Below are positions 1-64,000 of a stretch of 64,000 bases of DNA, piece after piece. This stretch comes from a virus. The number at the start of each line of letters is the position of its first letter. Position 1 is the first letter of the stretch. A program made the position numbers and the translations under genes. Below the pieces are notes generated by a model. That model had not been told where the DNA came from, searched no databases, and saw nothing but the letters and a program-made list of their open reading frames with translations. The DNA is taken from the IMG/VR virus record IMGVR_UViG_3300013111_000325, positions 52,898-116,897 of that record, one strand, 5' to 3'.

Positions 1-1
1 T

Positions 2-280
2 CTTGTTTTTGGAAATGGAGTTGCACCTTCAACAGTTCCTGAAGGACAAGCATATCTATATGCCAGAAATGTATCCGGAGGTGCGGATGATGGACTAACT
101 CACTTATTCACAAAAGATGAAGGTGGCAATGAAACTCAATTAGGACCGCATAATAAAGATAACGAATGGGAGTTTTATTCACGCAATACTAAAACTGGTA
201 AAGTTACAAGAATAAATATGGAACGAATGATACGTAAATTAGAAGAATTTACAGGAGAAACTTTTATTGAAAATGAATAA
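2..280 (+). CDS. Tail-fibre/structural protein, C-terminal fragment
   Basis: The gene runs in from the left edge; only the last 92 residues and the stop are present. The visible part has the pattern LYARN, then LFTKDEGGNETQLGPHN, then EWEFYSRNTKTGKVTRINME and a final EEFTGETFIENE. This is the C-terminal pattern I know from tail-fibre or collagen-like structural proteins of marine T4-like phages. It is followed after 11 bases by a small coiled-coil gene. Assignment as a virion protein is family knowledge; the exact role is not visible. Confidence 0.6.
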   Translation, partial: LVFGNGVAPSTVPEGQAYLYARNVSGGADDGLTHLFTKDEGGNETQLGPHNKDNEWEFYSRNTKTGKVTRINMERMIRKLEEFTGETFIENE

Positions 281-291
281 TATGGAGCATT

Positions 292-489
292 ATGGATAAA
301 GAGCATGTTGAAAATGAAGTTGAAAGATTGACAAAAGATAAAATTCAAATTGAAACATCGATTGTCACATATGAGAAAGAATTGGCGAAGTTAAAGGCAC
401 AGAATGATATGTTAACAGGTGCCTTACAAACTTGTAATTATTTTTTATCTCAATATGAAGAAGTAAAAGAAGAAACTGATAGTGTTTGA
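292..489 (+). CDS. Small coiled-coil protein
   Basis: A 65-residue acidic/basic alternating protein that is almost entirely predicted coiled coil (EVERLTKDKIQIETSIVTYE and following heptads). It sits between the structural fragment and the next conserved phage gene and overlaps that gene by 8 bases, so it is probably translated in the same operon. I do not recognise a family; a chaperone or assembly role is only a guess. Confidence 0.6.
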   Translation: MDKEHVENEVERLTKDKIQIETSIVTYEKELAKLKAQNDMLTGALQTCNYFLSQYEEVKEETDSV

Positions 490-871
490 AAATTTAAATG
501 AAGATAATTTTATATTATATGCGATGAAATATTATGAAAATACACAATGTTTAAGCGAGGTGGAATTTCATAATGATTTAAAAATTATAAAATATATTAA
601 AAGATTATTGAATAGATATTCGAAGACAGGTAAGATAAAGGAAAGATTAATGCTTAATCATTTAATTATGCTATCAAATGTTTTTCCTATTCCAGTGTTG
701 GTAAGAATATTATTTTTGAAGATACCTGAAGATTATTGGAAAGAATTGAAAACGTTTTTGATTTTTTTGAAATATATGCCAGAAGTGATTTCAAGTATTA
801 ATCAAAGAACTATTATTAGTTCAGATATAGGTGTTGATTTGTACATAGCAGAGAAACTAAGGAAAATTTAA
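482..871 (+). CDS. Conserved phage hypothetical protein
   Basis: A 129-residue protein starting at a GTG that overlaps the preceding gene. It contains NFILYAMKYYENTQCLSEVE, then IKYIKRLLNRY and RLMLNHLIMLSNVFP. This combination is familiar from small uncharacterised proteins in structural regions of marine T4-like phages. It shares its last base with the next start codon. Function unknown. Confidence 0.65.
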   Translation: MFENLNEDNFILYAMKYYENTQCLSEVEFHNDLKIIKYIKRLLNRYSKTGKIKERLMLNHLIMLSNVFPIPVLVRILFLKIPEDYWKELKTFLIFLKYMPEVISSINQRTIISSDIGVDLYIAEKLRKI

Positions 872-1617
872 TGTCTCTATTAAAGTCAGCAGGAAACATA
901 TATTTTGCTTATCAATTTTTAACGAAATTGACAACTCCATTTGAAAAGACCGAGGCATATAAATTAGGTATAATAGATGAAAAAGGCAAAGTTTTAAAGA
1001 AACGAAGCAAACTCAAAAGTCAAGAAGAGAGAGATGCATACACGATAACAGATACTATGATCTTTAATCTTAAAAAACTATTAGGTAAAGTGCCTGGTGG
1101 TAAAACAAGGTTTGCAACATTTGCCGCCGCATTATTTTTACTTAAAGAAGATTTAACTTATAGACATTATCAAGATCAGAGTTTTTTACAAGAAGAATTT
1201 TTCAAGTTTATGAAAACAGATGAAAAAAATGTACAAATGGTGAGAGAACAGATTACATTAAGAGAAAAATATCTTGAAGAGTTAGATGCAGGCAGTGGTA
1301 ATATAGCAAGTATTGGTGTAGGACCAGATGGTGAACCTCCAGGTATTACGGCGGCACAAAAAAAGAAAAAAAGAGAAAAATTTGCAGGGGCAGAGGTTTT
1401 CACAGTTGACCCAAATGTATTCATGAAAGCAAGATTTGGTAAAAAGAAATATGCAAAATATGAGAATTATGTAGGTAATGATGAAGTAGGTGAAGAGATA
1501 AGACAATACGGTAGAGCAAATCCAAGTAAACCTATCATAATTAAAGATAGTTTAACTGGGGCCATGCTTTATCTTAAATACGGAAAAGATAATGCAAGGA
1601 TTCAAAACTTTTATTAA
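871..1617 (+). CDS. Conserved phage protein, probably virion-associated
   Basis: A 248-residue protein beginning MSLLKSAGNIYFAYQFLTKL, with YKLGIIDEKGKVLKK, LLGKVPGGKTRFATFAAALF and an acidic C-terminal part containing a KKKKRE linker. The first 120 residues match a family I associate with structural gene clusters of marine T4-like phages, usually annotated only as hypothetical or virion protein. Its start overlaps the preceding stop, so it belongs to the same operon. Exact role unknown. Confidence 0.65.
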   Translation: MSLLKSAGNIYFAYQFLTKLTTPFEKTEAYKLGIIDEKGKVLKKRSKLKSQEERDAYTITDTMIFNLKKLLGKVPGGKTRFATFAAALFLLKEDLTYRHYQDQSFLQEEFFKFMKTDEKNVQMVREQITLREKYLEELDAGSGNIASIGVGPDGEPPGITAAQKKKKREKFAGAEVFTVDPNVFMKARFGKKKYAKYENYVGNDEVGEEIRQYGRANPSKPIIIKDSLTGAMLYLKYGKDNARIQNFY

Positions 1618-1819
1618 AAACAGTAAAAAAAGAACAGTTGGCAATTCAACTTTGGAATACTCTACTGGTGCTTTACCGCCAATAGACGGAAAATGTCCAG
1701 ACGGATTTACTATGCACAATGAATTAGGAGGTTGTGTGCCAGCAGGACCAGAATTGCATGATATGAGTATGCCTGAAGTAGGTGACTCATATCCTGCTGG
1801 GACCCCGAAAAATGTTTAG
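1592..1819 (+). CDS. Small hypothetical protein
   Basis: A 75-residue ORF overlapping the end of the preceding gene by 26 bases. It starts MQGFKTFIKNSKKR, which loosely resembles the capsid-targeting leaders seen later in this window. It then continues with a proline/glycine-rich part holding two cysteines (DGKCPDGF and GGCVPAG). A structural gene follows after 7 bases. Function unknown; the large overlap lowers confidence in the exact start. Confidence 0.5.
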   Translation: MQGFKTFIKNSKKRTVGNSTLEYSTGALPPIDGKCPDGFTMHNELGGCVPAGPELHDMSMPEVGDSYPAGTPKNV

Positions 1820-1826
1820 GAGTTAA

Positions 1827-2762
1827 ATGGCAGTTATAAGACAAAATTTAGAATTATTATCACCTGACGAAGGTGATGCTGATGGTTCTAGACAAAATAA
1901 AATTACGTTCTATGGTTTTAAAAGTGGTGATGCCGATTTCAATGATGTCACAAGTGGTATTGGGCCTACAACTCAAGCAACAGGAACTGGATTAAACGAT
2001 GCAACATTTGGAGGATCTTATACGGGCAGTTCGACAAAAACTTATCAAGTAAAAATTACAGCCGTTGGAACTCCAGATTCTTTTCAATATAGTGATGACG
2101 GAGGATCTACTTTTAATGGGGTAAACATAGAGATAAGAAGTGATGGTGTTCAAGCATTAGCCGAGGGTGTTACAATTATTTTTGGAGCAACAACAGGACA
2201 TACGTTAAATGATGTATGGGAATCAACAGTTATTGTTCCTCTCACAACTTTAACTGCTCCACACAAAATGGCTGAAATTGAAGTAAATCATCCAGGAACA
2301 AGTGCCGATGTAAAAGGTAGATTGATTTTACGGTCAAATGATGGCGGACAGATAGGAAGTGTGTCAATTCATGCCGCCGTTGGATCTCCAGCAACTGGAG
2401 ATATTACAACAAGTGGCGATTATACAGGAGGTCCATCACCTGTCACTTATTATATCAAAACAACAGATATAACATCCACACCTCACAAGTGGGCATGGAG
2501 CACAAATAATTTAAATTATAGTGATGATATTGACATGGCAACAAGTGCTACGGCTGTAGAAAAAGGTATATCTATTGCATGGACAGGAACAACTGCAGGT
2601 GATGCTGTTGGTGATATTTATAAGTTTTCAGTTGGGCAAGATAACGTGCAATTACATGCAAATGGAGACATGGTCGTTTCTGATAAAGTAGTTTCAGAAG
2701 GTGGTCATTATGTGCCTAAAATTTTCGATGTGAGTGGAACTCTACTTAATACATATTCGTAA
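1827..2762 (+). CDS. Virion/tail structural protein with repeated beta domains
   Basis: A 311-residue Gly/Thr/Ser-rich protein preceded by an AGGAG-like ribosome site. It contains two copies of one module. The first runs YTGSSTKTYQVKITAVG, then FQYSDDGGSTFN, then a G.T.GH..ND.W end. The second runs YTGGPSPVTYYIKTTDI, then WAWSTNNLNYSDDIDM, then GDAVGDIYKFSV. The ending LHANGDMVVSDKVVSEGGHYVPKIFD resembles tail-fibre or neck-fibre tips. The composition and repeats support a secreted-type beta-rich virion protein; which part of the particle it forms is not visible. Confidence 0.6.
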   Translation: MAVIRQNLELLSPDEGDADGSRQNKITFYGFKSGDADFNDVTSGIGPTTQATGTGLNDATFGGSYTGSSTKTYQVKITAVGTPDSFQYSDDGGSTFNGVNIEIRSDGVQALAEGVTIIFGATTGHTLNDVWESTVIVPLTTLTAPHKMAEIEVNHPGTSADVKGRLILRSNDGGQIGSVSIHAAVGSPATGDITTSGDYTGGPSPVTYYIKTTDITSTPHKWAWSTNNLNYSDDIDMATSATAVEKGISIAWTGTTAGDAVGDIYKFSVGQDNVQLHANGDMVVSDKVVSEGGHYVPKIFDVSGTLLNTYS

Positions 2763-2792
2763 TGACTGATTTTAAACAGAATGGAGAAATAA

Positions 2793-3146
2793 ATGTCTGA
2801 AAGAGGTATTAAAGAAACAAAAGAAGTTTTGGCTTTTGTTTTCAGTCTTGGTAATGCGATAAAAGTTAGTTTGTCTGATGGAGATTTTGATTTTTGGGAT
2901 GCCAAAAATTTTGTAGAGCCTTTAAAAAAAATTGCTCCTGCAGTAGAAAATATTGATGAAGTTCTTCCAGAATTAGAAGATTTGTCCTTGGATGAGGTTA
3001 TGGAATTAACTAAATATTCTATGACAGAGTTGGGTTTAGGGGGAAATATCGATATAGATGCTGAGGTCGAAGCCGCCGCAGAAACAGTACAAAATGCTAT
3101 TACCATGGGTAAAAGTTTATTAAAAATAGTCAATGGCATCGGATAA
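2793..3146 (+). CDS. Conserved phage hypothetical protein
   Basis: A 117-residue acidic helical protein with a clear AGAATGGAGAAATAA ribosome site ahead of its ATG. It contains VSLSDGDFDFWDAKNF and a repeated Ala/Glu helix near the C-terminus. Small SDG-x-x-D-W-x-D proteins of this kind recur in large phages without a known function. It lies 4 bases ahead of a membrane protein gene. Confidence 0.55.
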   Translation: MSERGIKETKEVLAFVFSLGNAIKVSLSDGDFDFWDAKNFVEPLKKIAPAVENIDEVLPELEDLSLDEVMELTKYSMTELGLGGNIDIDAEVEAAAETVQNAITMGKSLLKIVNGIG

Positions 3147-3149
3147 TTA

Positions 3150-3359
3150 ATGGAACACGAGAATTTGGTACAAATGATTATAACGCCTATGATAGTGGCT
3201 ATCATTGCTATGATAGGTTGGAGTCTTGCTTCTGTTATAGAATTAAAAGAAGAAGTGGCTCAGGTTAAATCAGAAGTAAAATATATTTCAAAGCAAGTTG
3301 ATTTGTTGCGAGATCAGCTTGCTTTGGTATATGATGTGGAAATGTATGCAAAACAATGA
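3150..3359 (+). CDS. Small membrane protein with coiled coil
   Basis: A 69-residue protein. Residues 8-30 form one hydrophobic segment (MIITPMIVAIIAMIGWSLAS) and the remainder is a heptad-rich helix (LKEEVAQVKSEVKYISKQVD). This layout fits a membrane-anchored trimer or a small lysis/assembly accessory. It overlaps the next small gene. No family recognised. Confidence 0.55.
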   Translation: MEHENLVQMIITPMIVAIIAMIGWSLASVIELKEEVAQVKSEVKYISKQVDLLRDQLALVYDVEMYAKQ

Positions 3360-3492
3360 TCTTGTGAAATTAGCACTATCTCTTAAAAAAAAGACAAAGA
3401 CAAGAGATCTGGTTCCTCTTTATGAATTTGCTAAAAAAAATAATATAAAAGAAGAAGAACTTATAACTGTAATCAAACAGGTTGGGATATAA
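3346..3492 (+). CDS. Small hypothetical protein
   Basis: I place the start at the internal ATG that gives MQNNDLVKLALSLKKKTKTR and 48 residues. Upstream codons in this frame encode an implausible Cys/Trp-rich stretch that duplicates the neighbouring gene. The protein is basic and helical. It ends exactly where the promoter of the primase begins. Function unknown. Confidence 0.5.
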   Translation: MQNNDLVKLALSLKKKTKTRDLVPLYEFAKKNNIKEEELITVIKQVGI

Positions 3493-3493
3493 T

Positions 3494-3522
3494 TTGACAT
3501 TTTGAACTTTTTGTTATATAAT
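3494..3522 (+). promoter_or_regulatory. Strong sigma70-type promoter ahead of primase
   Basis: TTGACA at 3494-3499, a 17-base spacer and TATAAT at 3517-3522: a perfect consensus. It lies in the only gap between the virion block and the replication/nucleotide block, so it probably opens transcription of primase, thyX and nrdJ using host RNA polymerase. Confidence 0.8.
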
Positions 3523-3553
3523 ATAGTTATTTTCAACCCTTTCATTTTATATT

Positions 3554-4567
3554 ATGAGTATCTACATTGATCAAAAATTCATCAATTTACTCTCAGGACA
3601 ATTAGAACGATTTACACGCAAAAGAGATGATCTGTATAATTTCAGATGTCCTATCTGTGGTGATTCACAAAAGAAAAAACATAAAGCGAGAGGCTATGTC
3701 TATCGTAAAGAAAATCTTTTGTTTTATCGATGTCATAATTGTTCTGCGAGTATGAGTCTTGCCAATCTTATCAAGCAAATAAATCCTACCTTACATAAAC
3801 AATATGTTCTTGAAAGTTATACAAATAATGCTTCTACGTTTTCTCCAGTAGAAAAACCTGAATTCAAGTTTGAGCCACCTAAATTTTCTGATAGTCTTTC
3901 ACCTTTACAAAAATTGAAGTCAATCAATTTACTTAATGACGAGCATTATTGTAAAGAGTATGTGAATAAGAGAGGCATACCGAAAGAGCATCATAGAAAT
4001 TTATTCTATACAGAAAATTTTAAGACTTTTGTTCAAGGTCTTGAAATCTCCGATGTTGATATATATAAGCATCTTTATGAAGAGCCGAGGTTAGTGATTC
4101 CTTTCTTTGATAAATCACGGAAGATGTTTGCCGTTCAAGGACGAGCCCTAGGTCAATCGGACCTGAGATATATTACTGTAAGAATTGATGAACAATACCC
4201 TAAAATATATGGTCTTGATAGAGTTGATATAAGTAAGCCAATTTATGTAGTCGAAGGTCCGATTGACTCCTTGTTCATAGATAATTGTATTGCGGTTGCA
4301 GGTGGTGATTTAGTTTCAGCAATAAAACATTTCATTAATCAAGAACTGATATTTGTTTACGATAATGAAAGAAGAAATCGTGAGACAATCAAAAAGATGG
4401 AAGCAACAATTGAGAGACACCATAAAATAGTAATTTGGCCTCGGTACATAGAGCATAAAGATATTAATGATATGATTTTGAGTGGAATAGATGTTATAAA
4501 TGAGTTAAAAAATAATGTCTATTCTGGTCTAATTGCGAAAACAAAAATGTTGGAATTTAAAATATGA
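3554..4567 (+). CDS. DNA primase (T4 gp61 type)
   Basis: A 337-residue primase that makes RNA primers for lagging-strand synthesis with the replicative helicase. The N-terminus holds a zinc-binding domain with Cys32, Cys35, Cys60 and Cys63 (CPICGD and CHNC). The middle and C-terminal parts hold a TOPRIM-type core with IYVVEGPIDSLFI followed by LIFVYDNERRN. The length fits T4-type primases. It is the first gene after a consensus promoter and overlaps thyX by an ATGA. Confidence 0.88.
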   Translation: MSIYIDQKFINLLSGQLERFTRKRDDLYNFRCPICGDSQKKKHKARGYVYRKENLLFYRCHNCSASMSLANLIKQINPTLHKQYVLESYTNNASTFSPVEKPEFKFEPPKFSDSLSPLQKLKSINLLNDEHYCKEYVNKRGIPKEHHRNLFYTENFKTFVQGLEISDVDIYKHLYEEPRLVIPFFDKSRKMFAVQGRALGQSDLRYITVRIDEQYPKIYGLDRVDISKPIYVVEGPIDSLFIDNCIAVAGGDLVSAIKHFINQELIFVYDNERRNRETIKKMEATIERHHKIVIWPRYIEHKDINDMILSGIDVINELKNNVYSGLIAKTKMLEFKI

Positions 4568-5379
4568 AAATACATAAGCATGGTTTTGTGAAGTTATTAG
4601 AAGTGATGGGTAATGATGAGGAAGTTGAAAATGCCGCCCGAATTAGTTACGGTGAAGGTACACGGAAGGTTAACCAAACAAGAAACCTAATTCGTTATTT
4701 GATGAGACACAAACATACATCACCATTTGAGATGTGCGAAGTGAAGTTTCATATTAAACTACCAATATTCGTGATGAGACAACTTGTTAGACATAGGACT
4801 GCTAACATAAACGAATACTCTGGTCGGTACTCATTAATGAGTGATGAATTTTATTTGCCTGCTGAAGCCGATGTACAAGAACAATCAGAAACAAACAATC
4901 AAGGTCGTGGTCAAGATTTGGATCAAGAAAATAAAATTCTTGTTTTAAGTCGCATGGTTGCAACTACCGATCAGGCAAAAGAGTGTTATAGACAAATTGC
5001 TAACCCTACTCTTCTAGATGGATTTTATGAAGGGTTTAAGGGTATTGCAAGAGAAATTGCAAGAACAGTTTTACCAGTTTCAAATTACACCGAGTGTATT
5101 TGGAAAATAGATTTACATAACTTTTTTCATTTTGCAAAATTACGTATGGATGCTCACGCACAAAAAGAGATACAAGATTACGCAAGTGCAATGTATGAAT
5201 TGGTAAAACCACATTTTCCTATTTGTTGTGAAGCCTTTGAAGACTATATTTTAAACTCAAAGACATTTTCCGCCAAAGAGATGAGGATTATCAAAGAGAA
5301 TCTAAATGGAAGTTGGGTAATGGCAAAATATGGTCTATCAGAACGAGAATCAAAAGAATTTTTAGAAAAATTAAAATAA
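4564..5379 (+). CDS. thyX: Flavin-dependent thymidylate synthase
   Basis: A 271-residue ThyX, which makes dTMP from dUMP using methylene-tetrahydrofolate, NADPH and FAD. The family signature RHRTANINEYSGRYS lies at residues 76-90, and the N-terminal KHTSPFE segment is also typical. It overlaps the primase stop by ATGA and precedes nrdJ by 9 bases. The three genes therefore form one replication/nucleotide operon. Confidence 0.95.
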   Translation: MKIHKHGFVKLLEVMGNDEEVENAARISYGEGTRKVNQTRNLIRYLMRHKHTSPFEMCEVKFHIKLPIFVMRQLVRHRTANINEYSGRYSLMSDEFYLPAEADVQEQSETNNQGRGQDLDQENKILVLSRMVATTDQAKECYRQIANPTLLDGFYEGFKGIAREIARTVLPVSNYTECIWKIDLHNFFHFAKLRMDAHAQKEIQDYASAMYELVKPHFPICCEAFEDYILNSKTFSAKEMRIIKENLNGSWVMAKYGLSERESKEFLEKLK

Positions 5380-5388
5380 GGAGCAAAA

Positions 5389-7320
5389 ATGCCTCTACCT
5401 ACCGAGTACCAATCATTTATTCACTTATCAAGATATGCAAGATGGAATTATACATTAAAACGTAGAGAATCATGGGAAGAAACAGTTGACAGATTGGTTA
5501 CTTTTTTTAAAGAACATTTAGATACAAAACATAGTTTTAAATTAGATAATGGGTTAGAGGCAGATCTGAGAGAGGCTATCACTAATCTAGATGTTATGCC
5601 TAGCATGAGATGCTTGATGACCGCAGGTGAAGCCCTTAAGAAAGAAAACATTGCAGGATATAATTGTTCATATGTTAAGGTAGATGTTCCAAGATCCTTT
5701 GATGAAGTGTTGTATATTCTCATGAATGGTACTGGTGTGGGATTTTCAGTAGAAGAAGAGTATGTGGCTCAATTACCAATAGTTGCCGAAGAGTTTCATG
5801 AGACTGACACAACAATAGTTGTAGCAGATAGTAAATTAGGATGGGCTAAAGCATATAAAGAATTACTCTCACTTATTTGGCAAGGTCAAATACCAAAGTG
5901 GGATCTTTCAAATGTGAGACCTGCAGGAGCACCACTCAAAACATTTGGAGGTAGAGCATCAGGTCCTGAGCCATTAGATGAACTGTTTAAGTTTACAATA
6001 AATACATTTCAGAATAGTGCAGGGCGTAAACTTAAACCGGTAGAAGCACATGATATTATATGTAAAATTGCAGAAATTGTTGTTGTTGGTGGGGTCCGCC
6101 GTTCTGCTCTTATCAGCCTGTCAAACTTACAAGACGAAACAATGCGACATGCTAAGTCAGGACAGTGGTGGGAGAATAATAAACAACGAGCCCTCGCCAA
6201 TAATTCGGTTAACTATAAAGAAAAGCCAGACATTGGGACTTTCATGCGAGAGTGGCTATCCCTCTACGATTCTAAATCGGGAGAGCGTGGAATCTATAAC
6301 AGTATGTCGGCCAAAAAACAAGTAGAAAGTTTAAACAATGAAGAAGAAATCAGAAGAGAACCAAGAGAAGACTTTGGAACTAACCCCTGCAGTGAGATCA
6401 TACTTAGAAGCAGAGAGTTTTGCAACCTTTCAGAAGTCGTTGTCCGTGGACGGGACACTGCCGAATCTTTACGGAAGAAAGTTCGCATGGCGACTATCCT
6501 TGGCACATTTCAATCAACCCTCACAAATTTCAAATACCTCTCCAGAGAGTGGAAACGAAACTGCGATGAAGAACGACTTCTTGGAGTCTCTCTCACAGGA
6601 ATAATGGACAATGCTCTTACAAATGGTAAGAAAAAAGGGCTAGAAGATTTATTAGAGAATCTTAAACAAGAAGCGGTTGCAACAAACAAAGAATTTGCAG
6701 AGAAACTTGACATTCCTCAATCTGCCGCTATTACATGCGTTAAGCCAAGCGGAACGGTTAGTCAGTTAGTCGATTCTGCATCAGGTATCCATGCCAGACA
6801 TAATCCATATTACATTAGAACTGTACGTGCAGACAACAAAGATCCTTTGTGTGCGTTCATGAAAGATGCAGGGTTTCCAAACGAAGCAGATGTAATGAAA
6901 CCACAACATACAACTGTATTTTCATTTCCAATGCAGAGTCCAAAAAATGCAGTATTTAGACAAGATATGACCGCAAAAGAGCAACTTGAACTCTGGCAGA
7001 AATATCAAACTCATTGGTGTGAGCATAAACCATCAGTGACAATTTCAGTCAAAGAACATGAATGGATGGAAGTAGGTAACTGGGTTTGGGACAACTTTGA
7101 CAATATCAGTGGTATCTCATTTCTTCCTTTTAATGAACATACTTATCGTCAAGCACCATATCAAGATTGTACAAAAGAAGAATATGAAGAAGCATTGAAA
7201 ACAATGCCAAAAAATGTTGATTGGTTACAGTTGGCTAAATACGAAGAGCAAGACTTTACTGCTGGAGCACAAGAATTGGCTTGTGCCTCCGATGGTGGTT
7301 GTGAAGTGGTGGACATCTAA
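5389..7320 (+). CDS. nrdJ: Class II (adenosylcobalamin-dependent) ribonucleotide reductase
   Basis: A 643-residue monomeric-type reductase that converts ribonucleotides to deoxyribonucleotides. Visible motifs are MPSMRCLMTAG, NCSYV, GTGVGFSVE, NPCSEI from residue 332 with FCNLSEV, and the phosphate-binding CVKPSGTVSQL with ASGIHARHNPYY. The C-terminal CASDGGCEVVDI supplies a shuttle cysteine pair. There is no NrdB gene next to it, consistent with a B12-dependent enzyme. The start follows AAGGAG at optimal spacing. The host or environment must supply cobalamin. Confidence 0.9.
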   Translation: MPLPTEYQSFIHLSRYARWNYTLKRRESWEETVDRLVTFFKEHLDTKHSFKLDNGLEADLREAITNLDVMPSMRCLMTAGEALKKENIAGYNCSYVKVDVPRSFDEVLYILMNGTGVGFSVEEEYVAQLPIVAEEFHETDTTIVVADSKLGWAKAYKELLSLIWQGQIPKWDLSNVRPAGAPLKTFGGRASGPEPLDELFKFTINTFQNSAGRKLKPVEAHDIICKIAEIVVVGGVRRSALISLSNLQDETMRHAKSGQWWENNKQRALANNSVNYKEKPDIGTFMREWLSLYDSKSGERGIYNSMSAKKQVESLNNEEEIRREPREDFGTNPCSEIILRSREFCNLSEVVVRGRDTAESLRKKVRMATILGTFQSTLTNFKYLSREWKRNCDEERLLGVSLTGIMDNALTNGKKKGLEDLLENLKQEAVATNKEFAEKLDIPQSAAITCVKPSGTVSQLVDSASGIHARHNPYYIRTVRADNKDPLCAFMKDAGFPNEADVMKPQHTTVFSFPMQSPKNAVFRQDMTAKEQLELWQKYQTHWCEHKPSVTISVKEHEWMEVGNWVWDNFDNISGISFLPFNEHTYRQAPYQDCTKEEYEEALKTMPKNVDWLQLAKYEEQDFTAGAQELACASDGGCEVVDI

Positions 7321-7523
7321 TGCAAGTATTATCAGATGCGTTGTCCGAGAAAGATGAATTATATCAGACTATACGACACTATGAGGACTTATTAAGCGAA
7401 CAATTGATCGTTCCATCACACCTATATAATGCAGTAAAGATAAAAGAATTGCGAGAAAAACTATATTATTATAAGGCTGAATACGATGGATATGTCAATG
7501 GTCCCAGAACACTATGCGGATAA
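7320..7523 (+). CDS. Small hypothetical protein
   Basis: A 67-residue helical protein whose ATG shares one base with the nrdJ stop. It contains EKDELYQTIRHYEDLLSEQ and ends in GPRTLCG. It overlaps the next small gene by 38 bases. Unknown function; probably cotranslated with nrdJ. Confidence 0.55.
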   Translation: MQVLSDALSEKDELYQTIRHYEDLLSEQLIVPSHLYNAVKIKELREKLYYYKAEYDGYVNGPRTLCG

Positions 7524-7731
7524 TCTCCTAGCGGAGATCATGGACGAGATTGAAAATGAAATGACTAGGGTTTCTAACTTACGAGAAAAAATAAGAAGAA
7601 ACCCTAAACCAGACCTTAATCATTTGGTCATGCCAGAACGACTTAAATGTTATTCTGACGGACTTAAACATTGTTATCATTTATTAAAAAAATATAAGGA
7701 TTCGGAGAGGCCTGCAAATGAACGAGATTGA
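7486..7731 (+). CDS. Small hypothetical protein
   Basis: An 81-residue charged helical protein (YADNLLAEIMDEIENEMTRV). A second in-frame ATG two codons downstream is an equally possible start. It overlaps both neighbours, in keeping with the compressed packing here. No family recognised. Confidence 0.55.
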   Translation: MDMSMVPEHYADNLLAEIMDEIENEMTRVSNLREKIRRNPKPDLNHLVMPERLKCYSDGLKHCYHLLKKYKDSERPANERD

Positions 7732-7864
7732 AAAGGATTTTGATTGCGTTGAGTGTAGCGAATCATATATAGTTACATGGACTAGTCATAGGGCACCATC
7801 CCACTGTCCTTTTTGCGGTGCCTATGTAGAAACACCAGAAGAAGATGAAGATAATTGGGATTGA
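7718..7864 (+). CDS. Mini zinc-ribbon protein
   Basis: A 48-residue ORF. It carries CVEC and CPFC knuckles 20 residues apart, which fits a single zinc ribbon, followed by an acidic tail (TPEEDEDNWD). It overlaps the preceding gene by 14 bases and the resolvase gene by 20 bases. Small zinc ribbons of this kind are frequent in T4-like phages and of unknown role. Confidence 0.6.
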   Translation: MNEIEKDFDCVECSESYIVTWTSHRAPSHCPFCGAYVETPEEDEDNWD

Positions 7865-8417
7865 TTATTCATTAACCAGTCCTGCAATAACACTGTACAA
7901 TGGAAACGATAAGTGGAATTATAATTCTGGCACTTGTACTCATTTTTGTTTGGCGAATAATGAACGACAACGATCAAAATGGGCCGAGATTCGGAGCATA
8001 AAAACAGACATATATCCTGCTTGGGAAACTGATTTGCAGAGGTATCATGGGCTTGCAAACTGGGTGATTAATTGTTGTATTACTGCAACAAGCCCAGAAA
8101 GACCGAAAGCATATATAGAAGACTACGCATATGCCGCCACTGGTAGAGTATTTCACATAGCAGAGAATATGGCAATACTCAAAGACACACTCACAAAATG
8201 GGGAATCAAATACGAGATGGTTGCTCCTACCGTTATTAAAAAATACGCTACAACTAAAGGTAATGCTAACAAAGAAAAAATGTATGATGCATTCACCGAT
8301 GAGACTAATAGAAACCTATTAGACGAGTTTAACATTAAACTAAATAATCCTATCACAGATATAGTTGATAGTTATTACATAGCAAAGTACGGACACGCCT
8401 ATGGCAACAATACCTGA
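7845..8417 (+). CDS. RuvC-like Holliday junction resolvase
   Basis: A 190-residue RNase H-fold nuclease. Acidic residues expected for metal binding are Asp7 (IGIDYSLTSPA), Glu92 (YIEDYAYAA) and Asp172/Asp175 (TDIVDSYYIAKYG). Enzymes of this fold cut recombination or branched DNA intermediates before packaging. It overlaps the downstream coiled-coil gene by 17 bases. The family call is good; the precise substrate is not visible. Confidence 0.75.
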   Translation: MKIIGIDYSLTSPAITLYNGNDKWNYNSGTCTHFCLANNERQRSKWAEIRSIKTDIYPAWETDLQRYHGLANWVINCCITATSPERPKAYIEDYAYAATGRVFHIAENMAILKDTLTKWGIKYEMVAPTVIKKYATTKGNANKEKMYDAFTDETNRNLLDEFNIKLNNPITDIVDSYYIAKYGHAYGNNT

Positions 8418-8769
8418 AGAATACGCAGATTTTGATTTTGGTTTTTCTGCGGTAGATGATGAAGAATACAAAGCGAAAACGACTGAGGTCGAAAAGAAAA
8501 TTGTAGAAGTCGAAGCAAAATCAGAATCCCTCACAAATCTAGAAAAAAAGATAGATTCCGCTATCAACGAAATCAATTACAAAAAAGAGTATCTTGAAGA
8601 AAAGTATGTGGAAGACATGCTTAAAGTTGAGAAACTTATTTTACCTCTATTGTATAATTTGATGAAAAATCCAGATAAAGATTATATTTACTGGCCAAAA
8701 CGTGACGAAATCATTACAAAACAAATCGAAAAAATAAAAGATATAACGAGAGATATACAAGTCGATTAA
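8401..8769 (+). CDS. Coiled-coil conserved phage protein
   Basis: A 122-residue protein. It has an acidic start (EEYADFDFGFSAVDDEEY), a central coiled coil and a C-terminal PDKDYIYWPKRDEIITKQIE segment. The DFDFGF start and IYWP segment are features of a small family adjacent to replication genes in marine myoviruses. The function is unknown. Confidence 0.6.
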   Translation: MATIPEEYADFDFGFSAVDDEEYKAKTTEVEKKIVEVEAKSESLTNLEKKIDSAINEINYKKEYLEEKYVEDMLKVEKLILPLLYNLMKNPDKDYIYWPKRDEIITKQIEKIKDITRDIQVD

Positions 8770-8777
8770 GGATTATC

Positions 8778-9248
8778 ATGAATAAATTATGGTATAGTTG
8801 GGAAGAAATGAGAAGAGATGTAAATGTGCTTGCAAGAGATATTGTTCTTGACAAATTCGACCCAAATGTGATTGTTGGATTATCCAGAGGTGGTCTCACT
8901 CCTGGTGTTATGTTATCTCATTGGTTCAAGAAACCGTTTAAGCCTGTTAAATCGTCATTGAGAGATTTTCCTGAATGGGAAGATTATTTGCCGAAACCCA
9001 CCGATGAAAGGGTTTTAATCGTTGATGATATATGTGATTCGGGAGAAACATTTGAAAAAATGGCTCAACATATCAAAGGTCCACGAAAAGGACCAGAACA
9101 GAATATAGTTGATGTTAAATATGCAACCTTATGGTGGAACAATGAATGTAACTTTGAACCAACATATTATGTCAACGAGATTGCGAAGGATTCCACTAAA
9201 ACATGGATACATTTTCCGTGGGAGCAATGGTGGAATGCTCCAGTCTAA
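8778..9248 (+). CDS. Phosphoribosyltransferase (hypoxanthine/xanthine type)
   Basis: A 156-residue type I PRTase. It has the PRPP-binding loop RVLIVDDICDSGETF near residue 80 and an upstream VIVGLSRGGLTPGVML segment. Such enzymes join a nucleobase to PRPP for purine salvage. The window also encodes PRPP synthetase and a second PRTase-like protein, so base salvage fed by phage-made PRPP is plausible. Base specificity cannot be read from sequence. Confidence 0.82.
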   Translation: MNKLWYSWEEMRRDVNVLARDIVLDKFDPNVIVGLSRGGLTPGVMLSHWFKKPFKPVKSSLRDFPEWEDYLPKPTDERVLIVDDICDSGETFEKMAQHIKGPRKGPEQNIVDVKYATLWWNNECNFEPTYYVNEIAKDSTKTWIHFPWEQWWNAPV

Positions 9249-9263
9249 TAAAAAAGGAGAAAA

Positions 9264-9491
9264 ATGATAGATAAAATTCTCGGATGGATTAGATCCATCA
9301 CAGAAATAGGTTTATCACTTATAGCACTTGGAGTAGTGCTTCAGATCCTCTTTGGAGCCGCCGTACCGTTTATCGGTTTAGATGTGATCGGTTCTGTAGT
9401 AGGATTAGTAAAGCAACTTGGAAGCGAAGGACTCGTCGGATTAGTTGCAATTTGGGTATTGTGGGGCATTTATTCTAAACCTAGTGCCTAA
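9264..9491 (+). CDS. Small membrane protein upstream of amtB
   Basis: A 75-residue protein with a very strong AAAAAGGAG ribosome site. It has two hydrophobic segments, at residues 15-38 and 50-70, and a short loop between them. It lies directly upstream of the ammonium transporter and may be co-expressed with it. No family recognised. Confidence 0.6.
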   Translation: MIDKILGWIRSITEIGLSLIALGVVLQILFGAAVPFIGLDVIGSVVGLVKQLGSEGLVGLVAIWVLWGIYSKPSA

Positions 9492-9550
9492 TTATTAATT
9501 ATTAGCGGTAAGGTGGAAGACTTACCGCTTTGTTTCTCGGAAGGAGAAAG

Positions 9551-10789
9551 ATGGACGATATTCAGTATATTCTGAATACTTTTTTGTTATTATTTTCTGG
9601 TGTGCTTGTTTTTTGGATGGCCGCTGGATTTGCAATGTTAGAATCAGGATTGGTGAGGACGAAAAATACGACCGCAATCCTAACTAAGAATGTTTGTTTA
9701 TATGCTCTTAGTTGTCTAGCATTCCTCGCATGTGGTTATTATCTCATGTATGGAGCCATGTCGGATGGAGACCATGCAGGGACCTCTGACTTCTTTTTTC
9801 AAGTAGTCTTTGTCGCAACAACCGCATCTATTATTTCAGGAGCAATAGCAGAACGAATGAGGTTTTGGTCATTTATGGTTTTTGTTCTTGTACTTTCCGC
9901 AATCATATATCCTATGCAAGGAGCCTGGACATGGGGTGGGGGATTTCTATCTGAGATGGGGTTCTCTGACTTTGCAGGATCTACAATTGTTCATTCAGTT
10001 GGAGGTTGGGCCGCACTTGCTGGTGTTCTATTATTAGGTGCCAGATCAGGTAAGTATACTGATGACGGAAAAATTAACTTGATTCCCCCTTCAAATCTTC
10101 CATTAGCAACTTTAGGAACAATGATTCTTTGGTTGGGGTGGTTTGGTTTTAATGGTGGTAGTCAATTGGCAATGGCTACTAAAGCAGATGTAAATGCTAT
10201 TGCAAGTGTGTTTGTAAATACAAATATTGCCGCCTGTGCTGGCGCTATTACTGCTATGATTTTGACTCAACTGTTATATAAAAGAGTTGATTTGACGATG
10301 GTATTGAATGGTGCATTAGCAGGACTAGTTTCTATTACTGCAGGTCCTGATTATCCTACTATGTGGTTAGCAACTGTTATAGGAATAATTGGAGCAGGAT
10401 TATGTGTACTAGCAATCCCTATGTGGGATAAACTAAAAATTGATGATCCGGTAGGAGCATTGTCTGTTCATTTAGTTGCTGGTATATGGGGAACATTAGC
10501 AGTAGGAGTGTTTAATCATGAAGTAAGTTTGATGTCGCAAATACAGGGCATTTTAATTATTGGAGCATTTGTTTTTGGCTCTAGTTTTGCAGTTTGGTAT
10601 GTTATTAAACTAGCAATGGGACTCCGGATTTCTTTGGAAGAAGAAACTCAGGGTATTGACATTGCTGAATTTGGTCATTCTGCTTATACGATAGGTCATG
10701 GTGAATTTGTTACTCATGACGAAATTAAATTAGGTAGAGGAACATTTGTTCCTGAAAGTGAACAATCTCTTAATTTGGTATCAAATTGA
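9551..10789 (+). CDS. amt: Ammonium transporter
   Basis: A 412-residue Amt/MEP/Rh channel that brings ammonium into the cytoplasm. I chose the ATG after AAGGAGAAAG rather than an upstream alternative. Visible signatures are WMAAGFAMLESGLVRTKN, the DFAGSTIVHSVGGWAAL segment with the pore Asp and first pore His, and SVHLVAGIWGTLAVGVF with the second pore His. The C-terminal GIDIAEFGHSAY is normal for the family. About ten membrane helices are visible. No GlnK/PII gene lies beside it. Confidence 0.93.
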   Translation: MDDIQYILNTFLLLFSGVLVFWMAAGFAMLESGLVRTKNTTAILTKNVCLYALSCLAFLACGYYLMYGAMSDGDHAGTSDFFFQVVFVATTASIISGAIAERMRFWSFMVFVLVLSAIIYPMQGAWTWGGGFLSEMGFSDFAGSTIVHSVGGWAALAGVLLLGARSGKYTDDGKINLIPPSNLPLATLGTMILWLGWFGFNGGSQLAMATKADVNAIASVFVNTNIAACAGAITAMILTQLLYKRVDLTMVLNGALAGLVSITAGPDYPTMWLATVIGIIGAGLCVLAIPMWDKLKIDDPVGALSVHLVAGIWGTLAVGVFNHEVSLMSQIQGILIIGAFVFGSSFAVWYVIKLAMGLRISLEEETQGIDIAEFGHSAYTIGHGEFVTHDEIKLGRGTFVPESEQSLNLVSN

Positions 10790-10998
10790 GTAAAATAAAA
10801 CAGCCCAACCCAATTTCTGAGGGTTGGGGAGTTTACCGTGAATTAGTTGATGAGGTAGTAGCAAATACACATATGATGAAAGGTGTGCCATTTATAAAAT
10901 GTCTAACTCACGATGATTGTCATTTAGATGCATTTTATCCAGGTAAACATTGGAGGTCTCTTAAACAAGATGAGACTGGAAGGTGGATAAAAAAATGA
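10786..10998 (+). CDS. Small hypothetical protein
   Basis: A 70-residue ORF starting at a TTG that overlaps the amt stop (TTGA) and ending over the prs start. It contains CLTHDDCHLDAFYPGKHW, a Cys/His-rich stretch that might bind a metal. It sits between two metabolic genes, probably as part of their operon. Function unknown. Confidence 0.5.
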   Translation: MSKIKQPNPISEGWGVYRELVDEVVANTHMMKGVPFIKCLTHDDCHLDAFYPGKHWRSLKQDETGRWIKK

Positions 10999-11921
10999 TT
11001 TTATTATCTGGTAATTCTAATAAACTGCTTGCAAGTCACATATCAAATCATGCAGGCATTGCATTAGGTGAAATGAAATTGACACGATTTGCTGATGGTG
11101 AAATCTTTTGTGAAATACATCAGAACATTCGTGGTGAAGATGTCTTTATTATACAAAGCACTTGCAACCCTGCAAACGACAATCTCATGGAATTATTGAT
11201 TGTCATTGATGCATGTAAACGTGCGAGTGCCGGTCGCATTACGGCTGTTATGCCTTATTATGGTTACGCTAGACAAGATAGAAAACCCTCCGCTAGAACA
11301 CCAATTTCCGCAAAATTAGTAGCAGATATGATACAAGCATCTGGTGCTGACAGAGTATTGACTATGGATTTACATGCTGGTCAAATACAAGGATTCTTTA
11401 ACATTCCTGTAGATGACTTGAGGTCTAAATCATTATTCGTCAAAGACCTAAAGAAAAAACCAATGGTGAGTAATGGAAATGCACTTATTGTATCACCTGA
11501 TGCAGGTGGTGTCAGACGAGCAAGGACTATCGCAAAAGAACTTAATCTGGACATTGCTATCGTAGATAAACGCAGAGACAAAGCGAATGAAAGCGAAGCA
11601 ATGAACGTAATCGGTAAAGTCAAAGGAAAGCAATGTATAATAGTAGACGATATAGTGGATACAGGAGGAACATTTGTCAAGGCGGCAGATGCTCTTTTGG
11701 CCAATGGAGCAGAAGAAGTGCAAGCGTATATAACGCATGGCGTATTAAGCAACGGAGGGATGAAGACTATCAACAAATCCAACATGAGTGGGCTGACCAT
11801 CACTGATTCAATTCCACAATATGATAATCAAAAGGTCAAAGTGCTATCTGTAAGCAAACTATTTGCAGAAGCAATACGCAGAGTGCATCATGACGAATCC
11901 ATATCGGTATTATTCTCATGA
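10995..11921 (+). CDS. prs: Ribose-phosphate pyrophosphokinase (PRPP synthetase)
   Basis: A 308-residue enzyme making PRPP from ribose 5-phosphate and ATP. I chose the ATG overlapping the previous stop (ATGA). The family pattern is intact: RFADGEIFCEI, YYGYARQDRKPSAR, the metal-binding DLHAGQIQGFF, SPDAGGVRRA and the PRPP loop CIIVDDIVDTGGTF. PRPP feeds nucleotide synthesis and the two PRTase-like proteins encoded nearby. The length matches bacterial enzymes. Confidence 0.95.
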   Translation: MILLSGNSNKLLASHISNHAGIALGEMKLTRFADGEIFCEIHQNIRGEDVFIIQSTCNPANDNLMELLIVIDACKRASAGRITAVMPYYGYARQDRKPSARTPISAKLVADMIQASGADRVLTMDLHAGQIQGFFNIPVDDLRSKSLFVKDLKKKPMVSNGNALIVSPDAGGVRRARTIAKELNLDIAIVDKRRDKANESEAMNVIGKVKGKQCIIVDDIVDTGGTFVKAADALLANGAEEVQAYITHGVLSNGGMKTINKSNMSGLTITDSIPQYDNQKVKVLSVSKLFAEAIRRVHHDESISVLFS

Positions 11922-12007
11922 CACTCTCAATGTTTCTATTTCATTCATTGTGTATCTATGGTGTATATTATATAATTGCAACATGGGATAGTTATGGAAT
12001 GTTATGA
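11918..12007 (+). CDS. Tiny membrane peptide
   Basis: A 29-residue ORF (MTLSMFLFHSLCIYGVYYII and nine more residues) that is essentially one membrane helix. Its ATG overlaps the prs stop by ATGA and its stop overlaps the next ATG in the same way. This double coupling is the main support. No family recognised. Confidence 0.45.
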   Translation: MTLSMFLFHSLCIYGVYYIIATWDSYGML

Positions 12008-12363
12008 TAATAATTCTTTTAACTTTTTTAGTATGGTTTACATTTATTTACATAATATACTCTGCAACAGGTTTTCAACGTGTACGAGAGGTGTACGCAA
12101 TGTGGATAGATAAACAATATTGGAAAAAGAGATACAATATCGTAGAGGCTATGGCCTGGAGTGGTAAATTACTAGTTATATTGCCTGCGATATTTTTTAG
12201 TTATGAAGTATGGTGGGCACATATAATTACATTATTTACATCTGGACTTTTAATTTGGGTTAGTGAACAAAAATTATTACCTACACTTTTAGCGTTCAAT
12301 ACTTTATGGATAGGTATAAGTTCGTTTATATTGGTTAGACATTTTTCAACCATTATAAGATAG
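12004..12363 (+). CDS. Membrane protein, 3-4 helices
   Basis: A 119-residue protein with hydrophobic segments near residues 1-22, 54-70, 73-87 and 92-112. It is translationally coupled to the tiny peptide upstream. No recognised family; an envelope function is likely from topology alone. Confidence 0.6.
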   Translation: MIIILLTFLVWFTFIYIIYSATGFQRVREVYAMWIDKQYWKKRYNIVEAMAWSGKLLVILPAIFFSYEVWWAHIITLFTSGLLIWVSEQKLLPTLLAFNTLWIGISSFILVRHFSTIIR

Positions 12364-12365
12364 TT

Positions 12366-12563
12366 ATGGAATGCTCTGAAATTAATTGTAAAAATATAGG
12401 AACTATTAACGTGGATAATATTTGGATGCTTTGTTCAAAATGTCATAATAAATGGATTAATCCTGATCAAGAAGGTATAGTTTTGCCTCATCCTACAAGT
12501 ACATTTGAGCATAAAGAAAATAATAGTGGCGAAGTATTCATGTTTGGACCAGATGCAATGTAA
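12366..12563 (+). CDS. Small Cys-rich hypothetical protein
   Basis: A 65-residue protein with cysteines in MECSEINCKNIG and MLCSKCHNKW, a plausible single zinc site of the ribbon type. It follows the membrane protein by 2 bases and overlaps the next ORF. Function unknown. Confidence 0.55.
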   Translation: MECSEINCKNIGTINVDNIWMLCSKCHNKWINPDQEGIVLPHPTSTFEHKENNSGEVFMFGPDAM

Positions 12564-12720
12564 TGGGATAGGGCACAATGAATTATACAAAATGGGATTT
12601 GACGGGGCTTCTATTGCTTTATTAAGAAGATTAACTCCTGAACAATTTCAAAAATTATTTGAAATTTTACAGAAATTTCAAGATGAGAGAGATAAATCAA
12701 GTGAACAAGGATTACCATGA
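12553..12720 (+). CDS. Small hypothetical protein
   Basis: I take the ATG that gives MQCNGIGHNELYKMGFDG and 55 residues, because upstream codons lie within the preceding gene. The C-terminal half is a helix (LTPEQFQKLFEILQKFQDER). It overlaps the next gene by ATGA. Unknown function. Confidence 0.45.
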   Translation: MQCNGIGHNELYKMGFDGASIALLRRLTPEQFQKLFEILQKFQDERDKSSEQGLP

Positions 12721-13157
12721 ACGATTTTCATGTAAGAAAAAACTATTTGTTTGTAGAAGAAGATTTTGTAAGTCACTCAGGTGATGTGTTACACTGGAAA
12801 ATAGAATGTGATGCTATAACTTCACCTGAATGGAAATGTCTTGCGAGAATGATTATGGAATATGAGAAAAGACCTTTTTGTGCCGCTATAGGAATACCGA
12901 GAGGTGGTCTGGAACTCAGTAGATGGTTAAACGAATATTCAACTCAAAATTCTGATGATCCATATCTTATTTGTGACGATGTACTGACAACTGGTGGTTC
13001 TTTTGATGATTTTGTTGATGAAAATTTTAAAGGTGAAGAATATTTTGGATGGTGTATATTTGCAAGAAATAAACCAAAACAAGATTGGGTAAATGCGTTG
13101 TTTCAAATGCCAAAAACATGGGCAGACAATCCTAATAATCTAGAATATCATAAATAA
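12717..13157 (+). CDS. Phosphoribosyltransferase-like protein
   Basis: A 146-residue protein with CAAIGIPRGGLELSRWL followed by YLICDDVLTTGGSFDDF. The second motif is the PRPP-binding loop of type I phosphoribosyltransferases. It is short and lacks a clear base-binding hood, so it may be an orotate- or salvage-type enzyme or a regulatory PRT-fold protein. It ends the transcription block; about 215 non-coding bases follow. Confidence 0.65.
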   Translation: MNDFHVRKNYLFVEEDFVSHSGDVLHWKIECDAITSPEWKCLARMIMEYEKRPFCAAIGIPRGGLELSRWLNEYSTQNSDDPYLICDDVLTTGGSFDDFVDENFKGEEYFGWCIFARNKPKQDWVNALFQMPKTWADNPNNLEYHK

Positions 13158-13372
13158 TTTTTTTAATGAATTAATATTAAATAAGCAACATAAACATTAA
13201 GGATTAATAATGCTACTTCAAACATAGTTCTCTTCTCTTATAATTAATCTTGTGATTCCAATACCTCTGTATTTATAATAAGAGAAATTTCAAAATGGAT
13301 ATATACTATGTAAAATAAATATTACGAAACTCTCCATGGACGGAAATTCAACAACAATTACAAAGGTGATAT
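13158..13372. other. Non-coding gap of 215 bases
   Basis: No convincing ORF. The only structure I see is a 9-base inverted repeat, TTCTCTTAT at 13233-13241 and ATAAGAGAA at 13278-13286, with a 36-base loop and no T-run. An AAAATAAATATT stretch near 13310 is only a weak match to the T4 late box. The gap separates the nucleotide block from the accessory block and probably contains a promoter I cannot identify with confidence. Confidence 0.5.
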
Positions 13373-13717
13373 ATGGAAGAGATATTTAACTCTATGAATT
13401 TAATCATGATTGGAATAATACTTTTCTCATCTTTTTGGATCTTTTTATTTAACTACCGTCAAGACCATAAAGAAAAATATAAAGGGAATATACCTCTCAT
13501 CCTTTTCGATCTATTAATCAATCTGGGAATGTCAGTCTCAGGATTTCTATTAATTTTAGTAGTCTTTAATAATGTGCCTCAAGCACAAGCATATGATTCC
13601 TACAAATATCCTGTAGGATTCTTATTTGGTCTGACCTCAAATGTGAGTATTCCAATCGTACTTAAATGGTTTTCACAACAAATAACGGCTAAATTATCCG
13701 AGGTAGGCAAAAAGTAA
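13373..13717 (+). CDS. Membrane protein, possibly holin-like
   Basis: A 114-residue protein with hydrophobic segments at about residues 9-27, 42-64 and 78-96, and a basic C-terminus. Size and topology would fit a class I holin, but no family motif is visible. It is the first gene of an accessory operon carrying a cytochrome-like and a periplasmic binding protein. It may instead serve as a membrane partner of those. Confidence 0.5.
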   Translation: MEEIFNSMNLIMIGIILFSSFWIFLFNYRQDHKEKYKGNIPLILFDLLINLGMSVSGFLLILVVFNNVPQAQAYDSYKYPVGFLFGLTSNVSIPIVLKWFSQQITAKLSEVGKK

Positions 13718-13744
13718 ATAATTAATTGAATAAGGGGTTTGTCA

Positions 13745-14206
13745 ATGGCTGAGCAAAAAACCAAAAAGCCAGAAGGTGTTGGTCAAGAAATAGAAACCGA
13801 AGGAGGAGAGGTTAGATTTGAACCTGTCAAAAAGATTGAAGAAGATACTTTTGATGCAGTAAAAAGTCTTAAAACCTTTATCTTCATAACAATAGGATTG
13901 CTAGTTTATTTGTTATTTCTAGTCATTCCTGGAATTGAAGAAAAGGTTGAATGGATTGAAAAGGATCTTACTTCGGTCTTGGTAACAAGCGAAAGATATA
14001 AGGCGGCAACGAGAGTATTTGCAAAAGGTAATGAATGCTCTACATGTCACCTTGAACCAGATTATCTCATATCTGGGCTCCAAGCGACTTATCCAAGTTT
14101 TGCTGATCTTAAAGCATTCATGACAATAGGTCATCAAAAATACTACACAATGGCAACACCCATGCCAGATGAAGAACTCATGAACATTTACAGGGTCCTC
14201 AAGTGA
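13745..14206 (+). CDS. Membrane-anchored c-type cytochrome-like protein
   Basis: A 153-residue protein. The start chosen follows AAGGGG by a good spacing. It has a polar N-terminus, one membrane helix at residues 44-62 and then a domain with a haem-attachment motif Cys98-Ser-Thr-Cys101-His102. A C-terminal TMATPMPDEELMNIYRVL segment resembles the distal-Met end of mono-haem cytochrome c. The topology would place the haem domain in the periplasm. It overlaps the AapJ-like gene by GTGA. Cytochrome identity is inferred from motif pattern only. Confidence 0.6.
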   Translation: MAEQKTKKPEGVGQEIETEGGEVRFEPVKKIEEDTFDAVKSLKTFIFITIGLLVYLLFLVIPGIEEKVEWIEKDLTSVLVTSERYKAATRVFAKGNECSTCHLEPDYLISGLQATYPSFADLKAFMTIGHQKYYTMATPMPDEELMNIYRVLK

Positions 14207-15678
14207 AGATTAAAATCTTTTTCGCTATGCTCACAATGTTTTGGATTCTTGGTATATCGCAAGGATATGTGCTCCAAGGGTCTGAAATGATTGAGATTGA
14301 AGCACAATTTACCATAAGAAATCGTCTTGATATTGATGCCATGATGAAACTCGCAGGTTATACTGAACGAGGTGATTTTCTTATGGAAATGGAAAATGTA
14401 ACAGGTGATCGTGATTGGGATCGTAATGTAGATAAAGGTGATACATTTGTCTTACCTTCTATGCACAAACCAGAACGACAATTCAATGAGGGTATCAATT
14501 ATAAAGAGATGATGTCACTCAATACTCCACCAGATAATGATACAGAAGAAGTTGAAGTCAATTCAATCATAAAAAAAGACGAATTAGATGCACTCAAAAA
14601 AGAATTAGAACGACTTAAACAAGTAGAGCAACAACATAAACAAAAGCATATGAGTGATATGTATGTTGTAGGTTCGGAATATAAACCTGGGTTTGGTGAT
14701 ACAGTCAAACGAATAAAAGAAAGAGGATATGTTGTGTGCGGAACATATGCTGATACACCAGGATTTAGCGAAGAATTTCTTAAAAGAAGTGACGGGGAAC
14801 CGCCAGGTTGGGTTGGATTTGATGTAGATATTTGTAGAGCATTTGCAGTAGCATTATTTCTTGATAAAACAAAGATAGAGTTTATTCCAATCAATGGTAG
14901 AACACGCTTTGAGAGATTGTTTGATGGCTCAATTGACATTTTATCTGCTACAACAACATGGACTTTTTCAAGAGATGTAGACTGGAGAATAGAGTTTTTA
15001 CCTACTGTATTCTTTGATGGACAGGGTTTCATAGTAAGAAAAAATCTTGGTGTCAAGAGTGCAAAAGATATGATGAATGCAAGAGTTTGTTTCAATACCG
15101 GTTCTACCGCCGCACAAAACATTAAAGATTTCTTTAATAAGTGGCAGATTAATTTTATACCGGTACCAGTACCACCATCAGATAGTCCAAAAGTTTATTA
15201 TCTTGATAATGATTGTGACATGTACGGTACAGATATGTCAGCATTAGCAGGGCACAAAGCACGATTTCAGTATCCAGAACGTCATGTTATATTACCAGAA
15301 ATTATATCAAAGGAACCTCTTGGACCAGCAGTAAAATATGGAGATCAATTATGGTCTGATATAGTAAGATGGACAGTCAATGTAATATTTTTAGCGGAGG
15401 AGTTGGGAATTACGTCACAGAATATAGAAGATTATATGGAGAATATTGATCCTGTGATACAACGATTTATGGGTGAGCGTAATGGAGGAGATTCACAAAA
15501 TTTAGGTTCCAAGTTAGGATTAAATGCTAATTGGAGTATAGAAATTATAAGACAGATTGGTAATTATGAAGAAATATATGAAAAACATGTTGGACCTAAC
15601 ACCGATTTAGGTCTCACGAGAGGATTAAACAAACTCTACACTGATGGAGGTTTGTTGTATGCACCCCCTCTAAAATAG
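14203..15678 (+). CDS. AapJ/BztA-like amino-acid ABC transporter binding protein
   Basis: A 491-residue exported protein starting at GTG with a signal peptide (residues 1-22). Residues from about 160 on follow the family 3 solute-binding protein AapJ/BztA closely: GWVGFDVDICRAFAVALF, GSIDILSATTTWTFSRD, DGQGFIVRKNLGVKSA, ILPEIISKEPLGPAVKYGD and a final GGLLYAPPLK. The roughly 150-residue N-terminal extension with a coiled coil (KKDELDALKKELERLK) is not part of the usual family. It could boost host amino-acid uptake by docking to a host permease. No permease gene is nearby. Confidence 0.82.
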   Translation: MKIKIFFAMLTMFWILGISQGYVLQGSEMIEIEAQFTIRNRLDIDAMMKLAGYTERGDFLMEMENVTGDRDWDRNVDKGDTFVLPSMHKPERQFNEGINYKEMMSLNTPPDNDTEEVEVNSIIKKDELDALKKELERLKQVEQQHKQKHMSDMYVVGSEYKPGFGDTVKRIKERGYVVCGTYADTPGFSEEFLKRSDGEPPGWVGFDVDICRAFAVALFLDKTKIEFIPINGRTRFERLFDGSIDILSATTTWTFSRDVDWRIEFLPTVFFDGQGFIVRKNLGVKSAKDMMNARVCFNTGSTAAQNIKDFFNKWQINFIPVPVPPSDSPKVYYLDNDCDMYGTDMSALAGHKARFQYPERHVILPEIISKEPLGPAVKYGDQLWSDIVRWTVNVIFLAEELGITSQNIEDYMENIDPVIQRFMGERNGGDSQNLGSKLGLNANWSIEIIRQIGNYEEIYEKHVGPNTDLGLTRGLNKLYTDGGLLYAPPLK

Positions 15679-15697
15679 ATCCCACCTAAATAATTTC

Positions 15698-15940
15698 ATG
15701 AGAACAGAAGAGCAGATTAGAAGAGAAATTCAAATATTAAAAGATGTTCCATCCTTAATTGAGTTATCGAAGAAAATTTATGATGTTTTACCTGAAACTC
15801 ACAAAGGGCGAAATGAGATTGTAAAACAGGTCACACGTTTACGTAAAGATTTAATACGTTTAGATGTTCTTTGTCAAGATATTGAATGGGGTTTACTTCA
15901 GCGAGAGGTGCGTGAAAAATATAGAAATAAAGAACCATGA
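15698..15940 (+). CDS. Small helical hypothetical protein
   Basis: An 80-residue charged protein (MRTEEQIRREIQILKDVPSL). The ATG is preceded by CTAAATAATTTC instead of a purine-rich ribosome site, a junction seen at several other genes here. It overlaps the following membrane gene by ATGA. Unknown function. Confidence 0.55.
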   Translation: MRTEEQIRREIQILKDVPSLIELSKKIYDVLPETHKGRNEIVKQVTRLRKDLIRLDVLCQDIEWGLLQREVREKYRNKEP

Positions 15941-16218
15941 GTATAAATTATATCATTAATCGGTATTGGAAGGATTGGGCGGGGATTTTGTATCTTTTTC
16001 TATGCTTCACCGATTTCTTTGTCGCACCATTAATGTGGAACATGAGGATGGAAACTTATTGTCACAAAATGGTTGACAAAGGTTTAGTGTGTGATGCTAC
16101 ACGATGGGAACCGTTGACATTACAGATGGGTGGTATGTTTCACATAGCATTTGCAGGCATACTCGGAGTCGCAACTTGGAAGAAGAAAGAAGAGAATGAA
16201 ACTTCTTGGAAAGATTAA
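15937..16218 (+). CDS. Three-helix holin-like membrane protein
   Basis: A 93-residue protein with WKDWAGILYLFLCFTDFFVA, then WEPLTLQMGGMFHIAFAGIL, ending in a charged tail. The order WRP-like segment, DF-x-x-AP and L-x-GG-x-x-HIA-x-x-x-LG resembles the 3-TM holin family known from phages and gene-transfer agents. It overlaps a lipase gene. The lysis role is inferred. Confidence 0.6.
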   Translation: MSINYIINRYWKDWAGILYLFLCFTDFFVAPLMWNMRMETYCHKMVDKGLVCDATRWEPLTLQMGGMFHIAFAGILGVATWKKKEENETSWKD

Positions 16219-16924
16219 CCTAGTATTCATATTATTCATTTTTACATCCTGTCTATCAACTAATCAATTTTTAAATATGGGCGGAGCAAACGGTACAAAA
16301 GAAAATCTACCAGTAGGCATAGATGTTCTTGTTGAGATGGCAGATTATTGTGAGAAAATCTACGATGACGGCAAGGAGATACAAGATAATGAATTCTCAT
16401 ATAATGTGGTTCAAGATCGTGGTGTCACTATTGTTATCATACGTGGTACTAATAACGGTAGAAATGTTCTCTCAGATCTTGACGCCAGACCCTTTCAAGA
16501 CAAAAAACTATCGGCAGGAATTCATAAAGGATTCCGAGATGCCGCTGAAAAAATCAAAGAAGATTTGATAGAGAATCATGCCATTGAAGAGATGGTCATA
16601 TTCACAGGTCACTCTCTTGGAGGTGCAGTAGCACAAATACTGGGGTTGTGGTTTGAGAATGATGCATACGAAGTACAGATATACACCTTTGGTTCACCTT
16701 CAGTAATCATGGAACAATTATGGATGGATGGGCATTTCAGAGTTTATCTAGAAAACGATCCTGTTCCTTTTCTCCCACCTTACCCATATGTTCATTGGGG
16801 TATCAGAATAAATGCAGAAACACTTGATTGGGATGAAGATCATCCAATTGGCGATGTTACAAAAATTGATGCGAGGGATCATTCAATAAAAGAGTATAAG
16901 AAAGTGTTAAAAAGACATTTATGA
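16196..16924 (+). CDS. Class 3 lipase lipoprotein
   Basis: A 242-residue protein. I chose the ATG giving MKLLGKINLVFILFIFTSC, a lipoprotein signal with the acylated Cys at residue 19. The alpha/beta-hydrolase core has IIRGTN, HKGF and the nucleophile Ser140 in TGHSLGGAVAQ, with Asp and His candidates in ENDPVP and RDHS. Class 3 lipases cleave acylglycerols or phospholipids. Anchored in the envelope next to a holin-like protein, it could aid lysis or scavenge lipids. Confidence 0.82.
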   Translation: MKLLGKINLVFILFIFTSCLSTNQFLNMGGANGTKENLPVGIDVLVEMADYCEKIYDDGKEIQDNEFSYNVVQDRGVTIVIIRGTNNGRNVLSDLDARPFQDKKLSAGIHKGFRDAAEKIKEDLIENHAIEEMVIFTGHSLGGAVAQILGLWFENDAYEVQIYTFGSPSVIMEQLWMDGHFRVYLENDPVPFLPPYPYVHWGIRINAETLDWDEDHPIGDVTKIDARDHSIKEYKKVLKRHL

Positions 16925-17391
16925 TGCTAAAAGAAGCAACTCATGTACAGGAAGTGGGTAAGATTATTGAAACTGATCCTGTAAGAAGGAATATCGTACC
17001 TGCTTTAAGAATAAAAAATGGTGCGAGAGTATTTTATTATGGTGAACCAGAGAATTTGATAGCCGCCGTTTGTATGCATACGTCAAGAATAATACCAGAC
17101 AGTGAGGAACAATTGCTCACGGAATATCATTGGGGTGGTGCATGTAAGGGAGGAAACAAAGCAATATTTTATAGTCTTTGGTCACATGTAAATGGTATGG
17201 GCAGACAGTTACTAAATATTTCATTGGCCCAATTGGTATTAGAAAATAAACACGAGAGATATATAACACTCTCACCTAAAACAGAAATGGCTAAAAAGTT
17301 TCACGAAAGCAACGGAGCCAAACTTATTCATGAATCATTGTGGGCTTATAACTTTGAGTATTTCATAAGACACGGAAACGAAGATGAATAA
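16921..17391 (+). CDS. GNAT-family acetyltransferase-like protein
   Basis: A 156-residue protein with the acetyl-CoA loop pattern VNGMGRQLLN (R/Q-x-x-G-x-G/A type) followed by a helix. A late KKFHESNGAKLI segment is typical of the end of GNAT domains. It is coupled by ATGA to the lipase gene and overlaps the next gene. Substrate unknown. Confidence 0.6.
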   Translation: MMLKEATHVQEVGKIIETDPVRRNIVPALRIKNGARVFYYGEPENLIAAVCMHTSRIIPDSEEQLLTEYHWGGACKGGNKAIFYSLWSHVNGMGRQLLNISLAQLVLENKHERYITLSPKTEMAKKFHESNGAKLIHESLWAYNFEYFIRHGNEDE

Positions 17392-17974
17392 ATGGGACCT
17401 TTCAAATTTTGATAACAAAGAGGATGCACATGTAGGGTTTCAACAAGTACCAGAGAATAGAACGGCAGTTGATAATATATTGCGATTGAATTATAACAAT
17501 CAATTGCGTTTAACATTGATGGCTGACACCAAAGCAAATATCATGATTACAGTTAGTTCAATTGTGTTTTCTATTACAGTTGCAAATATTACAAACGAAA
17601 TGTTATTATATCCTCTCATGGCATTGGGTATTTGTTCAGTTGTGGCACTGGTTTGTGCTATCATAGTGATTATGCCAAAGATTGACTATCCAAAAACAAA
17701 GACAGGTAAAATAGATAAGTCTTCACCATTCTATAATCCATTATTCTTTGGGCATTTTGCTCACATATCAATACGAGAGTATAAAGAAGAATATGCTAAA
17801 CGATTGATGACAGATGCACAAATTATGGATGCATTGACAGGTGACATATATGGTATAGGTAGAGTAATTGCAACGAATAAATTTAAGTATTTGCGTTATA
17901 GTTACATGACATTTCTTGTGGGAATATCATTAGCAATAAGTATATTTACATTCCAAATTATATTCGTTTCATAA
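17384..17974 (+). CDS. Pycsar effector-like (DUF5706) membrane protein
   Basis: A 196-residue protein with hydrophobic segments near residues 52-70, 74-97 and 171-193. It carries LMADTKANIMITVSSIVFSI, NPLFFGHFAHISIREY and GDIYGIGRVIATNKFKYLRY. This order matches the PycTM/DUF5706 membrane effector family. In bacterial Pycsar defence, such proteins disrupt the membrane when a cyclase makes cCMP or cUMP. No cyclase gene is visible nearby. In a phage it may act in superinfection control, as a decoy, or in lysis. Confidence 0.7.
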   Translation: MNKWDLSNFDNKEDAHVGFQQVPENRTAVDNILRLNYNNQLRLTLMADTKANIMITVSSIVFSITVANITNEMLLYPLMALGICSVVALVCAIIVIMPKIDYPKTKTGKIDKSSPFYNPLFFGHFAHISIREYKEEYAKRLMTDAQIMDALTGDIYGIGRVIATNKFKYLRYSYMTFLVGISLAISIFTFQIIFVS

Positions 17975-18009
17975 ATAGAGATATTAACCACAATGATTGA
18001 AAGGAAAAA

Positions 18010-18261
18010 ATGTCAAGAAGTGAAATTAAGGATTGGATTGTAATGTCATTAAGTGTAGGAACAATTATTTTGTTGTTCGTAATTACAATCGGTGACTTTA
18101 TGAATGCAATGGAAACAAATAGAGAACCTAGTAAAGACGTAATTAACTTATTATCAATGGCAATAACTGGTATTGTTGGTATTATTGCTGGCTTTATTTC
18201 TGGTAAAAATGCAGCCGATCAGGCAAAGCAACAAGCGGAAGCACAAGGAGCCCAAAAGTGA
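18010..18261 (+). CDS. Small two-helix membrane protein
   Basis: An 83-residue protein after an AAGG ribosome site, with helices at residues 10-30 and 44-64 and a polar Ala/Gln-rich tail (DQAKQQAEAQGAQK). The second helix (MAITGIVGIIAGFISGKNAA) resembles small phage holin-like proteins. It overlaps the secreted nuclease gene by GTGA, so it might assist its export or lysis. Confidence 0.6.
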   Translation: MSRSEIKDWIVMSLSVGTIILLFVITIGDFMNAMETNREPSKDVINLLSMAITGIVGIIAGFISGKNAADQAKQQAEAQGAQK

Positions 18262-19115
18262 ATTTGAAATTATCATTAGTTACTATTTTATTTTGTGGGT
18301 GGATGCTTGGAGCACCACCTGCATTTTCTGCTGATTTTGTCACCAAGGGTGACATAAGAAAATCAAGTGTGAAGTCGTTTAAGTCGTTTTTCACGGAAGA
18401 AAAATGCGATCAAATATTGATTGATACATTCACTATTTGTTATGATCATGAGAGAAAGTCACCAACTGCGGTTTATGTTGAGGTGACTGGACCTACTGTA
18501 ATTGAGGACATAGACAAACGCCCTCCATTCTTTACAGATAAGCGTGTAAAGAAAAACTACAGAACAACATCAAAAGACTATACGAACACAGGTTATGATA
18601 GAGGTCATTTTGGTGCATCAGATGCTTCACACGATTGGAATAAGAAGCATCAGAAAGCAACATATTCAATGGCTAACATCGTACCACAGACACCATTTGC
18701 TAATCGTTATAAGTTCATAGCATTAGAAAAGCATGAACGAGAGATGGCAGTCAAGTATGGTCGTTTAGAAAACGTCACAATTGCATTTTGGAACAACAGA
18801 CCCAAGAGAATTGGTAAGTCACAGTTGCAGGTACCAAGTGCATTTGCTAAACTTTATACTGATGGTAAAGGGTATAAAGAATGCTTCTTTATTTGGAATA
18901 ATGACGTATATGATAAATCAGACGGTCAAGATCCAAACAAATATAAACAAAATTGTGATAAAGTAACTGCAATGTGGGGCACACAAGTAGGTGAAGCAGA
19001 TAAGTGGTCACTGAAAGATAAAGATGCTCTCATTGATTTGCTTGACAAATATATAGAAAGTGAGAAAAATCAATCTAAAGTGGGTCTTGCAGAAGCACTC
19101 AAGAAAGCACTTTAG
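18258..19115 (+). CDS. Secreted DNA/RNA non-specific endonuclease (NUC1 family)
   Basis: A 285-residue protein starting at GTG with a signal peptide cleaved near ADF (residues 1-26). The catalytic block is Asp114-Arg-Gly-His117 followed by YSMANIVPQTPFANR with the metal-binding Asn, the ordering of Serratia-type/NUC1 nucleases. It should degrade DNA and RNA in the periplasm or outside. Possible roles are nucleotide recycling after lysis or attack on DNA of competing phages. It closes the operon that began near 15.7 kb. Confidence 0.85.
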   Translation: MNLKLSLVTILFCGWMLGAPPAFSADFVTKGDIRKSSVKSFKSFFTEEKCDQILIDTFTICYDHERKSPTAVYVEVTGPTVIEDIDKRPPFFTDKRVKKNYRTTSKDYTNTGYDRGHFGASDASHDWNKKHQKATYSMANIVPQTPFANRYKFIALEKHEREMAVKYGRLENVTIAFWNNRPKRIGKSQLQVPSAFAKLYTDGKGYKECFFIWNNDVYDKSDGQDPNKYKQNCDKVTAMWGTQVGEADKWSLKDKDALIDLLDKYIESEKNQSKVGLAEALKKAL

Positions 19116-19121
19116 GCTAAC

Positions 19122-19149
19122 TTGACATTTTAAAAAAGTAGTGTATAAT
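19122..19149 (+). promoter_or_regulatory. Putative promoter at the iscA start
   Basis: TTGACA at 19122-19127, a 16-base spacer and TATAAT at 19144-19149. The -10 box lies inside the first codons of the only available start of the iscA-like ORF. The box therefore serves a leaderless or shorter product, mainly drives iscU, or is coincidental. Confidence 0.5.
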
Positions 19150-19485
19150 ATAGATATATCACAAAAAGCAAGTGAAGCAGTAAATGATGCAATCCAAGAA
19201 CATGAGCATCTACGTTTGAGTGCAAGACCTGGTGGATGCTCAGGTTGGAAGTGGAATTTACAGACAGAAGATACACTTGCACGAAACTCATTGGACGAAG
19301 TTTTTAGTACGAATTATGGATTTGAGATAGTGGTATCAAAATACTATCTAAATAATATTATAGGCTCAGCAACCATAGATTTTCAAAATGATAATTTAGT
19401 TGAACAAGGCTTTATAATCAAACGCAAATCAAGTCTTCATTCATGTGGTTGCGGAGAAAGTTTTACACCAATAAAAGATATGTAA
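19141..19485 (+). CDS. iscA: A-type iron-sulfur carrier (IscA/SufA-like)
   Basis: A 114-residue HesB/IscA-family protein with the three cluster-binding cysteines at Cys33 (PGGCSGWKW), Cys102 and Cys104 (HSCGCGESF). These proteins carry Fe-S clusters or iron to target enzymes. GTG at 19141 is the only reasonable start in frame because a stop lies at 19123-19125, and no ribosome site is visible. The stop shares one base with the iscU start, so the pair is coupled. Confidence 0.85.
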   Translation: MYNIDISQKASEAVNDAIQEHEHLRLSARPGGCSGWKWNLQTEDTLARNSLDEVFSTNYGFEIVVSKYYLNNIIGSATIDFQNDNLVEQGFIIKRKSSLHSCGCGESFTPIKDM

Positions 19486-19895
19486 TGGCATATTCAGACA
19501 AAGTAGTAGATCACTATGAAAATCCCAGGAATGTGGGTTCTTTTAATCCCGCTAATAATAACGTTGGTACTGGTCTTGTTGGAGCGCCAGAATGTGGTGA
19601 TGTGATGAAACTACAGATACAAGTAGAAAATAATAAAATAATTGATGCTAAATTTAAGACCTTTGGTTGCGGTTCTGCTATAGCCGCTTCATCACTCGCC
19701 ACTGAGTGGGTCAAAAATAAACCAATTGACGAAGCAATGAAACTTAACAACGTAGAAATTGTTGATGAGTTATCCTTACCTCCTGTAAAGATACATTGTA
19801 GTGTATTGGCGGAAGATGCTATTAAAGCGGCCATAGCCGATTATAAAAGCAAAAATGATGGAGTAGAACATGGGGAAAGTAATGCAATCTATTGA
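19485..19895 (+). CDS. iscU: Iron-sulfur cluster scaffold IscU
   Basis: A 136-residue scaffold with all ligands: Cys37 and Asp39 (PECGDVM), Cys62 (FGCGSAIAASS), His104 and Cys105 (KIHCSVLAEDAI). The LPPVK segment at residues 98-102 is the site recognised by the HscA chaperone in bacteria. I start at the ATG overlapping the iscA stop, which gives the standard MAYSDKVVDHYENPRNVG beginning. It would assemble clusters using host IscS. No cysteine desulfurase is present in the window. Confidence 0.93.
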   Translation: MAYSDKVVDHYENPRNVGSFNPANNNVGTGLVGAPECGDVMKLQIQVENNKIIDAKFKTFGCGSAIAASSLATEWVKNKPIDEAMKLNNVEIVDELSLPPVKIHCSVLAEDAIKAAIADYKSKNDGVEHGESNAIY

Positions 19896-20160
19896 GGCTA
19901 GAAAGAAATTAAATTTTGGTGCGAGATTTGTTATCACTCTCATTATAGCACACACCTTTATTTTTCTTATTTGGCTTTTGTTTTATGTTGAATTGCCTCA
20001 AGCATCTCGTGATCTTATTAATATTATGGTTGGTGCTTATGTAGCAGTATTGGCAAAGTCAACCGATTATTGGTTCAAGGAGAAAGATGATCCTGAACAT
20101 AAAGAGACAGAGAAACATTTAGAAAGTGGTGTAGCCCAGGAGGAACAAAGTGGCTATTAG
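19870..20160 (+). CDS. Small membrane protein
   Basis: A 96-residue protein overlapping iscU by 26 bases. Two hydrophobic segments (residues 18-40 and 51-63) are followed by a charged tail (KEKDDPEHKETEKHLESG). The second helix (LINIMVGAYVAVLAKSTDYW) resembles small phage holin-like proteins. A start four codons later is possible. Function unknown. Confidence 0.55.
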   Translation: MGKVMQSIEARKKLNFGARFVITLIIAHTFIFLIWLLFYVELPQASRDLINIMVGAYVAVLAKSTDYWFKEKDDPEHKETEKHLESGVAQEEQSGY

Positions 20161-20479
20161 AAAGAACTATTTAAGTACATTTGGATGGGAAGTAAATGAT
20201 GCTTATTATAAAGTCGATGACGATTATCATAAATTACCATTAGACCAGACACCGAAAGATAAAAAAGGGAAACATAAAAACTATTGGGTCTTTACAGTCA
20301 ATGTGTTTAGAAATGAGGATGCAAGAACATTAGGAGCGGTTCCTTTAGCACAAAATGTGATGAAGGTTGAGGTGCCAAATGATGTTGCAACCGATGATGC
20401 AAATGCCATGAAAACTGAATGTTATAACCAATTAAAAGTGCTAACAAATAGTTTTAAGAATGATGGTACTGATGTGTAA
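20150..20479 (+). CDS. Conserved phage hypothetical protein
   Basis: A 109-residue soluble protein starting at GTG after a strong AGGAGG site inside the previous gene. It contains FGWEVNDAYYKVDD, YWVFTVNVFRNEDART and a helical end. The segment resembles small virion-associated proteins of marine phages, but I cannot place it. A promoter begins two bases after its stop. Confidence 0.5.
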   Translation: MAIRKNYLSTFGWEVNDAYYKVDDDYHKLPLDQTPKDKKGKHKNYWVFTVNVFRNEDARTLGAVPLAQNVMKVEVPNDVATDDANAMKTECYNQLKVLTNSFKNDGTDV

Positions 20480-20480
20480 C

Positions 20481-20509
20481 TTGACAAACTAATTAGAGTT
20501 TGTTATATT
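20481..20509 (+). promoter_or_regulatory. Promoter ahead of the bS21 gene
   Basis: TTGACA at 20481-20486, a 17-base spacer and TATATT at 20504-20509, about 30 bases before the bS21 start codon. The placement suggests independent expression of the ribosomal protein and the histone-like gene after it. Confidence 0.75.
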
Positions 20510-20538
20510 ATATTTTTTTAACTTAAACGTGAATTATT

Positions 20539-20763
20539 ATGATTAGTGTAAAAAGTAAAGGTAGAAATAATCTAAAACTCCTCTCTCAATTCAAATCTTT
20601 AGTTAATGCAGAAGGTACTCTTGAGACATATAAATCAAAAAGATATTATGTGAAACCCTCTCTCAAAAAGAAATTGAAGAGAGAAGCGGCAGAGAGACAA
20701 CGAGCAAAAGATCTCATTAATGAAATCAAAGAAATAAGAAAACATTGGGATGATATATTTTAA
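20539..20763 (+). CDS. rpsU: Ribosomal protein bS21 homologue
   Basis: A 74-residue basic protein: FKSLVNAEGTLETYKSKRYY, then VKPSLKKKLKREAAERQRAK. This is the bS21 layout of a short helix, an R/KxYYxKP motif and a basic helix. bS21 binds the 30S platform near the anti-Shine-Dalgarno region and turns over rapidly, so a phage copy can bias ribosomes toward phage mRNAs. Phage-encoded bS21 is known from pelagiphages and other marine viruses. It has its own promoter. Confidence 0.85.
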   Translation: MISVKSKGRNNLKLLSQFKSLVNAEGTLETYKSKRYYVKPSLKKKLKREAAERQRAKDLINEIKEIRKHWDDIF

Positions 20764-20775
20764 CGAAAGGATATT

Positions 20776-20955
20776 ATGTCAGAATTTCATACTCAAATTG
20801 TTGAGCAATACGAAACCTATCTTGCAGAGCATCAAAATTTTGAAGAGAAAGGTGTAAAAGCATCTGCCGCCAGAGCAAGAAAAGCACTTGGTGAAATCGG
20901 TAAACTTGCTAAATCTCGTAGAGCAGAAATTCAAGAGAAGAAAAACAATATGTAA
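20776..20955 (+). CDS. Small basic histone-like phage protein
   Basis: A 59-residue protein after an AAAGGATATT ribosome site. Its sequence EEKGVKASAARARKALGEIG, with KLAKSRRAEIQEKKN, matches a small conserved family in marine T4-like phages sometimes called histone-like. It may bind DNA or RNA. It follows bS21 by 12 bases and likely shares its promoter. Confidence 0.65.
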   Translation: MSEFHTQIVEQYETYLAEHQNFEEKGVKASAARARKALGEIGKLAKSRRAEIQEKKNNM

Positions 20956-20959
20956 CATT

Positions 20960-20967
20960 TATAAATA
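20960..20967 (+). promoter_or_regulatory. T4-late-like TATAAATA box
   Basis: TATAAATA lies 5 bases before the ATG of the first MKTFK-type gene, and no purine-rich ribosome site intervenes. It is an exact match to the T4 late consensus. If it is used, the transcript would start at or near the start codon. Confidence 0.5.
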
Positions 20968-20972
20968 TAGTC

Positions 20973-21383
20973 ATGAAGACATTCAAGAGATTTTGCCGCC
21001 ATGACGTATTGTATATAAATGAAGACATAACAAAATCACAATTAGATCAAATAGAAGCCTATGCTGACCGTCTATTCAAGGCGGTCAACATAGATATAAA
21101 CTTCACTCGCCATTTTCTTGATAGGGTCAACGATGAACGTAACAAGAAACCTATCAACACCGCAGAATTAACCAGACTTTTCAAGCAAACATACAAGAAA
21201 CACGGTAAAAAGATTCCCAAGATGGGTGATGATGCTCAAGCAGTTATTCATGACATGCAGACAGACATCAATATGCCATTTGTTTTAGCGTATGATAATA
21301 GGAGACAAGAGATAGATTTGGTCGCTAAAACAATTATGCGTAAGAAAGACTTTAAGACATCAAATCAGAAGTTGACTGTATGA
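20973..21383 (+). CDS. Conserved phage protein with MKTFK leader
   Basis: A 136-residue protein beginning MKTFKRFCRHDVLYINED, then a domain with IEAYADRLFKAVNIDINFTR and HFLDRVNDERNKKPINTAEL. The core belongs to a conserved family I know from marine T4-like phages, often fused to a short MKxFKxFL leader. The leader resembles the T4 internal-protein capsid-targeting peptide (MKTYQEFIAE). If that analogy holds, the protein is packaged in the head and delivered into the host. Core function unknown. Confidence 0.65.
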   Translation: MKTFKRFCRHDVLYINEDITKSQLDQIEAYADRLFKAVNIDINFTRHFLDRVNDERNKKPINTAELTRLFKQTYKKHGKKIPKMGDDAQAVIHDMQTDINMPFVLAYDNRRQEIDLVAKTIMRKKDFKTSNQKLTV

Positions 21384-21733
21384 AATCATTTAAAGTATTA
21401 AAACAGAACATAACTGAAGCCAGACAACGAATAGTTTATACGAGAGGAGAAACTCCCCAAGATGCTAAGAAAAAAGATAAAAGCCCTTATTATACTAAAA
21501 CAGTTAAAAATACAACAATAAGAGATTCCTGTCCAAAATGTGGAGGTTCAGGAGACCTTTTGCATTATCGGCATTATAAATCTGGTGAATGTTTTAAATG
21601 TAAAGGAAAAGGAACAGTTATAGTAAAAGCAAAGGAAATTGATTATAAATTTGATGAAAAGAAATGGAAAAAAGACAATCCAGATTATGATGAAAAAGGA
21701 CCTGATTGGTGGAAACAATTACTTATACATTAA
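21380..21733 (+). CDS. DnaJ-type zinc-finger protein with capsid-targeting-like leader
   Basis: A 117-residue protein starting MKSFKVLKQNITEARQR. It then carries two Cys4-type half-sites, CPKCGGSG and CFKCKGKG, as in the central zinc domain of DnaJ, but there is no J domain. The leader ends in ITE-A, a plausible prohead-protease-type cleavage site by analogy with T4. It overlaps the preceding gene by ATGA. It may be a co-injected chaperone-like or RNA-binding factor. Confidence 0.65.
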   Translation: MKSFKVLKQNITEARQRIVYTRGETPQDAKKKDKSPYYTKTVKNTTIRDSCPKCGGSGDLLHYRHYKSGECFKCKGKGTVIVKAKEIDYKFDEKKWKKDNPDYDEKGPDWWKQLLIH

Positions 21734-21742
21734 GAGCATAAA

Positions 21743-22009
21743 ATGAAATCATTTAATAGAATAAAAACTTACAAAGATTTTCTTAAAGAATATGATGACA
21801 GGACTGATCGGTATGTGGCTGATGAAATCAAACGAAGGAAACTTGCAAGAATTACTGTCAATGCAACTGACGATAGAAAGATGATAAAAGGTAAGGCCGA
21901 CTTTACTATGGATCATCATACTGGAAGTTCAACTATTCACGTATATTTGAGAAAGATACCAGGGTCTACAAAAGGTGTGGTTGCTTACAATTACGAACTA
22001 AAATTGTGA
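21743..22009 (+). CDS. Small protein with capsid-targeting-like leader
   Basis: An 88-residue protein beginning MKSFNRIKTYKDFLKEYDDR, which contains the YKDFLKE pattern of T4 internal-protein leaders. The remainder is a small beta-rich segment (TMDHHTGSSTIHVYLRKI). It lies between two other leader-bearing genes. Function unknown; packaging in the capsid is inferred. Confidence 0.6.
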   Translation: MKSFNRIKTYKDFLKEYDDRTDRYVADEIKRRKLARITVNATDDRKMIKGKADFTMDHHTGSSTIHVYLRKIPGSTKGVVAYNYELKL

Positions 22010-22028
22010 TTAATGGTAAGAGATCAAA

Positions 22029-23492
22029 ATGAAATCATTTAAGTCTTATTTAGCAGAACGCAGAAGAGGTGGAGAAGAGAAGAATCCAAGGGTTTCTGCT
22101 ATTAAGGCACTAGAACCTTATAAGAATGATAAAGATGTTTTCATTACCTATACACAAATTGAAAAGGTAGGTGTCAATCCAGGATCCAGTTATAATACTC
22201 CAAACGGTATCTATACATATCCTCTCAAAGAAGCATGGGAAAAATATTATGTCCCAGGAAAAGGAACTCTTAATGTACCCTTTGCTGGTGATTCCAGTTG
22301 GGTAAATGCAATCAAGATAAAATCAGATGCAAAAGTTATTAGAGATATTGGAGTTTCTTATAGTTCAAAGGAATGGGATGAAGATGTTTTAAAACTAGCC
22401 AAGATTTTTATAGATCATCCTTTTTCCAAGAAAAATTGGGTCCCAATACTAACCATGTTGCAGGGTGTCAATCTGTATGACAAGGTAGAAAAAGATTTTG
22501 TCGGAGTGCGTAAAGATTGGTATTTTGAAAATAGAGAAAATGTAATTTGGAATCTATTTAAGGCTATTAAACAACATGCTATGTATTCCGCATATAGTCA
22601 GACAATCGGTGGACAGATGTGGAATTTGACAAGAGAACTTGCGACCATTATCAAATATACAGAAATGATTGAAATGGATGCTATTGATGGAAATTCAGGA
22701 ATGGACGAATTTGAAATTTCTATTCAAAGATTGGAAAAACCTTTAGATTTATCCGATCAAACAAGAATGTTTTGGTTTAGATTCCATTCTGGATTTAGAA
22801 AAACGGCACCAAATGTCTGGACAGATTTGTGGTTGAAGATGGGATATGGTGGAGTGATTGACCGTTCAGAGAATGGAATAATACACGAAGCAGAACCAAT
22901 ACAAGGTGTGTTCTTTACAACCAAGGCTTTTGATGTTTTGGGCAGGTTCATGAATAAAGGTTACGAGAGAGTGAATATGAAAGGTCTTTATATTTTGAGT
23001 GGTCTTCGTGTGGGTAAGGATGAACTTGTACACAAATTGAAGAATTTTTTACACAAAGATCAATACAAGTCCCTTTGTGCTATTATTATATTTCACAAAA
23101 TAAATCAAATATTGGCAAAGTTTTTAACAAGTATGGGTTCTTCAGGTGATGCTGATCAGATTAGTGCCCAGGCACCAAAATATGTTATTAAAAGGGCTAA
23201 TGATAAAAAGACATGGTTGAAAGTAGACCAATTTGATCCTTTTGTTCCAAATAGTACACGAACAGTAGTTGAATTTTTAGAAAACGAAATAAAAATCTAT
23301 CCTGATAATCATACTCCTTCAAATTCAGTAATGTTTAAATACGATAAAATAATTCCTCCTTTTGCACTAGAAAAAGATTTATCTTCAACTTTAAATAAAC
23401 AGTCTTATATAAAAATGGGAATGATGTTAGATAAATCGGTAACTACCTTATTGAGCAACATGATAGAAGATGTTTTAGGTATAAAAATATGA
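22029..23492 (+). CDS. Putative capsid-packaged effector, unknown function
   Basis: A 487-residue protein with leader MKSFKSYLAERRRGGEE. It is followed by VFITYTQIEKVGVNPGSSYN and TPNGIYTYPLKEAWEKYY with a PFAGDS segment, and later GYGGVIDRSENGIIHEAEPI before QGVFFTT. I have seen this combination in leader-bearing proteins of marine T4-like phages but know no function. The compact N-terminal fold with NTPNGIYTYPL might be an enzyme. It overlaps the tRNA nucleotidyltransferase gene by ATGA. Confidence 0.6.
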   Translation: MKSFKSYLAERRRGGEEKNPRVSAIKALEPYKNDKDVFITYTQIEKVGVNPGSSYNTPNGIYTYPLKEAWEKYYVPGKGTLNVPFAGDSSWVNAIKIKSDAKVIRDIGVSYSSKEWDEDVLKLAKIFIDHPFSKKNWVPILTMLQGVNLYDKVEKDFVGVRKDWYFENRENVIWNLFKAIKQHAMYSAYSQTIGGQMWNLTRELATIIKYTEMIEMDAIDGNSGMDEFEISIQRLEKPLDLSDQTRMFWFRFHSGFRKTAPNVWTDLWLKMGYGGVIDRSENGIIHEAEPIQGVFFTTKAFDVLGRFMNKGYERVNMKGLYILSGLRVGKDELVHKLKNFLHKDQYKSLCAIIIFHKINQILAKFLTSMGSSGDADQISAQAPKYVIKRANDKKTWLKVDQFDPFVPNSTRTVVEFLENEIKIYPDNHTPSNSVMFKYDKIIPPFALEKDLSSTLNKQSYIKMGMMLDKSVTTLLSNMIEDVLGIKI

Positions 23493-25126
23493 TCAAATTT
23501 TCATCTTTTCTAACAGAGACCGCACAAAAAATTAACACAGTTCTATCTCCTGCATTAAGATCCGAAATAAAACAGAGAAATGGTAAAGTATATCAGATTG
23601 GTGGTGCAGTTCGTGATGAACTAATCGGTAAAATATCCAAAGATTTAGATTTACTTGTAACAGGCATAGAAACAGATGAATTGCAGGATATATTAAGCAA
23701 TCATGGCAAAGTGGATGCGGTTGGTAAATCATTCGGTATTCTAAAATTTCAACCAAAAGGGCAGACAGGCGAACCTCTTGATATATCAGTTCCCAGAGTT
23801 GATGTTCAAAGTACAGGAGGCGGCCATAAAGATTTTGAAGTAAAACTTGGTAAAGATATTTCTCTTGAACAAGATCAGTTACGCAGAGACTTCTGGATGA
23901 ATGCTATCGCCAAAGATATTGAAACTGGTGAGATGCATGATATTGAAGGTAAAGGGCAGTTTGATATAGAAAATAAGCAGATTAGCGTGATTAATCCTCA
24001 AGCATTTGATGATGATCCTTTGAGAATGTTGAGAGCAATTCAATTTGCTTCTCGTTTTGGTTTCAGCATAGAACCTGAAACTATGAAAGAGATCAAAAAG
24101 AATGCTGACAAAATTTCAACGATATCAGCAGAGAGATTTCAAGAAGAATTTCGTAAAATGTTTGAAAAATCTGATAATCCGAGTGTTGGTGTTCAATTGC
24201 TATTTGACACAGGTATTGCAAAACTTGTTATACCAAAACTCAAAGAAGTTGATAATTCTGTTGATAAGTTAGATAAAAAAGCATTCCCAGCGTTTCTTGC
24301 AATACTATTTAAAAATTATATGCATAATGCAGGTGAAATGGCCCAGAAAATATTTAAATTGTCTAATGCTGACAGAGTATCAGTTCAGTCTGTTATTGAT
24401 ATGGATAAAAATCTGAAAAATTTAAAAGATCCGATATTTATCGTTAGATTTATGCGAAATAAATCGGAGCAAGAAATAATGAATGTTGATGAATATCTGA
24501 AAACAAAAGGTACAAGAACTATATCAGATTTTGTTAATGAGATGAGAAGACGAAGAATACCCACAAATCTTAAAGAATTAGGTGTAAATGGTCGTGATAT
24601 GATGCGAGAAGGATTTAAAGGTGTTATGATCGGTGATGCTCTACAATGGATGCTTGAATTTGCAGTAAGAACAGGTAAGGCTGAAAAAGGTCTTTTAGTT
24701 CGTAAAGCAAAAGAACATTTTGGTATTAAAGAAACATTCTTTTATGAAGATGTGCAGGGATTTTATGCTTTGACCATAGATCCTAGATCAAAACTGGATA
24801 TTCAACAATATGCAAGTCATGAAATTGTTGTATCGGATCATGTTACTGTTGCATATAAACCAAGCGATCAAGTAGGTGAAATATTGAATTCTATGTTGGG
24901 CAGAACTTATAACATACAAGCACATACCTATATAAGTAATGATAGAATAGATGCGGCAATCGTAGATATACAGGGATTAAAAAGTGATAGAATTGCACAT
25001 ATTACAATATCTCACATAAAAGGCGCAATTCCTGCCGAATCTAATGATTTGATACAAAATTCGCAACATAAAGAAAAAATGAATATGAAATTAAGAGGAG
25101 TGCTAAATTTTTATGCACACACCTAA
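23489..25126 (+). CDS. tRNA nucleotidyltransferase fused to 2H-phosphoesterase-like domain
   Basis: A 545-residue protein. Residues 1-11 (MIKFSSFLTET) look like a capsid-targeting leader. Residues 30-250 are a class II nucleotidyltransferase: GGAVRD at 38-43, the metal-binding DLD at 52-54, RRDFWMNAIA and DDPLRMLRAIQFASRFGFSI. A domain with ELGVNGRDMM and GVMIGDALQWML follows. Residues about 420-545 add HVTV (His451) and HITI (His504), the paired HxTx motifs of 2H phosphoesterases. The combination suggests repair of tRNA 3' ends. CCA-adding versus poly(A) activity cannot be separated by eye. Confidence 0.8.
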   Translation: MIKFSSFLTETAQKINTVLSPALRSEIKQRNGKVYQIGGAVRDELIGKISKDLDLLVTGIETDELQDILSNHGKVDAVGKSFGILKFQPKGQTGEPLDISVPRVDVQSTGGGHKDFEVKLGKDISLEQDQLRRDFWMNAIAKDIETGEMHDIEGKGQFDIENKQISVINPQAFDDDPLRMLRAIQFASRFGFSIEPETMKEIKKNADKISTISAERFQEEFRKMFEKSDNPSVGVQLLFDTGIAKLVIPKLKEVDNSVDKLDKKAFPAFLAILFKNYMHNAGEMAQKIFKLSNADRVSVQSVIDMDKNLKNLKDPIFIVRFMRNKSEQEIMNVDEYLKTKGTRTISDFVNEMRRRRIPTNLKELGVNGRDMMREGFKGVMIGDALQWMLEFAVRTGKAEKGLLVRKAKEHFGIKETFFYEDVQGFYALTIDPRSKLDIQQYASHEIVVSDHVTVAYKPSDQVGEILNSMLGRTYNIQAHTYISNDRIDAAIVDIQGLKSDRIAHITISHIKGAIPAESNDLIQNSQHKEKMNMKLRGVLNFYAHT

Positions 25127-25416
25127 TGGAAACGTATTACGAGAAGTACAAGCCTGCTTCCGAATACTTGATAGAATATTATACTTGGGTTGATATACTA
25201 GGAATTGAGAGAAGAGAATTTGATGAACATGCAGAATCAATAGAGAAACATTGTAAAAAATTATATGAGAATTTTGAAAAAGCGGCCAAACGAGAAAAAC
25301 AAAGAGAAGAGAATTCTAAGTCAGCGAGAGTTGCTAAAAAACTTGAGGAATTGAAAATGACAAATGAATTAGTTGAAAAAATCAAATTAAGACAAGAATT
25401 GAAAAGCAATGGATGA
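25126..25416 (+). CDS. Coiled-coil hypothetical protein
   Basis: A 96-residue charged protein, aromatic-rich at the start (METYYEKYKPASEYLIEYYT) and coiled coil afterwards. Its ATG shares a base with the previous stop. It overlaps the next gene by 8 bases. No family recognised. Confidence 0.55.
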   Translation: METYYEKYKPASEYLIEYYTWVDILGIERREFDEHAESIEKHCKKLYENFEKAAKREKQREENSKSARVAKKLEELKMTNELVEKIKLRQELKSNG

Positions 25417-25816
25417 TAAAGAAAGAAAAGAATTGCAACATACAATGGAAACACAGTTTCGTCATAGTCTGTATTGCGATATTAAGTTTCCCTATTTACA
25501 AAGTCTTGGAATACAAGACATTATTCAAGCATTTGGTAATAAAGAAATTGGTTTTATTGGGGTATTGCATTTAAGATGGGTAAATGAGGATAATAATATC
25601 GTATATGATAAACCAAAAGAATGGCCAGTGAAAGTAAAAGGTGTATGGAAATCTACATGGTACAATACACCTGAGATGGGGCATAAAATAGCAAAAGAAA
25701 TAGAAAGTAAAAAAATTATAGATACTGAGAAAGTGATGATCATGATTCATGAGAAATTTATGAAATATGAAAATATGAAAATGAAATTGGTTGAAAAACA
25801 ACCGCTACTTAATTAG
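25409..25816 (+). CDS. Hypothetical protein
   Basis: A 135-residue protein with IGFIGVLHLRWVNEDNNIVY and a Lys/Met-rich C-terminus. It follows the coiled-coil gene with an 8-base overlap and is followed by an AGGAG site for the next gene. Nothing in it points to a known family. Confidence 0.5.
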   Translation: MDDKERKELQHTMETQFRHSLYCDIKFPYLQSLGIQDIIQAFGNKEIGFIGVLHLRWVNEDNNIVYDKPKEWPVKVKGVWKSTWYNTPEMGHKIAKEIESKKIIDTEKVMIMIHEKFMKYENMKMKLVEKQPLLN

Positions 25817-25824
25817 GAGAGATT

Positions 25825-26127
25825 ATGTTACCAATGCTACTGTTCAACGTAGTGTCTGGGTTAGTCATGGACAAGGCCCAAAATCTAGCAAAAGAACATG
25901 TCGGTAAAATGATAGATGACATTCTACCAGACGATGCAAAAGAAGAACTCAATACGATGATTAAAGAAGATCCTGATCATCAGTTTGAGAGTATAGAAGA
26001 TGCATTACATGGTGCAACTGAAGGTAAATTACCTATCAAGAAAGTGACAGGAGAACTCATGCCGATTGAGATGACAGTCACAGTCCGTTTTGATCCCAAT
26101 ACAAAACAATTAGAAATAGTACAGTGA
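25825..26127 (+). CDS. Hypothetical protein
   Basis: A 100-residue acidic protein with a moderately hydrophobic N-terminal helix (MLPMLLFNVVSGLVMDKAQN) and a C-terminal beta hairpin (MTVTVRFDPNTKQLEIVQ). The ribosome site is AGGAG. It directly precedes the ExbB-like gene and may be part of the same membrane module. Confidence 0.5.
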   Translation: MLPMLLFNVVSGLVMDKAQNLAKEHVGKMIDDILPDDAKEELNTMIKEDPDHQFESIEDALHGATEGKLPIKKVTGELMPIEMTVTVRFDPNTKQLEIVQ

Positions 26128-26133
26128 GATAAC

Positions 26134-26601
26134 ATGCAATCGTTATTGAAATGGTGGCTCTTTGTATGTATCACCTTAATAGGTGCTTTTATGGCATTTT
26201 ATTTTGATATACACAAGCACTTATATACTTCTGACCAAACAAAAATTAGTTTGTTAATATTGTTTATATTTGTATGTTCAAGCATATGGATAGGCAATAA
26301 AACATATTCAGTAGCAATTAAACAAGAATCTACATCAAGTGAAGTTGGTTGGTTTATAGCAGAAACTTGCCTTGCATTAGGTATGGTTGGTACAATAATA
26401 GGATTTTTATTGTTGTTAGGTACAACATTTAGCAATATAAATGTGTCAGATGTTACAACATTACAACGTGCTTTGTCGGATATGGCATTGGGTATGAGTA
26501 CGGCTTTGTACACCACTTTGATAGGATTAATTTGTTCTATCCTTATCAAGGTGCAATTGGTGAACTTAGAAGTTGTAATAGATGAGAACCGAAACTCGTG
26601 A
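26134..26601 (+). CDS. MotA/TolQ/ExbB-like proton-channel protein
   Basis: A 155-residue membrane protein with helices near residues 5-25, 38-54, 75-98 and 117-140. The segment CLALGMVGTIIGFLLLLG followed by ALSDMALGMSTALYTTLIGL is the core pattern of MotA/TolQ/ExbB channel subunits. It overlaps the ExbD-like gene, as true channel pairs usually do. The host complex it would energise is unknown. Confidence 0.72.
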   Translation: MQSLLKWWLFVCITLIGAFMAFYFDIHKHLYTSDQTKISLLILFIFVCSSIWIGNKTYSVAIKQESTSSEVGWFIAETCLALGMVGTIIGFLLLLGTTFSNINVSDVTTLQRALSDMALGMSTALYTTLIGLICSILIKVQLVNLEVVIDENRNS

Positions 26602-27232
26602 TAAATTTAAATCTACAATAGGATTTATTGATATATTATTTAATATATTGATAGGATTTGCTTTTCTATTCATTATAGCATTTATTCTTATCAAGCCTAA
26701 AGCGAAAAAAGAGGACTTTGAACGTAAAGCAGAATTTATCGTAGTTATGGAATGGGACGGCAATGCACCAGATGATTTTGATTTGTATGTTCAAGATCCT
26801 ACAGGACAAGTTGTACATTTTAGAACTCCTCGTGTAAATTATATGCATCTAGACAAAGATGATTTAGGAAAACGTAATGATACGGTATATAATGCTGATG
26901 GCACGGTTTCAACTGTAAAGATAAACCGAGAAGTAGTAACTATACGAGGAATTATTCCTGGTGAATATATTGTGAATGGGCACTACTATTCTGATTATGA
27001 CTTATTACCTAAAAATGGTTCTATCATAGCAAAGGTTGAAATACATAAAGTAAATCCTTATAAAATTATTTGGGTAGGTGAACATGAATATAATAAAAGA
27101 GGAATGGAACAAACATTTGTTAGATTTAGACTTGATAAGAAAGGAATAGTAGATCGTAATTTCTCATATTTAAAAAAGAGACATGTAACTCCTAATTATA
27201 ATTATAGTTCACCTGAACAGACAGGGCAATAA
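26582..27232 (+). CDS. ExbD/MotB-like partner with extracytoplasmic beta domain
   Basis: A 216-residue protein. Residues 14-37 form a membrane helix with an early Asp (FIDILFNILIGFAFLFIIAF), the position of the proton-carrying Asp in ExbD/TolR/MotB. The periplasmic part starts VVMEWDGNAPDDFDLYVQDP, a DUF2135-like W-x-x-x-x-x-DLDLyVxDPxG pattern, and lacks the OmpA peptidoglycan-binding motif. It overlaps the ExbB-like gene upstream and the next membrane gene by one base. Confidence 0.65.
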   Translation: MRTETRDKFKSTIGFIDILFNILIGFAFLFIIAFILIKPKAKKEDFERKAEFIVVMEWDGNAPDDFDLYVQDPTGQVVHFRTPRVNYMHLDKDDLGKRNDTVYNADGTVSTVKINREVVTIRGIIPGEYIVNGHYYSDYDLLPKNGSIIAKVEIHKVNPYKIIWVGEHEYNKRGMEQTFVRFRLDKKGIVDRNFSYLKKRHVTPNYNYSSPEQTGQ

Positions 27233-27720
27233 TGATTGAACTTTTAATATTTGGTTTATTATTATTGACTATTATTTGTCTATGGTTAATAATAGAGAGA
27301 AGAAAAAATTATGCATTTCTTTTCTATTTTATTCCTTTTTTCTTAATAATAACACTATCAGTTTATTGGACATATACTTCTATTTTAGGATTGTCTAAAA
27401 TAGGATATCCTACGAAAGGACTGTATTTAAGTCATTATGTTGATGAGCCAGATTGGATATATCTGTGGATATTGCAAAAAGGTGTTCCCATATCTTACAA
27501 AATAATATATAATAGGCTTGACCATGAATCACTAGAAGGTGTAAAAGCAGAATCAGAAGAAGGAGAATATATGATGCTATCAAAAATGGATCCAGGTGAT
27601 GGTGATGGAAAAAAAGAAAAAGGGAAAAAAGGTTCAGGGTATACATTAGGTGGAGATATGAATTTTTATAAATGGAAACATCAACAATCCTTATATAGAA
27701 AAGAAAAATCTAATAAATGA
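27232..27720 (+). CDS. Membrane protein of the ExbB/ExbD-like module
   Basis: A 162-residue protein with two N-terminal helices (residues 2-21 and 27-50) and a soluble domain ending in a Gly/Lys-rich stretch (GDGDGKKEKGKKGSG). It is coupled at both ends to the ExbD-like gene and the phosphate transporter gene. No family recognised; it may be a third component of the channel module. Confidence 0.55.
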   Translation: MIELLIFGLLLLTIICLWLIIERRKNYAFLFYFIPFFLIITLSVYWTYTSILGLSKIGYPTKGLYLSHYVDEPDWIYLWILQKGVPISYKIIYNRLDHESLEGVKAESEEGEYMMLSKMDPGDGDGKKEKGKKGSGYTLGGDMNFYKWKHQQSLYRKEKSNK

Positions 27721-28199
27721 AAGTCAGTAAAAAAGCAAAACTCATAAAGAAGGTGCAGAAGATGGAATTCAATAATCCTGTTATTGTTACGTTAATTGGT
27801 CTTGTAGTTTTTTATATCGGTCTTAAAATGTTTTCAGGTGGTATGAAAGAAATGGGAAATTTAGATCATCTGAACTTCTTTTTGGGTAATCCATACTATA
27901 TGTTTTTAGGCGGTATTATCATGACATTATTATGGCAATCCTCATCCCTATCAACTACTGCAATCATTGCATTGGTCGCATCAGGAGCATTACCGCTCCC
28001 ATCTGCAATAGCATGTGTTCTCGGAGCCAACATCGGTACAACTGGAACTATATGGTTAGCAGGTCTTCTCGTATCTGATGGTATACCCAAAGGAGATACA
28101 TTAAGAATAGCAATGGCTCATACAGGCGCCAATCTATTTATGGCAATAGCATTGCTACCATTTGTCGGTCATTTTGCAAGATATTTAACTCGTTTCTAA
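27717..28199 (+). CDS. Half-length Na/Pi cotransporter
   Basis: A 160-residue membrane protein with the family signature LLWQSSSLSTTAIIALVASG followed by SAIACVLGANIGTTGTIW. Full bacterial NptA-type Na+/phosphate cotransporters contain two inverted copies of this QSSS repeat; here only one is present. It may work as a homodimer or be a remnant, but the reading frame is intact and coupled by ATGA to the gene before. It could raise phosphate uptake during infection. Confidence 0.78.
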   Translation: MKVSKKAKLIKKVQKMEFNNPVIVTLIGLVVFYIGLKMFSGGMKEMGNLDHLNFFLGNPYYMFLGGIIMTLLWQSSSLSTTAIIALVASGALPLPSAIACVLGANIGTTGTIWLAGLLVSDGIPKGDTLRIAMAHTGANLFMAIALLPFVGHFARYLTRF

Positions 28200-28296
28200 A
28201 TTTCCAAATCAATATATAGGAATGAGAGGGAAACTTCTCATTTCTTAAACAAATATAGAAAGGAGGTGTTGGGTTTTTAGTTAAGTTTGATACCGT

Positions 28297-28325
28297 GGTG
28301 GGTGCTTGCGCCCACCTCCTTTTTA
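28297..28325 (+). terminator. Rho-independent terminator
   Basis: An 8-base-pair G+C-rich stem, GGTGGGTG at 28297-28304 and CGCCCACC at 28309-28316 with one G-T pair, closed by a CTTG loop and followed by TCCTTTTTATT. An upstream AGGAGGTG at 28261-28268 can also pair with CACCTCCT, giving an alternative fold. It ends the ExbB/ExbD/NaPi operon. Confidence 0.85.
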
Positions 28326-28341
28326 TTCTATCAGGGAGAAT

Positions 28342-28548
28342 ATGCCAGTAGATTTCAAGGTATTAGAGAGATTAATTAATAGACACGAAGAAGTATTTGC
28401 AGAACAGTTACAACCATTAAAGCCCATTAGATGGGGAGATAATTACGAACCTCGACCAAAAAACCCACGCAAACGCAAAAATAAACTACCTAAGGTAGAG
28501 AAAGAGTATTTTAATGACAGAAGAATGGCTATGACCCCCAATACTTGA
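28342..28548 (+). CDS. Small basic hypothetical protein
   Basis: A 68-residue protein. I start at the ATG after AGGGAGAATAT, giving MPVDFKVLERLINRHEEVFA with a basic C-terminus (PRPKNPRKRKNKLPKVEKE). The upstream alternative would run through the terminator. Its stop overlaps the next promoter's -35 box. Unknown function. Confidence 0.55.
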   Translation: MPVDFKVLERLINRHEEVFAEQLQPLKPIRWGDNYEPRPKNPRKRKNKLPKVEKEYFNDRRMAMTPNT

Positions 28549-28572
28549 CATTTGCGTTTTATTTGATATAAT
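28545..28572 (+). promoter_or_regulatory. Sigma70-type promoter
   Basis: TTGACA at 28545-28550, a 16-base spacer and TATAAT at 28567-28572. It lies directly after a terminator-separated small gene and should drive the gene at 28639 and the glycosyltransferase-like genes. Confidence 0.75.
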
Positions 28573-28638
28573 AAATATAAACATCAAAAGACTATTTTTT
28601 ATAAATAATGACACCTACCAACTTATCAAAAGGATCAA

Positions 28639-28911
28639 ATGACAGAAAAAACGCAAGATTTTGTAGACAAAATTATGTCTGGAGAACATAACAATGCCCG
28701 TGATATTTTTACAGATATGATAAACGATAGACTGTTACAAGAACTTGAAGCAAAAAGAGTAGAAGTTGCCTCAAATATGTTACCTCAAGATGAAAGAACT
28801 CCTCAAGAATTGGCTTTCAGTAAAGCCCACAATATTCAGTATAGTGAAGTTGATCCTCATTCAGGAGGTCCTACTTTTGCTTCTCAGGCAGAAGAAGACT
28901 ATGATGTTTAA
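28639..28911 (+). CDS. Conserved small phage protein
   Basis: A 90-residue acidic helical protein (FVDKIMSGEHNNARDIFTDM, INDRLLQELEAKRVEVASNM). A GEhnxAxxxFxxxINxxLxxxLExxRxEVAxxM pattern occurs in short proteins of T4-like marine phages, some annotated as prohead core-related. The link to head assembly is tentative. Ribosome site AAAAGGATC. Confidence 0.55.
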   Translation: MTEKTQDFVDKIMSGEHNNARDIFTDMINDRLLQELEAKRVEVASNMLPQDERTPQELAFSKAHNIQYSEVDPHSGGPTFASQAEEDYDV

Positions 28912-28924
28912 TTAATAGGGAGAT

Positions 28925-29950
28925 GTGAAAACTTTTGTAATTGCTGGTCATTGTGTTAATAATAAAAAAACTCAAATAACAAAAGAATTCATACAAAAGA
29001 TTAGAGACAGTTTTAAGAACTCTAAGATAATGTATGTCGATCATTTGCCATGTCCACGTGATTTGAGTGATATAGTCGATTTCTCTCTGCATGTCAAATA
29101 TAACCCAATTTTGAATTTTGATTTGACAACTGACATAACAGAGAGATTTCATGTTCCTTATTGGGGTGTTTATGATCATAAAAATATAATCAAAACAGTA
29201 CCAAATCATTCATTTGCCCATCATGATTCATTATATCAGGCATTTTTATTTTTATATAATAATGATTTAGGTGAAATAATTCATTTTTTAAATTACGATT
29301 GTAATGAGGATACTTTTGAATCTATTGAATTAAATCATCAAATACTTAGAGATGACAAGGCAAAAGCAGTATTCTTTCCATACAGATATGATTCTGAGCA
29401 AGGGGTGTGTACAGAATTCTTTTCAGTATCAAAATATGCATTAGAAAATATGTTTCTTCATCTAAAAGATTTCGGGTCTTATGAAAATAGAAATATTGTT
29501 CGTGCTACAGATTACAACGTAGAATATACTTATTTTTCTCATTTAAATTATAGAAATATAAAATATCACTTACATGATATGTGGCCAACGAGAGATGGCG
29601 AAGTTGGTAATTCAAACTTTCAAGATATAAATGAAACAGATGAGATCATAGTCAAATACAACAATCCAAACAATAAAATATTGTCAGTCATACCAGTAAT
29701 TGGTTATAAAGATGAATATAAATTGAGAGTTTTTGTAATGCGTTTTGGTAATCAAATAGCAGATAACTTTAATTTTGCATTTTTAGATGCAAACAAAAAT
29801 GCCGTTGGTCAGTGTAATTATTCATTAAAAACAAATGATTTTATGTATGTCGATCCTGTTGAAAATTCAAGATATGTTACAGTAAAATATAATGATTTTA
29901 GACTGACATTTGATTTGTTAGACACTAGAAATTATGGTAAGATAGTATGA
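28925..29950 (+). CDS. Glycosyltransferase-like protein, paralogue 1
   Basis: A 341-residue protein starting at GTG. It shares an ordered set of motifs with the next two genes: AGHC near the N-terminus, a HLP-x-P segment, NPILNFD, NHSFAHHDSLYQAF, HFLNYDC and TEFFSVSK, with a C-terminal beta domain ending RLTFDLLDTRNYGKI. The N-terminal half resembles cytoplasmic glycosyltransferases of marine phages and bacteria. The three adjacent copies suggest assembly of a decorated glycan. Donor and acceptor are unknown. Confidence 0.6.
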   Translation: MKTFVIAGHCVNNKKTQITKEFIQKIRDSFKNSKIMYVDHLPCPRDLSDIVDFSLHVKYNPILNFDLTTDITERFHVPYWGVYDHKNIIKTVPNHSFAHHDSLYQAFLFLYNNDLGEIIHFLNYDCNEDTFESIELNHQILRDDKAKAVFFPYRYDSEQGVCTEFFSVSKYALENMFLHLKDFGSYENRNIVRATDYNVEYTYFSHLNYRNIKYHLHDMWPTRDGEVGNSNFQDINETDEIIVKYNNPNNKILSVIPVIGYKDEYKLRVFVMRFGNQIADNFNFAFLDANKNAVGQCNYSLKTNDFMYVDPVENSRYVTVKYNDFRLTFDLLDTRNYGKIV

Positions 29951-31008
29951 GGCAAACAATAAAAATAGATTATAATAATGAGATACAATATTCGTCTAAT
30001 GCCATAATCATAGGAGCACATTGTCCATCAAAAGATCGTACACAAAGATGTATAGACCTTATCACTCAATTAAAAGATAAGTTTCCAAACTACACTTATT
30101 TTATATGTTCTCATTTAAATATAGACGATGAACTTTTGAATCTAACAGATTATTTCATCTATAATAGGAGTAATGCAGTAATAAATTATGATATTAAAGA
30201 TAAAAGAACAGATTGGAAAGTGTACGGTATATATCAGCCTGGTTTAGGGCAACAAGTAAATAGATCTGTTCATAATAACAGTTATGCCCATTATGTTCAA
30301 GTTTTTGATGGATTATCTATGGCAATAGGTCAAAGAATGTTAAAAATTCATTACATGAGTTATGATGTATCATTTGATGTAATTGATAGAATATCATTAC
30401 ATCGTGATTTTCTAGATCATTACGATGTGGTAAATTATACATTTAGGGATGAAAATTATATCAATTCTGAATTTTTTAGTATTACCAAAGACGGTGCAGA
30501 AAAATCCATCATGAAGAAATTGAGTTTCGATGAGTACATAAACACTGGATTAGGTGATTTTGGTCATGAGAATGTTTATGCTAATATTTTTAAAGATTGT
30601 AAAGTAAAAACAATGGGTCATTTTTATTCTGATGATAGAAAATTCCCTTGGGTAATAGGTGATTTTACTGCTTTACCATTAAATACAAAGAAAGATGGAT
30701 TGTCAGGGCTACCAATATCAATTGATGGTCTAGTAGTAATACCTTATAGAAAAGACAATAGCATCATAATTTGTATAGCAAATGGTTATTACTATGAAAA
30801 TGAAGGAGTAATAGGAAGCGTTGGATTTATTTTTTATGATGAAAAAATGGAGTATGTAGACTCGGCTGGTTCAACAAAATTAGGTTTGCATTATTGGGCA
30901 CAATATTATCCAGATAGCCATGTTAGATATGTGACAATACAAATAAACAATATCACAAGATTGACCTTTGACCTCTTAGATAATAAAAATCATGGTTGGA
31001 TACAGTAG
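29947..31008 (+). CDS. Glycosyltransferase-like protein, paralogue 2
   Basis: A 353-residue paralogue of the gene before, coupled to it by ATGA. Matching motifs are GAHCPSK, NAVINYDI, NNSYAHYVQVFDGL, HYMSYD and SEFFSITKDG, and the same C-terminal end (RLTFDLLDNKNHGWI). It shows clear divergence from paralogue 1, so the duplication is not recent. Confidence 0.6.
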   Translation: MRQTIKIDYNNEIQYSSNAIIIGAHCPSKDRTQRCIDLITQLKDKFPNYTYFICSHLNIDDELLNLTDYFIYNRSNAVINYDIKDKRTDWKVYGIYQPGLGQQVNRSVHNNSYAHYVQVFDGLSMAIGQRMLKIHYMSYDVSFDVIDRISLHRDFLDHYDVVNYTFRDENYINSEFFSITKDGAEKSIMKKLSFDEYINTGLGDFGHENVYANIFKDCKVKTMGHFYSDDRKFPWVIGDFTALPLNTKKDGLSGLPISIDGLVVIPYRKDNSIIICIANGYYYENEGVIGSVGFIFYDEKMEYVDSAGSTKLGLHYWAQYYPDSHVRYVTIQINNITRLTFDLLDNKNHGWIQ

Positions 31009-32059
31009 AAAACAAACATTAGAGAGTTATAATGGCAATGTAAAAGAAATATCAGATAGAGCAATAATTGTCGGTTGTCATTGTGACACAGACTACAAAA
31101 TGAAATTAACAACCGAATTATTGATTAGGATAAGAGGTAAATTTAAAGATGGTATATTTCTTGTAGTGGCATCTCATTTACCAGTAACTGAAGAAATTCA
31201 AGAATTGTGTGATTATTTTGTATACAATAAAAATAATCCAGTTATAAATCTTGACATTACAACTCCTATTACAGTAAAGAGTGAAATGTTAAATGAGTTG
31301 TGGAGAGCAAATGGTGTTCTTGAACGAGTCAAGACGTTGAGAAAAAACCATTCATATGCCCATCATTTGCTTATAAGAGATGCTTTTCATATTTGCATGA
31401 GCAATAACGTATCCTTTGTACATTATATGAATTATGATTCACCTGAAAAATGTTTATCAGAAATTGATTGGCATCTTACAAAATTAGATGTATATGATGG
31501 TGTATTTTATGATTATCATCATAAACAATATTATAATACAGAATTCTTCTCTATGACTACAAGGGCGTATGATAAGTTTCTGTCACATATTATATCATAT
31601 GAGCAGTGGGAATCTTATGAAACTTTTGATACAGAGGTTAATTATAGTAAATTTTTGAAAACTGCTAATATATTTTGTGAAGACATTTTTGAGCCAGATG
31701 TGTCCGACATAATCGGCAGTGTGAGTTTCGGTAGTGAAGTCAATAGTAAAGGAACTCCTGACATACTTAAAAATATTGTGGGTAATTTCACTGTAATTCC
31801 TTATGAGAGGGATGGTAAAATAGTAATCAACAATTCCTATACAGGTTATAATGATCCAAAACACGAGAAACACATCAAATGGGAGTCTTTTGATAAAGAC
31901 ATGAAACAAATAAATTTTCTCGATGCAGTTGTATCCAAAAATAATTGGGTTGATTATATTTGCCCTGAGAATTGTAAATATGTCAAAATATACATAGATT
32001 TAGAATTAAAATCTTTTTTCGACATCACAAATAAAAAAAATATAGGTCAAATTGTCTAA
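30992..32059 (+). CDS. Glycosyltransferase-like protein, paralogue 3
   Basis: A 355-residue third copy overlapping paralogue 2 by 17 bases. Motifs: GCHCDTDYKMK, NPVINLDI, NHSYAHHLLIRDAF, HYMNYDS, TEFFSMTTRAYD and a C-terminal ITNKKNIGQIV. The invariant NxSYAHH and MNYD elements are the best candidates for catalytic or donor-binding positions. Confidence 0.6.
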   Translation: MVGYSRKQTLESYNGNVKEISDRAIIVGCHCDTDYKMKLTTELLIRIRGKFKDGIFLVVASHLPVTEEIQELCDYFVYNKNNPVINLDITTPITVKSEMLNELWRANGVLERVKTLRKNHSYAHHLLIRDAFHICMSNNVSFVHYMNYDSPEKCLSEIDWHLTKLDVYDGVFYDYHHKQYYNTEFFSMTTRAYDKFLSHIISYEQWESYETFDTEVNYSKFLKTANIFCEDIFEPDVSDIIGSVSFGSEVNSKGTPDILKNIVGNFTVIPYERDGKIVINNSYTGYNDPKHEKHIKWESFDKDMKQINFLDAVVSKNNWVDYICPENCKYVKIYIDLELKSFFDITNKKNIGQIV

Positions 32060-32297
32060 AATAATAGAACTTTCATTTGATATTGAAAATGATGAATTGA
32101 TAGCCACAGACGGTGAATTTGAGGGTAGATTTAACGTTTTTCAATTACGTGAGGTACGTGAATTGTTCCAACGTTATGATGAAGCGAATTTTAATCATGA
32201 TGAAGATGAAGAGTTGAATGCTTTTCACAATTTTGCCGATAGAATGGCACAAAACTCTCCTGAAGCATTAGAGGTAATATCACCATATCTTAATTGA
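32052..32297 (+). CDS. Small acidic hypothetical protein
   Basis: An 81-residue acidic protein starting at a TTG that overlaps the preceding stop. It contains FDIENDELIATDGEFEGRFN and a helical C-terminus. It is coupled to the epimerase gene by one base. Unknown function. Confidence 0.5.
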   Translation: MSKIIELSFDIENDELIATDGEFEGRFNVFQLREVRELFQRYDEANFNHDEDEELNAFHNFADRMAQNSPEALEVISPYLN

Positions 32298-33043
32298 TGA
32301 AACTCTTAATAACGGGTGTCAAAGGATTTATAGGATATCATTTCTATAATCTAATGGCACACGACTCCACCTACAATCCAAGAAAAATATATGGTATAGA
32401 CAATTGTTCAGGATTAGCATGTGATGAACGTGATGTCCCATACACCTATGGTGATCTTATGGGTTGTGAATTACCTGAAGATGTGACACATGTTATACAT
32501 TTAGCAGGCCGTACCAGTGTAAGAGCCAGTTGGGTGCCAGAGAATATAAGACAATTTTATAGAGACAATTTTCTCGTAAGTGAGAGATTATTTGATTTCT
32601 ATAAAGACAAACCTGTAAAAATATTATATGCTACAAGTTCGTCTGTACTTGAGATGAAAAGCCCATATGCTATGACAAAGAAACTGGTTGAGCATATTGC
32701 ACCACCCAATGCTATTGGTATGAGATTCTTTACAGTATTTGGTGAGAAGGGAAGACCTGATATGCTTTATCGTATGGCACTAGAAGGTAATGTTCGCCAT
32801 ATGACTACAAATAAGAGAGATTTCACTCCAGTAGAACATGTTGTAAGATGCATTAGAACTTTACTCAATAAAGGCAACATGGGAGAGTTTTATGAGATTG
32901 GCACAGGTGAATCAAGAACACCCAAAGAATTTTTACAGAGACAGTCAATTAAAGTTCCACAAGTAGCATATATCAGAAAATTTGATGAGAGTCTAAATAC
33001 TTGTGCTAACGTATCAAAGATGGAGGCTTTGTTAAAGCAATGA
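32297..33043 (+). CDS. NAD-dependent sugar epimerase/dehydratase
   Basis: A 248-residue extended short-chain dehydrogenase. It has the dinucleotide motif TGVKGFIGYHF, then HLAGRTSVRAS, ATSSSV and the catalytic YAMTK (Tyr-x-x-x-Lys), then MRFFTVFGEKGRPDM. It is shorter than most nucleotide-sugar epimerases but the order is intact. I start at the ATG overlapping the previous stop. It follows the three glycosyltransferase-like genes and probably makes their sugar donor. Confidence 0.85.
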   Translation: MKLLITGVKGFIGYHFYNLMAHDSTYNPRKIYGIDNCSGLACDERDVPYTYGDLMGCELPEDVTHVIHLAGRTSVRASWVPENIRQFYRDNFLVSERLFDFYKDKPVKILYATSSSVLEMKSPYAMTKKLVEHIAPPNAIGMRFFTVFGEKGRPDMLYRMALEGNVRHMTTNKRDFTPVEHVVRCIRTLLNKGNMGEFYEIGTGESRTPKEFLQRQSIKVPQVAYIRKFDESLNTCANVSKMEALLKQ

Positions 33044-33234
33044 TAGATTGGATTCAAAAAAACTTACAGATATTGACAAATAAGAATAAAAATGTTATAA
33101 TTTATCCCGATACTCTTGAAAAACGTAATCGTAGATTAGAAGACACAACCACAGACCCTATTCTAGAGAAATTACATGCCGAAGCAGGACGAGATAGACT
33201 TTTATCTGGAAACGATCAAAAATCTTCAGAATGA
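33040..33234 (+). CDS. Small hypothetical protein
   Basis: A 64-residue ORF coupled by ATGA to the epimerase gene. Its first part overlays a consensus promoter (33073-33101), which makes the protein less certain. The remainder is charged (LEKRNRRLEDTTTDPILEKL). Confidence 0.4.
   Translation: MIDWIQKNLQILTNKNKNVIIYPDTLEKRNRRLEDTTTDPILEKLHAEAGRDRLLSGNDQKSSE
33073..33101 (+). promoter_or_regulatory. Consensus promoter inside a small ORF
   Basis: TTGACA at 33073-33078, a 17-base spacer and TATAAT at 33096-33101. The perfect match suggests a real start of transcription for the run of small genes that ends at the PEP carboxykinase gene. Confidence 0.65.
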
Positions 33235-33364
33235 ATTGTTTAGATGTGAAACACTGAATGATCGTAAAATAGTTCGTGATGATATCTACAAATATAAACA
33301 AAAAGTAAACGAACTTGTAAAGCAATTAGATGAAAACAATATGTTTACAGATTTTTCTAATTAG
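33176..33364 (+). CDS. Small coiled-coil protein
   Basis: A 62-residue protein (FYLETIKNLQNELFRCETLN), overlapping both neighbours. It is the first ATG-started ORF fully downstream of the promoter. Unknown function. Confidence 0.45.
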   Translation: MPKQDEIDFYLETIKNLQNELFRCETLNDRKIVRDDIYKYKQKVNELVKQLDENNMFTDFSN

Positions 33365-33557
33365 TTTTATTATTACGGGATGTGTCAGCAAAGCAACTTG
33401 TTGGAAGATAATAAATGGCGGTCAATGCGTACCCATTCAATCATATGAAGAATGGAACAAATGTGTTATGCCATGCGAAAACATAATTATAAGAAGTAAG
33501 ACAAAACCATACAAACCCGTTGACTGGATTAGACCGAGACCCTATGCATATCCATGA
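33330..33557 (+). CDS. Small lipoprotein
   Basis: A 75-residue protein with a lipoprotein signal peptide MKTICLQIFLISFIITGC, acylation Cys at residue 18. The short mature part has four further cysteines and a Pro/Tyr-rich end. Phage lipoproteins of this size include superinfection-blocking and spanin proteins; neither can be chosen from sequence alone. Confidence 0.65.
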   Translation: MKTICLQIFLISFIITGCVSKATCWKIINGGQCVPIQSYEEWNKCVMPCENIIIRSKTKPYKPVDWIRPRPYAYP

Positions 33558-33747
33558 ATATTCAATAGAAACACTTTATCACATGAAATGTGGTAAATGT
33601 CACAATTGGTGGAGTTATGCTCACACTCCTGACCTCACTTATATAACTAACCACGACCCAAGATCATTTGCACAGAATAGAAAAATGCATTGCCCGCATT
33701 GTAGTGCAGAAGGTGAATTGAAAGAAATACAATACGGTGAGAAATGA
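33544..33747 (+). CDS. Zinc-ribbon protein
   Basis: I start at the ATG giving MHIHEYSIETLYHMKCGKCH and 67 residues. CGKC and CPHC pairs 31 residues apart form a plausible zinc ribbon. It is coupled to the next gene by ATGA. Function unknown. Confidence 0.6.
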   Translation: MHIHEYSIETLYHMKCGKCHNWWSYAHTPDLTYITNHDPRSFAQNRKMHCPHCSAEGELKEIQYGEK

Positions 33748-33953
33748 ATATCTGGGTAGAATTTTACAAATATTCTGACAACAGAAAAAACACCCATGCA
33801 CAAATGAAAGAGCAGGCTAAATGGTTGCCACCTGATCCCAGTATAATACGAAAAAGATTTTTTGATAAGATGAGTGATGCAAAAGTATTTGCTAAACGTA
33901 TGGAGGAAGATGATTATATGGTATCAATAAAAAGAGATGGGAGTTTACTATGA
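33744..33953 (+). CDS. Small hypothetical protein
   Basis: A 69-residue basic protein (IWVEFYKYSDNRKNTHAQMK) with a C-terminal beta-like segment. It is coupled by ATGA to genes on both sides. No family recognised. Confidence 0.55.
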   Translation: MNIWVEFYKYSDNRKNTHAQMKEQAKWLPPDPSIIRKRFFDKMSDAKVFAKRMEEDDYMVSIKRDGSLL

Positions 33954-34183
33954 GATACATTGGTCCAAATAAGTTCATATCATATATAAATTCGAATAAT
34001 ACTGATGAAGACAAACATATGTGGATGTCTGCCGATCAATATAGTGAAGCGGTAAAAATCATGTTGAAGAATGAAAAGAGGCCACCAACATATGTTGGAG
34101 AATTAGAAAAATTAAATAAAAGGAGATATTTAAGTGTTATCGATGGAGGTAAGATCAAGAGAGATAATCAGAAAGATAATTGA
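33950..34183 (+). CDS. Small hypothetical protein
   Basis: A 77-residue charged protein (MWMSADQYSEAVKIMLKNEK) coupled upstream by ATGA. A 49-residue ORF in another frame overlaps its end and bridges to the PEP carboxykinase start. Function unknown. Confidence 0.5.
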   Translation: MRYIGPNKFISYINSNNTDEDKHMWMSADQYSEAVKIMLKNEKRPPTYVGELEKLNKRRYLSVIDGGKIKRDNQKDN

Positions 34184-34292
34184 TAAAGAATTAGATTTAT
34201 CATGGAAGAATTTAGAAAAACAACAATATGAAAAACAATATGAAAAATTTAAATCTAGAAACATACCCTACAGGAAGAAGCCCGAAAGGTAA
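34143..34292 (+). CDS. Possible small basic peptide
   Basis: A 49-residue ORF rich in Lys, Arg and Gln (MEVRSREIIRKIIDKELDLS). It overlaps the preceding gene by 41 bases and the PEP carboxykinase start by 65 bases. It contains a small DNA tandem, two copies of CAATATGAAAAA. Support is weak; it may be a translational bridge or nothing. Confidence 0.25.
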   Translation: MEVRSREIIRKIIDKELDLSWKNLEKQQYEKQYEKFKSRNIPYRKKPER

Positions 34293-35460
34293 GTTCTATT
34301 TTGGTGAACGAGCATTATTGTTATGTAAAGAAAGACCAAAAGATTGTCAAATAGGATTTGAATCTGAATTTGATAGATTATATGATGACCTGTTTTCTTG
34401 TCATTATGAATACAAAAGTATGTTCAGAACATGTGGTATTGATTTCAATGTAGCAACGACAAGCGAATCCCACCACAGATTTGTCGGTAATATGTTCGGA
34501 CAAATCACAGTCAAATCACTATCAGCAATATCAGATGATTGGATTATATTTCACAACATGGAATATGAATCAGAACCAAAGGTCTATATACATCTCGATA
34601 GAAAGATAGTATTGATTGTTGGCACGAGTTTTCTTGGTGAGATCAAGAAGGGTGTGTTTTCAATTATAGGGTTTGAGATACCGCAGAAAAGCATGTTGCC
34701 AATGCATTGTTCAGCATTTGAATATCAAGATAATACTGCATTGATGTTTGGATTGAGTGGAACGGGTAAGACAACCTTGAGTGCAGACCCAGAATATGCG
34801 TTGATTGGTGACGATGAAATAGCATGGAGTGAGTTTGGATTAACTAATATTGAAACAGGATGCTATGCAAAGACTGATGGGCTAGATCGTGAGACACAAC
34901 CCACAATATTTGATGCTATGGAGAGTGCAAGTAAAGACGGTGTTCTCATTGAAGAGAATAAGGGTGTGCCAAACGCAAGAGCAAGTTATCCCATAAGATA
35001 TGTCAAAGGTGAGATTACATGCCATGCATTATTCAAGCATCCAAAGCATATATTCTTTCTATCACTTGATGCGACTGGTACACTGCCTGCAATATCAAAA
35101 GTAGAAGGTAAGACGATAAGAACTCTATTTGAGACAGGTTATACAAGTAAAATGCCTGGTACAGAGGATGGAGTGAATGAAATACAGAAGGTTTATTCAC
35201 CGTGCTTTGGTAGCCCTTTTATGCCATTGCCCGTGAATGTATATAGTGATATGTTAATGGACAGAGTAATTGAAGAGAATAGCAATGTATATTTGGTCAA
35301 TACCGGCATGAATAAAAGTGGAGAGAGATTTCCATTAAGTGAGACACGAGAAGCAATCAAAAAAGTATTGAATTATGATGTAGAAACTCGTGAGATTGAG
35401 TGGACTAATCCATCTCAACCTTGTAAATTGGGTACAATTAAATTAAATGAAATTATTTAA
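34228..35460 (+). CDS. pckA: PEP carboxykinase (ATP type), compact form
   Basis: A 410-residue enzyme converting oxaloacetate and ATP to phosphoenolpyruvate and CO2. The key elements are present: TGRSPKGKF with the substrate Arg, LGEIKKGVFSI with the metal/substrate Lys, MHCSAF with the metal His and the P-loop GLSGTGKTTLS from residue 175. They continue with IGDDEIAW with the metal Asp from residue 194, a GCYAKT segment, NARASYPIRY with the Arg, and LSLDATGTLPAISK. It is about 120 residues shorter than bacterial enzymes, mainly at the N-terminus and in loops. I have no way to test activity. Confidence 0.88.
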   Translation: MKNNMKNLNLETYPTGRSPKGKFYFGERALLLCKERPKDCQIGFESEFDRLYDDLFSCHYEYKSMFRTCGIDFNVATTSESHHRFVGNMFGQITVKSLSAISDDWIIFHNMEYESEPKVYIHLDRKIVLIVGTSFLGEIKKGVFSIIGFEIPQKSMLPMHCSAFEYQDNTALMFGLSGTGKTTLSADPEYALIGDDEIAWSEFGLTNIETGCYAKTDGLDRETQPTIFDAMESASKDGVLIEENKGVPNARASYPIRYVKGEITCHALFKHPKHIFFLSLDATGTLPAISKVEGKTIRTLFETGYTSKMPGTEDGVNEIQKVYSPCFGSPFMPLPVNVYSDMLMDRVIEENSNVYLVNTGMNKSGERFPLSETREAIKKVLNYDVETREIEWTNPSQPCKLGTIKLNEII

Positions 35461-35482
35461 GTCATTTATATAGGAGAGAAGA

Positions 35483-36016
35483 ATGGCTATTTCAAATGCC
35501 GCCTTTTGGATCAATCCAGACGGGCAGATTCATAGAGTGGCAATAAATCATATTAAGGATGTAATTGGATACCCCAATAAATTTGGTTTGTCCTTACAAG
35601 ATATTCAAAAGGTATTTGATAAACATAATGAACCTTTGGGCCATGAGGGAAAAGCAAGAGATGAAATTTTATTGAATTTATTTAAACGAAACTTTATTCG
35701 TATCCGAAAATATAAAAATATGGGGTATTTTGTTAATGTTAGAAAGTTAACAGATAGTGCTAAAAGTTTCTTATACAAATGGGCGACTAAACTTTTAGGA
35801 GTAGGCATAGAGGGAGTGAAGGATTTTGCTACTACACCAGTTTTATTTGATGTAGAAAATACTAGACAAGACTCTATGACCCTAGGAGAAATTCAAAAAG
35901 ATAGTATGTTTAAAGAATCTAAACAATATGAACTTGTAGAGTGTCATGTTTCAGAATGGAAAGATCGTGAAGTAAAAAGGATAATAGAACTAAGAACATT
36001 TAAATCTTTTATTTAA
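35483..36016 (+). CDS. Conserved phage hypothetical protein
   Basis: A 177-residue protein after a strong AGGAGAGAAG site. The start AAFWINPDGQIHRVAINHIK and the FGLSLQDIQKVFDKHNEPLG and GHEGKARDEI segments belong to a family I have seen repeatedly in marine phages without function. It may bind nucleic acid. Confidence 0.6.
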   Translation: MAISNAAFWINPDGQIHRVAINHIKDVIGYPNKFGLSLQDIQKVFDKHNEPLGHEGKARDEILLNLFKRNFIRIRKYKNMGYFVNVRKLTDSAKSFLYKWATKLLGVGIEGVKDFATTPVLFDVENTRQDSMTLGEIQKDSMFKESKQYELVECHVSEWKDREVKRIIELRTFKSFI

Positions 36017-36029
36017 TTAAAACAGACGA

Positions 36030-36311
36030 ATGGAAACGAAATTCTCAAACCTTCAACCTGGTGACACTGGTAATGTAGTCGGATTCACCGAGGGTAGCAC
36101 ATCTTATCGAAGCAAATTGTTGGCGATGGGGATTGTTCCAGGCACCTCTTTCCATGTGATCCGCAAGGCCCCATTGGGAGATCCTGTTGAAATTCGGGTC
36201 AACGGCTTTAACCTTTGCCTTCGTCAAAAAGAGGCGGAAATGTTGAGGGTGGAAAAGGAACATTTTGATTGTGAAGGATTTAAATCCTTCATGGATGAGA
36301 GCCTTATATAA
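36030..36311 (+). CDS. feoA: Ferrous iron transport protein A
   Basis: A 93-residue FeoA-domain (SH3-like) protein: LQPGDTGNVVGFTEG, YRSKLLAMGIVPGTSFHVIR, KAPLGDPVEIRVNGFNLCLR and an EAEMLRVE end. FeoA supports the FeoB ferrous iron channel; no FeoB is present here, so it would act with the host one. The gene is visibly richer in G+C and uses different codons from its neighbours, which suggests recent acquisition. A 39-residue membrane peptide follows. Confidence 0.88.
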   Translation: METKFSNLQPGDTGNVVGFTEGSTSYRSKLLAMGIVPGTSFHVIRKAPLGDPVEIRVNGFNLCLRQKEAEMLRVEKEHFDCEGFKSFMDESLI

Positions 36312-36313
36312 AG

Positions 36314-36433
36314 ATGAAAATTAGAATTCCAGATTGGGAAGAGATAATAGCATTTTTATTTGCATGGGGATATATTATAGGAGCATCTCCAATAATAATA
36401 GGATTTATTGGAGCCTGGTATTTTAATAGATAA
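36314..36433 (+). CDS. Tiny membrane protein next to feoA
   Basis: A 39-residue ORF with one long hydrophobic stretch (IIAFLFAWGYIIGASPIIIG), starting 2 bases after the feoA stop. Base composition returns to the AT-rich phage norm. It might be a small partner of the iron transport system or an unrelated phage peptide. Confidence 0.45.
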   Translation: MKIRIPDWEEIIAFLFAWGYIIGASPIIIGFIGAWYFNR

Positions 36434-36448
36434 TTCATAGGAGATATT

Positions 36449-36949
36449 ATGAAAAAAGTCAGATTACAAATAACAAACGCACATAAAAAATCATTTGTTG
36501 AAGTCTGTACATGGTCGACAAAACTTGAAGACATTCTTGAAAATCTTGATAAGGATGATGAAAATCATCAATTGATTAAAGAGAATATAAGACTAAACGA
36601 AAAAGATCAATGGTTGGTTATGTACGAAGAAGTCGGCTGGAGATGGGGTTCGGGTTCTGTAGTAATGACTAAAGAAGAATATGATGAATACGATTTTGAT
36701 GCCGAAGATGGAGAGCATTCATTCTATGACTTTGAAGAGGCTGAATTCTATGAATCAAGTGACGGGTGTTGGACTGAAATAACATTCCCCAATTTACGTA
36801 ATGATGTAGAAGATATTGATGAAGACATTCTCTATGAATTGATGAGAGATTACGGTGACGTAGAAGAATGTGAAATCACAATCTACGGGCCACTTGAACA
36901 TGAAATTGAGGAAGAATGGGATGAAGAAGAATTTGAGAAAGAAGAATAG
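36449..36949 (+). CDS. Highly acidic hypothetical protein
   Basis: A 166-residue protein with a basic start and an extremely acidic remainder (EEYDEYDFDAEDGEHSFYDF and a DEEEFEKEE end). Such charge suggests a DNA mimic or a host-protein binder, but this is inference. Ribosome site AGGAG. Confidence 0.55.
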   Translation: MKKVRLQITNAHKKSFVEVCTWSTKLEDILENLDKDDENHQLIKENIRLNEKDQWLVMYEEVGWRWGSGSVVMTKEEYDEYDFDAEDGEHSFYDFEEAEFYESSDGCWTEITFPNLRNDVEDIDEDILYELMRDYGDVEECEITIYGPLEHEIEEEWDEEEFEKEE

Positions 36950-37145
36950 TTCCGATAAATTAATTATTAGTAAATTGAGATCCAAAAATAAGATACAAAA
37001 TCGTAGAATTGAAGCATTAGAGAACCGAGTACAAAACCTTGTTGGCAGGATTAACGAACTAGAACATATGTTATTTCAATATGAGGTTGAAGAGGCTTGT
37101 TTTCGCATGACACCCAAGCATCTACAATTGGATAAGACATTCTAA
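36921..37145 (+). CDS. Basic coiled-coil protein
   Basis: I start at the ATG giving MKKNLRKKNSSDKLIISKLR, 74 residues; it overlaps the acidic gene by 29 bases. A leucine-zipper-like helix follows (IEALENRVQNLVGRINELEH). The change from highly acidic to highly basic proteins in consecutive genes is notable. Function unknown. Confidence 0.5.
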   Translation: MKKNLRKKNSSDKLIISKLRSKNKIQNRRIEALENRVQNLVGRINELEHMLFQYEVEEACFRMTPKHLQLDKTF

Positions 37146-37345
37146 TGAATTACGAAAAAGCCAGGAGATTGATTGACAACAGAATATGGACACGAGATGA
37201 ACTCAAAAAACTCCGAGGAAAAACCGCAAGAGCCAGAAGCAGAAGCATTTCCGATACCCTCAAACAAGTACACACCCCCTGGCATAAAAGATTCACTCCG
37301 AACTCTGTACACCACTCTGGAACAATTCTATTTGACCTCACATAG
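37145..37345 (+). CDS. Possible small basic protein
   Basis: A 66-residue ORF whose ATG shares a base with the previous stop: MNYEKARRLIDNRIWTRDEL, then KKLRGKTARARSRS. It overlaps in another frame with the ORF at 37197-37361. Upstream coupling supports it, but the second half looks less protein-like. Confidence 0.35.
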   Translation: MNYEKARRLIDNRIWTRDELKKLRGKTARARSRSISDTLKQVHTPWHKRFTPNSVHHSGTILFDLT

Positions 37346-37361
37346 GATAAAGAACCCATGA
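37197..37361 (+). CDS. Small Pro/Glu-rich hypothetical protein
   Basis: A 54-residue ORF from the ATG giving MNSKNSEEKPQEPEAEAFPI, continuing YTPPGIKDSLRTLYTTLEQF. Its stop overlaps the following DHOD-like start by ATGA, which favours it over the overlapping frame. Function unknown. Confidence 0.5.
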   Translation: MNSKNSEEKPQEPEAEAFPIPSNKYTPPGIKDSLRTLYTTLEQFYLTSHRIKNP

Positions 37362-38077
37362 ACGTATACATTGCCGCACCGTTCGGAAATTACATTCATA
37401 GAAGCGGTATATCAAGCATTATGGGTACTTTTACACTCAAGCAACGACCAGGGTTGATATTACAACTGATAAAAACTCTCAGGTATTCTTTTATCGACAA
37501 AGCATGGTACAATGCTCTGGGCTTACGTAATCCTGGTATATTGGAAGGATTACATAGATATGATAAAAATAGCAGAGAACGCCTTATCAGTATCGCCGCT
37601 ATAGAACCGTCCGACTGGCAATCTCTTCACGATATCATTCCATTCCATATTCCGCTAGAAATTAATATATCATGTCCAAACATTTCAAAGTTTATTCATT
37701 ACGTCAAAGATATACACATATTCGCAAATCGCAATCCCATCATCAAACTGCCTCCCGAAATTCTAGATCGAGAATTAAAAGAGATATACGACATGGGTTT
37801 CCGTAGATTTCATTCATGTAATACACTCAAAACTTCCAAAGGTGCCAGAAGCGGATCCATTCTGAGAAATTTCGTTACGAATCAAATCAGAACATTAAAA
37901 GAGATGGACGAGACCAATACCTGCATTGCGGGCGGAGGGATCACAGAAATTTTTGACATTCACTATTATCAATCTATAGGAGCCGATGCTTATTCACTAG
38001 GCTCCGTATGTTTTCATCCAATTAAGTTTAAAAAATTGATGAATGAAATAGCCCAACTCAAAAGGAAAGGTAATTGA
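37358..38077 (+). CDS. Dihydroorotate dehydrogenase-like protein
   Basis: A 239-residue FMN-binding TIM-barrel protein of the PyrD class. Visible elements: LEINISCPNISKF, IIKLPP, the CNTLKTSKGARSG segment, CIAGGGITE and GADAYSLGSVCFHP, the last two binding the FMN phosphate. The family oxidises dihydroorotate to orotate in pyrimidine synthesis. It is about 60-100 residues shorter than typical enzymes, so activity is uncertain. In this window it complements thyX, nrdJ and prs. Confidence 0.75.
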   Translation: MNVYIAAPFGNYIHRSGISSIMGTFTLKQRPGLILQLIKTLRYSFIDKAWYNALGLRNPGILEGLHRYDKNSRERLISIAAIEPSDWQSLHDIIPFHIPLEINISCPNISKFIHYVKDIHIFANRNPIIKLPPEILDRELKEIYDMGFRRFHSCNTLKTSKGARSGSILRNFVTNQIRTLKEMDETNTCIAGGGITEIFDIHYYQSIGADAYSLGSVCFHPIKFKKLMNEIAQLKRKGN

Positions 38078-38166
38078 GAAAACGTATAATATGGAAGAAT
38101 CGTCCTGGTGTCAATGGATATGGTGATGTATTAAATTGCAAAAAAACACTTAATCAAAGGCTCATT

Positions 38167-38556
38167 ATGAATAAAAAAGATACATTAATAACACAAGAAG
38201 AACTTCAATCAGAACTTTCCAAAATGCAAAAAAGACTTGAAAAGTTAGAAGCATTTCGTGAAAGGACATCCATCATTGGTCGTGAAATCGGTAAGGCACG
38301 AATAGAAATTGAAGCAGAAGAAATCATAGGTAATTCATCATATGGATTATCCAATGCATCTCGCACACGTAGAGTAACTAATTCAAGATTTATCAAAGTA
38401 AAAATTGAAGGTAAGACAGTTGTTCTTGCAACCGATTCAAAACAAAATGTAACTGTTTGTGTAGGTCCCAACGTGAATATACGTACAATAGATGTTAATA
38501 CTGACACCAAAATGGAAGACATAGAACAATATCTGTCTCATTTTGATTTGGTGTAG
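38167..38556 (+). CDS. Hypothetical protein with coiled coil
   Basis: I start at the ATG after AAAGGCTCATT, giving MNKKDTLITQEELQSELSKM and 129 residues. A TTG at 38074 overlapping the previous stop would add 31 residues. A coiled coil (residues 10-35) is followed by a beta-rich domain (SRFIKVKIEGKTVVLATDSK). No family recognised. Confidence 0.5.
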   Translation: MNKKDTLITQEELQSELSKMQKRLEKLEAFRERTSIIGREIGKARIEIEAEEIIGNSSYGLSNASRTRRVTNSRFIKVKIEGKTVVLATDSKQNVTVCVGPNVNIRTIDVNTDTKMEDIEQYLSHFDLV

Positions 38557-38762
38557 TGAAACTTCGTAACTTCATGATTTGCACCAATTGTTACGAAAGT
38601 TTCTCACAAGACGCCATAGAAGTAGGAGAATTGTTTCACTGTTCTCCGGAGACCTCTGTGGTTTGCTCTGAGAAATGTAAAGAAGAAATAAGAGAGAAAG
38701 TAGCAAATGGTACTTGGAAGGATTATTATGTACGGTTTCCTGTGCGTGTTTCTGAGAAATGA
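38556..38762 (+). CDS. Small zinc-finger-like protein
   Basis: A 68-residue protein from a GTG overlapping the previous stop. An ATG six codons later is possible. Cysteines in MICTNCYESF, FHCSPE and VVCSEKCKEE suggest a treble-clef type zinc site. It is the last gene before the non-coding control region. Confidence 0.55.
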   Translation: MKLRNFMICTNCYESFSQDAIEVGELFHCSPETSVVCSEKCKEEIREKVANGTWKDYYVRFPVRVSEK

Positions 38763-38764
38763 AC

Positions 38765-38838
38765 AATGCTTAGGCGTCAGTAAGTCTAAAAGGGTCGCAA
38801 CCTTGAGCAACAGAGTGTTCTGAGTACGCCTAAGCATT
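38765..38838 (+). ncRNA. Candidate structured RNA closed by a 13-bp stem
   Basis: AATGCTTAGGCGT at 38765-38777 pairs perfectly with ACGCCTAAGCATT at 38826-38838. Between them two small hairpins can form, AAGG/CCTT around GTCGCAA and CAGA-GTGT-TCTG, giving a three-way junction. No promoter or terminator is visible next to it. It could be a regulatory RNA, a processing site or a DNA cruciform. Confidence 0.4.
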
Positions 38839-39006
38839 TTGAAATGGTAGTGAAACATCGTATTAGAAAACTTTGAGCGTTTCTTTGACAATTCTTAGGC
38901 GGACTTTGAATAATCAAACCCGTGTATATTCAAATATTCAAATATTAAAAAAGAGGTTTTTTAATGTATCTCCTGTGTATTCTCTCTCACGAGTGATCGG
39001 TTCAAA

Positions 39007-39202
39007 TGCAATGCAAAGAGTGTGCAAAGTGTATGCTGAGAACGTAAATAAATGTTTATGCAAGTTACTGTATATACGAATATGCAAATACTTGTATATA
39101 CTCAGAGAAAATGTGAGAAACTTTCAGAAAATGCAAGTATCGTGCAAAGTATGCAATCCAAGAGTTACACTACTAGAAATGCATACTTAGAGTGCAATGC
39201 AA
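39007..39202 (+). repeat. Iteron-like TGCAA repeats (10 copies)
   Basis: Ten copies of TGCAA, all in the same orientation, within 196 bases: starts at 39007, 39012, 39023, 39059, 39083, 39132, 39143, 39152, 39193 and 39198. Several share the longer pattern GTGCAAAGTxTATGC or ATGCAAxTA. The arrangement resembles protein-binding iterons of replication origins. Confidence 0.5.
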
Positions 39203-39233
39203 GAAGTGTGCTAGAAAACACTCAGAGGAAAAC

Positions 39234-39262
39234 TTGACAAACGCTTGACAACGTGTTATACT
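39234..39262 (+). promoter_or_regulatory. Promoter at the end of the TGCAA array
   Basis: TTGACA at 39234-39239, a 17-base spacer and TATACT at 39257-39262. A second TTGACA at 39245 lies too close to the -10 to pair with it. It starts a transcript into the 39.3-39.5 kb repeats. Confidence 0.6.
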
Positions 39263-39307
39263 ACGTATGTAGCCGGTTGATGAATTTGTGTATCTTATAT
39301 CCTCTTA

Positions 39308-39359
39308 TAAGTAACTCAAAGATATTTGTGTCTCTTTAATCGACTTCTAAGTAACTCAA
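39308..39359 (+). repeat. Direct repeat TAAGTAACTCAA
   Basis: Two perfect copies at 39308-39319 and 39348-39359, exactly 40 bases apart. Each is followed by a TTGTG...TCTCT-like tail. They lie in the leader between two promoters. Confidence 0.5.
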
Positions 39360-39383
39360 CTTGTGCTTCTCTGAGAAACATAA

Positions 39384-39410
39384 GAGGTAGTCAAATTATG
39401 TGACCACCTC
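39384..39410 (+). other. Hairpin GAGGTxGTCA/TGACxACCTC
   Basis: A 10-base-pair stem with one mismatch and a 7-base loop, followed by AAAAAAACTT rather than a T-run, so it is not a standard forward terminator. It could be an RNA stability element ahead of the next promoter. Confidence 0.4.
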
Positions 39411-39431
39411 AAAAAAACTTCAAAAAAACTC

Positions 39432-39459
39432 TTGACAATCCTTTAGAATTTGCTATACT
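39432..39459 (+). promoter_or_regulatory. Early-type promoter-leader module
   Basis: TTGACA at 39432-39437, a 16-base spacer and TATACT at 39454-39459, preceded by TTTGC as an extended -10. The leader continues TAATGTGAGTTGATGATTAA and then a CCTTTTCCCC and GAGGAAAG ribosome site. It drives the gene at 39503. Confidence 0.8.
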
Positions 39460-39502
39460 AATAATGTGAGTTGATGATTAACCTTTTCCCCAATGAGGAA
39501 AG

Positions 39503-39706
39503 ATGAGTGAAATCAGAAAAGAGACAGTAGAAGAGTTCTTGGCCAGAGGGGGTCGAGTTGAGCGAACTGAGGCAGTTCTTGGTGCGAAGTCACTGAACAT
39601 GTTTTCAAAATACTCTGCGAACTACCGAGGAGGACACGGTAAGACTCGTATGGGAAAGAATGGTTCTGGTAAGGCACGTATGTCTGAATCATATTGGAGT
39701 GTATAA
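39503..39706 (+). CDS. Small basic protein of the early region
   Basis: A 67-residue protein after GAGGAAAG. It starts MSEIRKETVEEFLARGGRVE and has a Gly/Lys/Arg-rich C-terminus (RGGHGKTRMGKNGSGKARM) that could bind nucleic acid. It shares one base with the next start. Unknown function. Confidence 0.6.
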   Translation: MSEIRKETVEEFLARGGRVERTEAVLGAKSLNMFSKYSANYRGGHGKTRMGKNGSGKARMSESYWSV

Positions 39707-40062
39707 TGGCGTTTGCTGATAGTTCTACATACTTTAATGTAGGTGACAGTTCAATCATTGGTTCCTTTGAGAATAAAGAAACTGGTAAATTCTTTGAGTA
39801 TTCTGAAGGTAAAGAAGAGGATTGGGGAACCTATGCTGATTATGGGCTGAGGAATGAGTATGTTCATCGAGTTTGGGTAACTACTCCTTGGAAAATGGAT
39901 AGAGGTTTTCGTATGGCAAAGGTTCTGAAAACTGTTGCCTATATTCTTCTTGATGAAGATGACTACGGAGAGCCTGTGATAGAGAAATGGAAAATCAAAA
40001 AACATAAAGTCTACGATAGAGAGAAGAAACACTACTGGTCAGACTATGATTTAACTTCCTAA
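39706..40062 (+). CDS. Hypothetical early protein
   Basis: A 118-residue protein starting at the ATG that overlaps the previous stop. It is rich in aromatic and charged residues (WGTYADYGLRNEYVHRVWVT). No recognised family. A promoter module lies 18 bases after its stop. Confidence 0.55.
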   Translation: MAFADSSTYFNVGDSSIIGSFENKETGKFFEYSEGKEEDWGTYADYGLRNEYVHRVWVTTPWKMDRGFRMAKVLKTVAYILLDEDDYGEPVIEKWKIKKHKVYDREKKHYWSDYDLTS

Positions 40063-40080
40063 AAAACTTTAAAAAAATAC

Positions 40081-40108
40081 TTGACATTCCTTTAGAATTT
40101 GCTATACT
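40081..40108 (+). promoter_or_regulatory. Promoter of the candidate 0.6-kb RNA
   Basis: TTGACA at 40081-40086, 16-base spacer, TATACT at 40103-40108, with the same CCTTTAGAATTTGC spacer end as the module at 39432. Unlike the other modules, no start codon with a ribosome site follows; the leader diverges into a helix-rich region. Confidence 0.78.
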
Positions 40109-40114
40109 AATAAT

Positions 40115-40710
40115 GTGAGTGAGAGAGAGAAGAGAAATTCTCCTCTGTCAATGAAGACAGTGAACCTCTCATCGGTTAGCCTTCTGTAAACGAGCCCATG
40201 CTAAGGACTATTTCCTGTTTGGGTCTGAGGGGTTACTGAGAAAATCATAATGAGACAATACGAGATATGTGATTAAGAGATGGTCACGGCCCATATTGGG
40301 TAGCAGTGACACGCACATATCTCGTATTCCTCAAGAAAGGCTGATGTCTCTCTGAGGCCCTAAAGTGGTCTAGACGAAATATCAGAGAGACGGCCGAACA
40401 CCTCTATTAGGAATTGCTCAATGAGTATTGTTGACCAACTGACAATAGAGAGTTGTGGGACTGCTCTCCCCTAGTCACCTACAAAGGTTCGTAATGATGC
40501 GAGGTAGACGGCTGATGTGACGGGGAACGACAAATAAGAACACATGTGCATAAGACACATGGCAGGTTCAGTATGCACCTGTGTCCCAAGAAAATACGAA
40601 AGGTAGCCGAAGAAAAAAGCGGTAAGAGTTTTTCGCAAAGGTTCTCTGAAACAAAACCTATGCAGACTGAGCGGTGGCAGTCTTGGTGGGCCACCGTTGT
40701 TCTTTTTCTC
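40115..40710 (+). ncRNA. Candidate large structured non-coding RNA
   Basis: About 600 bases after a strong promoter and before a terminator-like hairpin, without a good ORF. Helices seen directly include CTGTC/GACAG (40145-40160) and a perfect 15-base pair AATACGAGATATGTG (40257-40271) with CACATATCTCGTATT (40314-40328). Nested within the latter are GTCAC/GTGAC and CCCA/TGGG. Further helices are GTCTCTCTGA (40346-40355) with TCAGAGAGAC (40382-40391), CTCTATT (40402-40408) with AATAGAG (40444-40450), and a GACACA/TGTGTC hairpin near 40555-40591. Size and layout recall large ornate phage RNAs such as GOLLD or ROOL, but I cannot assign a class. Confidence 0.55.
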
Positions 40711-40712
40711 TT
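40672..40712 (+). terminator. Terminator-like hairpin
   Basis: CGGTGGC at 40672-40678 pairs perfectly with GCCACCG at 40690-40696 across an 11-base loop, followed by TTGTTCTTTTTCTCTTG. It fits a Rho-independent terminator at the 3' end of the candidate RNA. Confidence 0.6.
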
Positions 40713-40869
40713 GACTTTTGTTGTGTTATATGACACAATGAAACTGAAGATAAGAGAGGACATGATAACCCTCTTGACCTCTTCCTCGTGCTAACGATTG
40801 GCAGTTAGCGGTTGAAAGAGACTTATCACCTCTGACAACAACGAGTAAAGACACGCAACAGTGTCAAGA

Positions 40870-40899
40870 CCCCAGGTCGGTTCGACTCCGGTCCTGGGG
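40870..40899 (+). other. tRNA T-arm/acceptor-like minihelix
   Basis: CCCCAGG, then TCGG, a TTCGACT loop, CCGG, a bulged T and CCTGGGG. The loop with its closing pair (GTTCGACTC) is a canonical tRNA T-loop and the stacked stem has about 11 pairs, but no D-arm, anticodon arm or CCA is present. It may be a tRNA mimic, an RNase P or nucleotidyltransferase substrate, or a tRNA relic. Confidence 0.4.
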
Positions 40900-40921
40900 A
40901 TTGCTATATGTACTGACATGC

Positions 40922-40949
40922 TTGACAATTGAAAAAACCATGCTATAAT
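40922..40949 (+). promoter_or_regulatory. Promoter ahead of the 41.2-kb operon
   Basis: TTGACA at 40922-40927, a 16-base spacer and TATAAT at 40944-40949 with a TGC extended -10. TATAAATA follows at 40951. The first gene starts at 41187, so the leader would be about 230 bases long. Confidence 0.75.
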
Positions 40950-41021
40950 ATATAAATAATATTTGAATAAGGATAAGTCCAGAAGCACAAGCACGGACGG
41001 GAAGGGGTGGGCATACAGTCT

Positions 41022-41065
41022 GAGGATGCACCTGTATATTCTCTGCACGATCTTGGTGCATCCTC
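41022..41065 (+). other. Inverted repeat in a long leader
   Basis: GAGGATGCACC at 41022-41032 pairs perfectly with GGTGCATCCTC at 41055-41065 across a 22-base loop. G-rich runs flank it (GGGAAGGGGTGGG before, GGGGGTGGGGGG after). It is a possible leader regulatory structure; no T-run follows. Confidence 0.45.
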
Positions 41066-41186
41066 TGCACACTCTCTGAATAGGGGGTGGGGGGCAATAT
41101 GTTTTCGGCAAGATACTTGGGGTGTGCATAGATATACAACGAGGTTGCTATAACGGTCGAATTGAAAATTTTTTTTGGAGTAAATT

Positions 41187-41591
41187 GTGAAGAAGAAAAA
41201 AACATTTACAAATATCGAATTCCAAGTTCAAACCAAATACGGTTGGAAAACACTAAAAACAGAAACAGACATGCCTGATCTAGAGGTGATGGAACAATTA
41301 GAGAAGTATGAAGAAACGTATTCTGATAAAAGAGTAAGAATACATGCAGAAGGAAATAAAAAAGTTTTTGAGGATTATAATTTTTACATAGTACGCAAAG
41401 ATCCTAATATGTCTTCTAAGAAAATTCCTACTGATTTCAAGCGTTTGTCAAGTTTTCCTCTGAGTGTGGAGTCAAAACTTTTAAAGACCACACAGGATGC
41501 AGGAAAAAATATTAAAGTTGTTGATGTAGATAATAATGTTTTAAGTGAAATAAATTTGGATAAAGATCGTGTAATTACGAATACAATATAA
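41187..41591 (+). CDS. Hypothetical protein, tandem paralogue A
   Basis: A 134-residue protein starting at GTG after a run of eight T followed by GGAGTAAATT. It starts MKKKKTFTNIEFQVQTKYGW and ends VDVDNNVLSEINLDKDRV, an ending similar to the next gene's VIDEDGNTIREVNLNDEA. The two also share the unusual T-run plus GGAGTA leader, which points to duplication. Function unknown. Confidence 0.55.
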   Translation: MKKKKTFTNIEFQVQTKYGWKTLKTETDMPDLEVMEQLEKYEETYSDKRVRIHAEGNKKVFEDYNFYIVRKDPNMSSKKIPTDFKRLSSFPLSVESKLLKTTQDAGKNIKVVDVDNNVLSEINLDKDRVITNTI

Positions 41592-41619
41592 GTTACGCAA
41601 ATTTTTTTTTGGAGTATAA

Positions 41620-41952
41620 ATGGCTGAGAAAGTCGCAGAAGCAGAGGAAGCAAAAGAACCTGTTATCATGCCTTACAATAAGGACCAAGACAGACCTTAT
41701 AAAAATCCTAAGGTACAGTTCTTCAAGACATTTGATGGAGATGGAACAGAGATCAATGATTGGCAAACATTCCATAGGGCACACAGATATTGGTCTGAGA
41801 TTGATGTTAAGGATCAATTAAATATTATTCAGTATAGGTATAAACATCTACCAGAGAAGAGAAGATTTAGAGTGATTGATGAGGATGGTAATACAATACG
41901 TGAAGTAAATCTGAATGACGAAGCGAAAGCGACTGACGATACCGAAGAATAA
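41620..41952 (+). CDS. Hypothetical protein, tandem paralogue B
   Basis: A 110-residue protein with a leader of nine T then GGAGTATAA, as in the preceding gene. It contains KNPKVQFFKTFDGDGTEIND, HRAHRYWSEIDVKDQLNIIQ and an acidic tail. The C-terminal beta hairpin matches paralogue A. Function unknown. Confidence 0.55.
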   Translation: MAEKVAEAEEAKEPVIMPYNKDQDRPYKNPKVQFFKTFDGDGTEINDWQTFHRAHRYWSEIDVKDQLNIIQYRYKHLPEKRRFRVIDEDGNTIREVNLNDEAKATDDTEE

Positions 41953-42508
41953 TAATGATCCTTTTGGATTAGAGTTTGAGATTGCTCTGATGAAAGCGAG
42001 GTATGTCTACCCTGCTCCTGAGAACAAAAAGATACATCCCGATGATATATTAGGTCATGCAAAACAAATATATGAAAGCGAGATGCTTGAGAGGTCTTTG
42101 TGTGCTTTCTATGATAGTATTGTACCTGTGACTTATCGTACTACCTCTGAGCATTTATCTAATACTTTCTTACAAAAACAATCTTCATATAAAATAGTAA
42201 AATATAAAAGTAAAACTAATACGCATATAAGAAACATCTTTGAAATATCTTATGAATTTCTAGATGTTCTACATGTCCCAACGGGAAAGGTGATAGAGTG
42301 CAAGGTGCATAAGTCTGATGCAGGCTTGGAGAGACATAGACGTAGAATACTTGAACGGCGTAATGGAAGGCGGGATAATGATTTATCTGATTATTATCTA
42401 ATATGTCTAGATAAGGAGGATGTATTTGAAGTAACAGAGTTTTTAAGTATAGGGAATGCTGGTCGCTTTGTTCGTGAAAATTTTGAGGAGTTTATAAATG
42501 AAAACTGA
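41915..42508 (+). CDS. Hypothetical protein
   Basis: A 197-residue protein overlapping the previous gene by 38 bases; a later ATG giving MKARYVYPAPENKK is possible. It contains LDVLHVPTGKVIECKVHKSD and an RHRRRILERRNGRRD basic patch. No recognised family. It overlaps the 2OG oxygenase gene. Confidence 0.5.
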   Translation: MTKRKRLTIPKNNNDPFGLEFEIALMKARYVYPAPENKKIHPDDILGHAKQIYESEMLERSLCAFYDSIVPVTYRTTSEHLSNTFLQKQSSYKIVKYKSKTNTHIRNIFEISYEFLDVLHVPTGKVIECKVHKSDAGLERHRRRILERRNGRRDNDLSDYYLICLDKEDVFEVTEFLSIGNAGRFVRENFEEFINEN

Positions 42509-43238
42509 ATTAAATAATCCAGGGTGGTTTGTTTTGGAGAATTTCTATACTCCAGAGGAAACTGATTTGGTACTGGAAAGTATTCGTCAAGTGACGGAAA
42601 ATGATGAAGTGTATCTGTATCATGACAGAGCCGACAGGTTGAGGCGAATGGAATATTTTGCCTTCTATGACGAAGTATTGAAAGATTTGGATAGAAGATT
42701 TCGGAATATATTGTACGAGGCGACTGGTGAGCAATGGAGTTTGTTTAAGGATAAGGTGAACTTTAAGCCTTCTGGTGGAGAGGGATTCTATGCACATTAC
42801 GATGGCATCTTTGAGTTTAAAAATGCGAATGGAACAACAAGTAATGGTTGGTATGAATATGCTAGAGAGTTTCTATCAGCATTACTTCTATTAGATGACT
42901 TTACGGAAACCAATGGTGCATTAGAGTTGAGTAATATGCATGACGAGGACTGGAATACTCTATATGGTAGAACAAAACAAAATGGTACACCCGATATACG
43001 TGAAGACTTGGTGAATACTTATGATTGGACAAAGGTCATTGCAAGTAAAGGTAGTGTTTTGGTTTTTGATCATCGTGTACCTCATATGTCTCGTATGAAT
43101 GAATCTGAGTCCACCCGTCGGACAATATACTATACGTATAATCCTGCGAGGGTAGGGAATTTTTACGAGAAATATTTTTTAGATAAGTATAACAGTAGAA
43201 ACACAAATAGTAAATCATTATCTGGTGAATTGAAATGA
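42498..43238 (+). CDS. 2-oxoglutarate/Fe(II) dioxygenase (PhyH-like)
   Basis: A 246-residue oxygenase with the iron ligands His100-x-Asp102 (FYAHYDG), a distal His in VFDHRVPHMS and the 2-oxoglutarate Arg in TRRTIYYTYNP. Together with ALLLLDDFTETNGALEL this is the phytanoyl-CoA-hydroxylase-like pattern. It precedes a cytidylyltransferase/Fe-ADH/LicD cluster by ATGA coupling, so it might modify a sugar or phosphoryl ligand. The substrate is unknown. Confidence 0.78.
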   Translation: MKTELNNPGWFVLENFYTPEETDLVLESIRQVTENDEVYLYHDRADRLRRMEYFAFYDEVLKDLDRRFRNILYEATGEQWSLFKDKVNFKPSGGEGFYAHYDGIFEFKNANGTTSNGWYEYAREFLSALLLLDDFTETNGALELSNMHDEDWNTLYGRTKQNGTPDIREDLVNTYDWTKVIASKGSVLVFDHRVPHMSRMNESESTRRTIYYTYNPARVGNFYEKYFLDKYNSRNTNSKSLSGELK

Positions 43239-43651
43239 AGTGTGATGTATATGTAAGCATGGTCGGTGATCTATTTCATATAGGGCATTTAAATATCCTA
43301 GAATATGCTAGTCATTTAGGTGTAATCACGGTTGGATTATTAACGGACGAAGCAGTAGAATCCTATAAAAGAACTCCTATTGTAAGTTATGAGAATAGAA
43401 AGACTATCGTAAGTGCTATACAATATGTCGATTCTGTAGTACCTCAAGAAACACATTCTTATAGACCTAACATATTAAAATATCGTCCTAGAGTGCTAGT
43501 GCATGGAGACGATTGGAAGGAGGGTGTGCAACAGGATGTCAGGAATGAAGTTGTGAAGACATTAGAAGAGGTGGGAGGAACTTTGATAGAGGTTCCTTAT
43601 ACAGAAGGAATTTCAACTACACAACTATTGAAAAAAATACAATGTATGTAG
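43235..43651 (+). CDS. Cytidylyltransferase-family nucleotidyltransferase
   Basis: A 138-residue alpha/beta nucleotidyltransferase with the HxGH-type motif GDLFHIGHLNIL near residue 12 and the second motif TEGISTTQLL near the C-terminus. The size fits CTP:glycerol-3-phosphate or CTP:phosphonate cytidylyltransferases, which activate a small phosphorylated alcohol as a CDP adduct. It overlaps the Fe-ADH gene and is coupled to the oxygenase gene. Confidence 0.8.
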   Translation: MKCDVYVSMVGDLFHIGHLNILEYASHLGVITVGLLTDEAVESYKRTPIVSYENRKTIVSAIQYVDSVVPQETHSYRPNILKYRPRVLVHGDDWKEGVQQDVRNEVVKTLEEVGGTLIEVPYTEGISTTQLLKKIQCM

Positions 43652-44430
43652 CATCACCATCGACTGTAAAGTTTGTAAAGAAATATGAACCGTGTATAAT
43701 CATTACTGATAAACTTACTACTGATATTTTAAGACTGGAAAATAAGTTCGATGAAGTGATTGCTATCGGTGGCGGTGCGGTGATGGATGCGGCCAAGATA
43801 CTATCTAAGCATCATTTAATATGTAATCCTACGACTGCAAGCGGTTCACCTACATCTGCACATAGCGTGGTGTGGGATGGTGTGAATAAGACAAGTGTAC
43901 AAGGCAACCCTGCTGATGTGGTACAAGTGGTCGATGAATACTGTGAAGGGTTGATGGGTAAAGCATTGTTAAACACTCGTGTAGATTTATGGGCACATGC
44001 TATCGATACATTGTATAGTGAAAAGGCAACTGCGAAATCTAGAACGTTGAGTGATAGTATATTGAATAGAATGAAATCACCTATGACCAACGTAGAGTTG
44101 GTCGAGTTAGGTAACCTCGGTGGTGATCTTATTCGCATGGTCCCTACTACTCTAATGCATGGTTGTAGTTATCCTCTGACTGGACATTATGGAATTGCAC
44201 ATGGTAGAGCATTGAGTTGTATGGTACAAGGTATCTGCGATGTCAAAGGTCTGAATGCTACTGATTGGTTTACGAAGGATGAACTGAATAGCATGAACAT
44301 TCATCGATTAGAAGTAAATATAAATAAATCTATGATCTTGACAGAGATATTAAAGTATGATAAAATACATGAGTTTGATTTGGGTGTCAAGATCACTGCT
44401 TCTGTTATTGCTGAACTATTTGGAATGTAA
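43642..44430 (+). CDS. Iron-dependent alcohol dehydrogenase-family protein
   Basis: A 262-residue dehydroquinate-synthase-like/Fe-ADH protein. NAD-binding IAIGGGAVMDAAKILS and NPTTASGSPTSAHSV are present. Metal ligands are Asp and His in VDLWAHAIDTLYS and two His in MHGCSYPLTGHYGIAHGRAL. The family includes glycerol-1-phosphate dehydrogenase and phosphonoacetaldehyde reductase. It is short at the N-terminus. Its position between a cytidylyltransferase and LicD suggests it makes the alcohol that is then activated. Confidence 0.78.
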   Translation: MYVASPSTVKFVKKYEPCIIITDKLTTDILRLENKFDEVIAIGGGAVMDAAKILSKHHLICNPTTASGSPTSAHSVVWDGVNKTSVQGNPADVVQVVDEYCEGLMGKALLNTRVDLWAHAIDTLYSEKATAKSRTLSDSILNRMKSPMTNVELVELGNLGGDLIRMVPTTLMHGCSYPLTGHYGIAHGRALSCMVQGICDVKGLNATDWFTKDELNSMNIHRLEVNINKSMILTEILKYDKIHEFDLGVKITASVIAELFGM

Positions 44431-45026
44431 TGGACACACCTATTGACAGAAAATATAACGCACAAAATCTAAAAGAAGTTCTTCCTCTTCTAGAAGGGTT
44501 AGATTATTTTATTTTTTATGGGACTTTACTAGGGCTTGTACGTGAAGGTGATATACTAGAAAAGGACGATGATATTGATATAATGGTCGACCTTAAACAT
44601 TTTGCAGAACTTATAGATAGATTTGATAAGCATGACGGGTTGTTGACCTATGATAACAATCCTAATGTGAACTATTGCAATTACTTTAGACAAGCCACTG
44701 GCACAAGAGATGGTGTAAAGACGTTTGCTGATTTCTATTTCTATGATGCAGAAATAAAACCTGGATCAATTGTAGATCGATGGAACATGAATGGTGCATG
44801 GCAAGATCCTAATATGCACATAATCATTCCTAATGATATCATTTACCCAATTGAAACTAAAACGAATAAAAAATATGGTGAGATAAAATATCCATCTCAA
44901 CCTGTTCCTTGTCTTGAATATCTTTTTGGTAGTGGATGGATGCATCCTAGAAAAAAGAAAAAAGAATATCTAGCACTCGTTAAGAACAATCGCCCGCACA
45001 TAGTTTATCCTGGTCAAAACAGATGA
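44430..45026 (+). CDS. LicD-family phosphotransferase
   Basis: A 198-residue protein with the LicD/fukutin core YGTLLGLVREGDILEKDDDI followed by DIMVDL, whose acidic residues bind metal. LicD proteins transfer a phosphoryl alcohol such as phosphocholine from its CDP form onto a glycan. This fits the upstream cytidylyltransferase. It shares a base with the Fe-ADH stop. Confidence 0.82.
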   Translation: MDTPIDRKYNAQNLKEVLPLLEGLDYFIFYGTLLGLVREGDILEKDDDIDIMVDLKHFAELIDRFDKHDGLLTYDNNPNVNYCNYFRQATGTRDGVKTFADFYFYDAEIKPGSIVDRWNMNGAWQDPNMHIIIPNDIIYPIETKTNKKYGEIKYPSQPVPCLEYLFGSGWMHPRKKKKEYLALVKNNRPHIVYPGQNR

Positions 45027-45733
45027 GAAAACATTTGATATTTCATTTTTGTGCCAATCAGGAAACTGGATGGGCAAAAGCACATATCGATAGATTAAAA
45101 AAACATATAGATTTGTTTGATGGTTACAGGTTCTTTTCTATATGTGAACCAAATAATAATCTACGTGACAATGATCTTGTTAATGATATTCTTTCTATGC
45201 AAAATGAAAGAACAACTATCAATTACATAATCAATGATACGACAAGCAGAGAAGTAAAACCATTCTTTGATATGCATCTACCAGCATTGCAATTGATGTC
45301 TAATCATTCTAGTGATTATTGTTTCTATGGACACACGAAAGGATCATCAAGACCATACTCTGATGCATTGAATGCATGGAATACTACACTGTGGAAATAT
45401 AACATAGAGAAGTATGATGAACTTATTAAACCTAACTTTGGTAAGTATAAGACTATTGGTTGTCTGAGAAAGACAAAAGAGAAAGCAGGTGAACATGTTG
45501 GTGATGGCATACTCGAATCATATCATTTCTCAGGAACTTTCTTTTGGTTTTCTTGTGATATATTCGATGGACCTTGGTTTGATCCAAATAGGACTTCACC
45601 TCATGTAATAGAACGATGGCCAGGTATTATTACTGGTCTAGACGATTCTAAATCGGTATTTGATGTTGAAGATAGTATGCTATATTATGAAGATATTTTT
45701 TGGCAAGCACACAATATAAAAGGAGATATGTGA
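45023..45733 (+). CDS. Glycosyltransferase-like protein
   Basis: A 236-residue protein with YCFYGHTKGSSRPYSDALNA, WNTTLWKYN and YHFSGTFFWFSCDIFDGPWF. The pattern occurs in uncharacterised proteins found beside glycosyltransferases in polysaccharide loci. It is coupled by ATGA to licD. The exact reaction is unknown. Confidence 0.55.
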   Translation: MRKHLIFHFCANQETGWAKAHIDRLKKHIDLFDGYRFFSICEPNNNLRDNDLVNDILSMQNERTTINYIINDTTSREVKPFFDMHLPALQLMSNHSSDYCFYGHTKGSSRPYSDALNAWNTTLWKYNIEKYDELIKPNFGKYKTIGCLRKTKEKAGEHVGDGILESYHFSGTFFWFSCDIFDGPWFDPNRTSPHVIERWPGIITGLDDSKSVFDVEDSMLYYEDIFWQAHNIKGDM

Positions 45734-46776
45734 CTAGAATATGTATTACAGGTGGAGCAGGTTTCATAGCACACCATGCGGTTGAAACAATATTAGATGA
45801 AACTGATTGGGAAGTCGTAACGATTGATCGAATTGATTTTAGTGGTAACTATAATCGTTTGGTTGACATATTAGAAAATCATCCTGAACGTAAACGAGTG
45901 TCAACGGTATGGCATGATCTTAAAGCAGAGTTTAATCCACAGATCAGATCATTTCTGGGTAAGTGTGATTATGTTGTTCATATGGCCGCAGGTTCTCATG
46001 TTGATAGAAGTATTGAGTATCCAATGGAGTTTGTCATGGACAATGTTGTGGGTACAGTAAACGTAATGGATTGGGCTCGTAGTTTAGATGGGTTAGAGAG
46101 AATGATTTATTTTTCTACTGATGAAGTATTTGGTCCTGCACCTAAAGGTATTAAGTTTAAAGAATGGGATCGCTACAATAGTACGAACCCGTACAGTGCA
46201 AGTAAAGCAGGTGCGGAAGAGTTAGCGATAGCATATGAGAATACATACGGGTTACCAATCTATATTTCGCATACCATGAATGTATTTGGTGAGAGACAAC
46301 ATCCAGAAAAATATATTCCTATGTGTATTCGTAGAGTAAGAAATGGTGAAACGATTACAGTTCATTCTAATAGTGCAAAGACAGAAGCAGGATCAAGGCA
46401 TTACATACATGCAAAAGATGTTGCTGATGCTATGTTATTCTTGTTAACTGAAGATCCGCAAAGAAAATTGATGAGTATCGATAAAAATGTCTGGTCAGAT
46501 GAAGTTGGTGTCGGCAAAGATATCAAATTCAATATTGTAGGACCAGAAGAAATTGATAACCTTTCTCTTGCAAAAATGATTGCGAATTGTCAAGGTAAAG
46601 AAGCAATTACTGAGATGGTTGATTTTCATTCTGCAAGACCTGGGCATGATCTTAGATATGCACTTGACGGTGGGTTGATGAGATCTATTGGTTGGGAACC
46701 TAAACTAAAATTCTCTGAGAGAATACAACAAGTGAGTGATTGGTATCTAAATAGAAACGAGTGGCTTGAAGTCTAA
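45730..46776 (+). CDS. NAD-dependent nucleotide-sugar epimerase/dehydratase
   Basis: A 348-residue extended SDR close to dTDP-glucose 4,6-dehydratase: TGGAGFIAHHAVE, HMAAGSHVDRSIEYPMEFV, STDEVFG and the catalytic YSASKAGAEEL, later RHYIHAKDVADA. I start at a GTG overlapping the previous stop. It would supply a modified sugar nucleotide to the neighbouring transferases. Confidence 0.88.
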   Translation: MTRICITGGAGFIAHHAVETILDETDWEVVTIDRIDFSGNYNRLVDILENHPERKRVSTVWHDLKAEFNPQIRSFLGKCDYVVHMAAGSHVDRSIEYPMEFVMDNVVGTVNVMDWARSLDGLERMIYFSTDEVFGPAPKGIKFKEWDRYNSTNPYSASKAGAEELAIAYENTYGLPIYISHTMNVFGERQHPEKYIPMCIRRVRNGETITVHSNSAKTEAGSRHYIHAKDVADAMLFLLTEDPQRKLMSIDKNVWSDEVGVGKDIKFNIVGPEEIDNLSLAKMIANCQGKEAITEMVDFHSARPGHDLRYALDGGLMRSIGWEPKLKFSERIQQVSDWYLNRNEWLEV

Positions 46777-46784
46777 ATAATTTT

Positions 46785-46961
46785 ATGTTTTATTTTAATG
46801 CCAGAGATATTGAGGATCTAGATGTTGTTCAGTTTAAGAAGGATATATTTGTAGAACCTCAAGACAAAATGTATTTTGATTTTGAACCAGTGGGAGTAAA
46901 TTTATATGCAAGACGTAAATTTAATAAGAAACGATATAGACGTAAAACGAATAAAATCTGA
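46785..46961 (+). CDS. Small basic hypothetical protein
   Basis: A 58-residue ORF (MFYFNARDIEDLDVVQFKKD, with a basic end KFNKKRYRRKTNKI). It is preceded by CTAAATAATTTT rather than a ribosome site. It overlaps the next gene by 56 bases. Support comes from the repeated junction motif and protein-like composition. Confidence 0.45.
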   Translation: MFYFNARDIEDLDVVQFKKDIFVEPQDKMYFDFEPVGVNLYARRKFNKKRYRRKTNKI

Positions 46962-47403
46962 ACTTAATATCCTATTATCGAATATTCCTGAGTTTGAAGA
47001 TCAGATGTGTTTACAAGGGGTCTCAAAAGATATGGATCCTTTCTATGGCAGTCGTAGAATAGCAGATATGGGTGATTATAAAGAGACAGACTTTAAACAT
47101 TTTCTCTTTCCTGAACTAGATTATACAAATTCTGTAATAGAAGAGTTAAATCTTTTCAGAACACGTATAATGAAGTCACCAAAAAAGAGTTGCTTGACTT
47201 GGCATGTAGATCCATCTATGAGAGTGCATATTCCCCTTAAAACAAATGACCAGTGTTTTCTCTTAATTGATAGAACTGCACACCATTTAAAAGATGATGG
47301 GTCCGTTTATCTATGTGATACAACAAAACCTCATACTGCTATAAATGCATCGTTACATGCTAGAACGCATTTAGTCGGAGTTATTAATGAAATTGATGAG
47401 TGA
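46906..47403 (+). CDS. Aspartyl-hydroxylase-like 2OG dioxygenase
   Basis: A 165-residue protein with the His-x-Asp segment LTWHVDPSMRVHIPL, a cupin strand DQCFLLIDRTAHHL and the distal His and Arg in KPHTAINASLHARTHLVG. The arrangement fits aspartyl/asparaginyl beta-hydroxylase-like oxygenases common in marine phages. The start may lie further downstream because of the overlap with the previous ORF. Confidence 0.68.
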   Translation: MQDVNLIRNDIDVKRIKSELNILLSNIPEFEDQMCLQGVSKDMDPFYGSRRIADMGDYKETDFKHFLFPELDYTNSVIEELNLFRTRIMKSPKKSCLTWHVDPSMRVHIPLKTNDQCFLLIDRTAHHLKDDGSVYLCDTTKPHTAINASLHARTHLVGVINEIDE

Positions 47404-47803
47404 AATTAAAAGCGAATTTGGATTTTCTCCTGAGGTAGATGATGAGATAATCGAAGATCTTAATACATTACCATGGGATAGAAAAAATATCATAATGCAA
47501 TATAAAACTTACGTATTGTATAAAGATAAGTATCCTGTTACAAAAAATCATATGCTATACGTACCAAGATCAAGAAATTTGATTTTTATTATGGATTGTT
47601 ATTCAGAAGCATACAAGCGAGGTATACTTGGTATAGAGACAAAAGAATGGGACTCATTTAATATTGGTATGAATTTTGGTGAAGAAGCAGGGCAAACAAT
47701 TGACTGGCCTCATATTCATTTGATACCGAGAAAAAAAGGCGATACGAAAAAACCTCGTGGTGGTGTAAGAAATGTTATTCCTGGTGCAGGCGATTATAAA
47801 TAA
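47387..47803 (+). CDS. HIT-family nucleotide hydrolase
   Basis: A 138-residue protein with the histidine triad region AGQTIDWPHIHLIPRKKGD followed by KPRGGVRNVIPGAGDY, as in bacterial HIT hydrolases. The first triad His lies in a TIDWPHIHL context, so the motif is H-x-H with the earlier position changed. Such enzymes cleave nucleotide phosphoramidates or dinucleoside polyphosphates. An ATG at 47396 is an alternative start. Confidence 0.75.
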   Translation: MKLMSEIKSEFGFSPEVDDEIIEDLNTLPWDRKNIIMQYKTYVLYKDKYPVTKNHMLYVPRSRNLIFIMDCYSEAYKRGILGIETKEWDSFNIGMNFGEEAGQTIDWPHIHLIPRKKGDTKKPRGGVRNVIPGAGDYK

Positions 47804-47811
47804 TATGGATC

Positions 47812-47976
47812 ATGATAATTAAATTACTGGAGTATATGGCACAACCTAGATACTTTCTAGGAACACTTTATCTAGCATGGGCAGGTTCTGTAGGTCATAA
47901 TATATTATGGGAGGCTGTAACGGTCGGTATAATGTGTGGTATATTTGACTATTATAAGGAGCGGCCCATGAAGTAA
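47812..47976 (+). CDS. Small membrane protein
   Basis: A 54-residue ORF with two short hydrophobic segments (YFLGTLYLAWAGSVG and AVTVGIMCGIF), immediately after TATAAATAATATGGATC. Its stop is followed by GGAG for the next small gene. Unknown function. Confidence 0.5.
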   Translation: MIIKLLEYMAQPRYFLGTLYLAWAGSVGHNILWEAVTVGIMCGIFDYYKERPMK

Positions 47977-47984
47977 GGAGAAGC

Positions 47985-48128
47985 ATGTGGAAACTTTCCT
48001 ATACATACAAGGACTATGTAGGTGTAAAAACAAAACACGTAGTCTTCTTCAAGTCTGAACGTAAGTATCAAGATTTTATCAAATCACACCCAACCATACA
48101 AATATTATCAACTGAAAAACCAAATTGA
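47985..48128 (+). CDS. Small basic hypothetical protein
   Basis: A 47-residue protein (MWKLSYTYKDYVGVKTKHVV) with a strong AAGGAG ribosome site. Its stop overlaps the TTG start of the A-type carrier gene. It is probably a one-domain beta-hairpin protein; function unknown. Confidence 0.55.
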   Translation: MWKLSYTYKDYVGVKTKHVVFFKSERKYQDFIKSHPTIQILSTEKPN

Positions 48129-48487
48129 CTTTTACGAAATCGGCCGCCAAAGAAATCACTAAGATTATGGAGCGTGATGGACTCTCACCTGAAACACATG
48201 CAGTAAGGATAGGAGTCAAAGGTGGTGGATGTTCAGGTCTGACTTATACATTAGACTTTGATGATTGTCAACGCAAGTTTGACATCACCTATACCAGCAA
48301 TGGTTTGACTATTTTAGTTGATAAAAAATCCCACCTATACATTGGTGAGACTGAGATTGATTGGTCATACAATCTTATGGATCGAGGTCTCAAATTCAAT
48401 AATCCACACGCAAAAGTTTCTTGTGGTTGCAAGTCCTCATTCATGGTAGATATGCCCGAGGTAACAGAAAAACCATCTTGGATGTAA
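48125..48487 (+). CDS. A-type iron-sulfur carrier (second copy)
   Basis: A 120-residue ErpA/IscA/SufA protein starting at TTG (TTGA overlap). It has Cys36 (GVKGGGCSGLTY), Cys100 and Cys102 (VSCGCKSSF) and the central IDWSYNLMDRGLKFNNPHA. It is closer to the canonical family than the copy at 19.1 kb. Together with IscU it gives the phage two carriers and one scaffold. A promoter module starts 8 bases after its stop. Confidence 0.9.
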   Translation: MTFTKSAAKEITKIMERDGLSPETHAVRIGVKGGGCSGLTYTLDFDDCQRKFDITYTSNGLTILVDKKSHLYIGETEIDWSYNLMDRGLKFNNPHAKVSCGCKSSFMVDMPEVTEKPSWM

Positions 48488-48495
48488 AAAAACCC

Positions 48496-48523
48496 TTGAC
48501 ATCTTGCCCCAGTTTGCTATTAT
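48496..48523 (+). promoter_or_regulatory. Early-type promoter-leader module
   Basis: TTGACA at 48496-48501, 16-base spacer, TATTAT at 48518-48523, TTTGC extended -10. The leader ATGTACTGATTAGATAACCC then TTTCGGAGATG contains the ribosome site. It is almost identical to the module at 49336. Confidence 0.82.
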
Positions 48524-48563
48524 ATAAATGTACTGATTAGATAACCCTTTCGGAGATGCCAAA

Positions 48564-48767
48564 ATGAAAAGTCTAAAAAGAATGAAATTTGAAGAACTTT
48601 TTAAAGAGTGTGTGGAACTGAGAGCAGAACGTGTTCATCTATCCCATGAGTTGAGTAAGGCAAAAGCCGAACTTGAGAAAATGAAACGAGAAATGGAGTT
48701 TGCTGAAGAAATGGGAGTGAATTTTTATGAACTTGAAGAAATGAAACGAGAAATGGAGACTGCATAA
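48564..48767 (+). CDS. Coiled-coil protein with internal repeat
   Basis: A 67-residue protein, almost all coiled coil. The segment ELEKMKREMEFAEEM recurs as ELEEMKREMETA, and the DNA of the two copies differs at only a few bases, so a recent internal duplication is likely. Expressed from the module just upstream. Unknown function. Confidence 0.6.
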   Translation: MKSLKRMKFEELFKECVELRAERVHLSHELSKAKAELEKMKREMEFAEEMGVNFYELEEMKREMETA

Positions 48768-48946
48768 TGTTCATATCAGAAGTCAGATCAAGAGGAATTA
48801 AATATCGTGGTAGGTTTAGTCACAGAAAATACTTTGAGACTTTGGAAGAAGGTCTTGAATGGGCAAGAGGCCTTGCTGGTCGCATTGTTGCTTCTGGTAG
48901 GTACTCTGATGAAGAAATCGTAATGGAACACAGTGAGGTCAAATGA
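48767..48946 (+). CDS. Small basic hypothetical protein
   Basis: A 59-residue protein (MFISEVRSRGIKYRGRFSHR, then KYFETLEEGLEWARGLAGR). Its ATG overlaps the preceding stop and its stop overlaps the next ATG. The RG-x-KYRGRFSHRKYF strand-turn-strand followed by a helix resembles an AP2-like or integrase-arm-like DNA-binding fold, but this is tentative. Confidence 0.55.
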   Translation: MFISEVRSRGIKYRGRFSHRKYFETLEEGLEWARGLAGRIVASGRYSDEEIVMEHSEVK

Positions 48947-49200
48947 GAGATCCAGAATACGCAAGAGGTTTTAAAGAGTCAATGAGAGAACTGGCATGTT
49001 CCGATCTTGAAAGTGCCGCAATGAGAATTGAAATTCTTGAAGAAGAATTAGAAGCCGAACGCAAAAAGAAATGGGAACTGGTACACAAAATCAAATTGAT
49101 TGATTCTGGTACTGATCTTGATACCATTCTTGATAGTGGTGAGCCATTGACCCTTCATGAGAAAATTGAAATGATTAAAGAAGGATTTGCAAATGTTTAA
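48943..49200 (+). CDS. Coiled-coil hypothetical protein
   Basis: An 85-residue acidic helical protein (MRIEILEEELEAERKKKWEL) coupled by ATGA to the gene before and overlapping the gene after by 8 bases. Unknown function. Confidence 0.55.
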   Translation: MRDPEYARGFKESMRELACSDLESAAMRIEILEEELEAERKKKWELVHKIKLIDSGTDLDTILDSGEPLTLHEKIEMIKEGFANV

Positions 49201-49339
49201 ATCATCAAAAGCATATTGTAATGGTGAACTGATTTGGGACGCAAAAGACCCAAAGTTCAATCATTGTCTCAAAAAAGATATTGAACATTACAAAAAATAT
49301 CTTAAAGAAAAAGAAAATTTCATTGCAAAAAAGTCTTGA
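49193..49339 (+). CDS. Small basic hypothetical protein
   Basis: A 48-residue protein (MFKSSKAYCNGELIWDAKDP with a Lys-rich helical end). Its stop codon lies inside the -35 box of the next promoter module, showing how tightly gene and promoter are packed. Confidence 0.5.
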   Translation: MFKSSKAYCNGELIWDAKDPKFNHCLKKDIEHYKKYLKEKENFIAKKS

Positions 49340-49363
49340 CAAGTTAGCCTAATTTGCTATTAT
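49336..49363 (+). promoter_or_regulatory. Early-type promoter-leader module
   Basis: TTGACA at 49336-49341, 16-base spacer, TATTAT at 49358-49363 with TTTGC. The leader ATGTACTGATTGAGATAACC then CTTTCGGAGATT matches the module at 48496 nearly base for base. Confidence 0.82.
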
Positions 49364-49403
49364 ATAAATGTACTGATTGAGATAACCCTTTCGGAGATTG
49401 AAT

Positions 49404-49676
49404 ATGAGTTCAAGCCTAGATAGACTTTTTGAAGAAGCCAGAGAAGACGGATCACTTCGTCTTTGGGAAATCGGTGATACAGTTGTTGTTCATGCCCTGA
49501 ATGACCTTGTTGGTGAGGTTACCAAGCGGTCACTAAATGGCGATGGTGTTTATGACTACATGGTTCACTATGAACGTGACGGGTCTTGTGAGTGGTGTGA
49601 GGCTTCTGATCTGAGAGAAGCAAATGATCTTGATAACTGGTCGTTGACTGAACGTGAATGTTGGTCTTTGTATTGA
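49404..49676 (+). CDS. Hypothetical early protein
   Basis: A 90-residue acidic protein from the ATG after GGAGATTGAAT. It contains WEIGDTVVVHALNDLVGEVT and YDYMVHYERDGSCEWCEASD, which looks like an SH3/KOW-type beta barrel followed by a Cys pair. Unknown function. Confidence 0.6.
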   Translation: MSSSLDRLFEEAREDGSLRLWEIGDTVVVHALNDLVGEVTKRSLNGDGVYDYMVHYERDGSCEWCEASDLREANDLDNWSLTERECWSLY

Positions 49677-49697
49677 AACCTTATTTTAGGAGTAGTT

Positions 49698-49901
49698 ATG
49701 GGAATGGTTAAAAAAGCATTGATTGAACATGAAATTAGAATGGAAGACTTTGAGGCGGGTCTGGAATGGATGACTCGTTATGGAGTCAAAACTTTTAAAG
49801 ACCATACTGGTGAGTGGGTAGAAGTTCGTTGCTCAAAAGAATACGACTTTTGGTCCCCAGACCCGAAACCTATTGCACACCTTACATCGGAAACTGCATA
49901 A
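49698..49901 (+). CDS. Small hypothetical protein
   Basis: A 67-residue protein after an AGGAGTAGTT site (MGMVKKALIEHEIRMEDFEA, ending KEYDFWSPDPKPIAH). Its stop shares a base with the next start. No family recognised. Confidence 0.55.
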   Translation: MGMVKKALIEHEIRMEDFEAGLEWMTRYGVKTFKDHTGEWVEVRCSKEYDFWSPDPKPIAHLTSETA

Positions 49902-50035
49902 TGGAAACTGTTAGAGAACTTAAAAAATTTGATGCATTGCTGAGAATGACTCGGTTCTCTACCAAACGTAAGGGCAATGATAAAAAGAGGCAATCCAAGA
50001 AACTTTGTCGCAAAAAAATCCGATGGGACGAATAA
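49901..50035 (+). CDS. Small basic peptide
   Basis: A 44-residue protein, the second half of which is strongly basic (KRKGNDKKRQSKKLCRKKIR). The start overlaps the previous stop (TAATG). It may bind nucleic acid. It overlaps the next small ORF by 13 bases. Confidence 0.5.
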   Translation: METVRELKKFDALLRMTRFSTKRKGNDKKRQSKKLCRKKIRWDE

Positions 50036-50112
50036 AAAAATGGTTTCGCCATATGGCATTTGAGTGGGAATTAATGAAGTGTAACCTTGAAGCAAGATTG
50101 GGGATGATATGA
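50023..50112 (+). CDS. Tiny ORF
   Basis: A 29-residue ORF (MGRIKKWFRHMAFEWELMKC) overlapping the basic peptide upstream and the next small ORF downstream by ATGA. It could form an amphipathic helix. Support is only its coupled position. Confidence 0.35.
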   Translation: MGRIKKWFRHMAFEWELMKCNLEARLGMI

Positions 50113-50222
50113 ATGAAGCAATTTTTGAAGCAATTTACGAAGAGTTACTTGAAGCAGGATATGAAGATTGTCAAGAAACTGTTGAATTAGCAATCATGAT
50201 TTTTTACGACAGGGCATTATGA
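50109..50222 (+). CDS. Tiny acidic protein
   Basis: A 37-residue helical ORF (MNEAIFEAIYEELLEAGYED). It is coupled by ATGA at both ends, to the tiny ORF before and the 148-residue gene after. Unknown function. Confidence 0.45.
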   Translation: MNEAIFEAIYEELLEAGYEDCQETVELAIMIFYDRAL

Positions 50223-50665
50223 TAGATGCAGAAGGTAAAGCGGATCCTTTCCTTGCACCAAAAGGTACTCGTGATGAGTTTTTTCTTAAACTAGAAAAGC
50301 GTGTCAAGAAACCAGAGTACACTATACATTTCATGGTTGACCGTGAAGGTCGCAAGGCGATGTTCTATAATATCAAAATTGCGACTGGTGAAGCAATAGT
50401 AGAAGGTGATTGCATATTAATAAAGGCGACCGTTGCACGACATGATGCAAGAAATGGTAAAGCACAAACATATCTAAATAGATGTGTTTTTATTAAGAAT
50501 TATGGTAGTAAAGATAAGAAACCTGAGAAAAATATACCTTCTCATCAAGAACAATTATTAAATGGTCTCAATCTTGATAGCCAGGTATTCACGGCTGAGA
50601 AGGAATCTGAGAATAAAAAACCTACTTGGCAAGAACAATTAGTACAGGAGCCACCATGGGCGTAA
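50219..50665 (+). CDS. OB-fold-like hypothetical protein
   Basis: A 148-residue protein with YTIHFMVDREGRKAMFYN and EGDCILIKATVARHDARNGK followed by AQTYLNRCVFIKNYG. The VxATVxxHxxxNGxxQTxLNRC pattern resembles an OB-fold strand series in phage nucleic-acid-binding proteins. It overlaps the following gene by 10 bases. Confidence 0.5.
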   Translation: MIDAEGKADPFLAPKGTRDEFFLKLEKRVKKPEYTIHFMVDREGRKAMFYNIKIATGEAIVEGDCILIKATVARHDARNGKAQTYLNRCVFIKNYGSKDKKPEKNIPSHQEQLLNGLNLDSQVFTAEKESENKKPTWQEQLVQEPPWA

Positions 50666-50901
50666 TGAAAAATAAATATATTGAAGAACAGATGGAGCAA
50701 GAACTAGAACTTGAAATGATTGATAATAAGAATGGTGAGGTCACCTTTAAGGTTGTTGAGGTTGATAATGAAAGTGAAGACATTTCTTATATTCATGTCA
50801 GAGAAGAAGCCAAGGTAGAAGAGGCGCTGGAACGAATGTATAATAAGAGTCAGGAAGATTTATTTAATAGTGAAGATTATAATTGGTCAGGTTTTAGGTA
50901 G
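50656..50901 (+). CDS. Acidic hypothetical protein
   Basis: An 81-residue protein from the ATG giving MGVMKNKYIEEQMEQELELE; a second ATG three codons later is possible. It is acidic and helical. About 100 bases without a convincing gene follow. Confidence 0.5.
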   Translation: MGVMKNKYIEEQMEQELELEMIDNKNGEVTFKVVEVDNESEDISYIHVREEAKVEEALERMYNKSQEDLFNSEDYNWSGFR

Positions 50902-51000
50902 AAGAAATTTGCAGTCCTGAAAAAAACATGCCAACAAATTCATAATGTGGAATTACGTAACTAAATTTGAAAATGTAATTTATGATGATGTGAGTTACGT

Positions 51001-51753
51001 ATGATGGAAATATTTCTTCATGGTCCTGGTGGAGTAATGACAACACATTCTTTATCTGATCAGGCATATGAATTTTGGAAAGATAAATCTAATAGATTTT
51101 TATTTGATTATTCGTGGAATTTAGATGTGATATGGAAAGACCATGAAAATAAAAATCATGATAATAGAACGAAATTAAAAATTCCGTCATATGCAGATTT
51201 TTTGCTTGATGAATCTACAGGAGATTTTCAATATTGGTGTCAACATGGTGAACAAAATAGAACCGTTCATTTGTGCGATTTTAATGCCTGTGTATTGTTT
51301 GTTGAATATAATAACAAAATATCTTTGCATTATCCTGAAGAATTTACCACTATTGAGCATGACCGAGAATATGATTTTGAATTGAATAAATTTTATTCAG
51401 GAGTTTCTTGTGAGATAGGTAATTGGCAACATAAAAAATATAAAAAATTTATACCATTAGAGCATTTAATATTATATACTAAAAAAATTAATGGTAGAAA
51501 ATATATTATTGATTTTGGTTTTGATTCAAGTGACATGATATTTCAAACAGAAAATTATAACATGTATGAGGAGATGGTTGTAGATTGGTACTATAGATTA
51601 CATGTGAGAAATGAAAACGTAGTTAAAGACCTATCTACTTTTTCAAATGTTGATTTATCATATAATTTAAATTCACATACTCTGCATGATGAACAAGAAG
51701 ATTCTGATATCATGGATACTTCAAATTTTAAAATACATAATAAGATAAAATGA
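51001..51753 (+). CDS. Hypothetical protein
   Basis: A 250-residue protein rich in Tyr, His and Asp (FLHGPGGVMTTHSLSDQAYE, FQYWCQHGEQNRTVHLCDFN). The composition and several HxxD-like pairs leave room for a metal-dependent enzyme, but no family is visible. It is coupled by ATGA to a carbamoyltransferase-like fragment. Confidence 0.45.
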   Translation: MMEIFLHGPGGVMTTHSLSDQAYEFWKDKSNRFLFDYSWNLDVIWKDHENKNHDNRTKLKIPSYADFLLDESTGDFQYWCQHGEQNRTVHLCDFNACVLFVEYNNKISLHYPEEFTTIEHDREYDFELNKFYSGVSCEIGNWQHKKYKKFIPLEHLILYTKKINGRKYIIDFGFDSSDMIFQTENYNMYEEMVVDWYYRLHVRNENVVKDLSTFSNVDLSYNLNSHTLHDEQEDSDIMDTSNFKIHNKIK

Positions 51754-51944
51754 TTAAATGGGGAACAACATTTGGTTCTCATGATGGTGCGTTAGCAGTT
51801 TTTGTAGATGATGTACTTGTATTTGCTTCTGATGCGGAACGATGGTCTAGAAAGAAAAATGATCCTGTAATGCTAAAATACGTACAACAGATAATGTGTG
51901 ATTTCCTACAAAAAAGGAGAAATCGTGAAAACCGCTTTACTTGA
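51750..51944 (+). pseudogene. N-terminal fragment of a carbamoyltransferase-like gene
   Basis: A 64-residue ORF, GTTFGSHDGALAVFVDDVLV then FASDAERWSRKKNDPVM. It matches the first strands of large NodU/CmcH-type carbamoyltransferases, which are usually over 500 residues. The rest of the enzyme is absent and an unrelated gene with its own AAGGAG site starts inside the fragment, so I read it as a truncated remnant. Confidence 0.5.
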
Positions 51945-52131
51945 AATATTAGAACCTGGTGAAAAGGTATTAGGTTCAAAAACTGCTGGTTCTTATTTTG
52001 TTAGAGAGTTTGTTGATGGTGAACACATGGGTGGTTCATTTTTCAAAACAGAAAAAGAAGCAAAAGATTATATTAAAGAATTTGTTGATCCCGAAATATG
52101 GAAGTACAATGAAGATAAATACGTTTCATAA
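51925..52131 (+). CDS. Small hypothetical protein
   Basis: A 68-residue protein from the GTG following AAAAAGGAGAAATC. It contains LGSKTAGSYFVREFVDGEHM and TEKEAKDYIKEFVD, which look like a beta strand pair and a helix as in small DNA-binding or WGR-like domains. It overlaps the next gene by 20 bases. Confidence 0.55.
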   Translation: MKTALLEILEPGEKVLGSKTAGSYFVREFVDGEHMGGSFFKTEKEAKDYIKEFVDPEIWKYNEDKYVS

Positions 52132-52492
52132 AAAATACAAGAATATAACCCCTGCAAATGGGTTCATGACGAAAAACTCGGTTTTTCGTAAGCAATTTGA
52201 TCGTGTAATGGCACCATACGTTGTGTGTGCAGATGGTTTTACGATGTCAGTACAAGCATCTGGTACTCATTATTGTGAGCCTAGGGCAAATGTAGAGAGA
52301 TACAGGTCCTTTGAGATTGGGTTTCCTAGTCAGAAAGAACCTTTGATTATGGCATACTGTGAAGATGATTCCAAACCGACTGATACGGTTTATGGTTGTG
52401 TGCCATGTGCAGTTATTAATGAGGTACTTGAAAAGCATGGTGGTATTGATATTGATGCTACGCTAAAAAGAGCAGAAGAGGTGAATGGCTGA
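52112..52492 (+). CDS. Conserved phage hypothetical protein
   Basis: I start at the ATG giving MKINTFHKKYKNITPANGFM, 126 residues. The core YVVCADGFTMSVQASGTHYC, then FEIGFPSQKEPLIMAYCEDD and DTVYGCVPCAVINEVLEKHG, is a widespread uncharacterised phage family. It is coupled to the methyltransferase gene. Confidence 0.65.
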   Translation, partial: KINTFHKKYKNITPANGFMTKNSVFRKQFDRVMAPYVVCADGFTMSVQASGTHYCEPRANVERYRSFEIGFPSQKEPLIMAYCEDDSKPTDTVYGCVPCAVINEVLEKHGGIDIDATLKRAEEVNG

Positions 52493-53330
52493 AGAATACG
52501 ATAGAGTAGATTTTGAGACAACTTATGGTATGACACCATATTCTATATGGGAAAGTGAAGATCCAAAATACTCAAATCCTATTCTTAAATATCTCAAAGA
52601 GAGACACGGCCAATCTACAAGAGAAAATACATTAAAAAGTTTTGGTGGTGCAGGAGAGAATACCGCTTATACTGCTACCACAAGTTACTTTAATCCAAAA
52701 CTTTGTAGAATTGTATATTCATCATACTGCCCTAAAAATGGTACGATATTTGATCCTTTCAGTTCTGTGGTTCGTCCTTATGTTGCTAAGTTGATGGATT
52801 ATAATTATACCGGTTGTGAAATTAGAAAAGATGAATGTGAAAAGATTAATGATATACTGAATGCAGGATCTTTATTTGAGACAAGTGAAGTATCTGTACA
52901 TAATGTTGATTGTAGAAAATTTGAGACTGATCAAAAATTTGATTTGATATTCACTTGCCCACCATATTGGAATCTAGAAACTTATTCTGATATGGATTCT
53001 GATTTGAGTAACATATCAGATTACAAACAATTCATATCAGAAATGAGTACAGTATATAATAAGTGTGCCAATCTGATGCATGAGAATTCTTATTGTTGTT
53101 TTGTTGTTGCAGATTTTAGAGATTATTCTGAAGGACGTAAATTGATAAATCGTTTAGTACCTTTTGTTTCAGATATGATAAGATGTGGTGAGAATTCTGG
53201 TCTGACTTTATACGATAAGGTGATTATCAAGAAACCTTTAGGTACGGCTCCTTCAAGATTGAAATTGTGGAATAACAGAAAAACCGTAAGAATCCACGAA
53301 GAATTGATTATTTTTAGAAAAAATGCTTGA
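52485..53330 (+). CDS. DNA methyltransferase
   Basis: A 281-residue amino-methyltransferase with motif IV DLIFTCPPYWNLETYSDMDS and the AdoMet-binding region FDPFSSVVRPYVAKLMDYNY followed by GCEIRKDE. A CPPY instead of DPPY motif IV is usual in phage solitary enzymes. It probably methylates A or C at a short site to protect phage DNA. No nuclease gene is next to it. Its stop lies in the -35 box of the next promoter. Confidence 0.82.
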   Translation: MAEEYDRVDFETTYGMTPYSIWESEDPKYSNPILKYLKERHGQSTRENTLKSFGGAGENTAYTATTSYFNPKLCRIVYSSYCPKNGTIFDPFSSVVRPYVAKLMDYNYTGCEIRKDECEKINDILNAGSLFETSEVSVHNVDCRKFETDQKFDLIFTCPPYWNLETYSDMDSDLSNISDYKQFISEMSTVYNKCANLMHENSYCCFVVADFRDYSEGRKLINRLVPFVSDMIRCGENSGLTLYDKVIIKKPLGTAPSRLKLWNNRKTVRIHEELIIFRKNA

Positions 53331-53354
53331 CAAGTGAGCCCAGTTTGCTACAAT
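53327..53354 (+). promoter_or_regulatory. Early-type promoter-leader module
   Basis: TTGACA at 53327-53332, 16-base spacer, TACAAT at 53349-53354 with TTTGC. The leader ATGTGAGTTGATGATTAACC then TTTGACGAGAA agrees with the modules at 39432 and 58072. Confidence 0.8.
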
Positions 53355-53395
53355 AGATCATGTGAGTTGATGATTAACCTTTGACGAGAATTCTA

Positions 53396-53563
53396 ATGGA
53401 AATTCGTGAGTTTGAAATGTCCGATGATGCTTTTATTGAAATGGTCGGTTCTATCACTCCTGATATGACTGATGAAGAGATTATGGTTCTCATTGATGAA
53501 ATTGAGTCCAAAGAAGAGGCCCGCATTGAACTTGCCGATATGGCACGAGATGGATGGAGATAA
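53396..53563 (+). CDS. Small acidic early protein
   Basis: A 55-residue protein from the ATG after GACGAGAATTCTA (MEIREFEMSDDAFIEMVGSI). It is acidic and helical, first in the transcript of the module above. Unknown function. Confidence 0.5.
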   Translation: MEIREFEMSDDAFIEMVGSITPDMTDEEIMVLIDEIESKEEARIELADMARDGWR

Positions 53564-53564
53564 T

Positions 53565-53921
53565 ATGGCTGAAATGACTGAAAGACTTGATGCGTTACTT
53601 GACCACATGAGGGCAGATTATAAAGCATGGGCCGACCTTGGTCCTGATCCTCACGGTACTCGTGCTTCTATGTATGAAGAATATTCAGATAGTCTTGACT
53701 ATACTATCGGTAAGAAGTATATTAAAGTATTGAAGCGAGAAGGTGATAATCATTCCAGCGTGTGTGCTTTTGTTGTCAATGTTGATAATGATAAAAAATT
53801 CAACTATGGTGATATTTTAATGCCTGCTGGTTGGGCGGCACCTGCACGTAACTTTGCTCGTGGCAACATTTTTGATACCGAGCGAGGCTTTGAACGTGTA
53901 CGATGGACTGGTGCTTTATGA
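53565..53921 (+). CDS. Conserved phage hypothetical protein
   Basis: A 118-residue protein after GGAGATAAT. The C-terminal region YIKVLKREGDNHSSVCAFVV, FNYGDILMPAGWAAPARNFA and RGNIF...RWTGA belongs to an uncharacterised family I know from cyanophages and related viruses. The role is unknown. Confidence 0.65.
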   Translation: MAEMTERLDALLDHMRADYKAWADLGPDPHGTRASMYEEYSDSLDYTIGKKYIKVLKREGDNHSSVCAFVVNVDNDKKFNYGDILMPAGWAAPARNFARGNIFDTERGFERVRWTGAL

Positions 53922-53963
53922 ATAACAAAGGTGGGTATCAGATGATATCTACCACAGACTTAA

Positions 53964-54221
53964 ATGGAAAAAATGAATATTAGACCAATAGATAATAATT
54001 TTTTTAGATTTACATCTAAATATGATAAGCGTAAATTGGTAATTGAAATAGATGGTGATAGCACCAAAGATGAATTGTGTGAAGCATTCACTGCATTTCT
54101 TAATGCATCAGGTTATTCTTATACTGATCGTGTTGAATGTGTCTCTGGAGATGATCCAAGAGATGCTTTTGCTGAGACTTATAGCAATTCAGACGAATAC
54201 GAGGAAGATATACCATTTTAA
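53964..54221 (+). CDS. Small acidic hypothetical protein
   Basis: An 85-residue protein (MNIRPIDNNFFRFTSKYDKR, then LCEAFTAFLNASGYSYTDRV and an acidic tail). It ends 5 bases before the tRNA pair. No family recognised. Confidence 0.5.
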   Translation: MEKMNIRPIDNNFFRFTSKYDKRKLVIEIDGDSTKDELCEAFTAFLNASGYSYTDRVECVSGDDPRDAFAETYSNSDEYEEDIPF

Positions 54222-54226
54222 TTAAT

Positions 54227-54309
54227 GGGGAGGCTGGGCATAGGTGAGCCCAACAGGCTGTAAACCTGCCGTATATACTGTGGCGGTTCGACTCCGTCTC
54301 TCCCCACCA
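54227..54309 (+). tRNA. tRNA-Tyr (GTA)
   Basis: An 83-base gene including an encoded CCA. The acceptor stem is GGGGAGG with TCTCCCC, and the anticodon GTA at 54260-54262 sits in CAGGCTGTAAACCTG. A long variable arm follows, then the T-loop GGTTCGACTCC. The long variable arm is the bacterial form of tRNA-Tyr. Confidence 0.92.
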
Positions 54310-54311
54310 TG

Positions 54312-54389
54312 GGTCCCATCGTTCAGTCAGGTCTAGGACACGGCACTGTCACTGCCGAGACACGAGTTCAAATCTCGTTGGGACCGCCA
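54312..54389 (+). tRNA. tRNA-Asp (GTC)
   Basis: A 78-base gene including CCA, two bases after tRNA-Tyr. Acceptor GGTCCCA with TGGGACC, discriminator G, anticodon GTC at 54348-54350 in a CGGCA/TGCCG stem, T-arm ACGAGTTCAAATCTCGT. Confidence 0.92.
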
Positions 54390-54400
54390 ACAAAGTGATT

Positions 54401-54778
54401 ATGGATACTGAAGATTTGAAAGAAGAAAGACAAATGAGCAAGGCAGGAAGTCTTGCAATGGAATTGTCAAAAGAAAAAAAGCGGCTTCAAGAAGAACTTG
54501 AAGAAATGCAACAACAGTTTGAGGAGGTTTCTCCAAGTACACCAACGGGAGGACCAGATTCCTATTTCAAATGGATTGGAGTTGTATCAGCCGTCATAGG
54601 AATATTTTTACAGAATTCAAACTTACCTTTATTTGGACAATTTTTTTATGTGATTGGAGCATATTCTTGGACGGCAGTAGGATTTTATTGGAACGATAAA
54701 GCAGTTATGTTAGGAAGTGTTATTCCTGCTACAGTAGTGGCAATGAATTTAACTAAAGAACTGGTAAAGATTTTATAA
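54401..54778 (+). CDS. Membrane protein with coiled-coil N-terminus
   Basis: A 125-residue protein. The first 50 residues are a coiled coil (LQEELEEMQQQFEEVSPS). Hydrophobic segments follow at about residues 60-77, 78-95 and 100-118. It starts just after the tRNAs; a GTG two codons upstream is an alternative start. Unknown function. Confidence 0.5.
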   Translation: MDTEDLKEERQMSKAGSLAMELSKEKKRLQEELEEMQQQFEEVSPSTPTGGPDSYFKWIGVVSAVIGIFLQNSNLPLFGQFFYVIGAYSWTAVGFYWNDKAVMLGSVIPATVVAMNLTKELVKIL

Positions 54779-54808
54779 GTATAACAGAACATTTATAAAG
54801 AAACTACT

Positions 54809-55036
54809 ATGAAAAAAATGACAAAACACACATTAAAAGAACTAAAAAGATCATCTGTTAAGGTGGGGTTATTAATTTTAGTTCTACCATTTGGAATTAG
54901 TGCTTCTTTTAATTTCCTCCCACTTTGGTTGTCATTACCGATTGGGTTTATATTGGGTTTATCAGAGTTAATATTAATAGCAACCTTTGTGTTTATAGAG
55001 GTGGAGTTGCTGTATACAAAGGAAAAAAATGAGTAG
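54809..55036 (+). CDS. Small two-helix membrane protein
   Basis: A 75-residue protein with a basic start (MKKMTKHTLKELKRSSVKVG) and two hydrophobic segments (residues 19-42 and 44-65). It overlaps the next small gene by 8 bases. No family recognised. Confidence 0.5.
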   Translation: MKKMTKHTLKELKRSSVKVGLLILVLPFGISASFNFLPLWLSLPIGFILGLSELILIATFVFIEVELLYTKEKNE

Positions 55037-55199
55037 GGTCAGTTGTGGTGGAGAATGTCTTACTAATTTAGACCATAACTGTGTAGGTTGTGACAGAACA
55101 CCAACAGAAGAAGCGATGTGGGAACTTTATACATCAGAAGAGAGAGAGGAAATTGTAAAGGAGATACAGTCTTTTCTGGAAGAACAAAATGAAAATTAA
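55029..55199 (+). CDS. DUF1289-like small Cys protein
   Basis: A 56-residue protein with CGGEC, NCVGCDRTPTEEAMWELYTS and EEREEIVKEI. The C-x-GCxRTxxExxxWxxxxxxER pattern is that of the bacterial DUF1289 family, small proteins thought to bind metal or Fe-S. Function unknown. Confidence 0.62.
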   Translation: MSRVSCGGECLTNLDHNCVGCDRTPTEEAMWELYTSEEREEIVKEIQSFLEEQNEN

Positions 55200-55231
55200 T
55201 CACTTATAAAATTAAAAGGGATCAATAAAAA

Positions 55232-55417
55232 ATGTCACCTACGTATAATTACCGATGCAATTATTGTAAGAAAGAGTGGGAAGAAGAAGTTCCTAATGAA
55301 GAACAAAAACTGCATCCAACACAAGTTTTGCAACCAGTTGAGTGTGACATTTTTGTTGCACCACATGCTGGTGTTGCAAAATGTGATGTGGAACTTGTTC
55401 TTAAAAAAACAAAATAA
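55232..55417 (+). CDS. Zinc-ribbon-like small protein
   Basis: A 61-residue protein with CNYCKKEWEEEVP and later VECDIF and AKCDVEL cysteines. The N-terminal YRCNYC pattern resembles FmdB-type ribbons like the one at 56235. Ribosome site AAAAGGGATC. Unknown function. Confidence 0.55.
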   Translation: MSPTYNYRCNYCKKEWEEEVPNEEQKLHPTQVLQPVECDIFVAPHAGVAKCDVELVLKKTK

Positions 55418-55437
55418 ATACATGATTAAAGGATATT

Positions 55438-55650
55438 ATGAAAAACATATTTAAATTTATGGGAGTATCAATACTCGGTACGTTTGGTTTATATTTAATT
55501 CAACCCTATGCACCTTTGGTTGTGGGTGTGGCCTGTTTGTTTTTTGCTTGGCAATTGTTTGTGTCCGCTCTTCCTGAGATTGAAGATTGGCGATATACAA
55601 TTCTTAAAGCAGAAGTAGAAAGCCTTAAAAGGTGGGTATACAAATTCTAA
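55438..55650 (+). CDS. Small membrane protein
   Basis: A 70-residue protein after AAAGGATATT with helices at residues 7-22 and 26-44, ending 2 bases before tRNA-Trp. No family recognised. Confidence 0.5.
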   Translation: MKNIFKFMGVSILGTFGLYLIQPYAPLVVGVACLFFAWQLFVSALPEIEDWRYTILKAEVESLKRWVYKF

Positions 55651-55652
55651 AC

Positions 55653-55727
55653 AGGTCATTGGTGTTAATGGTAGCATGTCGGACTCCAAATCCGAAGGTA
55701 CGGGTTCAAATCCTGTATGACCTGCCA
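55653..55727 (+). tRNA. tRNA-Trp (CCA)
   Basis: A 75-base gene with encoded CCA. Acceptor AGGTCAT with ATGACCT, discriminator G, anticodon CCA at 55686-55688 in a TCGGA/TCCGA stem, T-arm ACGGGTTCAAATCCTGT. Confidence 0.92.
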
Positions 55728-55729
55728 AT

Positions 55730-55804
55730 GTGACCGTGACTGAATGGTGAGGTAACAGATTGCAAATCTGATTAATGCAGGTTCAAATCCTGTCGGTCAC
55801 TCCA
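55730..55804 (+). tRNA. tRNA-Cys (GCA)
   Basis: A 75-base gene with encoded CCA, two bases after tRNA-Trp. Acceptor GTGACCG with CGGTCAC, discriminator T (U73, normal for tRNA-Cys), anticodon GCA at 55762-55764 in a CAGAT/ATCTG stem, T-arm CAGGTTCAAATCCTG. Confidence 0.92.
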
Positions 55805-55815
55805 TAAATATTTGA

Positions 55816-55950
55816 ATGAACTATGATATTTTACTTCTAACTTTAACAATCGTATGTGCTTTAACAGTTGGTGCGTATGTATACAAAAAAGAAATTGATA
55901 CACCACCTCCGCCTAAACCAGATATACGATACTATCATATAAATTTTTAA
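55816..55950 (+). CDS. Small membrane-anchored protein
   Basis: A 44-residue ORF with one N-terminal helix (ILLLTLTIVCALTVGAYVY) and a Pro-rich tail (TPPPPKPDIRYY). It is preceded by CATAAATATTTGA rather than a ribosome site. It could be a small spanin-like or assembly peptide. Confidence 0.5.
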   Translation: MNYDILLLTLTIVCALTVGAYVYKKEIDTPPPPKPDIRYYHINF

Positions 55951-55999
55951 TTCATCTCCGGCCTATATAATAATGTAATGAATAATACAAGGAGATTTT

Positions 56000-56224
56000 A
56001 TGTTGAATACTATTAAGGTACACTGTAATGAAATAACAAAAGGACAGTGTATGGCACAATTGGATGGAGAAATTCAAGTTTGTGGTAAACATAATATATG
56101 TGCAGTGAATGAAATTAGATGGAATCTTCATGGAACTTCTAATGGAGAAGTTTTTGAAGAGGCCTTTAAACAAATTTGGGACATGGCCTATACAGAAGGT
56201 TTAGAGGATAGATCGTTTACATAA
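56000..56224 (+). CDS. Hypothetical protein
   Basis: A 74-residue protein after an AAGGAGATTTT site. It has three cysteines in its first half (HCNEITKGQCMAQL, VCGKHNIC) and a helical end. Unknown function. Confidence 0.5.
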   Translation: MLNTIKVHCNEITKGQCMAQLDGEIQVCGKHNICAVNEIRWNLHGTSNGEVFEEAFKQIWDMAYTEGLEDRSFT

Positions 56225-56234
56225 AAAAAATAAT

Positions 56235-56459
56235 ATGCCATTATACGAATATAAATGTGAAGTTTGCTCTAATATAGAAGAGAGTATTGAAAAAATAAAT
56301 ACAGAAAAAATAGAATGCCCTATTTGTAATAACACGGCAAAAAGAATTATTAGTTTATCTAGTTTTGAATTGAAAGGTAGTGGTTGGTATAAAGATGGTT
56401 ATTCATCAATTATTCCAAACAATACGGAAAAAAACAATACAGAAGACCAAACATCGTAA
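56235..56459 (+). CDS. FmdB-type zinc-ribbon protein
   Basis: A 74-residue protein: MPLYEYKCEVCSNIEE, IECPICNNTAKRIISLSSF and ELKGSGWYKDGY. This is the standard order of the FmdB/regulatory zinc-ribbon family (CxxC...CPxC, then FxLKGxGWYxxGY). The role in bacteria is unclear; in a phage it is unknown. Confidence 0.82.
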   Translation: MPLYEYKCEVCSNIEESIEKINTEKIECPICNNTAKRIISLSSFELKGSGWYKDGYSSIIPNNTEKNNTEDQTS

Positions 56460-56461
56460 TT

Positions 56462-56635
56462 ATGTCAACTTCCGATCAAAAAGCATTTGAAGAATTTCTA
56501 AAAATCATGTTAGATGATGATCAAAGGTTTCCATGTACATATAAACCTAATAAAAGCAGTAAAGAATTTACTGAAGGTCTAGAAAAAATTCTTCAGGAAA
56601 AACAAATCGAAATAAATCGAAATAAAACGAAATAA
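56462..56635 (+). CDS. Small hypothetical protein
   Basis: A 57-residue protein (MSTSDQKAFEEFLKIMLDDD, ending in a tandem IEINRNKTK). The DNA end has a short direct repeat AAATCGAAATA. It is placed directly after the FmdB-like gene. Confidence 0.5.
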   Translation: MSTSDQKAFEEFLKIMLDDDQRFPCTYKPNKSSKEFTEGLEKILQEKQIEINRNKTK

Positions 56636-56645
56636 GGAGAATATT

Positions 56646-57215
56646 ATGAAAGTTTCACTACGCAAAGCAAATGCACTTCAAGAACAACTTAACGAGGCGA
56701 TTAAAAGTCGTCCTAGTGCAGACCACGAGGTCAATGTTGTTGACCATGAAATGTGGAAGACTGAGGTAGAGAGTGCCCAGGCCAAATACTATGATGAAGT
56801 GAAGCGAAAACTTGAAATGGTTGAAACCAGGTTTTCTATTCGCAAGAGTATTGCCAACCATAATACCTTGTGTGGTGTTACCGATTTGCTTACGGATCTC
56901 AATCATGTTGAGAGTAAGATTACCACAATCCAGAGATGGATTATTCAAAGAGAAGTTCGTTCAAAAGACGAGGTTCTTGAAAAACAAAGAAACCGTAAAG
57001 TGGCTCGTGCCGAGAATGCAGATTACGATGGCTACATCTCCATGGATGTATCCGTCATCGGTAAGAACGACCATGAACACTGGACTGAAAAAGTTAAAGT
57101 GTTGAAGCGAAACAAAGCCAAAATCAACGATGAGTTATTGTCGTTGAACATCAAAACTGAAATAGAGTTATCACCGCAGGTGGTGAGGATTCTCAAACAA
57201 GAGAATTTGATCTGA
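56646..57215 (+). CDS. Coiled-coil hypothetical protein
   Basis: A 189-residue helical protein after an AAGGAGAATATT site. It starts MKVSLRKANALQEQLNEAIK and has further heptads; LRKANALQEQLNEAI proteins with a later RWIIQREVRSKDEV segment occur in other large phages. It ends a forward block; the next gene is on the opposite strand. Confidence 0.55.
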   Translation: MKVSLRKANALQEQLNEAIKSRPSADHEVNVVDHEMWKTEVESAQAKYYDEVKRKLEMVETRFSIRKSIANHNTLCGVTDLLTDLNHVESKITTIQRWIIQREVRSKDEVLEKQRNRKVARAENADYDGYISMDVSVIGKNDHEHWTEKVKVLKRNKAKINDELLSLNIKTEIELSPQVVRILKQENLI

Positions 57216-57458
57216 CTTGTGGTGCGGGAAGAGTGGGAGGTCCGATTACAACCACATGTAATCACTTGCCTTCTGGCATTTATCAAAAGCAATTACGGAG
57301 GAACTAGATGTTTGCTTCTGTTAAAAGAGGACCTTTTTGCTTGTTGTGAGGTGAAACCCACCATACCTTGTAGACAGAGAACGACATTAGGCATCAAACT
57401 TGCACTTTGTTCGTTGTAAGTTGCTTGAATGAACCGACTGGAACATTCGTTGTTTTTC
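57216..57458. other. Gap between convergent genes
   Basis: About 240 bases without a convincing gene. I see a hairpin GATTAC (57244-57249)/GTAATC (57258-57263), a 13-codon ORF at 57308 with an optimal GGAGGA site, and a weak GAATG/CATTC hairpin followed by T-rich sequence near 57425-57460 that might end transcription from both sides. Confidence 0.4.
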
Positions 57459-58052
57459 TCATTCTTCCCATTTACAAACCTCCCAAGTATGCTCACAATA
57501 TTCAGTATTTACATTAGGGTTAGTACACTTCCAAATTTCTATATCTGAAAAAATGTTAGTTTTTAGATTTCTTATACCTTCCAAATAAACATCTTGATTG
57601 ATTCCACACTTGAGTTTATATTCAAGACATATCATTTTTGATGTATCTTCTATTTGATTAAAATAATTAAAAATTTTCACAATCACTTTTTTTTCTATCT
57701 CTTCATCCCAGTCGCTATCTAAATCACTATATAATGTGATTTTGAGTTTTTGCTGGTTATTATTTAAAATTTTTGTAATAACCTTTTGTGCCATTCCAGT
57801 TATAAACGAACCTGCTTTAATATCTAAGGCAAAATAATTATCCCAAGTTATTGAATCAAATGATAAATATGGACCTGTTGAGGTTTGATGACAAGTATAC
57901 GTAAGTTCACCTGCAGGACCTACGGTAAGTTCATTTATTACATCAGATGTTAATTTAATATCTGGAAGTGCGTTCCATGGCGGAAAATAATTTCTGATGG
58001 CATCTTTAGGATTAAAATTGAATGTTTCAGAATAATAAACTTTTGTATCCAT
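57459..58052 (-). CDS. Reverse-strand hypothetical protein
   Basis: The only convincing minus-strand gene in the window, 197 residues: MDTKVYYSETFNFNPKDAIR, then an acidic beta-rich region (LKITLYSDLDSDWDEEIEKK) and a Cys/Trp-rich end (CEHTWEVCKWEE). Base composition is the AT-rich phage norm. Its start faces a forward promoter module at 58072. No family recognised; an inserted moron-like gene is possible. Confidence 0.55.
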   Translation of the reverse strand: MDTKVYYSETFNFNPKDAIRNYFPPWNALPDIKLTSDVINELTVGPAGELTYTCHQTSTGPYLSFDSITWDNYFALDIKAGSFITGMAQKVITKILNNNQQKLKITLYSDLDSDWDEEIEKKVIVKIFNYFNQIEDTSKMICLEYKLKCGINQDVYLEGIRNLKTNIFSDIEIWKCTNPNVNTEYCEHTWEVCKWEE

Positions 58053-58071
58053 AAAAATATTTAGAAAAAAC

Positions 58072-58099
58072 TTGACATGTTCTCTTATTTTGCTATACT
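58072..58099 (+). promoter_or_regulatory. Early-type promoter-leader module
   Basis: TTGACA at 58072-58077, 16-base spacer, TATACT at 58094-58099 with TTTGC. Leader TAATGTAGTTAATGATTAAC then CCCTGCCGAGAATG. It lies between the divergent starts of the reverse gene and the gene at 58139. Confidence 0.82.
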
Positions 58100-58138
58100 A
58101 ATAATGTAGTTAATGATTAACCCCTGCCGAGAATGATT

Positions 58139-58399
58139 ATGGCTATTAATGATAACTCAATATTCGTTGGTGATGCGGTGAGATTGTCGGGTAAAACTCG
58201 TCACGGTAAAAATCGTATTCGTGAGAATGGTGATATGTGGGAAGTCATCACTATTGATGGCGGTGAGAGTTCAATTCTCTCTACTAAAATTTGTGTCGTT
58301 CCTATGATGGAAGGTCGCAGAGAGAACTGGCGTTGGCTTGATCTTCCAGAAGATGAGCATATGGAAATTGAAATTATAGATAATGAGGTAGTATTATGA
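58139..58399 (+). CDS. SH3-like early protein
   Basis: An 86-residue protein (IFVGDAVRLSGKTRHGKNRI, then MWEVITIDGGES, VPMMEGRRENWRWLDLPED). The short beta-barrel-like pattern VGDxVRL...W.V resembles KOW/SH3 folds and the gene at 49404. An ATG two codons upstream (58133) is possible. Coupled to the next gene by ATGA. Confidence 0.58.
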   Translation: MAINDNSIFVGDAVRLSGKTRHGKNRIRENGDMWEVITIDGGESSILSTKICVVPMMEGRRENWRWLDLPEDEHMEIEIIDNEVVL

Positions 58400-58569
58400 G
58401 TATGATAATGTGTAAGTATGGTTGTTTAAGTGATACTGATGAATTCCCAGAGTTTGAGTGGGATGAAGAAGAAGGTTATACGTGTGAATTTTGTGCAGAA
58501 GAAGAAAGAGATTCCTTGCGGATGTTCCGATACTTCCGCACCAGAGTAGATTCTTTTTTATATTCATAA
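58396..58569 (+). CDS. Small zinc-knuckle-like protein
   Basis: A 57-residue protein with CKYGC and CEFC pairs (MCKYGCLSDTDEF, YTCEFCAEEERD) and a basic/aromatic helix (MFRYFRTRVDSFLY). A single zinc site is plausible. Function unknown. Confidence 0.5.
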   Translation: MSMIMCKYGCLSDTDEFPEFEWDEEEGYTCEFCAEEERDSLRMFRYFRTRVDSFLYS

Positions 58570-58579
58570 AGGAAAAAAT

Positions 58580-58726
58580 ATGAGTGAGGAAAGACTAGAA
58601 CATTCAATTGCGTTGGTTCTTGCACGTTGGATGGGTGGTGAGAATTTGAAAGAAGCAACCGAAGAGGTTGCACGTATGGCTAGACTTTACTACGAAACTG
58701 GTTCAATAGAGGAGGACGAATTATGA
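58580..58726 (+). CDS. Small acidic helical protein
   Basis: A 48-residue protein (MSEERLEHSIALVLARWMGG) after an AAAGG site, coupled by ATGA to the next gene. Unknown function. Confidence 0.5.
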   Translation: MSEERLEHSIALVLARWMGGENLKEATEEVARMARLYYETGSIEEDEL

Positions 58727-58905
58727 GTGGAGTATTTGATTTGAAACTTATGGAAGGAGTTAGAGCAAAGGTTGCTGAGAAGAAGAGGAAACAAGCAGAA
58801 GAGTTTGCAGAACTTGTGAGTGGTCTAGACCCAGAGAGTATATTTTTTGCTGAACGGCTTTTTGGAGTAAACGGAAGCCGACTTGAAATAAATGGTAAAA
58901 AGTGA
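58723..58905 (+). CDS. Small helical protein
   Basis: A 60-residue charged protein (VRAKVAEKKRKQAEEFAELV). It is the last gene of the 58072 module; a new promoter begins 10 bases later. Confidence 0.5.
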   Translation: MSGVFDLKLMEGVRAKVAEKKRKQAEEFAELVSGLDPESIFFAERLFGVNGSRLEINGKK

Positions 58906-58914
58906 AAAACGTTC

Positions 58915-58942
58915 TTGACAAATGGTCAGAGTTTGCTATTAT
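58915..58942 (+). promoter_or_regulatory. Early-type promoter-leader module
   Basis: TTGACA at 58915-58920, 16-base spacer, TATTAT at 58937-58942 with TTTGC. The leader ATTGTAGAGTGAGTTAAAAC then CTTTC is shorter in its conserved part and runs into TAAATAATTTATG. Confidence 0.8.
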
Positions 58943-58984
58943 ATAATTGTAGAGTGAGTTAAAACCTTTCAAAATAAATAATTT

Positions 58985-59149
58985 ATGTTTTTTCTTGTCA
59001 AATATTCAATGGTTGCAGTTGCGTTTTATCTTATCATGTCAGGTCTCATTTCTGTTGACTTGTCTGGTGAGAGTGTTGGTGTAAGTGTTAATTACGTAAC
59101 GGCAAGCGAAAAAATAATTGAAGACATCTCAAGCCTCGTAAAATTATGA
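58985..59149 (+). CDS. Small membrane-anchored protein
   Basis: A 54-residue protein with one N-terminal helix (MFFLVKYSMVAVAFYLIMSG) and a polar tail. It is preceded by TAAATAATTT with no ribosome site and coupled to the metalloprotease-like gene by ATGA. Confidence 0.5.
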   Translation: MFFLVKYSMVAVAFYLIMSGLISVDLSGESVGVSVNYVTASEKIIEDISSLVKL

Positions 59150-59673
59150 AAGTAAGAATTCACGGTAAAAATTTACCATCAAAATTCCGTCATGGTGTGT
59201 TCGGTATGACACATCTGTCCATGCGTAATTTGCTTGATAATCGTAGAGTTGTCAACAATCTTGAAATTGACATTCACTTTCGTCACCATGCTGATAATGG
59301 TGAAGCAATGATACACGAGAATGAATTTCGATCAAGACCTAGAAAATTTCGTGTGATTATTGATCCATATAAAGTACGTGTGGATGATTATGGTCGTGAA
59401 TTAGAAGATGAAGAACATGCCAATGAAATGTTCAAGGTTCTCGGTCATGAGTTGGTTCATGTTAAACAGTATGTTGTTGGTGACTTGGCAATGAAAGCCA
59501 AGGGTATGTATTGGAAGGGTGAGTTGACAGATGTTAAGAGCATGAAAGATTATTTCAAGAGTCCTTGGGAAGTTGAAGCATATGGTCTTGAGAGATATCT
59601 TTGGTTGAATTTTATTGACTTCTGGACTTCCGAAATTGAAAACAACGATTTATTCAAAGATTGTTTAGATTGA
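59146..59673 (+). CDS. HExxH metallopeptidase-like protein
   Basis: A 175-residue protein with His101-Glu102-x-x-His105 (VLGHELVHVKQYVVGDLA) and a later acidic segment SPWEVEAYGLERY that can supply the third zinc ligand. The arrangement is SprT-like or of small phage metallopeptidases. The target is unknown. It overlaps a nuclease-like gene region and belongs to the 58915 transcript. Confidence 0.68.
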   Translation: MKVRIHGKNLPSKFRHGVFGMTHLSMRNLLDNRRVVNNLEIDIHFRHHADNGEAMIHENEFRSRPRKFRVIIDPYKVRVDDYGRELEDEEHANEMFKVLGHELVHVKQYVVGDLAMKAKGMYWKGELTDVKSMKDYFKSPWEVEAYGLERYLWLNFIDFWTSEIENNDLFKDCLD

Positions 59674-59681
59674 GAAATAAT

Positions 59682-60263
59682 ATGTTAATTGAAAATCGAG
59701 CAGATAACCTAAACAGTTCCTATGGACTTGTGTGTGGTTCACCGGAAGTTGGAAACATTATCAGTAAATACCAGTCAGCAATGATTGCTTTGGGCTATGA
59801 ACTTGAGCGTTACGTCAGTGACAATTGTCCGATTGATGAAATAGTATTCAAAAAAAGATTTGACATTGAAGGTCAAAAACGAAGAATTGAACCAGACTTT
59901 TTTTATGATGATGGATCAACCATTCATGTTGGTGAAATGAAATTGGGTTCTAAATTTGATACAAAAAAATCGGATGGAGAGATTAAAAACCTATACAAGT
60001 TGAAACAAAAGTTTGAAAATGTAGGTCGTGAAGTAGAACTATATTTCTGTTCATATATGGCAACAAACGAAATGGAAGTTATTGATGGTCTCAAAGGTCG
60101 TGCAACGAGTGATATAAATTTATTATATGGTAGATTATTTTTTGACTGGTTCAATATTGATTATGATGCTTTTATAGATTATCTAAAAACACAACAGAAA
60201 GCAAATCGATTGTATTTTAAAAAAGCGATTGATTTAGAGTACGAGCGTATGGGTATCTTGTGA
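59682..60263 (+). CDS. PD-(D/E)XK endonuclease, probable restriction enzyme
   Basis: A 193-residue protein from the ATG giving MLIENRADNLNSSYG. The active-site pattern is Asp72 (RRIEPDFFYDDG) and Glu85-x-Lys87 (IHVGEMKLG), followed by KFDTKKSDGEI and LYFCSYMA. It is coupled by GTGA to a Dam-type methylase, the usual layout of a type II restriction-modification pair. Specificity is unknown. Confidence 0.62.
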   Translation: MLIENRADNLNSSYGLVCGSPEVGNIISKYQSAMIALGYELERYVSDNCPIDEIVFKKRFDIEGQKRRIEPDFFYDDGSTIHVGEMKLGSKFDTKKSDGEIKNLYKLKQKFENVGREVELYFCSYMATNEMEVIDGLKGRATSDINLLYGRLFFDWFNIDYDAFIDYLKTQQKANRLYFKKAIDLEYERMGIL

Positions 60264-61105
60264 AGCCTATTTTTAAATATTCAGGCGGAAAGACGAGAGA
60301 GTTAAAAAGAATAGATAAGATAATTGATGGCTTGTCTTTCGAAAGAATAATAGAACCTTTTGCTGGAGGTTGTGCTTTTGCATTTTCACAAGAGAAACCG
60401 TCCATAATTTCTGATATACGTCATAACAATATTGATGTATATAAAGCAGTGAAAGACAAATCTCAATTTGATATTCTTCTACAAAAGGTCGAGGAAACAA
60501 GACTAATAACTGATAGAAAGGAACTTGAAATATTATTTTATTATTGGAGAGATGACAAATATCAAAATTGCGATACTTTATGGGAAAAAGCCTTTCGGTG
60601 GTTGATTATACGCCAACTTTGTTTTTCTGGTATGGACAGAGTAAACAAGCAAGGTAAATTTAATGTTCCGTATGGATGGTATCCTAAATTTTCTTGCTCT
60701 TTGAATGAGGATCACCATAGATTATTGCAAGATTGGGACATTGATGTTTGCTCATTTGAGACAAGCATTGCAAAGGCAACTCAAAATGATTTCATATTTT
60801 TAGATCCACCATATCTTGATAGAAATTCTGACTATGGTGACACTTCGCACAACATATCTTTACATGAAAAATTGTTCGAAATGTTATCAAAGACAGAGGC
60901 TAAATGGCTATTGATACATTCAGAACATGATTTTTACAAGAATACGTATCAAGATTATCATATCATTTCAGATGATTTCAAGTATGGTTCTCAATGGAAA
61001 GGACGAGAACAAAAAGATAGAAAGGTGAATCATCTGTACATCTCAAATTTTATACCAGAAGATAAAAAAAATCTTGACATCTTTGACAAATTTGCTATTA
61101 TATAA
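60260..61105 (+). CDS. Dam-type adenine DNA methyltransferase
   Basis: A 281-residue N6-adenine methylase of the D12/alpha class starting at GTG. Order: FKYSGGKTREL, AdoMet motif I IIEPFAGGCAFAFS near residue 31, GKFNVPYGWY and motif IV FLDPPYLDRNSDYGD with Asp182. Its C-terminus reads through the next promoter. It should protect phage DNA, and perhaps pairs with the nuclease upstream. Confidence 0.9.
   Translation: MKPIFKYSGGKTRELKRIDKIIDGLSFERIIEPFAGGCAFAFSQEKPSIISDIRHNNIDVYKAVKDKSQFDILLQKVEETRLITDRKELEILFYYWRDDKYQNCDTLWEKAFRWLIIRQLCFSGMDRVNKQGKFNVPYGWYPKFSCSLNEDHHRLLQDWDIDVCSFETSIAKATQNDFIFLDPPYLDRNSDYGDTSHNISLHEKLFEMLSKTEAKWLLIHSEHDFYKNTYQDYHIISDDFKYGSQWKGREQKDRKVNHLYISNFIPEDKKNLDIFDKFAII
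61074..61101 (+). promoter_or_regulatory. Early-type promoter-leader module
   Basis: TTGACA at 61074-61079, 16-base spacer, TATTAT at 61096-61101 with TTTGC, all inside the last codons of the methylase. Leader CATGTGAGTGAGACATTAAC then CCTTTCCGAAAA. Confidence 0.8.
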
Positions 61106-61157
61106 GCATGTGAGTGAGACATTAACCCTTTCCGAAAACAATCATTATGGGACAGTC

Positions 61158-61271
61158 ATGAATATAGAATGTAGAAGAGGTGTTACCCTTTCTGTTATTG
61201 AGGGTATTGTTGGTTGGACTTTTGCCGTTGGCATTGTCTATCTTAATTTTGTAATTGCTTTTTCTCTCTAA
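61158..61271 (+). CDS. Tiny membrane peptide
   Basis: A 37-residue ORF (MNIECRRGVTLSVIEGIVGW plus a hydrophobic end) with one membrane helix. A 4-codon ORF at 61147 (ATG GGA CAG TCA TGA) overlaps its start and may couple translation. Confidence 0.42.
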   Translation: MNIECRRGVTLSVIEGIVGWTFAVGIVYLNFVIAFSL

Positions 61272-61280
61272 GGAGTTCAT

Positions 61281-61850
61281 ATGAGTACAAATGCATTAGT
61301 TGCTTTTTCAAGAAGTGATGGTTCAATTGTTTCAAGTTATGTTCATTATGATGGTTATGTGACTGGTCTGGGCGAGACTTTGCTTGAGCATTACAATGAT
61401 GAGAAATCAGCATTGGGTGTTTCAGTTGGCGGTTATTACTCAAGTCTTTCTGAAGATATTAATGCTTCACTTGAGAATTCGGTTCATACTGAAGAACCTG
61501 AGATGTTTGACTCTTTCAACGAGTTCCGAGATTATGTTGAAGAAAATGGCCATCTTGAATTTTGTTACTTGTGGGTAGATGGTCGTTGGATTTATTCCAG
61601 TTGGACAACTACTACAACTGGTGTTGGTCGTTATACTGAGTGGCATACATCTTTCAATGGTTTTGCTGAGTTGATTCCTGCGTATGTCAGAGAAGGGCGT
61701 AAGTTGGTTAATAGATACCGAGACATTGCTCTTGAAGATAATCGTGATACTGCTGAATATAATGAGTATGCAGATGCTACTGAGGTGATTGTTGACAAGT
61801 GGAATTGGATTGGTGTTAGCAACATCGCCAGAGAATTCATGGCGGCATAA
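61281..61850 (+). CDS. Conserved phage hypothetical protein
   Basis: A 189-residue protein after AAGGAGTTCAT. The start NALVAFSRSDGSIVSSYVHY followed by DGYVTGLGETLLEHYND is an uncharacterised family found in many large phages and some bacteria. Function unknown. Confidence 0.65.
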   Translation: MSTNALVAFSRSDGSIVSSYVHYDGYVTGLGETLLEHYNDEKSALGVSVGGYYSSLSEDINASLENSVHTEEPEMFDSFNEFRDYVEENGHLEFCYLWVDGRWIYSSWTTTTTGVGRYTEWHTSFNGFAELIPAYVREGRKLVNRYRDIALEDNRDTAEYNEYADATEVIVDKWNWIGVSNIAREFMAA

Positions 61851-61858
61851 ATAATTTC

Positions 61859-62161
61859 ATGTCGTATTCAAGATGGATTAATTCTACATTATATACTTAT
61901 TGGTGTAGTTCCCAAGCGTGTGGTAAGCAAGATGAACTTTTTGCTTGCCACACTTCTTTGGATGTAATGGGTGAACATATGTTTACCTATACAGAGTGTA
62001 AAGAATTTATACAAGATCCCGAAAAAATTTTATCTAGAGTAAAAGATGTTGAATTGACATCTGATGAAATAAAAGAACTGATAGGTTATATGTCAGAGTT
62101 TGTTTCGGATGTTGATTTGAGTTATGAAAGAAAATTAACTGAGTTACGTGGTGGACAATAA
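61859..62161 (+). CDS. Conserved phage hypothetical protein
   Basis: A 100-residue protein preceded by CATAAATAATTTC in place of a ribosome site. The start MSYSRWINSTLYTYWCSSQA is a known uncharacterised phage motif. It is acidic at the C-terminus and overlaps the oxygenase gene by 14 bases. Confidence 0.6.
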   Translation: MSYSRWINSTLYTYWCSSQACGKQDELFACHTSLDVMGEHMFTYTECKEFIQDPEKILSRVKDVELTSDEIKELIGYMSEFVSDVDLSYERKLTELRGGQ

Positions 62162-62699
62162 GAATGTATCGGTCTACGATAATTATCTAGATCCTAGAGA
62201 TTTTAGAAAAATACAATCTACGATAATGGACGATCCAAGTTTTACTTGGACCTGGTGTGAACATACAGTTAGAGATCAATTTCAGGATGATGGTACATTA
62301 TTACCTAATAATTATCAATACGTTCATATCTTTACGAACAACATTTTTCTATTCGAAAACAAATTATCAAAACATATTCACATCTTAAAACCTCTTATAG
62401 ATATGATAGGTGCAATTGCTTGGATACGAATTAAAGCAAATGCAAATCCAAGAACTGAAAAAATTATTGTTTCGGGATTTCATCAAGACGTTTCTGAAAG
62501 AAGACTTTTGGAGAGTGAACCAAAAACCGCAGTATTTTACATTAATTCAAATGATGGTTATACGGTGTTTGAAGACGGTACAAAGATTAATAGTGTTGCA
62601 AATCGTATTTGTATTTTTCCACATTGGATGAAACATTCAGGTACAACATGCACAAATGCTAATAGAAGAATTGCTTTAAACTTAAACTTCATAAGATGA
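62148..62699 (+). CDS. 2OG-Fe(II) oxygenase (prolyl-4-hydroxylase-like)
   Basis: A 183-residue protein with iron ligands in SGFHQDVSE (His-x-Asp), the strand TAVFYINSNDGYTVFEDGTK and the distal FPHWMKHSGTTCTNANRRIA with His and the 2-oxoglutarate Arg. Such oxygenases are common in marine T4-like phages and may hydroxylate proteins or nucleobases. Substrate unknown. Confidence 0.82.
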   Translation: MVDNKNVSVYDNYLDPRDFRKIQSTIMDDPSFTWTWCEHTVRDQFQDDGTLLPNNYQYVHIFTNNIFLFENKLSKHIHILKPLIDMIGAIAWIRIKANANPRTEKIIVSGFHQDVSERRLLESEPKTAVFYINSNDGYTVFEDGTKINSVANRICIFPHWMKHSGTTCTNANRRIALNLNFIR

Positions 62700-62926
62700 G
62701 AAATAAAGCCTGGCGTAGGAAACAAGAAGTTAGAAAAAAGAAAAAGGTAATTAGAGAATATTATAATTGGTGGGGTGATTGGGATCCAAAATCAGTTGGG
62801 AGGAAATCTCACACTCCATGTGGATGTAGTTGTTGGATGTGTGGTAATCCACGCAAATATTTTAATGATAAAACTATGCAAGAAAAGAAAAATGAAAGAA
62901 TGCATGAATTGTTGGAGCCCTTATAA
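62696..62926 (+). CDS. Small Cys-rich conserved protein
   Basis: A 76-residue basic protein with PCGCSCWMCGNPRKYF followed by KTMQEKKNERMHELL. The TPCxCxxCxNPRK...TxQE pattern occurs in small bacterial and phage proteins of unknown role and probably binds zinc. It overlaps the next zinc-finger ORF. Confidence 0.65.
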   Translation: MRNKAWRRKQEVRKKKKVIREYYNWWGDWDPKSVGRKSHTPCGCSCWMCGNPRKYFNDKTMQEKKNERMHELLEPL

Positions 62927-62993
62927 AAAACGAAATAAGGTCTTTTGTAGTCGTAAGTGCTACAATATTTGGAGAATGACTAGAAAGACATAA
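62892..62993 (+). CDS. Tiny zinc-finger protein
   Basis: A 33-residue ORF with C-x-x-C (MKECMNCWSPY) and C-x-x-x-C (FCSRKCYNIW), a minimal treble-clef zinc site. Its stop shares a base with the next start. Proteins of this type occur in phages and bacteria. Confidence 0.55.
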   Translation: MKECMNCWSPYKKRNKVFCSRKCYNIWRMTRKT

Positions 62994-63379
62994 TGAAAAT
63001 TAAAATCGGACCATATAGGAAGAATCGTGCTTACAATATTCACATTGATGATTATGATGTTTGGAGTTTGGATCATACACTTGCTTGTATCATCCATCCT
63101 GCTCTTATTCGTCTAAAAGAAACAAAACACGGTTACCCAGAACTTTGGGAGGATGGTATGGTAAAACACCATAACTGGACTCGTCAATTGCATTTTGATT
63201 TTATTGATGAAGAGGTAGAGTCTAAATATCTAATGGACAAATGGAATACAATCATGGACAAGATGATTTATTCCTTTGGTAAATTGGTGGAAGATGATTT
63301 AAGTGTACTTGATTTTGATGATAATATTCAAGAAGGTCTTGATTTGTTTGCAAAACATTACACCTCACTATGGGATTAA
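62993..63379 (+). CDS. Conserved phage hypothetical protein
   Basis: A 128-residue protein with [20 protein letters not shown] and [18 protein letters not shown], later [19 protein letters not shown]. The family is very widespread in tailed phages but uncharacterised. Its conserved DYDxWSxDxTLA segment is the likely functional core. Confidence 0.7.
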
Positions 63380-63380
63380 A

Positions 63381-64000
63381 ATGAGAATACAAGAAGATGT
63401 TAAACTTGACTTTAATGATGTACTAATCAAACCAAAACGATCTACATTAGAATCTAGAAAAGATGCGGTGTTAGTTAGAACATTTGCATTCAAGCATTCT
63501 AAGAAAAAATGGGCAGGAGTACCAATCATTGCCGCCAATATGGACCATACAGGTACATATGAAATGAATAAGGTATTATATGACTATGCGATGCTCACTG
63601 CTATATGTAAATTTACTACATATGCACCTGTATATAATGCGATTAAAACGATTGGTCTTGACCAAAATTTAGATGAGTTAGACTATGATTTAGAATGGGC
63701 TTGTCTTGATGTGGCAAATGGTTATACAGAAAGGTTTATGGATTTCGTTGATAAAATGCGAAAACATGAAGCAACAAAAAATTCCATAATTATAGCAGGA
63801 AATGTATGTACTCCGGAGGCCACAGAACAGATTATCCTTGCAGGTGCAGACATTGTGAAGATTGGTATTGGACCTGGATCGGTATGTACTACTCGGAAGA
63901 TGACAGGTGTTGGTTATCCACAACTGAGTGCCACGATGGAGTGTGCAGATGCGGCTCACGGTCTAGGCGGACATATTATCACAGACGGAGGATGTGCCGT
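63381..64000 (+). CDS. guaC: GMP reductase, N-terminal part
   Basis: The gene runs off the right edge; 206 residues are visible. Motifs of the IMPDH/GMPR barrel are clear: [45 protein letters not shown], the catalytic [20 protein letters not shown] and [15 protein letters not shown]. The GxVCTTRxxTGVGYPQ form and absence of a CBS domain favour GMP reductase over IMP dehydrogenase. It would convert GMP to IMP and rebalance purines, alongside the phage PRPP synthetase and PRTases. Confidence 0.88.

Follow-up and report, generated by a model that had tools for sequence, protein, structure and literature searches.

A large structured RNA with portable hairpin modules in a putative marine T4-superfamily phage

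Few large structured RNAs have, to our knowledge, been described in phages, and their roles are not understood. ROOL is a large structured RNA of phages and prophages that is not known to have a protein partner, env-120 being 659 nt long, and GOLLD is a large phage RNA, also of unknown function, that has more and less conserved parts and in some cases carries linker tRNAs (PMC12286853). An RNA that is comparable to ROOL in its size of ~0.6 kb and its phage origin, and to GOLLD in having more and less conserved parts, was studied here in a window of 64 kb (the whole stretch of DNA analyzed), which forms part of a 116.9-kb IMG/VR record.

The locus and its genomic setting

The major head protein, DNA polymerase and primase encoded in the window matched PHROG families. 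The head protein was nearest to those of Pelagibacter phage HTVC008M and Methylophilales phage Melnitz (~61% identity), a UvsW-like helicase had its nearest match in Melnitz, and the source phage is taken from its sequence to be a marine T4-superfamily member. In the phage collection searched, nothing resembled the middle of the window closely at the DNA level. A UvsW-like helicase of 626 aa lies at L007:7550-9430; its relatives align to ~79% of it in two pieces, possibly reflecting an intein or insertion. Metabolic genes unusual for a phage were found at 9530-10789 (ammonium transporter), 34228-35460 (ATP-type phosphoenolpyruvate carboxykinase) and 14203-15678 (extracellular solute-binding protein), and the product of 36030-36311 has, by eye only, a FeoA-like appearance. 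In addition, noncoding DNA at 38764-38845 holds a long hairpin, AATGCTTAGGCGT paired with ACGCCTAAGCATT and followed by TTTG, which is possibly a small RNA or a terminator.

The first-pass annotation had described a promoter of the early-module type followed by about 600 bases without a good ORF, and both parts of this description were confirmed. The promoter (Table 1) differs at 1 base in 28 from a copy at 39432-39459, has similar copies elsewhere in the genome and is retained ahead of the RNA in two relatives, L043 and L052; transcription would start near 40115. Each forward frame of 40115-40700 contains 10 to 15 stops. The G+C content of the 600 bases from 40115 is 45.7%, within the top 0.07% of the 117-kb record, where the maximum starts at 40298.

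Table 1. Features of the RNA locus, in window coordinates
Feature	Position	Strand	Description
Early-type promoter	40081-40108	+	-35 TTGACA 40081-40086; 16-nt spacer; TG before -10; -10 TATACT 40103-40108
Structured untranslated RNA, ~0.6 kb	40115-40711	+	Ends placed according to the promoter and the T-rich tail
Hairpin A1	40127-40142	+	Loop GAGAAA; one compensatory pair
Hairpin A2	40145-40160	+	Loop AAUGAA; one compensatory pair
Stem B	40165-40171/40226-40232	+	CCUCUCA/UGAGGGG; also in L052 and L043, with a single change from U-G to C-G
Module L	40257-40328	+	15-bp helix (40257-40271/40314-40328) around conserved asymmetric internal loop (40271-40289 and 40301-40315)
Module K	40346-40391	+	10-bp helix (40346-40355/40382-40391); nearly invariant 26-nt loop (40356-40381)
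Core domain	40432-40525	+	UGACCANNNGAYAAUAG with N1, M3, X1 and X2
N1	40448-40452/40464-40468	+	Core helix
M3	40469-40471 and 40474-40478/40517-40521 and 40523-40525	+	Core helix
X1	40479-40482/40504-40507	+	Core helix
X2	40490-40501	+	In core; loop AAUGAU
R1 hairpin	40543-40561	+	Five pairs, all exchanged in L043
R segment	40562-40585	+	Adjoins R1; identical in L043
3' element P	40664-40696	+	S1 40664-40669/40678-40683 crossing S2 40672-40677/40691-40696
Probable second structured RNA	40742-40905	+	Behind promoter-like TTGACT-17-CACAAT (40711-40739)

Folding of the 598-nt RNA gave z = -3.9, and none of 100 shuffles was as good. The structure had been thought to end at 40712, but the structured region runs on to 40905, and folding of the RNA extended to that position gave z = -7.6 (only 20 shuffles). 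In a scan of 639 segments of 200 nt, 40201-40400 ranked second; some segments inside genes scored nearly as high or higher, and folding energy alone is therefore not decisive for the RNA. The best local folding score of the window (z ~ -5.4) was observed at 61801-62100, within predicted genes.

The stretch 40742-40905 is probably an RNA separate from that at 40115-40711. It folded with z = -4.45, a value equalled by 0 of 200 shuffles, and was not found in the relatives of the upstream RNA. It is ended by a tRNA-like T-arm/acceptor hairpin at 40870-40899, CCCCAGG-UCGG-(UUCGACU)-CCGG-U-CCUGGGG, which lies 160 bases downstream of the RNA and combines a T-loop-like TTCGACT with an acceptor-like 7-bp stem. 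A tRNA or tmRNA was considered and rejected, since ARAGORN and cmscan (E up to 5) were negative and only the T-arm and acceptor-like stem are present. A search of IMG/VR with the T-arm pattern returned three matches, all of them unrelated tRNAs. The phage encodes at 23489-25126 a protein with PolyA_pol and PolyA_pol_RNAbd domains, of the tRNA-nucleotidyltransferase/poly(A)-polymerase type and with 18 relatives in IMG/VR, and it is suggested for this reason that the hairpin could be a substrate of that protein.

Conserved pairing in the core and the hairpin modules

Relatives of the RNA were reached through phages with the nucleotidyltransferase gene, then through DNA motifs and then through a small neighboring protein. 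Four distinct relatives were found in IMG/VR, namely L052, L043, L057 and the sequence common to L029/L046 (G017) and L039, so that the comparison set comprised five distinct sequences including the window. L052 is 93% identical to the window over 471 bases and stops at its contig end, the L043 RNA is shorter and without the L/K domain, and the L057 RNA is rearranged relative to the window; a further record, G003, matches the window with 99% identity and breaks off inside the RNA. A covariance model of the core yielded no copies beyond the known relatives (41 related records, probable fragments according to IMG/VR), and pattern searches for K and L returned no phage besides those already known. 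Blastn searches of 50,697 phage records, with the region and with two of the relatives as queries, gave nothing, or two short matches judged to be due to chance, and a scan with the protein of 41620-41952 gave no relative. Two loci with the core motif in GTDB genomes were set aside as chance, having only the short motif in common.

In the core, 17 pairs of N1, M3 and X1 were proposed by hand, with a variable insertion inside X1 omitted by hand, and in the five sequences 85 of the 85 cells were paired and none was broken, while double-sided changes were present at 9 of the 17 pairs. No shuffle out of 500 did as well, and sliding the partners destroyed the pairing. RNAalifold, given the full alignment, found M3 and the greater part of N1 without guidance. 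In the 5' hairpins A1 and A2, 2 of the 10 pairs show compensatory changes and the six-base loops are conserved; in L057 the A1 loop differs and A2 is missing. A 12-codon frame over A2 (MKTVNLSSVSLL) was rejected as a tag or leader peptide, because neither G017 nor L057 preserves it and the fourth codon changes in step with the A2 helix. Taken over all hand-listed pairs, 24 of 69 carry double changes and none is broken, totals that are biased upward because the helices were picked by eye, so that more weight attaches to the subsets controlled by shuffling.

The two long perfect helices of the first-pass annotation, those of modules L and K, are both present. The 15-bp helix of L is not kept at this length: in L057 (5051-5108) the outer helix is 7 bp, and L043 lacks the domain. 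Both sides of the internal loop are nevertheless kept in L057, and the inner stem is changed in a compensatory manner from GTCAC/GTGAC in the window to GTTAC/GTAAC. In module K of L057 (~4564-4609), 4 of 10 pairs are compensatory and the loop is identical to that of the window at 25 of 26 positions, including an invariant 8-nt palindrome, GUCUAGAC. Pairing of UGGUC in the K loop with GACCA in the core would be possible and is not claimed, K lying outside the RNA in L057.

A chance intergenic stretch with accidental helices would agree with the unremarkable folding energy of two relatives, whose whole RNAs folded with z = -0.01 and z = -0.90, not better than shuffles (the L043 RNA did fold better than its shuffles, z = -3.2). 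However, the covariation of the core exceeds that of all shuffles and slides, and a helix of at least 10 bp closing a 26-nt gap, expected by chance with a probability of ~1e-4 per random position, is conserved at K in L057 with different letters. A chance origin of the core and of K is already refuted by the compensatory changes, and for the locus as a whole next to no weight can be given to it.

Downstream of the core, the loops of R1 and R are mutually complementary (GCAUA/UAUGC). A long competing R1/R helix can also be drawn; R1 is preferred, because five of five R1 pairs are exchanged in L043. At the 3' end, the G+C stem and T-rich DNA that had been annotated as a terminator are indeed there, S2 of element P being followed directly in the window by T-rich 40697-40711, but the stem belongs to a conserved element. 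Both crossing helices of this element are kept in the window and in L057, where S2 differs by two compensatory changes, which suggests that element P is probably an H-type pseudoknot and not a plain terminator.

Apparent module exchange and the proposed role of the RNA

The position of the hairpins was found to vary among the relatives. K lies inside the RNA in the window and upstream of the promoter of the RNA in L057. A further hairpin, Q (GTGTGGGTGTAGTCCC...CCCACAC in G017), belongs to the RNA in G017, and its L057 copy, with 98% identity across 61 nt, again precedes the promoter. L precedes the core in the window and follows it in L057, and L043 has neither K nor L. The hairpins seem to pass between phages as interchangeable cassettes. 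In L057, Q and K stand in tandem at 4492-4614, between a small ORF and the promoter of the RNA, and may there be parts of other transcripts or separate small RNAs.

The genes flanking the RNA are not the same across the relatives. This bears on a second reading, that of a cis-acting leader, terminator region or attenuator of an adjacent gene, with which the intergenic position and the stem with its T-rich tail would be compatible. The RNA has a promoter of its own, as do, to judge from promoter-like sites ahead of them, the downstream genes, and the portable hairpins together with the differing neighbors argue for a free-standing RNA gene; a cis element is accordingly regarded as improbable. 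A third reading is that of a replication-origin or packaging transcript, in which the DNA or an R-loop would matter and not the fold. In T4, phage promoters fire some origins by R-loops, which provides a precedent, but the compensatory changes keep RNA helices and not the DNA sequence, and this explanation is considered highly improbable.

The reading that we consider likely is that of a modular structured RNA acting in trans. The locus would be a free-standing phage RNA gene, the product of which is untranslated and presumably made early in infection as one RNA. Its constant part would comprise the 5' hairpins and the N1/M3/X1 domain, with K, L and Q as exchangeable cassettes, and the nearly invariant loops on freely changing stems would be putative binding sites, one being added by each cassette. 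As to how such an RNA might act in trans, the most likely single mechanism, put forward tentatively, is that of a scaffold or decoy, in which the RNA would hold or titrate one or more RNA-binding factors of the host or the phage, such as ribosomal, RNase or RNA-polymerase-related ones. More speculatively, and with a good deal of doubt, the phage RNA class may evolve by cassette exchange, the core staying constant while hairpins with invariant loops, each binding a different host factor, are plugged in, removed or moved and so tune host takeover.

The fold of the RNA is backed by covariation, its core is defined, its small portable modules lend themselves to one-by-one testing, and its relatives serve as naturally occurring deletions and rearrangements. 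Any binding of host proteins by the cassettes would indicate which RNA-binding factors have to be brought under control early in infection by marine T4-like phages.

Comparison with known RNA families

A cmscan against all families of Rfam 15 gave no match at the gathering threshold, and the weak matches (E up to 5) resembled chance. The proposal of an undescribed structured RNA, made in the first-pass annotation together with the suggestion of such a search, is upheld by this result and by the abundance of compensatory changes in the relatives, in the core, in K and in the 5' hairpins. No published description of this RNA was found in the literature searched, the coverage of which was incomplete. 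A partial resemblance to a known family was seen in G017, where a 19-nt hairpin, GAGAGG-GAACAAG-CCUCUC, matches positions 19-37 of the 41 positions of Ocean-VII (RF03092) with 21.8 bits, and a similar hairpin, GUCGGG-AAACAAG-CCCGAC, is present in L057. However, the score is far under the gathering score of 53.5 and the window itself has no match, so the link would amount at most to a shared small hairpin, possibly by chance.

The main rival to a trans-acting modular RNA is a self-assembling particle of the GOLLD/ROOL kind, that is, a phage RNA that oligomerizes into a cage by loop-loop contacts. The RNA is similar in size to ROOL env-120 and likewise of phage origin (PMC12286853), and the palindrome of the K loop and the complementary R1 and R loops could form kissing contacts. 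On the other hand, neither the GOLLD nor the ROOL profile matches, the number and order of the cassettes vary and K and L are absent from L043, differences that would not easily be tolerated by a fixed symmetrical assembly. A cage of this kind is therefore held to be unlikely, and the modular reading is retained.

Among known kinds of RNA, ROOL and GOLLD come nearest (PMC12286853). The RNA differs from ROOL in that the ROOL profile gives no match, even with E allowed up to 5, in its variable cassette content and in lying outside a tRNA island; ARAGORN located the four phage tRNAs only at 54.2-55.8 kb, 14 kb from the RNA. GOLLD, by contrast, is often near tRNAs or carries them. The GOLLD model has a universally conserved 3' region and does not match, whereas the present RNA is shorter, has a central core and concentrates its variability in discrete hairpin cassettes. 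Long, untranslated and of conserved, covarying structure, it belongs to the known kind of large structured phage RNA, within which it would form a new class, with cassette exchange as the new feature.
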